Of a stretch of DNA of 21,632 nucleotides, positions 1 through 21,632 are shown in pieces. Position numbers and translations under genes: made by a program. Origin of the DNA: a virus; IMG/VR virus record IMGVR_UViG_3300045997_000045, positions 1 to 21,632 of that record; one strand, 5' to 3'. The notes under the pieces are model-generated. The model searched no databases, had not been told where the DNA came from, and saw nothing but the letters and a program-made list of their open reading frames with translations. Position 1 is the first letter of the stretch. The number at the start of each line of letters is the position of its first letter.

Positions 1-732
1 GTGATGAACAAGCTGGTCAACATCGTGAAGGACGGACCGGCCTCGTACCTGAAGGACTCGGGCAACGAGAAGTCGCTGATCGCAGGCGAGGAGGTTCCGA
101 TCCGCAGGCTGTATCAGAACCAGCCCACGATGGCCAGCACCAACGGGCTGTTCATCGAGGGCCTGAACCGTGAGCCGAAGTCGAGGGACAAGTCCTCGGC
201 ACTGCAGGCTCGGATAGCCAGGTTCGAGTTCCCGAACGTGTACCAGGAGGACCGCATGTTCTACCGCTGGGCCACCTCACCCGAGGTGACCGGCGCACTG
301 CTGTCACTGATGGTGGACAACTACGTCCGGGAGCAGGAGGTGCAGATCATGCTGGCACCGACGGCACGCAGCATCGAGCTGAAGCTCGAGCACATGATCT
401 CGAACTCGCAGGAGTTGCAGTTCCTGATGAACCTCGAGGACAAGGGCGGGCCGGCCGGAGCCGACGAACTGATCGGCAAGGACATGAGCGTCGCCGTGCA
501 GAAGTTCAAGTCCTGGCGGCTGACACTCGGCGACGTCGGTGTGTACGCCGACGACGATGTGGCCCGCAACCTGCGCACCGTGCTGCAGGTGGGGCCGCGC
601 AAATCCATACGGCAGGGGAACAAGGTGACGAAGGTCCGCACCGTGGAGGGCTTCAAGCCCGATGCGGCGCGTGTCCTCAAGCACCACCGAGCAGTGGAGG
701 TGATTGACGATGACACCGTGGTGGATGGATGA
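1..732 (+). CDS. D5/SF3-type replicative helicase, C-terminal part (5' end outside window)
   Basis: The reading frame is open from base 1 and matches the C-terminal part of phage/plasmid D5-like superfamily 3 helicases, hexameric DNA unwinding motors. Counting codon 1 as base 1, residues 20-38 (with SLIAGEEVPIRRLY) correspond to the 'K.LtGGD.i..r.ly' block. Residues 44-62 end in the sensor segment with Asn56 (FIEGLNREP), and R71/R74 in LQARIARFEFP take the place of the usual WRR..viPF arginines. The remaining ~150 residues would hold the lid and a winged-helix-like tail. Walker A and B are absent, so the true start almost certainly lies upstream. A GTG at base 1 and an ATG at base 4 exist, and TGATG at 2-6 would fit a coupled start, but a protein starting there would lack the ATPase core. 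It overlaps the primase gene by 23 bp. Family assignment is by motif pattern only. Confidence 0.62.
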   Translation: MMNKLVNIVKDGPASYLKDSGNEKSLIAGEEVPIRRLYQNQPTMASTNGLFIEGLNREPKSRDKSSALQARIARFEFPNVYQEDRMFYRWATSPEVTGALLSLMVDNYVREQEVQIMLAPTARSIELKLEHMISNSQELQFLMNLEDKGGPAGADELIGKDMSVAVQKFKSWRLTLGDVGVYADDDVARNLRTVLQVGPRKSIRQGNKVTKVRTVEGFKPDAARVLKHHRAVEVIDDDTVVDG

Positions 733-1537
733 GAAGTACGACAAGGACGTGGCGATCCCGTCCGAGCTGGTCAAGTATTCCGGACCCAAGGGCGTAGCAG
801 TTCTGCGTGCCTGGCCGGACGGCAAGACCACCAAGGGCTGGGGGGACACCACGTTCATGGACTTGTACATGAAAGGCAGGTTCAGTGGCAGGCCGGTGCT
901 TCCCGGCTACGAGCAGGGACGGTGGGCCCTGGCCTACGTCATGCGGTCGATGCGCCTGGTGTGCCTCGACATCGACGGGAAGAACGGTGGGTTCGACGGC
1001 GTGAAGAAGTTGGGCATGCTGCCCTACACGCTGGCCGAGACGTCCAAGAGCGGGAACGGGTATCACCTGTTCTACGCGATACCGGACGACATCTGGGATC
1101 TGGACAAGGGCTACGCACAGTTGCCCGACCGGATCGCACTGCAGCAAGGTGTGGATCTGCGGGGTGTGGGGTGTGTCTACCACTACCCGCAGCAGCGGTG
1201 GAACGATCGTCCGATCCTTCCGCTGCCGTCGTACCTGCACCAGCAGTTGCTCGCACGCAAGGCGTCGGCCGCATCCGTGGTCGACGAGATCATCAAGCTC
1301 CTGGATGCAGGAGACCCATTGGAGGTAGCAGTTATGCAGGACAATCTTGTCACCGATCTGAACAAGGCGATCCCCGCCGGCCGGCGGAACACCACCCTGT
1401 TCGCCATCGGATCCCAGATGTACCTGGGCCAGGTGCCGGGGTGGAAGAAGTTGGTGCACGACCGTGCCATCGACCTCGGCCTGGACATCGACGAGGCGGA
1501 CAAGCTCATCAGCAACATCGAGAAGTACGCAGCATGA
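710..1537 (+). CDS. Primase-polymerase (AEP/Prim-Pol domain)
   Basis: This 275-aa protein carries the catalytic signature of the archaeo-eukaryotic primase (Prim-Pol) superfamily, which synthesises primers or DNA at phage replication forks. Motif I is VCLDIDG with metal-binding D87 and D89, motif II is SGNGYH (114-119) with nucleotide-binding H119, and motif III is VDLRG with the third acidic residue D149. The first ~85 residues and the last ~110 are less distinctive; the C-terminal stretch (AIPAGRRNTTLFAIG) resembles the helical region that often follows Prim-Pol domains. ATG 710 was chosen because GGAGG at 696-700 sits nine bases upstream; TTG 704 and ATG 725 are alternatives. In many phages and plasmids this domain is fused ahead of a D5 helicase; here it is a separate gene just after the helicase and overlapping its end, so the two probably act together. 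Confidence 0.85.
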   Translation: MTPWWMDEKYDKDVAIPSELVKYSGPKGVAVLRAWPDGKTTKGWGDTTFMDLYMKGRFSGRPVLPGYEQGRWALAYVMRSMRLVCLDIDGKNGGFDGVKKLGMLPYTLAETSKSGNGYHLFYAIPDDIWDLDKGYAQLPDRIALQQGVDLRGVGCVYHYPQQRWNDRPILPLPSYLHQQLLARKASAASVVDEIIKLLDAGDPLEVAVMQDNLVTDLNKAIPAGRRNTTLFAIGSQMYLGQVPGWKKLVHDRAIDLGLDIDEADKLISNIEKYAA

Positions 1538-1812
1538 GCGCCGTCACGGACAGGGAGCTGCTGCTGGACGAGGCGGCGACACTGGTGTCGTCCGACCGCA
1601 ACAAGGACTACGGGGATCCGGCGGACAACTTCGGTGACACCGCAGCCCTGTGGTCGGCGTACAAGGGCGTGACGTTCACGGCGCACGACGTGGCGGTCAT
1701 GCAGATCCTGGTGAAGGTGGGTCGTCTGGTCACGAGTCCGAGCAAGTGGGACAACTGGGTGGACATCGCAGGCTACGCGGCGCTGGGTGGAGAGGTGAGG
1801 CCGAGAGGCTGA
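1534..1812 (+). CDS. DUF6378 family protein
   Basis: This 92-aa protein has the hallmark pattern of the DUF6378 phage family: RNKDYGDPADNFGDTAALW near residue 20, then HDVAVMQILVKVGRL and WDNWVDIAGYAAL near the C-terminus. The conserved D/H/K positions and helical character are typical of the family, whose biochemical role I do not know. It starts at an ATG overlapping the primase stop (ATGA), so translation is coupled to the primase, and it is the last gene before a strong terminator. That placement makes it part of the replication transcript. A nucleotide-metabolism role is often suggested for neighbours of this kind but is not shown by the sequence. Confidence 0.75.
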   Translation: MSAVTDRELLLDEAATLVSSDRNKDYGDPADNFGDTAALWSAYKGVTFTAHDVAVMQILVKVGRLVTSPSKWDNWVDIAGYAALGGEVRPRG

Positions 1813-1818
1813 GAGGAG

Positions 1819-1861
1819 AAGAGGGGTTCCGGTGCATACGCATCGGAACCTCTCTTTTTTT
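1819..1861 (+). terminator. Rho-independent terminator after replication genes
   Basis: Bases 1821-1831 (GAGGGGTTCCG) pair with 1844-1854 (CGGAACCTCTC) with one G-T wobble. The loop can close further (TGC/GCA around ATAC), and a seven-T tract runs from 1855 to 1861. This is a textbook rightward intrinsic terminator only a few bases after the DUF6378 stop codon. It implies that the genes from 1883 onward need their own promoter or read-through. Confidence 0.9.
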
Positions 1862-1882
1862 CAGGGGGGTTATGCTGCTGAC

Positions 1883-2440
1883 ATGTCAGATACTTCGCAG
1901 TCCTTCCTGTCAGCAGCTGAGGTAGAGCTGAAGAAAAGGTTCAAGAAGGAAGACGCTGATCTGCGGGTGCTGCCGTCTGATGCAGCACCCGCGCGGGCGT
2001 CGGCCCGCATCGACCAGCTTGTGTTGCCGGACGATATGCGGGCGAAGATGCCGGTGACGAAGGACAAGTTCCTGGTCAAGGAGAACCCGCACCTCGTGGC
2101 GTGGGAACGCGAGTGCCGCAAGTTCCTGCGGAACCTCTCGCCGGAGCACGGGCACCGGGTGTCGGCGGCCATGATCTACGAGTGGGCCACCGGCATCCGC
2201 ATCGCCGATGTGATGGCCACGCCGCCAGACCGGCAGGGGCCGCACGAGTCATGGCGCAGCGATCTCCGCAAGATCAACAAGGTGATGGCGTACTACTTCG
2301 GCAAGCCGTACTCCACCTACATCTGCGGCAAGAAGGTGCCGAAGGCGTACAAGGTCAGGCCCGGCTACTACATCCGCCGGCACCGGCCGATGACCCTGAC
2401 ACTGTGGGCGGAGTATTCGGAAGGGGTGCTGTACCCGTGA
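1883..2440 (+). CDS. Unknown 185-aa basic protein, possibly DNA-binding
   Basis: I do not recognise this protein. The frame also has a GTG at 1832 inside the terminator hairpin, so ATG 1883 (MSDTSQSFL) is the sensible start. A GGGGGG run at 1864-1869 is rather distant for a ribosome site. TATGCT at 1871-1876 resembles an actinobacterial -10 box seven bases before the ATG, which would fit a leaderless transcript, but no clear -35 box is visible. The N-terminal third is acidic/basic mixed and probably disordered. The C-terminal half (HRVSAAMIYEWATGI, then RKINKVMAYYFGKPYST and a basic YYIRRHRP) has the look of a helix-turn-helix with a basic beta wing. It heads a small operon whose next gene overlaps its stop (GTGA). 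A regulatory role is possible but unproven. Confidence 0.75.
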   Translation: MSDTSQSFLSAAEVELKKRFKKEDADLRVLPSDAAPARASARIDQLVLPDDMRAKMPVTKDKFLVKENPHLVAWERECRKFLRNLSPEHGHRVSAAMIYEWATGIRIADVMATPPDRQGPHESWRSDLRKINKVMAYYFGKPYSTYICGKKVPKAYKVRPGYYIRRHRPMTLTLWAEYSEGVLYP

Positions 2441-2544
2441 GCGAACGTCCGGCCGTGTCGGGCCGTGCCGCCGTGCTGATCCTGCTCGCGCTGGTCGGGT
2501 TCTACATAGGCGTCGGCTTCCTGCTGGGAGCGTGGCTGAGATGA
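2437..2544 (+). CDS. 35-aa single-span membrane micro-protein (copy 1)
   Basis: This short frame starts at GTG 2437, overlapping the upstream stop (GTGA), and ends just into the next start. The protein has a short polar N-terminus (SERPAVSGRA), one predicted membrane span of about 20 residues rich in L, I, V and G, and ends GFLLGAWLR. It is paralogous to the next gene: both begin SE and end GFLLG-x-WL. Its function is unknown; small single-span phage proteins include holin partners, superinfection-exclusion peptides and membrane anchors. The coupled position between two genes of the same strand supports it being real despite its size. Confidence 0.65.
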   Translation: MSERPAVSGRAAVLILLALVGFYIGVGFLLGAWLR

Positions 2545-2645
2545 GCGAACACCGTGCCACAGGCTGTGCCGCCTGGTTGCTGCTGGCCCTGTACACCTGG
2601 TTCTTCCTGGCCGTCGGCTTCCTGCTGGGGATGTGGCTGGGATGA
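2541..2645 (+). CDS. 34-aa single-span membrane micro-protein (copy 2)
   Basis: ATG 2541 overlaps the previous stop (ATGA), and the stop at 2643-2645 overlaps the next ATG at 2642. The protein begins MSEHRATGCAAW, has one membrane span with several aromatic residues (LYTWFFLAVGFLLG) and ends MWLG. The C-terminal half matches that of copy 1 (VGFLLG-x-WL), indicating tandem duplication followed by divergence of the N-terminal part. A Cys at residue 9 does not sit in an obvious lipobox. Function unknown; the two proteins may form a pair in the membrane. Confidence 0.65.
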   Translation: MSEHRATGCAAWLLLALYTWFFLAVGFLLGMWLG

Positions 2646-2992
2646 CCGACCGTGGTCCGATCAAGATCCTCGAGGACGGGACGAGGATCTACTCGAACTA
2701 CGCCCGGTACACCCCGATGCCGGACGAGCTGCGTACCAACACCGTGCGCAAGCCGGATGTCCCCGGGGCCGTCAGGTTCCACGCGCTGTGGTTCCTGCCG
2801 CTGGACCTGCTGCCCGACGATCTGCGGCTGATGCCGGTCACCAGGCCTGACACCGACGCCTACGACCACATGGTCAAGCCGCGCAAGTGCATGTGCGTGC
2901 CGTGTCAGCGGCCGGAGGCGCTGTTCTGGCAGAACAAGTGGCGCAGGGCGCACGGCCTCAGACGCGTAGGGCTTCGTCGTCGGAGTCGATGA
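2642..2992 (+). CDS. Unknown 116-aa protein with CxC..C cluster
   Basis: ATG 2642 overlaps the previous stop (ATGA); a GTG nine bases upstream is less likely. I do not recognise the protein. It has a Pro-rich middle (FLPLDLLPDDLRLMP) and then HMVKPRKCMCVPCQRP, where Cys-x-Cys-x-x-Cys plus a preceding His could bind a metal. A strongly basic Trp/Arg tail follows (WQNKWRRAHGL, ending GLRRRSR). The last 35 bases are shared with the end of a gene on the opposite strand, so part of the Arg-rich tail may simply reflect that overlap. It is the last rightward gene in the window, and no terminator follows it. Confidence 0.7.
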   Translation: MTDRGPIKILEDGTRIYSNYARYTPMPDELRTNTVRKPDVPGAVRFHALWFLPLDLLPDDLRLMPVTRPDTDAYDHMVKPRKCMCVPCQRPEALFWQNKWRRAHGLRRVGLRRRSR

Positions 2993-3245
2993 ACTCCTTG
3001 TCGAACATCGCCCCGCCCTCCAATCGCTGGAACAACTGCTGGATGGAGTCCAGGTCGCGGCTGATGATCGCCTGCAGGATCAGAGTGGACGCGGTCTTGT
3101 CCAGCAGATCGGGCGACTCCTTGTAGACCATCTGCACGGTGCCGAACCGCTGGTGCCACAACCACAGCAGACGGGTGTCCAGGGTGGCGCGGTGCGCCTC
3201 CGGCACCCGGGTGCGCCAGCGGTGGACGGGGACGACATCGCTCAT
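2958..3245 (-). CDS. Unknown 95-aa helical protein downstream of terminase
   Basis: The ATG at 3245 overlaps the stop of the upstream gene (ATGA), so it is coupled to it. The protein is mostly helical, with a Trp/His/Arg-rich first half (RLLWLWHQRFG), then SPDLLDKTASTLILQ and LDSIQQLFQRLEGG, and an acidic end (IDSDDEALRV). It is the last gene of the leftward unit. The 'tail of small helical genes beside the large terminase' context makes a terminase-associated or head-completion role possible, including a small terminase subunit, but no DNA-binding motif is clear. Its last 35 bases overlap the convergent rightward gene. Confidence 0.7.
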   Translation of the reverse strand: MSDVVPVHRWRTRVPEAHRATLDTRLLWLWHQRFGTVQMVYKESPDLLDKTASTLILQAIISRDLDSIQQLFQRLEGGAMFDKEFIDSDDEALRV

Positions 3246-3541
3246 GCCCTCAGCTCCCCTCCGGTCAGGTCCTCAAACTCGATGTCGAGTTTCCGCTTGG
3301 TGGCCGGATGTGAGCCCGGCCGGCGCCGGCCGACCAGCCGGTTGAAGATCATGCCGCGTGCGGCGTTGGCCCTGGCGGCGGCACCGCGCTCGTCGGAGTT
3401 GGCGTTGTTGGCGATCTCGAACAGGGTGCGCACCACCAGCTCGTGGGTGGGCAGGGAGATCAGGTCGTCGGTGGTGATCTCCGGGTTGTCCGCCACCATC
3501 TGCATCGCCTGCCGGATGGTGACCACACGCTTCAGGCCCAT
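3242..3541 (-). CDS. Unknown 99-aa helical protein overlapping terminase end
   Basis: ATG 3541 lies ten bases inside the end of the terminase gene (TATGGGCCTGA) and gives MGLKRVVTIRQAM. The protein is helical: a first part with DNPEITTDDLISLPTHELV, a middle with NNANSDERGAAARANAARG, and a basic stretch RLVGRRRPGSHPATKRK before an acidic end. The TDDL-x-x-LPTHELV segment looks like a small helical module and the basic stretch could contact nucleic acid. A small terminase subunit would normally precede the large one, so this downstream place makes that role only a weak possibility. It is translationally coupled on both sides. Confidence 0.7.
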   Translation of the reverse strand: MGLKRVVTIRQAMQMVADNPEITTDDLISLPTHELVVRTLFEIANNANSDERGAAARANAARGMIFNRLVGRRRPGSHPATKRKLDIEFEDLTGGELRA

Positions 3542-4992
3542 ACCGCGCTCCAATCCTCCTCGTACGACACCGACTGGGTGCGCTGCCCGGAGTGGTCGAA
3601 AAACTTTCCGTTGAAGAAGTCGAGTTCCTTCACCGCCTGCACCGCGTACCTCAGCGCGTCCATCATGTGGCTGTACTTGTCGTGCATCGGCTGCTGGGTC
3701 CACATCTGCAGCCGGGTGTTGAACTCGTACTTGTAGTTCTCCAGGCATTCCAGCAGCCATTGGCAGTTGTCCTCGTGGACGATCGTGTTGTACAGCATCA
3801 TCCGCGTCTGCTGGATGTCCGTGACGATCGTGTAGTCCCCTGATCTCGAGCCGGGGATCTTCCACACCTTGTTGGACTTGGCGAGCACGGCCACGTTGCC
3901 GAACCGCTGCCGCATCATGTCGGCCGGGGTGGTGTTGATGGCACGCTCGTGATGCTCGCCGTCCCACGGAAGGATCAGTGAGGAGATGCGGTTGAACCAC
4001 GGCTTCACCTGCAGGTCGTCCACGTACTCGGGCAGCGCCTTGCCGTGCCCCTCACCGCAGTCGAACAGGAACAGCCGGCCGTTGATCCACTGGAACGCCA
4101 CCCACGATGTGGCGTCGGACTGGATACCGGAGGAGCCGATGTCGAAGGCGACGTAGACCGGATGGCCCTGGTCGAGATTGAAGTTGTGGACCCTCTTGTC
4201 CTCGACCATCTTCATGTACGCCTCGCCGTACACAGCAGCGGCGTCCATCTCCTCGAACGAGCAGTAGTATTCCTGCTCGAACATCCGGTCATTCCCGAAG
4301 CGTTTCAGGTAGGTGTCCCTGATCCGCTCCAGTTCCTCCTCGGTGAGGACGACGGGCAGACCCTCCCGCTTCATGATGGCGTTGATGTCGTCGATGTCCC
4401 GGGTGATGATCTTCGCCTCGGGGTTGTCCCGCATCGACTCCATCAGCTGCCACAGCGGGTTGCGCCGTTTCCCTCGTGGCGTGGACACGACCATGAGCCG
4501 CTTGTTCTCGGCGCGGTTCTCGAGGATCGGCATGAGCCGGGGGATCGGATCCTCCCGGGTGAACAGCGCCAGCTCGGTGATCGTGTAGTCCTGGAACGAT
4601 GTGCCGACACCGGCCTTGTCCTGGCCGGACTGGAAGTAGCCCTGCAACTTCAGCCGGCTGTGGTTGGCGAACCTGCCCTCCATCACCGTGGCCTTCCAGT
4701 CCACCGCGCCGTCGGGCACGTTGTCCTGCAGACCGCGGATGTACTCGCCCGATGCCGGGTCGATGTAGGTCTTGTCCCAGAGGATGTCGCGGATCATCGG
4801 GTTGGACAGGGAGATGTAGACGCCGGTCGTCTTGGGTGTGCGCAGCCTGGCGTCGCACTGTTCCATCGAGGCTGCGACGTCCTTCCCCGTCTGCCGGGGC
4901 AGCACCGCAATACCGTAACGGTGATTTCGCCAGAGGCGGTGCAGATCCTGCTGGTACGGCCTCGGCTTGTAGTAGACGGGGAAGGACGGCAT
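3532..4992 (-). CDS. Terminase large subunit
   Basis: This 486-aa protein is the DNA-packaging motor: an N-terminal ATPase that docks on the portal and a C-terminal RNase H-fold nuclease that cuts concatemers. The Walker A-type loop is PRQTGKD (32-38). The Walker B region is DYTITELALF, with probable catalytic E140. VVSTPRG (168-174) is the coupling motif. FEQEYYCSF (238-246) is the usual linker into the nuclease, where VAFDIGSS provides metal-binding D284 and MMDALRYAV provides a second acidic residue, D445. The start ATG overlaps the stop of a 25-aa gene (TGATG). It lies at the far end of its transcription unit, with only two small genes after it, as in T7 where the large terminase is also late in the order. 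No intein or frameshift is seen. Confidence 0.95.
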   Translation of the reverse strand: MPSFPVYYKPRPYQQDLHRLWRNHRYGIAVLPRQTGKDVAASMEQCDARLRTPKTTGVYISLSNPMIRDILWDKTYIDPASGEYIRGLQDNVPDGAVDWKATVMEGRFANHSRLKLQGYFQSGQDKAGVGTSFQDYTITELALFTREDPIPRLMPILENRAENKRLMVVSTPRGKRRNPLWQLMESMRDNPEAKIITRDIDDINAIMKREGLPVVLTEEELERIRDTYLKRFGNDRMFEQEYYCSFEEMDAAAVYGEAYMKMVEDKRVHNFNLDQGHPVYVAFDIGSSGIQSDATSWVAFQWINGRLFLFDCGEGHGKALPEYVDDLQVKPWFNRISSLILPWDGEHHERAINTTPADMMRQRFGNVAVLAKSNKVWKIPGSRSGDYTIVTDIQQTRMMLYNTIVHEDNCQWLLECLENYKYEFNTRLQMWTQQPMHDKYSHMMDALRYAVQAVKELDFFNGKFFDHSGQRTQSVSYEEDWSAVWA

Positions 4993-5069
4993 CAGCAGCC
5001 TTTACGTCCTGACTTCGGACGGGACTTGGGCTTCGCCTTGGGCTTGGGCCTCGGCTTCGACATCGCCAT
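4992..5069 (-). CDS. 25-aa Lys/Pro-rich micro-protein before terminase
   Basis: ATG 5069 is preceded by a strong ribosome site (AGGAGGGG) about six bases upstream, and the stop overlaps the terminase start (TGATG). The product is MAMSKPRPKPKAKPKSRPKS followed by GRKGC. It has no acidic residue, many Lys/Arg and regularly spaced prolines, and ends in Cys. The ribosome site is clearly better than any near the terminase ATG, so its translation may be what drives terminase synthesis. The composition suggests binding to nucleic acid or to an acidic partner such as the adjacent Pro-Glu protein, which is inference. It could alternatively be only a leader peptide. Confidence 0.6.
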   Translation of the reverse strand: MAMSKPRPKPKAKPKSRPKSGRKGC

Positions 5070-5081
5070 GTGACCCCTCCT

Positions 5082-5474
<393 letters not shown>

Positions 5475-5487
5475 CTCCGTGATCCTC

Positions 5488-6498
5488 TCAGATCTGTAGG
5501 TTCGGCAATCCTATTGTGCCGAACAGCGTGGAGAAGTCCTCCTTCTCGGCGGACGTGCCTGCTTTGGAGGGAATCCCCGCCTGCGGCTGCTCGGGTGGGG
5601 GTGCGGCCGCAGGCGGGGCAGGGGTCGAGGTGGAGTTCGACCCTTGCACGCTAGCAGCCTCCTGCGACTTTTTCGTGCGCAACGCCTCGATGATCGGCTG
5701 CACCGGGACACTGTAGCCCTGCAGTTTGCCGTCCTTGCGCACCTCGTACGGTTGCGCGATCTTGGCGAACTCGTCTGCCAGCGCCTTGTCGAACGTCTTG
5801 GTACCGGGGATCAGATCGGGGTTGTTCTTGAACAGGTCGACACTGGCGTGCAGCGTGTCGAGGTAGCCGCGGGACTCGTCGAGTTTCTTCTGCGCCTCGT
5901 CGCGGATCTCCTGCACCAGCAGGCCGCGGACGGCCTCCTGCCACTCCTTCGCGTCGTCGCTGTCCTTGAGCCGCTCCATCCCTTCCTCGCCGATGGCCGG
6001 CACCTCGGTGCCCACCAGCAGCCGGGGGTGCTTCTCCAGCGCCTCGAAGTATTTCTCGTAGTCCTTACGCGCCTGGTCGAAGGCCTCCTGCTGGAAGGTC
6101 TTGGTCAGGTTCTCCTCGATGGTGGTGGTCAGCTGGCCCAGTTTCGGGAGGTAGGCGGCGGCGTCGGCTGTCCAATCCGCTGGAAGATCTGCTGGCTGGC
6201 CGGCGGCTGCAGGCTGTTCAGTATCTCCTCCAGCAGCTCCTCCTGGTGCAGCAGGTGCAGGTGCGTTTTCTGCCACTGCTGCTGCTGCAGGTTGTCCAGG
6301 CGCTGCAGGGCTGCCGCCAGTGGAGTCAGCGCCTCCATCAGCAGCATCCGGTTTTGCAGTCGCATCTGCAGCAACAGGCGTTGCTCCGTCTCCCACTGCT
6401 GCAGCGCCTTCTTCTGGCGCCAGTGCGTCCATGAGAGCACCGAACGCAGCGTCTCCCATGTTCGGTAGATCCACGACTTCACGGGTGTCCTCACTCAT
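5488..6498 (-). CDS. Scaffold-like acidic head-assembly protein (336 aa)
   Basis: The N-terminal ~110 residues are disordered and rich in Ala, Pro, Gly, Asp. From about residue 120 (GQLTTTIEENLTKTF) there is a long charged helical region (QEAFDQARKDYEKYFEALEK, then EEGMERLKDSDDAKEWQEAV), followed by FKNNPDLIPGTKTFDKAL and YSVPVQPIIEAL. The C-terminus is again Pro/Ala/Ser-rich and disordered. Acidic, helical proteins with disordered ends near head genes are often scaffolds; this is a role guess from architecture and position, and no protease or capsid gene lies beside it. ATG 6498 overlaps the previous gene by eight bases. Codons in about 6150-6480 end unusually often in A or T, unlike the rest of the gene, and another frame there looks codon-biased (see findings). 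Confidence 0.7.
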   Translation of the reverse strand: MSEDTREVVDLPNMGDAAFGALMDALAPEEGAAAVGDGATPVAADATAKPDAADGGADSTGGSPAAPGQPAAAAVAENAPAPAAPGGAAGGDTEQPAAAGQPADLPADWTADAAAYLPKLGQLTTTIEENLTKTFQQEAFDQARKDYEKYFEALEKHPRLLVGTEVPAIGEEGMERLKDSDDAKEWQEAVRGLLVQEIRDEAQKKLDESRGYLDTLHASVDLFKNNPDLIPGTKTFDKALADEFAKIAQPYEVRKDGKLQGYSVPVQPIIEALRTKKSQEAASVQGSNSTSTPAPPAAAPPPEQPQAGIPSKAGTSAEKEDFSTLFGTIGLPNLQI

Positions 6499-7057
6499 CG
6501 CCGGTCCAGTTCTGCTTCAGCTCCTCGAGCTCGGCGCGGAGCAGGTCCTGAGAGTCCTCGCTGAAGTCGAAGTTGATCTGGTCGAGCAGGCTGGTGAGGC
6601 CGACCTCGCCGAAGAACATCTTGTGGACGTCGGAGATGACGGCCAGCCGCACGGGTGCGTCGATGTCGTCGACGTCCCAGTCCAGCTCCCAGGTGAGGAT
6701 GATCTTCTGCCAGGAGATGATGACGTTGAGGTAGTGGAAGGTGTTCCGCTCCGCATCCTCCTCCGGCGTGGTGATCTTCAGGCACTCGTCGTCGGTCTCG
6801 ATCTCGGTGCGCAGGGCGTCGGCGAGTTCGTCGATCGACTGGTAGTAGAGGTCCCGGTAGTCCGTCATGTCCGAGAAGTGGACGTCGGCGTGGGTGGTGA
6901 CCACGCGCAGCGCCCACTGCGGGGTGATGCGTTCCTGCCGCACCATCTTGGACGATTCGAGGACTTCCTGCCAGACCTGCAGGATCGCGTGGTACTCGAC
7001 GACTCCATCGTTGAGGATGTCGTCGACGGTCAGCTGCTCTTCGGTGGACTCGGTCAC
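6491..7057 (-). CDS. Unknown 188-aa acidic protein
   Basis: The start is GTG 7057, overlapping the previous stop (GTGA): TESTEEQLTVDDILNDGV. The protein is acidic and looks globular, with few Gly/Pro and alternating helical and mixed segments (EYHAILQVWQEVLESSKMV; ADVHFSDMTDYRDLYYQ; WQKIILTWELDWDVDDIDAP; DLLRAELEELKQNW). I do not recognise a family. It sits between the 260-aa unknown and the scaffold-like gene, all translationally coupled, so it is probably a head- or packaging-related protein. No membrane span, signal peptide or catalytic motif is seen. Confidence 0.75.
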   Translation of the reverse strand: MTESTEEQLTVDDILNDGVVEYHAILQVWQEVLESSKMVRQERITPQWALRVVTTHADVHFSDMTDYRDLYYQSIDELADALRTEIETDDECLKITTPEEDAERNTFHYLNVIISWQKIILTWELDWDVDDIDAPVRLAVISDVHKMFFGEVGLTSLLDQINFDFSEDSQDLLRAELEELKQNWTGDE

Positions 7058-7836
7058 TGGATCTTCCCTGTCAGTTGGAGGTGGCGGTGCTCGGCCTGGA
7101 TGGTGCGGATGACGGTGCGGATGTCGTAGCAGAGTTCGTTCTCGATGTAGACCCGCTTGCACGAGTCGGGCACGAGATGGCTTCCGCCGTAGTAGTTCTG
7201 GACTTCGGCGAGGTCGAAGCCCTCCCGTCCGTCGTAGCAGTGGATCTTGAACGGGAACCTGGGGTCGGTGTAGATGCCGACCTGGTAGGAGGGCAGCGTG
7301 ATCTTCACCTCGGCTGGGCGGGATGCCTCGTTGCCGGCGACCTCGAAGGTCTCGACGTACTCCCCTTGCTGCACCGTCTCCTTGCGCACCCCGGTATCCA
7401 TGTATTTCAGGACACGCCGGCCGCGGGGTTTCGGGTATGCGGGTTTCCGCACTTCCTCCTGGTGCCACTTGCGGCCATGCTCGTCTACGCGGATCACGTC
7501 GTCGAGAGTGTTGGTGTTGAGCCGTTGCCCCGGCAGTTCGTCGGGGTTGGGCTGTGACGACATGACGACGGTCGTCTCCTCAAGCTTGGTTGCCGGGGCA
7601 GCAGAGGGGTCCTCGTAGCCGAAGTAGGCGGCCGGGGGTGATTCCTCCACCTCGGCACTCGACGCCCCAGAGGGGCCTTCCTGGGCGTCTGGCGCCGTGT
7701 CAGGCACCGGCACCAGCCCGTGACTGGTCAGAGTGGCGGTCAGTTCGTCCACCGACCACTCCCGGTAGTGCTTCGTGATGGGTACTCCGGCGTCCCTCAA
7801 CTGCTTGTAGAGGACGCTCTTGTACTGCTGGGACAC
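7054..7836 (-). CDS. Unknown 260-aa protein, N-terminal SAP-like helical motif
   Basis: The start is GTG 7836, four bases after an AGGAGG ribosome site. This is the first gene after the big terminator and probably opens the second leftward unit. The first ~40 residues (YKQLRDAGVPITKHYREWSV followed by DELTATLTSHGL) look like a small helix-extended loop-helix module such as SAP, often used to bind nucleic acid. An acidic disordered linker follows (~45-105), then a mixed alpha/beta region with FEVAGNEASRPAEVKITLPS and YTDPRFPFKIHCYDGREGFD. The family is not recognised. Conserved-looking aromatic and Gly positions suggest a folded C-terminal domain. A virion or head-maturation role fits the context but is inference. 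Confidence 0.75.
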   Translation of the reverse strand: MSQQYKSVLYKQLRDAGVPITKHYREWSVDELTATLTSHGLVPVPDTAPDAQEGPSGASSAEVEESPPAAYFGYEDPSAAPATKLEETTVVMSSQPNPDELPGQRLNTNTLDDVIRVDEHGRKWHQEEVRKPAYPKPRGRRVLKYMDTGVRKETVQQGEYVETFEVAGNEASRPAEVKITLPSYQVGIYTDPRFPFKIHCYDGREGFDLAEVQNYYGGSHLVPDSCKRVYIENELCYDIRTVIRTIQAEHRHLQLTGKIQ

Positions 7837-8003
7837 AGACCCTCCTAGGTGGTCTACGAGCCGTTACAGGGCTTCTCTGCGCTTCGACCCTACCCCAGAC
7901 CCCGGTGCGCCGGGGGGTGTAGACACTTGTAGACAACGAAAAAAGCCCCCTTTTCTTATATATACACCTCTATAAAGGGGCTTTTTTCGCTGTCTACAAC
8001 TGT
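7837..8003. other. Intergenic region between the two leftward transcription units
   Basis: This is the only sizeable gap on the leftward strand. It holds a ribosome site for the gene at 7836 (7841-7846), a small GC hairpin (CCCCGG/CCGGGG around TGCG, 7900-7915) and most of the large inverted repeat/terminator. A promoter for the next unit is expected between 7847 and 7916 on the minus strand. TAGGGT and TGTAACG are weak -10-like strings, but I see no convincing -35/-10 pair. Confidence 0.6.
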
Positions 8004-8009
8004 CTACAA
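7917..8009. repeat. 33-bp inverted repeat with nested TTGTAGACA motifs
   Basis: The left arm (7917-7949) and right arm (7977-8009) are reverse complements with only three mismatches in 33 positions, separated by a 27-base AT-rich loop. Each arm contains two copies of a GTAGACA core ten bases apart (full motif TTGTAGACA), then a shared A6/T6 and GCCCC/GGGGC. The last TTGTAG of the right arm, read leftward, supplies the final Leu codon and TAG stop of the nozzle gene. Confidence 0.95.
7937..7990. terminator. Bidirectional intrinsic terminator
   Basis: The core of the inverted repeat has GCCCC (7945-7949) pairing with GGGGC (7977-7981), an A6 run at 7939-7944 and a T6 run at 7982-7987. Read in either direction it is a GC stem followed directly by six T residues, so it can terminate both strands. 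Leftward it lies just after the nozzle gene, its likely main use; no rightward gene is nearby. Confidence 0.88.
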
Positions 8010-11000
8010 TCGTCCGAAGTCCTGTGCCGGCTCAGGAATCCCGTTCCGGTACAGCGCATCGTTGCCCCTTTGCACGTTCCGCGCATACTCGAAGGTCTCC
8101 ACACTGCCGTACTCGTAACCGACGTTCACGCTCACAGGCGTGTAGCGGTACTGCACAGTGTTGAACTGTCCCCACCCCGGCGTATCCGGAACGCTGCGGG
8201 CGTAGAAGAACCACTCCATCAGATCCCGGCGCACCAGTAAGGAGTCCTGCGCCTCCCACGACAGATCCTCGATGTCAGAACCCGCATAGTCGGTGAAGCG
8301 TTTCTTCACGTCGATCTTCGACCCGTTGATGGTCTTGGCGCGGATCCCGTACTCCATCGCCCCGGTGAAATCCCCCAGCGTCAGGGTGACCTGCTGCAGG
8401 TGCGCCCATGCGTCGTGAGCCTTGTTCGCGCCCTGCGTGTTCATCTCGAAGAACCAGGGGATCGGACGCTGCTGGACCGTCCGGTCCGACTTGACGTAGT
8501 CGTCCATCCGGGCATCGGGGTCCAGGTAGTACAGCCCGTCCGGGCGCACCACCCCGATGTACACCATCTCCCCGTACTCGATCACGCTCAGCCCGCACGC
8601 CTGGATCAGGAAGCGCGACCAGGTGCCGGACTCGCCGCCCATCATGTCGTACATCCAGATCTCGTTGCCCAGGCATCCGTCCTCCACCGGGGCACCGGAC
8701 GGGTTGTTCACCAGGAAGTACAGACGGTTGTCGTGCACGGCGCTGAGGATCCAGTGCTTCGCCTGCAACCGCTCCCACATGTTGGAGATGTCGTCGCTCA
8801 GCGTCTTGTGGTTGATGTTGTAGTTCTGCGCCGTGGACTTCAGCAGCGCCCTGTCCGTCGGCCGGAACATCGCGTTGTTGTGGACCAGCGCACCGTACGG
8901 TGCCACTGATCCGGGGGTGTTCGTCGTCTCCTCGAATCCCATCACCTGGGTCGACGAGGTCTGCGCGGTCACATCGGCCGGCGACATGTAGTAGCAGACC
9001 GACGTGCCGTCCTTGCCGATGCACAGGATGGTGAGCGTGTCCACCGACTGCGGGTTCTGCCACAGCACCACCGCACCGGGGATGTTCAGGTTTCCCGACG
9101 ACAGCGTCTTCACCCCGCCGCCCTTGTGAGCGGTGAACTTCGTGTACTCCCCCGGCCGGTTCGACGTCCACCTGATCGACGCCGGGGCGTCCGCGTCACC
9201 CACCATGATCATCCGGTCGGCGGCCACCAGGCCGTTGCGGGCCTTCGGAGGATTCGAGTAGTTGACCCGGTTCTCCCGCGTCGGCAGCGGTTGGAGGTCC
9301 AGGGTGAACTTCCGGCTCGGGTTGATGTTGATCCAGCAGCCCTTCGTGTACGGCAGCGAGTTGCCGGACTGCCGCGACACCTGGTCCGGGTACAGCTCAC
9401 GGGTGCCGGCCAGCTTCGCCTCCACCGGCACCGGGTCCTGGTCCGACCAGGAGAACGTGTACAGGTGCCACCGCACGGCACCGGACGCCAACGCGCTGTC
9501 GTACACATCCTTCGGCATCCACGCCACCAGCTGGTCGCCGCACAGGTCGGCCACATCCGTGGCGATCGTGGCGTCCTGCGGGATGTTGTTCATGTCGTGG
9601 GTGTCGTAGCGCAGCCACTCCCAGTTCGACTGAGGCCGCTGCATCCTGATCTCGGTGATCTTCGACGGGGCAGACTCCCCGATCTCGTTCTCGAACACGT
9701 AGAAGAATCCCATCTTGTACGTGTTCTTCGTGGCGTCGGTGGAGATCAGCGTCTTGGCCGTGGTCGGGTTGGGTGGCGGCACGGCGTCCAGGTCGAGCGT
9801 GGTGGTCCGCAGGCTGGGGCTCAGGTGCGGGGCATGCACGTTCTCCCACGAGTGCACCGTCGCGGTGGTGCTCGGTGACGACCCGTCGAAGTAGTACGTC
9901 CCGACGCTCGGCGCGTTCGACTCGAGCATCCCGCCGTCCAGGGCGATCTTGTCCCCGCGCTGCACGTTCTTGATCGTCACCTGCATGGCGGCGCGTACAG
10001 AGTTCGGGCCGGCGTTGTTCACCACGCCTATCCGGTTCCACACGTTCTGACCGCTGTGCGCCGTCTTGATCGCCGGATTCCCGATCAGCGAAGTGTTCCT
10101 GTCGAACACGGATGTGTAGACGTCCACCTCCTTGATCGGCCCGTTCAGCGAGTTGACGTGCATGCTGCCGGCCACCGGCTTGCCGGGGATCACGTTCACC
10201 AGCGACGAGGTGATCGACACGTTGGTGGTCGGGTGGTACACCGACTTCGACTCGTTCGGTGTGCCCAGCCAGAAGCAGTCCGTGCCCGAGTCGCCGCTGA
10301 GCATGGCGGTGCCCTCGTTCGCCCGGCCGAACCAGACGTTGCGGAACTTCGCCCAGGACGCACCCTTGTCGGTGCTGTCCGCGCCCAGGTAGATCCTGGC
10401 CGACACCGCGTTGCTGGGAGCCTCCATCGCCGGCGACTCCCACCGCCCGTCCTTCTGCGTCGGGAGGAACTTGACCTGGTCGCCGATCTCGGAGCCGTTG
10501 TTCCGGTACCACTGGATCCTGGCCCGAAGCTGCGCCTCCTTGCTCAGCTCGAACCCGAACGCCAGCTGGTACCGCTTGCCCTCCTCGATGCCGGACAGTT
10601 TCGCGCTGTACGCCAAGAACACCTTGGTGCCCTTGGCGTCGGTGAGCTTCAGCCAGTCACCGTCCTTGGAGAGTTTCGGGTCCTCCTTGCCGGGATGCCA
10701 GCCGCCGATGCCGGTGGCCGCCACGTTGTGCAGCGGCGAGGTCGCCAGGTTGGTACGGGTCGGCTCGGTCCAGATCACCAGTGATGACCGGCCGTCGACC
10801 GATACGTCCCGTGTCGTGGTCCACTCGTTGTTGGCGCCCTTGTTCCAGTGCAGGGTGCCCACCTCGAACGACGGGTTCAGCAGTTCGTTGCGCCTGGTGG
10901 TGATGGCGATCTTCGCCACCCACTGCCCCAACGGATGCACCACTTGCAGCTTGTGCTCGTTGACCCAGTCCGGGTAGGTGATCGAGTTCAGCTTCTTCGC

Positions 11001-11561
11001 CGTCTTCTCCGCGCCCACGTTGAACAGCCGGATCGACGACTGCCCGGAGTCGGACATCGCCAGGATCCGGTTGTCGATCTGCACGTACGACACGTACTTG
11101 GTGGCGGCGTCGAAGTTCAGCGACTCCTCACCCTGCGGGATGAAGAACCCGATCTCCTTGTCGGTCAGCCGGAACACCGTCTTGTGCGGGTTGGACAGGA
11201 TCAGCACCCGGAAGCCGACGGTGCCGTCCTTCTCCCGCACGGCGAACAGCATCGCCCGCACATTCCCCTCGATGTAGAACGGTTCCAGCGTTCCGACCAG
11301 CGGCATGTCGAACGCCTCACCGGGGACGGCGTCGGCGACCGCGTTCATGTCAGGGGTCTTCACGTACGACAGGTAGCGCAGCCCGGGGCGCACGGTCAGC
11401 GCCTTGTCCCGGGTGACCATCATGTTCTCCATCAGCCGGCACGAGGTCGGGTCGGACAGCCCGGGAGGCCAGGCCGTCGACCAGCCGGTGAAGTTGCGCA
11501 GGTACGCCCTCGACAGCGGTCGGTCGATCGGGGGCGGTGTCTGCTTCTTCGCTCCGGCCAT
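8004..11561 (-). CDS. Tail nozzle protein (T7 gp12-like) with inserted carbohydrate-binding-like domains
   Basis: This 1185-aa protein is the largest in the window. Its N-terminus has the nozzle signature: a statement of placement (NFTGWSTAWPPGLSDPTSC) followed by RLMENMMVTRDKALTVRPG, equivalent to the 'ENg..et.gl.kRPG' start of podovirus tail tubular protein B. Beta-rich segments follow, with repeated short hydrophobic strands as in nozzle propellers (VLILSNPHKTVFRLT; YVSYVQIDNRILAMSD). From about 225 to 590 there is an insertion that looks like two carbohydrate-binding modules: NELLNPSFEVGTLHW opens the first, SGDSGTDCFWLGTPNESKS closes it, and YYFDGSSPSTTATVHSW closes the second. After that the nozzle resumes to the end. 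It is longer than T7 gp12 (about 794 aa), in line with the insertion. A good ribosome site (GAGGAG) precedes ATG 11561. It follows the adaptor gene, the same pairing as gp11-gp12. Confidence 0.75.
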   Translation of the reverse strand: MAGAKKQTPPPIDRPLSRAYLRNFTGWSTAWPPGLSDPTSCRLMENMMVTRDKALTVRPGLRYLSYVKTPDMNAVADAVPGEAFDMPLVGTLEPFYIEGNVRAMLFAVREKDGTVGFRVLILSNPHKTVFRLTDKEIGFFIPQGEESLNFDAATKYVSYVQIDNRILAMSDSGQSSIRLFNVGAEKTAKKLNSITYPDWVNEHKLQVVHPLGQWVAKIAITTRRNELLNPSFEVGTLHWNKGANNEWTTTRDVSVDGRSSLVIWTEPTRTNLATSPLHNVAATGIGGWHPGKEDPKLSKDGDWLKLTDAKGTKVFLAYSAKLSGIEEGKRYQLAFGFELSKEAQLRARIQWYRNNGSEIGDQVKFLPTQKDGRWESPAMEAPSNAVSARIYLGADSTDKGASWAKFRNVWFGRANEGTAMLSGDSGTDCFWLGTPNESKSVYHPTTNVSITSSLVNVIPGKPVAGSMHVNSLNGPIKEVDVYTSVFDRNTSLIGNPAIKTAHSGQNVWNRIGVVNNAGPNSVRAAMQVTIKNVQRGDKIALDGGMLESNAPSVGTYYFDGSSPSTTATVHSWENVHAPHLSPSLRTTTLDLDAVPPPNPTTAKTLISTDATKNTYKMGFFYVFENEIGESAPSKITEIRMQRPQSNWEWLRYDTHDMNNIPQDATIATDVADLCGDQLVAWMPKDVYDSALASGAVRWHLYTFSWSDQDPVPVEAKLAGTRELYPDQVSRQSGNSLPYTKGCWININPSRKFTLDLQPLPTRENRVNYSNPPKARNGLVAADRMIMVGDADAPASIRWTSNRPGEYTKFTAHKGGGVKTLSSGNLNIPGAVVLWQNPQSVDTLTILCIGKDGTSVCYYMSPADVTAQTSSTQVMGFEETTNTPGSVAPYGALVHNNAMFRPTDRALLKSTAQNYNINHKTLSDDISNMWERLQAKHWILSAVHDNRLYFLVNNPSGAPVEDGCLGNEIWMYDMMGGESGTWSRFLIQACGLSVIEYGEMVYIGVVRPDGLYYLDPDARMDDYVKSDRTVQQRPIPWFFEMNTQGANKAHDAWAHLQQVTLTLGDFTGAMEYGIRAKTINGSKIDVKKRFTDYAGSDIEDLSWEAQDSLLVRRDLMEWFFYARSVPDTPGWGQFNTVQYRYTPVSVNVGYEYGSVETFEYARNVQRGNDALYRNGIPEPAQDFGRL

Positions 11562-11571
11562 CAGGTGCTCC

Positions 11572-12324
11572 TCAGAAGTCGGCGTGCGGGTGACGGTGCA
11601 TGGTGTTCTCCGGCACCAGGCCGCTCTCCACCGGAAGCGTGAACGAGTTGGAGTACGGGGTGTCGGACATCCGGGTGTCCTGCTCGATCACCTGGTACAT
11701 GACGTCCTTGTAGCCGGACTCGAGGGTGGGCACCCGTGGCTGCATCACCGGGTCGGTCTGCGCGTAGAAGAACGCGGCCCGTGCCGTGACCACATCCGGG
11801 TAGTTGAAGTCGATGAGCTGCTGGCGGATCGTGTCGGGCACTTCCTCGCCGGACTCGGGAAGCCGGAACATGCGCGGCTCCCGCATCACCGGGATCTGGA
11901 TGACAAGCCCTTCCTCGGCTGCGGTGAGCGGCCGGGAGAACAGCAGCGACTGCCGGGTGCAGGCGCACCACAAGCCCTGCTGCCACTCGTACTTGGACAG
12001 TGAGGCCCGTGGCAGGAAGTACGCCCACTTCACGGTGCGGTCCTCGTCCAGCAACCGGACGGCGTCGTCGGCTGTCATGCGCGGCCGCACATTGCTGGGG
12101 AGCTGCAACTCCCGCATCCCGAGCGAGGCCTTCCCGATCTCCAGGGTGGAGGCGTAGTACGACCATTCGGCCTCCAGCGCGTTGGCCCGGAGCGCACGGT
12201 TCAACTGCCGGGTGATCGCACGGTAGCGGTCGAACTCGGCCTCGTAGGTGAGGTCCAGGCCGGTGAGCATCCCGAGCACTTCGGCGACGGCGTCGTCCAG
12301 GGTGAGCCTCAGTTCGATGTTCAT
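11572..12324 (-). CDS. Tail adaptor / tail tubular protein A-like (T7 gp11-like)
   Basis: This 250-aa protein starts at ATG 12324, overlapping the previous stop (ATGA); an earlier ATG at 12345 is less likely. Its N-terminus (LTLDDAVAEVLGMLTGLD, then RYRAITRQLNRALRANALEA and EWSYYASTLEIG) follows the plan of podovirus adaptor proteins: a short helix, a loop, and a long helix ending in a Trp-containing beta turn. These proteins form a ring between portal and nozzle. The downstream part mixes beta strands (IQIPVMREPRMFRLPESG) and a helical return (PDTIRQQLIDFNYPDVVTA, then RAAFFYAQTDP), also typical. The neighbouring nozzle gene strengthens the call. T7 gp11 is about 196 aa, so this one is somewhat longer. 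Confidence 0.65.
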   Translation of the reverse strand: MNIELRLTLDDAVAEVLGMLTGLDLTYEAEFDRYRAITRQLNRALRANALEAEWSYYASTLEIGKASLGMRELQLPSNVRPRMTADDAVRLLDEDRTVKWAYFLPRASLSKYEWQQGLWCACTRQSLLFSRPLTAAEEGLVIQIPVMREPRMFRLPESGEEVPDTIRQQLIDFNYPDVVTARAAFFYAQTDPVMQPRVPTLESGYKDVMYQVIEQDTRMSDTPYSNSFTLPVESGLVPENTMHRHPHADF

Positions 12325-13373
12325 ACGGCTTCGCCTTCTTCCCATCTGCGCAGCGATGCGCCTTCAGCTTTGACCGTCGGCTCGATCGTCATCGCTGCTG
12401 CCAGATTGGTGTTGTTCTGCTTGGCCTCCAACTGTGGCCCGGCCGAGTATTTGGCGATCCAGCCCGGCAGTCTCTTCTGCCGGTACGACTTCGACATCGC
12501 CTTGGCCGAGGCCACCGAGTCCTCCTCGATCCCGGCCTTGGCCTCTTTCTTCTTGCCCTTCTTCGGCTCGACGTCGTACGCCTCGGCGACCCGGTAGTGG
12601 GCCATCATCTGGTTGTAGACGTTGGAGCGGGAGGTGAAGGTGTCGGCGCGTGACTTCCAGTATTCCTGCCACAGCCGGTCCTTCTCCGACTCGGCACCAC
12701 GCCAGGCGTTCGCCATCGACGTCTCGGTGTCCAGCGACAGGTCGGTGATCCCGGCGTTCGTGCTGGCCATCGAGTCGAAGTAGGCGCGGTTGGACTCCCC
12801 GGCGTTGGACTGCCAGTTCCGTGCAGCCATCAGCATCGCCCGCATGGCGTCCGTCTCCCCGGCGCCCTGGGAGAGCAGTTGCGTCATCGCCTCCTGGCGT
12901 TCCCGCATCATGTTCGTGATGCCGGTCTCGGCGACCCGGCCGGTGTCCATCTCTGCGTTCCGGCCTGCGGTGAGAAACGCGTCGTACCGCTGCGTGGCCG
13001 CGGTCTTCGCCTCCCTGAGCTGACTGCGCAGCGCACGCTCGACGTCCTGAATGTTCTGCCTGCGGGCCTTCGACAGACCCTTCTTCGACAGGGCGAGCTT
13101 GAACGCTTCCAGCTGGGCCTCGAGGTCTCGGGCCTTCTGCAGCTCGGACTTGCCGGCCCGCTCGTCCCGCTCCTCCTGCATGCGCAGCGACTTGTCGGCC
13201 GGAGATCCGCCCTTGTTCTTGCTGGATGTGCCGGTCGACTTCTTGCCGAGGGTCTTGGTGCCGGTCGACTTCGTGCCGGTCGGCTTCGTACCTGTCGCCG
13301 ACACCGGGACGGTGGATGTGGGCGGCTTCGCAGAGGGGCGCTTGCCCTTCGGACGCCCGGGCATGACTGCCAT
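12321..13373 (-). CDS. Probable internal virion / ejection protein (coiled coil, 350 aa)
   Basis: ATG 13373 overlaps the previous stop (TAATG), with GGGAG six bases upstream. The N-terminus is Lys/Thr/Ser-rich with a short repeat (PTGTKSTGTKTLGKKSTGT). A long charged helical region follows (residues ~60-250: EERDERAGKSELQKARDLEA and many Glu/Lys/Arg/Gln positions), then a basic Lys-rich stretch (EPKKGKKKEAKAG) and a short C-terminal part. No membrane span is seen. Its place just before the adaptor and nozzle matches where podoviruses keep internal core proteins that are ejected with DNA. The role is inferred from position and architecture, not from a recognised family. Confidence 0.6.
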   Translation of the reverse strand: MAVMPGRPKGKRPSAKPPTSTVPVSATGTKPTGTKSTGTKTLGKKSTGTSSKNKGGSPADKSLRMQEERDERAGKSELQKARDLEAQLEAFKLALSKKGLSKARRQNIQDVERALRSQLREAKTAATQRYDAFLTAGRNAEMDTGRVAETGITNMMRERQEAMTQLLSQGAGETDAMRAMLMAARNWQSNAGESNRAYFDSMASTNAGITDLSLDTETSMANAWRGAESEKDRLWQEYWKSRADTFTSRSNVYNQMMAHYRVAEAYDVEPKKGKKKEAKAGIEEDSVASAKAMSKSYRQKRLPGWIAKYSAGPQLEAKQNNTNLAAAMTIEPTVKAEGASLRRWEEGEAV

Positions 13374-14803
13374 TACTTCTCCCATCCGAGAGCTTTGCGG
13401 ATCTCGTGCGGATCACGCAGTGGATACCCGAGGTCGTCGGGCCGGCCGTATTCTCCCTGCCACCTGGTGGTTCGGTCGATCCAGTCCCACACCTCCTGCT
13501 GGAGTTCCTGGTCGAAGCCGCCCTTCTGCATGTTGACCTGGATGTCCTTGAGAGCGTCCTCGAGTTTCTGGTCCGGGTCGTTCAGGTTGAGCCACATGTT
13601 GTTGAACCACTCTTCCTTCTGAGCGGTGTAGGAATCTGGCTCGATGCCTCGGCGGGCAGGAGTGCCGTAGGTCATAGGGATCCTGTCGGAGGTCCACTTC
13701 TCCTCCTTCGGGGACAGCACGGACGGCACGTTCCAGCCGATGGTCTCGGCGCTCGACATCCGTTCCCGGATCTCGTCGTCCACCGCCTTGACCGCCGCAG
13801 CGTCCAACTTCGCAAGGTTCTCCGATGAGCGCAGCTGCTCGTAGTTGGTGATCTCGCTGCCCGTCTCGGGGGTGGTCGTCCCCACCGGGGCCGAACTACC
13901 GGGATAGCCGGCGCGTGGTGTGACGGACTGCCCAGCGGTTTCGCGGATCTCCGCCTGCACAGGTTCGGCGGTCCCGACCTTGAAGTTCTTCATCTCCTCG
14001 GCGGTGATCATTCTCTCCCCGGACAGGTACTCGTCCAGGTCGTGACCGACAGCGGTGATGTCGACTTCTTCCAGCAGCTTGACCGTGTTGATCGCGCGGA
14101 TCTCCGACCCGCCGTCCTCGCCGAAGATCTTCGTCACGCTGTCGTCGTACTTCTGCTGGCGTTCCGGTGACCAGTCCTGCTGCGACCGTTCATCGGCCAG
14201 CCGGATGTCCCGCTGCGTGGCCTTCCACAGCAGCGAGTTCCACGTCGCGGCCTTCTGCTGGTCGGGGCTCATCTTGTCCCACTGCTTCCAGGTCACGGGG
14301 GCCAGTTCGTTCTTCTCGGCCATCACCCGGATCGACGTGGCCGTGTCCTGGTCGGGCGGCTTGAACCCGGGCACGTCCTTGTACAGATCCTGCAGACTCT
14401 TGATCTGCTGCTCGTTCATCCCGTAGTCGAACGCTTCGCTCTGCTTGATCCGCTTGTCCTGGTAGTTGAACGGCTCCTCGTCATCCTTCTTCCCGACCGG
14501 CTTGTCGAGGCCGGGAGTCTCCCAGCCCAGGTCCTGCAGCACGGTCAGCTCGGCCTGCGACGGCATGTTGGGGATCGCGGAGGACACGGCGGCCGTCGCA
14601 CCTACCGGGAAGAGCTGCTGCCTGGCCTGCTGCGAGACCCACTGCTGTTCAAGAGCCGGACCTGACGGCTTCGATGACGGCAGCGACTTCGCGTATTCGT
14701 TCTGCGCCTCCCGCTTCTGTTGCTCCCCGTGCTTGATCGCAGAACTCTTCACATTGGCACTGGCCCCAAGGCCGAGCCATTTGACGGATGGAAGATCAGC
14801 CAT
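13373..14803 (-). CDS. Probable internal virion protein (476 aa, hydrophilic)
   Basis: ATG 14803 follows GGGAGG by about seven bases. The protein is hydrophilic throughout, with many Gln, Lys, Asp, Trp and Pro. Segments include EQQWVSQQARQQLFPVG, ELTVLQDLGWETPGLDKP, SPDQQKAATWNSLLWKATQR and a Trp-rich C-terminal part (EEWFNNMWLNLNDPDQKLED; QQEVWDWIDRTTRWQGEYGR). There is no membrane span, signal or catalytic motif. A central Ser/Thr/Pro/Gly-rich linker (about residues 285-320) separates two folded-looking halves. Synteny with the coiled-coil protein, adaptor and nozzle suggests a virion-internal or tail-associated role. It could instead be a tail-shaft or baseplate component. Confidence 0.6.
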   Translation of the reverse strand: MADLPSVKWLGLGASANVKSSAIKHGEQQKREAQNEYAKSLPSSKPSGPALEQQWVSQQARQQLFPVGATAAVSSAIPNMPSQAELTVLQDLGWETPGLDKPVGKKDDEEPFNYQDKRIKQSEAFDYGMNEQQIKSLQDLYKDVPGFKPPDQDTATSIRVMAEKNELAPVTWKQWDKMSPDQQKAATWNSLLWKATQRDIRLADERSQQDWSPERQQKYDDSVTKIFGEDGGSEIRAINTVKLLEEVDITAVGHDLDEYLSGERMITAEEMKNFKVGTAEPVQAEIRETAGQSVTPRAGYPGSSAPVGTTTPETGSEITNYEQLRSSENLAKLDAAAVKAVDDEIRERMSSAETIGWNVPSVLSPKEEKWTSDRIPMTYGTPARRGIEPDSYTAQKEEWFNNMWLNLNDPDQKLEDALKDIQVNMQKGGFDQELQQEVWDWIDRTTRWQGEYGRPDDLGYPLRDPHEIRKALGWEK

Positions 14804-14816
14804 GTCGTCACCTCCC

Positions 14817-15605
14817 TCAGAGCTTCATGATATAGACGAGGGCGTAGTACGGGGGCATGTTGTTGTGCGGCTGCGACGCGGCGGCCGCGGCGTTGGCGTT
14901 GATGGTGTGCTTGTGCGTGGCGTTCGCCTGCTCGACCGGGAACGTCCAGTTGTCCGGGACATCCCAGGCGTTGTGAATGGCGTGGGTGTGGTCACCAACG
15001 CCGCCCGTCGCGTCGAACGCGCCAGAGGCACCGCCAGTGATGCGGCGGAAGAACCCCCCGTCACCCTTCTTGATGACATTGTCGTCACCGGACAGTGTGT
15101 GGTTGTGCCCACCTGCGCCATTCATCCCGTGCGAGTGGATCAGATTGCGCTGCTTGATCGAGTGCGAGTGCGCAGCGTCCGCGTCGTTCGAGGTGTGCGA
15201 GTGCGCCGGGACACCGGACTGCGCGGCCGACAGCGTGACAGCCGCCTCGCCACCGTCGCTACCGGCGGCATACGCGGTACCGGCGCCGAGGATGAACCTG
15301 TCCTTCAGATTCGGCGTGCCGTTGCTGCCGTCGCACACCGCCCAGCCGCCGGGGATCGTCGAACCGTGGAACGCCACGATCACACCGCGCGGCACACCAC
15401 CGATCGTCACCGGGTCGATCGCATCCCAGGTGTTCTCGGCAGTGGTGCCCAGCACCCGTCCGGCGGGCACTGTTCCTGTTGGCCGTCGCAACAGCCCGGC
15501 ATCGAGCGCCTTCAGCGCACGCTTCACCCAGTTGGTGTGCTCGAAGTGGCCGGGTGCGCCTTCAACCGGATCGGCCGGTTCCGGGGTGGGAAGCAACGAT
15601 GACAT
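14817..15605 (-). CDS. Short tail fibre with phage collar domain and His-x-His motifs
   Basis: This 262-aa protein has an N-terminal module (10-36, ADPVEGAPGHF and then WVKRALKALD) also found in the next gene upstream, and a repeat-like linker (VPAGRVLGTTAENTW). Its phage tail collar domain (about 73-108) has GVIVAFHGSTIPGGWAVCDG followed by LKDRFILGAG. The C-terminal half carries six His-x-His motifs (135, 146, 157, 167, 206, 231) and ends with NNMPPYYALVYIMK, a common end of collar-domain fibres. In T4 gp12/gp37-type tips, HxH pairs in a trimer hold metal ions; the same is expected here. It probably binds the host surface. A ribosome site (AGGAG) lies seven bases before ATG 15605. Confidence 0.88.
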   Translation of the reverse strand: MSSLLPTPEPADPVEGAPGHFEHTNWVKRALKALDAGLLRRPTGTVPAGRVLGTTAENTWDAIDPVTIGGVPRGVIVAFHGSTIPGGWAVCDGSNGTPNLKDRFILGAGTAYAAGSDGGEAAVTLSAAQSGVPAHSHTSNDADAAHSHSIKQRNLIHSHGMNGAGGHNHTLSGDDNVIKKGDGGFFRRITGGASGAFDATGGVGDHTHAIHNAWDVPDNWTFPVEQANATHKHTINANAAAAASQPHNNMPPYYALVYIMKL

Positions 15606-15614
15606 GGGCGTCTC

Positions 15615-16130
15615 CTACACGTACCAGAATCGGATCTTGCGGGTGGCGTTCGCGCCCAGGTAGACGGCGTTCGTCGCCGGGTTGAGCAGCAGCTGCGTGG
15701 TGGTCGGCGTGGAACTGACATCCGTCACCGAGTAGACGACGGCCCCGGCCTTCAGCCCGGTGGCGGGTGCCCAGCCGTCGGCGGCCGCCGTCAACGTCGC
15801 CTCGTGGAACACCGGCACCCGGGTCTCCACGTACTGCCGTGTCGCCAGGTGCTCGGGCTGCGTCGGACTGGATGCGACGATCGGGCCGGACACGACCAGG
15901 GCACCGGACTCCGTGCGTGCCTGCACCACCGAGGTGCCGTTCTCCAGCACCAGCGGCCCGGTCATCGTGTCGCCGGACTTCTTCACCGACTCCCGGTCGA
16001 GGCGTTTCACGAACTCCTTGATCCAGCGTGACCAGGCGAAGTGCCCTGGCTTGCCGGCTACCGGGTCGGCCGGTTCCTTCCCCGGTGACCCGCCGGGGTA
16101 CGGGAAGTCGGGTGCGCTGCTAAGGCCCAT
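15615..16130 (-). CDS. Small fibre protein with shared N-terminal module (171 aa)
   Basis: ATG 16130 was chosen because GAGGA lies about eight bases upstream; ATG 16145 (five residues longer) sits directly on its AGGAG and is less likely. Residues ~17-45 (EPADPVAGKPGHF, then WIKEFVKRLD) match the N-terminus of the collar fibre. SGDTMTGPLVLENGT follows, a motif widely found in fibre repeats. The C-terminal half has ATRQYVETRVPVFHEATL and beta-rich strands ending IRFWYV. It is probably a trimeric accessory fibre or spike, with the shared module as a virion anchor. It overlaps the end of the 68-aa gene by 11 bases. Confidence 0.75.
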   Translation of the reverse strand: MGLSSAPDFPYPGGSPGKEPADPVAGKPGHFAWSRWIKEFVKRLDRESVKKSGDTMTGPLVLENGTSVVQARTESGALVVSGPIVASSPTQPEHLATRQYVETRVPVFHEATLTAAADGWAPATGLKAGAVVYSVTDVSSTPTTTQLLLNPATNAVYLGANATRKIRFWYV

Positions 16131-16326
16131 TGGTCTGTTCCTCATCTCCTGTGGGCGGTGGGGACAGAGGAGACCAGCGGTCGCGCCACCCGTCCTCCCA
16201 TGTCAGGGGGTTGCCCTCGTCCCAGATGTCGGTCCACGGATCAGGCCAGACACACATCGTGCCAAGCATGATTGCCGCGATCTCGGTGCCGTCACAGACG
16301 ACACGCTCCACCTGGGTGAGGTCCAT
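16120..16326 (-). CDS. Unknown 68-aa Trp/Pro-rich protein
   Basis: The protein opens MDLTQVERVVCDGTEIAAIM, continues LGTMCVWPDPW, and is then rich in Trp, Asp, Pro and Glu, ending DEEQTNGP. The 'G-x-x-I-x-x-I-x-LG-x-x-x-VWP' stretch resembles short beta modules found at the ends or as small separate proteins in tail regions of actinophages; this is pattern memory, not a firm family. The gene starts three bases after the peptidase stop (TGACAGATG), so it is probably translated by re-initiation, and it overlaps the next fibre gene. Confidence 0.65.
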   Translation of the reverse strand: MDLTQVERVVCDGTEIAAIMLGTMCVWPDPWTDIWDEGNPLTWEDGWRDRWSPLSPPPTGDEEQTNGP

Positions 16327-16329
16327 CTG

Positions 16330-16758
16330 TCATCGCCGCCTGTGGTGCTGGTCTTTCCACAGCGGACCAGTCAGTTCGGGCGGTGTCCAGGCGCCGGCGA
16401 AGTGCTGGCCCCAACGGTTGTGGACGGCGCTGACCGGCCCGACCCGCATCGAGCCTCCGCCGAAGATGTCGGTGGACAGCATCTTGTGGTGACCCAGGTA
16501 GACGGCGGCATGGCCGTAGCCGTGGCTGCCCCCGTACCAGAGCAGCATGTCGCCAACCCGCGGCTTGTGGTGCAGCGGATGGGTGCGTGCGAATGCGGCC
16601 GCCGACGGGGAAACGTGGTAGGCACCGTACTGCGCCAGGATCTCCTGGCTGGCCCATAGGCACAGGCCGTAGCGGATCGCGCCGAGCTGCTTCCAGCCCT
16701 TGTCGTTACGCTTGTCGATCAGGTGCGCCCTGATCACGTCGTTCTTCGGCCGGCTCAT
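16330..16758 (-). CDS. Papain-fold (CHAP/NlpC-P60-like) cell-wall peptidase or lysin domain
   Basis: This 142-aa protein has the Cys/His arrangement of papain-fold peptidoglycan hydrolases. C33 opens a helix (RYGLCLWASQEIL), PRVGDMLLWYGG gives the conserved 'GD-hydrophobic' strand, and H83 lies in GYGHAAVYLG, the typical His strand. The third polar residue could be in KMLSTDI just after. There is no signal peptide, membrane span or wall-binding domain, so it is a bare catalytic domain, short for an endolysin. It follows a holin-like gene and an acidic gene, so endolysin is plausible; a tail-borne lysin is the alternative because fibre genes lie on both sides. ATG 16758 overlaps the previous stop (ATGA). 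Confidence 0.68.
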   Translation of the reverse strand: MSRPKNDVIRAHLIDKRNDKGWKQLGAIRYGLCLWASQEILAQYGAYHVSPSAAAFARTHPLHHKPRVGDMLLWYGGSHGYGHAAVYLGHHKMLSTDIFGGGSMRVGPVSAVHNRWGQHFAGAWTPPELTGPLWKDQHHRRR

Positions 16759-16892
16759 TCGTCGTCCTCCTCATCTTCCGGGACGTCGTCGTCGTCATCC
16801 GGCTCCGGGGTGAACGGGAGATCCGGTTCCGGCGGCGACCCAACCATCTCCTCGAGCGTCTGCTCGGGATACTCGATGTCCTCATCCGGCAT
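16755..16892 (-). CDS. 45-aa highly acidic protein
   Basis: ATG 16892 is preceded by AAAGGAG six bases upstream and lies inside the end of the holin-like gene. The product begins MPDEDIEYPEQTLEEMVGSP and ends in a run of Asp and Glu (DDDDDVPEDEEDDE). It contains no Lys or Arg. It is presumably disordered. It could be a modulator of the neighbouring hydrolase or holin, or a DNA-mimicking peptide; nothing decides between these. The strong ribosome site and coupling on both sides argue that it is a real gene. Confidence 0.68.
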   Translation of the reverse strand: MPDEDIEYPEQTLEEMVGSPPEPDLPFTPEPDDDDDVPEDEEDDE

Positions 16893-17106
16893 TGCTTTCT
16901 CCTTTCGATCCGCGATGCGTCTTGCTCCAGTCTGCAACGGCTGTTGAGGACCATGCTCCCAGAACAAACACGCCAACGGAGGCTACGGCTATGGACAGTG
17001 TGTTGTTGCCCTTCGCCCAGAAGCTGTACGCACCGATGATCAGCAGGATCGCAGCGGTCAGCAGCAACGGCAGCGACTTGATCCAGGACTTGTCGTCGTC
17101 GGTCAT
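16882..17106 (-). CDS. Holin candidate, two membrane spans (74 aa)
   Basis: The protein begins MTDDDKSWIKS, then has a first span (LPLLLTAAILLIIGAYSFW), a short loop (AKGNNT) and a second span (LSIAVASVGVFVLGAW), and ends with a polar, net-basic tail (DWSKTHRGSKGESNAG). Short N-terminus, two spans and a basic C-terminus are the usual plan of small class II holins, which open the cytoplasmic membrane at the end of infection. It sits between a one-span micro-protein and the acidic and peptidase genes, a typical lysis neighbourhood. ATG 17106 overlaps the previous stop (ATGA). Identity as a holin is by topology and context only. Confidence 0.65.
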   Translation of the reverse strand: MTDDDKSWIKSLPLLLTAAILLIIGAYSFWAKGNNTLSIAVASVGVFVLGAWSSTAVADWSKTHRGSKGESNAG

Positions 17107-17204
17107 CCGCCCCACCACCTTTCCAGTGCTGCCAGCAGCAGCAGTCCGAGTCCGATGCCGATGCACACGGCACCGAACGCTTCGAGGATGTCGTTCTCGT
17201 CCAT
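17103..17204 (-). CDS. 33-aa single-span membrane protein, possible holin partner
   Basis: ATG 17204 overlaps the stop of the collagen-like fibre (TGATG), and its own stop overlaps the holin start (GGATGA). The product begins MDENDILEAFGAVC, has one span (IGIGLGLLLLAAL) and ends ERWWGG. An acidic N-terminus with a short span and a Trp-rich end is seen in small accessory lysis proteins. It might act as antiholin or pinholin; function not established. Tight coupling on both sides supports it being a gene. Confidence 0.65.
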   Translation of the reverse strand: MDENDILEAFGAVCIGIGLGLLLLAALERWWGG

Positions 17205-17806
17205 CAGTAGGCCACCGCCGTCCAGTAGAACTTGAAGGGTGTGAACGACACCAGGCTCGCTTTCGCCGCGTCATGCGACAGGTAGGCGTGGAGGGTGACG
17301 TCACCTGTGGTTCCGTTGACCGCCTCGATCGCCAGCACGGGAACACCGGGTTTCTGCGACAGGTCGACCCCCGTGTTGCACCATGTCACTGTCACCGCCC
17401 AGTTCCCGGTGGGGGATGCCCCGACATTGAAGAAGGCACGGCCGGCGCCGTCGGTAGCACCGCTGAAGAACCCGCCCCTGACACGGTTGATCGGGTGGTA
17501 GCGGGTGTCAGCCACGGCCTGCGTCAGGTCACCGGGAACTCCTTGCGGTCCCTGGATGCCCTGCGCCCCGGTGTCACCCTTCGGACCTGCAGGCCCGACG
17601 GCACCGTCAGCGCCGTCAGCACCGTCAGCACCGTCAGCACCGGCAGGACCGACAGGACCGCGAGGTCCTTCCCGCCCCTGTGCCCCGGTCGGACCGGCGG
17701 TTCCCTGCGGACCCGGCGGGCCTTGTGGGCCGACCGGGCCTTCCGGGCCGGCAGCGCCCATCGGGACGAGCTGGCCGTCCTTCGTCTTGTAGTACATCTG
17801 CGACAT
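17204..17806 (-). CDS. Collagen-like tail fibre, 200 aa
   Basis: After a 16-residue start (MSQMYYKTKDGQLVPM) there are about 26 Gly-X-Y triplets (17-94), including four consecutive Gly-Ala-Asp. These should form a trimeric collagen-like shaft. The rest (95-200) begins DLTQAVADTRYHPINRVRGG and looks like a beta-rich globular head (ATDGAGRAFFNVGASPTGNW; PVLAIEAVNGTTGDVTLHAY), presumably receptor-binding. No strong ribosome site is visible before ATG 17806, which lies four bases after the preceding stop. It is the last fibre before the lysis-like block. Confidence 0.88.
   Translation of the reverse strand: MSQMYYKTKDGQLVPMGAAGPEGPVGPQGPPGPQGTAGPTGAQGREGPRGPVGPAGADGADGADGADGAVGPAGPKGDTGAQGIQGPQGVPGDLTQAVADTRYHPINRVRGGFFSGATDGAGRAFFNVGASPTGNWAVTVTWCNTGVDLSQKPGVPVLAIEAVNGTTGDVTLHAYLSHDAAKASLVSFTPFKFYWTAVAY
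17603..17638. repeat. Four tandem 9-bp units coding Gly-Ala-Asp
   Basis: Four consecutive copies of (A/G)CCGTCAGC, with one A/G difference, encode the consecutive Gly-Ala-Asp triplets of the collagen-like shaft. Near-identity at the DNA level suggests recent expansion. Confidence 0.9.
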
Positions 17807-17810
17807 AGGC

Positions 17811-18086
17811 TTACCCGCCCAGATGCTTCTGCACCGCCGACAGGATCATCTCGTCGGAGATGACCGCCGGGTCGCTGCCGGGCGCCAGGTTGCCGGACGC
17901 CAGCGCCGAATCCCACGCATCACCCCAGCCCGGCTCCGCGCACACCTGCCACTGGATTGCGTCGGCAGTAGCGAGTGCCCCGGTCTGCAACGTGTCCCCG
18001 GCGTGACCCTGTTCCGCGACACACGCCGCGATGCGCTGCCGCAACGCCGCATCCGAAGCGGCCCGCGCTATCGACTGGTAACTCAT
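17811..18086 (-). CDS. 91-aa small protein of an actinophage-common type
   Basis: ATG 18086 overlaps the previous stop (ATGA). The protein begins MSYQSIARAASDAALRQRIA, has AEPGWGDAWDSAL in the middle and ends SDPAVISDEMILSAVQKHLG. This combination (MSY-x-SIA start, PGW-x-x-AW middle, AVI-x-D-x-MILSAVQ end) resembles a family of short hypothetical proteins that I recall in many actinobacterial phages, usually near tail or fibre genes; the function is unknown to me. It is all-helical, with two Cys. Its placement between two fibre genes suggests a virion-assembly accessory role. Confidence 0.75.
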   Translation of the reverse strand: MSYQSIARAASDAALRQRIAACVAEQGHAGDTLQTGALATADAIQWQVCAEPGWGDAWDSALASGNLAPGSDPAVISDEMILSAVQKHLGG

Positions 18087-18961
18087 GTCTTCACCTTCCG
18101 TCGTGATCCGTCCAGCACCTGAACCCACTTGTCACCGGCCTTACCCAACACCGGGTTCCTGCCAGGTGTGGCCTGTGGGGTGTCGAAGCCGAACCTGGCG
18201 AGGTTCGCACGGTTGCGTATCTCCACCTCGCTGACCGCCGTGGCCGGGGACGCCGCCAGATGCGAGATGTCACCGTCCGGGTGTGTGAAGTAGTTCTCCA
18301 CCCCGGCGTTGAGACAGTCGGCTTCCAACGAGAACATCGTCTTGTCCGCGATCAGATCGCACACCCAGGTCAACTCCCCGTCGACGTACATCTTCACCGC
18401 GCCCGTCGCCTGCGGGGCGGGGGCATGGGTGATGCACAGGTGGTGCGACCTCCCGTCGTTGATCTGAGCGTCCCTCACCTTCGTGTGGACGGCGATGTGC
18501 GTGCCGCCGATGTCGCCCACATTGCAGCGTGCCACCCCGACCGTCGAGCCGGGATCGTCGTTCAACGGAGACATGTCGATGGCGATGTCGTAGGCGTACG
18601 GCCCGAGGTACCGGACGATGTTACGGCCCCACGCCCCGCCGAAGAAGTTGAATGCCGTCACCGTTGTCAGGAAGACGCATTCCAGCGCGAGCCCTTCGTT
18701 GACCGCACTCGGCCTGGCGGGCGACCGGAACTGGATGCCCTTGTTGATCAGTTTGCAGCCCTGCATCACGGCTGGCCGGGCGTTGTACCCCGGCGAAGCG
18801 TCAGCGCCGTACAGCCTGATCCGCGACTGGGTGACATCGGTGACAGCGAGGGTTGGTGCCGATACAACGAACTCCCCGCCGTGCGTCAGCAGGGCGAAGT
18901 CGCTCATCGAATGCTGGAACCAGGCGGTCGTCTTCTGCCGCTGCGCCAGGAGGTCGGCCAT
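18083..18961 (-). CDS. LamG/concanavalin-like tail adhesin (292 aa)
   Basis: ATG 18961 overlaps the previous stop (TGATG). After ~60 N-terminal residues (LLAQRQKTTAWFQHSMSDFA) the protein has the signature of a laminin-G/concanavalin-like beta sandwich: DGRSHHLCITH (169-179), GAVKMYVDGELTW (187-199) and a later GDISHLAASPATAVSEVEI, matching the 'W/H-h-hAh', 'h-hYvDG' and 'G-x-h-x-h-h' strands of LamG domains. Such domains bind glycans and are used in phage adhesins. The C-terminal end is short and basic (GSRRKVKT). It sits inside the fibre cassette, so it is probably a receptor-binding or accessory fibre protein. Confidence 0.7.
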   Translation of the reverse strand: MADLLAQRQKTTAWFQHSMSDFALLTHGGEFVVSAPTLAVTDVTQSRIRLYGADASPGYNARPAVMQGCKLINKGIQFRSPARPSAVNEGLALECVFLTTVTAFNFFGGAWGRNIVRYLGPYAYDIAIDMSPLNDDPGSTVGVARCNVGDIGGTHIAVHTKVRDAQINDGRSHHLCITHAPAPQATGAVKMYVDGELTWVCDLIADKTMFSLEADCLNAGVENYFTHPDGDISHLAASPATAVSEVEIRNRANLARFGFDTPQATPGRNPVLGKAGDKWVQVLDGSRRKVKT

Positions 18962-19920
18962 CAGCGCCTCGCCGGAATGATGAGATAACCGGCCTGACAG
19001 TTCCACGCGGTGCGGCTCGTGCCGCTGCCGTAGGGACGTTGAGCACCGACCATGATCGCGGCCGCGCCGCCGTCGGGGAACGGGCCGAACAGCCCCATCG
19101 ACGTATTCATGTACGCCCCGGCTTCGGTGTACGGCAGGGCCACGGCCATGATGATGTTCTTCGTGTCGTCCTGGCATTTCACGACCATGTCCCAGCGGCC
19201 GTCGCCGTTCGCACGGACCAGTTCACCGCGTGCCCACGCCTGGACGTAGAACGGGCCGTACCCGGCCGGTGCGCGAAGGTCTGTGGATAGGAATGTCCGC
19301 CATGTCCCGGCTCCCCATTCCGGCATCTGGTCGAACGAGCCGAGCGACCCACCGATCGCCCCGCCACCACCCCCGGGAGATGTATCCACCCACAGGTCGC
19401 CGTCCTGCACCCCGGTCGGAGCGGTCGCCTGGACATGCACCCGGCCAGCGGGCTTGCCTCTGATGTCGACAGCGCCTTCCATACGGAAGTCCGATTCAAC
19501 CACCCACCGTTGCGCTGTCGAGTCGAAATACAACTCGGCGGTATCCGCATAGGAGGAGTCGGCGTTGCACGGTTTCAGGACGAGCGTGTACCGGGAACCG
19601 CCAGCGCGGATCGAGCCGCCACCTCCGTCAGCGGCACCACCAGCGCCTTGCAGGATGACCTCGTCGCGGACTACCAAATCGCCGGTCATCGTGTCGCCGT
19701 CGACGTTGACGTAGCGGGCGTCAGCCGTGGCGAAATCGACGCTGCCAGCCGGACCTGTGTCGCCCTTCGGGCCTACTTCTCCTTGTGGCCCAGCCGGACC
19801 CTGCGGCCCTGCTGCGCCGTCAGCACCCGGAGGGCCAGCCGGTCCTGTAGCGCCAGGCGCACCGTCAGCACCCGGTGGCCCAGCAGGGCCCCGGATGTTG
19901 GTCTCCTTGTTCCACGGCAT
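18961..19920 (-). CDS. Collagen-like tail fibre, 319 aa
   Basis: The first ten residues ([10 protein letters not shown]) resemble those of the next gene upstream, then ~16 Gly-X-Y triplets run to residue 58. [20 protein letters not shown] follows, a fibre motif also seen in the 171-aa fibre gene. The middle has a [13 protein letters not shown] segment related to the repeats of neighbouring fibres. The last ~120 residues form a separate, probably globular head ([39 protein letters not shown]) ending [10 protein letters not shown]. It starts three bases after the preceding stop (TGACAGATG). Role: trimeric host-recognition fibre. Confidence 0.88.
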
Positions 19921-19923
19921 CTG

Positions 19924-20643
19924 TCAGTCCAACTTGTAGACGTCGCCGCTGGTGGTGTCGAGGTACAGGTCACCGGCCGCGCTGCCGTCCACTGTGGTCG
20001 GGGCACCAGGCCCGGTGAACCAGGCCGAGCCACGGGCACCCGCCGCACCAGCAGCACCAGCTGCTCCCGCCGGGCCGGTCGCACCCTTGATCGAGAAACT
20101 CGTGGCACCCCATCCGCTGCTTGTCTTCGGGCCCCAGACCGTCGAGTCCTGCTGGTTGATCCAGTAGTCGCCCTCGACCCCGGTGCCGGACTGCGGAGGC
20201 CCGTCACCGTGCAGGATCACCGAACCGTGCGTACCGGCGACACCCTGGATACCTTGCGGACCCTGTGTTCCCTGCGCACCTGCCGGGCCGGTCGGTCCCT
20301 GAACATGCCCCAGCTCGTGCCAGGTCCCGTCGTCCCCCCAGATGTGCAGGTTGCCGGTGGAGGTCACGAGGTGCGCATCGCCGGGGGTGTTCCCGGTGGT
20401 GGGCAGCAGGTCGGCGGTGGCGACAGCCGACAGCACCTGCAGCCCGGTGCCGTGATCGCCCTTCGGACCCTGGGGGCCTTCCGGGCCTTGCGGTCCGGTC
20501 GCCCCAGCCGTTCCGGTGTCACCCTTCGGGCCGGTCTGCCCGGTCAGGCCTGTGGGACCGATCGGGCCTTCGGGGCCTACGTTTCCTTGCGGACCCGCCG
20601 GACCCTCAGGTCCACGGATGTTACCCGCCTTCGTCCATGCCAT
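19924..20643 (-). CDS. Collagen-like tail fibre with three Gly-X-Y blocks, 239 aa
   Basis: The start [15 protein letters not shown] matches the neighbouring fibre. There are about 19 triplets at 11-67, a second block near 116-139 and a third near 185-203 with repeated Gly-Ala-Ala. Between and after the blocks lie spacers of one type: [46 protein letters not shown]. There is no large head domain, and the protein simply ends with the last spacer. It may therefore be a shaft or connector segment whose tip is another protein. AGGAGG lies six bases before ATG 20643, which overlaps the previous stop (TGATG). Confidence 0.88.
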
Positions 20644-21632
20644 CAGGTTCCTCCTGGGATTATGCCGGTGACCGGCTTTCGGGTGTACACGTCGCCGGTC
20701 GCCGTGTCGATGAAGAAGTCGTTGTCGTCGGAGCCGATGTCATTCTGCCCGTTGGGCGCACGAACGTCCCAGAACCATTCGCTCGCATTGCCCGTGTCCA
20801 CCGGCCCCCACTCACCTGTGGCCGTGGTGCCCAGCAGTTTGCCTGCCGGGGTGTTGGCCGGAGCTGCGACATTCTTGAGCGAGTCCAGGCTCAGGCTCGA
20901 CCCGGCAGCGGTGGGAACGTCGACACGGTCGACGACCAGGGCTGGCTCGGCAGGGTTGCTGTCGTCACGGTGGACGGTGAGGATCGACTCCTTGCGTATC
21001 CACTCCTTGAGCGCGGAGCCGTAGACGTTGGAGCCGTTCGCCAGTCTCACCCGACCGATGGAACTGCCGAAGTGCGCCCACACCGCCTGCCCACCGCTGA
21101 TCGAACCGAGATCCGGGTACACGACACCGTCCTGGCCGGGGGAGGTCGCAAGATACAACTGTGCCGTGGTCGTCCCTGTGATGCCGGTGGCGGTCACCCG
21201 GGTGCCGCCCGTGCCGGTGGGCGGGGCATACCTGTCGACGTACAGCCGATGGGCGGAGGGCACGGGTTCGTCGGAACCCTCGACCGCGCTGAGCCGCGCC
21301 TCGACCTCAGCGATGTAGCCGACCAGGTCGGTGTGCGCGGCCACCGCACGCGGATCGCCGATCTCCTCCTGCAGCGGGGCGATCGCCTTGTTGACGATCC
21401 AGTCCGCCGGCATCGGCTCCCACTCGCCGACACCCGTGGTGGTGAGCAACTGCCATGGGGGAGTGTCGGCCGGGGCGATCACATCGGACAGCCGGTTCAG
21501 CGGGATGACGATGTTGGATCCTCGCCACGTTCCGTCCACCTGCTTCGTCAGCATCATGCCGGTGGCGGACAGGTGCGTGTCGACGTCCTCGAGTTCGTCG
21601 AGTGTCTTCGCGCCGAGGATCGCGGCGGGTGC
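20643..21632 (-). CDS. Repeat-containing fibre/shaft protein (N-terminus outside window)
   Basis: The frame is open to the right edge of the window, and the codons before the first ATG (21557) read as part of the protein (KTLDELEDVDTHLSATG), so the start lies beyond 21632. Three related repeats are visible: LDELEDVDTHLSATG...GTWRG, LNRLSDVIAPADTPP...GEWEP and LDSLKNVAAPANTPAG...GEWGP, a common phage fibre repeat ('L-x-x-L-x-D-V ... G-x-W'). Between the second and third lie a helical piece (DPRAVAAHTDLVGYIAEVEA) and a beta-rich domain (TGTGGTRVTATGITGTTTA). The C-terminus (FFIDTATGDVYTRKPVTG) matches the spacer type of the next fibre gene. It is probably a structural fibre or tail-shaft component leading the cassette. 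Confidence 0.82.
   Translation of the reverse strand, partial: APAAILGAKTLDELEDVDTHLSATGMMLTKQVDGTWRGSNIVIPLNRLSDVIAPADTPPWQLLTTTGVGEWEPMPADWIVNKAIAPLQEEIGDPRAVAAHTDLVGYIAEVEARLSAVEGSDEPVPSAHRLYVDRYAPPTGTGGTRVTATGITGTTTAQLYLATSPGQDGVVYPDLGSISGGQAVWAHFGSSIGRVRLANGSNVYGSALKEWIRKESILTVHRDDSNPAEPALVVDRVDVPTAAGSSLSLDSLKNVAAPANTPAGKLLGTTATGEWGPVDTGNASEWFWDVRAPNGQNDIGSDDNDFFIDTATGDVYTRKPVTGIIPGGT

Follow-up and report, generated by a model that had tools for sequence, protein, structure and literature searches.

A probable overprinted gene pair with closely spaced twin start codons beside the terminase gene of podoviruses related to Burrovirus and Eekayvirinae

Phage lambda encodes its spanins from the Rz/Rz1 gene pair, in which Rz1 starts deep inside Rz and specifies an outer-membrane lipoprotein. 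The locus described here resembles Rz/Rz1, both of whose lambda products are functional, in that a larger phage gene carries a small gene inside it, in the +1 frame. Unlike in Rz/Rz1, the two starts lie 4–7 nt apart at the 5′ end, the pair is located beside the terminase gene, and the nested product has no transmembrane-like stretch. Two other groups of systems invite comparison. First, in the overprinted genes of phiX174 and of eukaryotic viruses, as in the pair proposed here, one stretch of DNA encodes two proteins, one of which is largely disordered in the overlap; the present case differs in that it involves a double-stranded DNA phage of ~54 kb, a new protein family, and putative twin-start translation. 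Second, small scaffolding proteins of the phi29 gp7 type are likewise short, largely helical, and found in a virion-assembly setting, but no sequence or fold match to them was found, and the likeness is one of helical content only.

The nested ORF has been annotated in a few genomes. In GenBank, it corresponds to AloeVera gp52, which lies inside gp51 in the only record that marks the nesting, and to TrippleS gp48 and Astartes gp49, where the start of the long gene has been moved downstream. All of these (gp52, gp48, and gp49) are annotated as hypothetical proteins, with family, function, and overlap undescribed. Araxxi gp45 represents the downstream part of the region, and the remaining GenBank records examined (e.g., Akoni, Burro, and MissAmericana) contain the long gene only. 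The accessible text of the cluster EK/Burro paper does not mention the overlap, and a search of the openly accessible literature found no published account of it. Here, we describe the codon signature, conservation, and selective constraint of the two frames, which in our estimate form a genuine overprinted pair with a probability of about 0.93, judging from sequence comparisons.

The nested frame and its codon signature

The window, a 21.6-kb fragment of a virus from IMG/VR, contains the following features that bear on the overlap.

3532–4992 (-): terminase large subunit (PHROG 2, 3.5e-23), used as the anchor for homologous loci
5488–6498 (-): longer overlapping gene ("scaffold-like"), 336 aa, with residues 1–112 predicted to be disordered and ~113–288 folded
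6129–6494 (-): nested gene in the +1 frame (start GTG, stop TGA), with a 121-aa product predicted to form a single long basic helix
6491–7057 (-): preceding gene, ~188 aa, conserved in position, with its stop codon in the twin-start motif
6491–6498 (-): twin-start junction ATGAGTGA, comprising ATG 6498–6496 (long gene), GTG 6494–6492 (nested gene), and TGA 6493–6491 (stop of the preceding gene)

A GTGA overlap between the preceding gene and its own predecessor suggests that the preceding gene starts with GTG. A 130-aa gene (5082–5474, -) separates the long gene from the terminase; within it, the hexamer CTCCGG occurs as nine exact repeats (5226–5279), corresponding to a Glu-Pro repeat. Elsewhere in the window, a hairpin at 7918–8003 (-) (-44.5 kcal/mol, z -9.8) is positioned between a 1185-aa gene and the rest; it has a 26-bp stem, flanking A and T tracts, and TGTAGACA repeats at its base, and is likely a two-way terminator. 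The window's right half has further tandem repeats at 19787–19884 and 17601–17660 (45-nt and 9-nt units).

An initial annotation of the window had proposed an overprinted frame of 121 codons beginning at GTG 6494. This ORF is present at 6129–6494 (-), in the +1 frame within 5488–6498 (-). The same annotation remarked on A/T-ending codons in the scaffold frame and G/C-rich third positions in the nested frame, and both observations are borne out by frame-specific counts. Across the overlap, GC at codon positions 1/2/3 is 0.85/0.64/0.41 in the scaffold frame and 0.64/0.41/0.85 in the nested frame, against a GC3 of 0.85–0.94 in the ordinary, neighboring genes of the phage. The scaffold-frame GC3 in the overlap is 16 SD below that expected for the same protein written with the codon usage of the window phage. 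With the phage's own genes as the reference, synonymous-codon choice in the overlap has a normal z score of -1.3 in the nested frame, compared with -15.3 for the scaffold frame and -10.0 for the third; the scaffold domain, the terminase, and the preceding gene are all within ~1.2 SD. In a six-frame codon scan that makes no use of annotation, the nested frame scores best over 6121–6480 and the scaffold frame scores best on the distal side, over 5461–6180.

Openness of the nested frame is weak evidence on its own, because the frame remains open in 18–26% of cases (probability 0.18–0.26 in the window) when the scaffold protein is held constant and its synonymous codons are redrawn. The initial annotation had cautioned that part of the alternative-frame bias follows automatically from the codons of the scaffold frame. 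This caution is justified with respect to openness, but it leaves the A/T-ending scaffold codons unexplained.

Conservation of the nested frame and its start site

Homologues of the long gene are found in 57 records of Microbacterium podoviruses, i.e., Burrovirus (including Burro gp45) and Eekayvirinae (Akonivirus and Tinytimothyvirus), and in the Arthrobacter phage MissAmericana (gp48). Many environmental contigs with long-gene homologues were reached via the long protein and the adjoining terminase; a scan of genome contigs found no relative. The resulting set of loci covers Burrovirus, Eekayvirinae, MissAmericana, and environmental relatives. The +1 ORF is retained in 154/154 homologous loci with a complete 5′ end, its frame being open along 95% or more of the distance between the stop codon of the preceding gene and the conserved domain. 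These loci include 85 distinct nested sequences, with lengths of 100–159 codons (median 129), and no homologue without the nested ORF was found among them. Two types of homologue had been named in advance as evidence against overprinting: those with a stop in the nested frame and an intact scaffold frame, and those that lack the segment. Neither occurs in any of the 154 loci. The reverse case, a broken scaffold frame, is seen only in the metagenome contig that carries L042 and L128, where a scaffold-frame TGA falls within the overlap (L042:1424–1735) and the nested frame is intact, reading Gln-Asp-Glu at that position. This TGA may mean that the two frames have separated naturally, that the genome is damaged, or that the sequence or its assembly contains an error.

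The codon signature recurs across the loci. GC3 of the scaffold frame is lower in the overlap than in the domain in 75/75 distinct loci, and codon choice is better in the nested frame in 72 of the 75. Sequence similarity among nested proteins also extends across genera. A tblastn search of phage records with the window nested protein gave no match at E<1 because the protein is too diverged, and profile searches were therefore needed. Searched against 11,763 six-frame ORFs, profiles built from the nested proteins of one clade match only the nested ORFs of other clades. The Eekayvirinae profile matches Burrovirus at 7.5e-16 and MissAmericana at 8e-11, and the profile of the window clade matches L035 at 1.2e-31 and more than 40 environmental nested ORFs. 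Each search returned one unlabeled match (L050 and L005), and both are nested ORFs by position. Between these clades, the linker of the long gene is low-complexity Ala/Gly/Pro sequence, which is unlikely to be the source of the cross-genus similarity.

These observations bear on whether a second gene needs to be invoked at all. A low-GC3 linker, an imported segment, RNA structure, or mutational bias could shift codon usage with no gene present; the low-complexity composition of the scaffold linker is in keeping with such an origin, as is the median probability of 0.29 that the +1 frame is open by chance. However, a conserved start, a +1-frame family shared across genera, and frame-specific constraint (see below) are all unpredicted, and we give this explanation almost no credence. 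A foreign low-GC3 insert and a pair of compensating indels, which the initial annotation had listed as alternatives, were also considered and rejected, since different genera share one and the same frame, start spacing, and nested protein family.

The start region is conserved as well. Of 76 distinct sequences, 30 have GTGAGTGA at the junction, 18 have ATGAGTGA, 10 have ATGAGCGA, and 6 have ATGAGTGT, with the rest having close variants; the commonest form is RTGAGTGA. The order of starts is the RTG of the long gene followed by a nested GTG 4 bases on or a nested ATG 7 bases on, and the two starts are separated by 4 or 7 nt in nearly all loci. The stop codon of the preceding gene lies inside or beside the motif at three main offsets, with the start spacing remaining constant. 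A Shine-Dalgarno-like duplex of -5 kcal/mol or better can be formed in 68/74 loci; its window usually ends 2–5 nt before the first start and, therefore, 6–9 nt before the second. Exceptions are Burro (L005), in which the nested frame is open from 15 nt in and starts 28 nt inside the long gene, and L168 and L170, where twin starts were not found. A scaffold-frame start that overlaps the stop codon of the nested gene is found in Akonivirus (L004:3058–3061; likewise in L003, L006, L007, L010, L012, and L022), and this second start could give rise to a shorter form of the long protein without the overlap.

We infer that both starts are used, through coupling to the preceding gene and/or a single Shine-Dalgarno site. 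Ribosomes that finish translating the preceding gene, or that are bound at one upstream Shine-Dalgarno site, could use either start. Initiation at the first start (RTG) would produce the 336-aa protein, whose N-terminal third consists of a conserved motif and then a disordered Ala/Gly/Pro-rich linker. Initiation at the second (GTG or ATG, 4–7 nt on in the +1 frame) would produce a separate, basic, helical protein of 100–159 aa, which would end at the point at which the long protein enters its folded domain.

In every clade, the nested stop lies near the beginning of the conserved domain, which would also be expected if ribosomes began in the nested frame and underwent a programmed -1 slip near its end, entering the domain to make a fusion protein. 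The sequences at the nested stop vary, with no common slippery heptamer among the 38 inspected, and a conserved start and N-terminal motif are present in the scaffold frame itself. Hence, we regard a programmed frameshift as very improbable.

Constraint in both frames

Synonymous sites of the scaffold frame were compared among homologues, as the initial annotation had advised, and are constrained in the overlap. Across 11 closely related pairs, fourfold sites of the scaffold frame differ in 44/824 overlap codons and in 256/1255 codons of the domain (p 8.7e-24); with the preceding gene as the comparison, 148/621 differ (p 6.5e-25 versus the overlap), and these p-values, since related sequences are non-independent, overstate the number of separate events and are to be read as strong rather than exact. 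Variability at these sites is therefore ~4 times lower in the overlap, with the same direction seen at greater divergence, and substitutions in the overlap do not have the usual third-position excess. An OLGenie-style dNN/dNS ratio for the nested frame is 0.47 (0.36–0.60) in close pairs, with a value of 0.69 (0.51–0.93) for a control region. The signal is clear in close pairs only; in distant pairs, the ratio is 0.99 and uninformative, and fourfold-site and phase tests were therefore used. Considered together with the conservation described above, the nested ORF is almost certainly a real gene.

The scaffold frame is also constrained at the protein level. Near the N terminus of the long protein, the motif GDxAFxxLMDxLxPE is conserved, as are residues 13–29 (PNMGDAAFGALMDALAPE in the window), and Phe19 is invariant in alignments of 34 and 45 rows. 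The site at which this residue is encoded is a feature of both frames:

6442–6446 (-): pinned dual-coding site, in which the T of the nested Arg codon CGT (6446–6444) is the first base of the Phe19 codon TTC (6444–6442)

Because the invariant Phe19 needs T as its first base, the nested codon over it must end in T. It does so in 74/74 sequences, although only 7.4% of codons in neighboring genes end in T; where the codon is CGN, it is CGT in 52/52 cases, against 20% usage. Fourfold sites of the nested frame are constrained as well, with 60/678 differing versus 256/1255 free sites (p 1.3e-11, subject to the same non-independence). Constraint is thus seen in each frame, and both frames consequently carry protein-level information.

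An alternative is that only the nested frame is translated over 6129–6494 and that the long gene starts downstream as a tandem neighbor, its N-terminal third being accidental. This is the arrangement chosen by the annotators of TrippleS, Astartes, and Araxxi. It accords with the fit of codon usage to the nested frame, with the start that overlaps the nested stop in some lineages, with the scaffold-frame stop in L042, and with a probability of 0.67–0.70 that the scaffold frame of the window would be open given the nested protein. Over 75 loci, however, the median of this probability is 0.17, yet the frame is open in all but one contig. In addition, a scan that began 15 nt ahead of the nested stop and ran through the first 20 codons of the domain found no scaffold-frame ATG, GTG, or TTG in 56/75 distinct loci, including the window; in those loci, translation of the long protein must therefore begin further upstream, either within the overlap or ahead of it. 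The retention of the upstream RTG in nearly all loci, the conserved motif around Phe19 that forces rare T-ending nested codons, and the constraint on nested fourfold sites are equally at odds with an accidental N terminus. We consider translation of the nested frame alone to be improbable. The overprinting proposed in the initial annotation is strongly supported by the codon signature, by universal conservation, and by constraint in both frames.

The better fit of codon usage to the nested frame (72/75 loci) suggests, as a rule of thumb, that this frame may be older and the disordered N terminus of the long protein newer, although the same codon mark would be expected if the nested protein were simply structured and under tighter constraint.

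Predicted proteins and a possible role in assembly

Structure predictions were based on alignments of the window and related loci, with rows from GenBank phage records left out. For the nested protein, AlphaFold2 predicts one 92-residue helix (residues 4–95; mean pLDDT 87, pTM 0.45). The N terminus of the family is basic, with a median net charge of +10 in the first 40 residues, and members share a common SWxxWRR-like motif, in which S21 and W22 are nearly invariant. Hydropathy periodicity shows no excess over shuffled sequences, and a regular heptad coiled coil is therefore not claimed. A spanin pair of the Rz/Rz1 type was considered and rejected: the nested protein, which is basic and helical, has no signal peptide, lipobox, or transmembrane segment, with a maximum 19-aa hydropathy of 0.78 in the window and 0.23–1.18 over ten nested proteins.

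The long protein is predicted to be disordered to residue 112 and folded from there to ~288, with a conserved C-terminal tail. Within the disordered part, a short conserved helix is predicted with low confidence at residues 16–26, coinciding with the conserved motif. Database searches provide little guidance as to the function of either protein. The nested family has scattered, chance-level matches in Pfam and PHROGs (at most 2/66 members each), its profile has a best E of 0.37 against the PDB, and a fold search with its helix found nothing. For the long protein, there was no PHROG or Pfam match above the cut-off, and a fold search returned its own relatives and generic helical hairpins only; weak hits to a BFVD "scaffolding protein" (E 0.15) and to the P22 scaffold (E 5) were seen. 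The "scaffold-like" label that the initial annotation gave to the long gene is thus established by none of these searches (Pfam, PHROGs, PDB, and fold), and the name is a guess from gene layout because Pfam, PHROGs, and the PDB offer no usable match to either protein.

PMC7302621 describes the location of the capsid gene as unclear. A tentative proposal is that the nested protein forms an elongated, probably oligomeric helix that acts in head assembly or packaging alongside the long protein, with the two being made in a fixed ratio from one initiation site. A broader proposal, which we rate as somewhat unlikely, is that this is a lineage-wide gene family occurring solely as an overprint, with one ribosome-binding site and starts 4–7 nt apart yielding fixed-ratio assembly partners, and with the nested frame maybe the older of the two.

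If the two genes are an overprinted pair, as we favor, a protein is absent from most of the deposited genomes examined, in an entire group of actinobacterial podoviruses for which assembly is not well understood. The locus would also provide an unusually clean natural test of overprinting, with ~120 codons, many divergent homologues, and both frames visibly constrained. The pair is predicted to combine one structured and one disordered product, and it occurs in phages that can be cultivated (Akoni, Burro, and MissAmericana).
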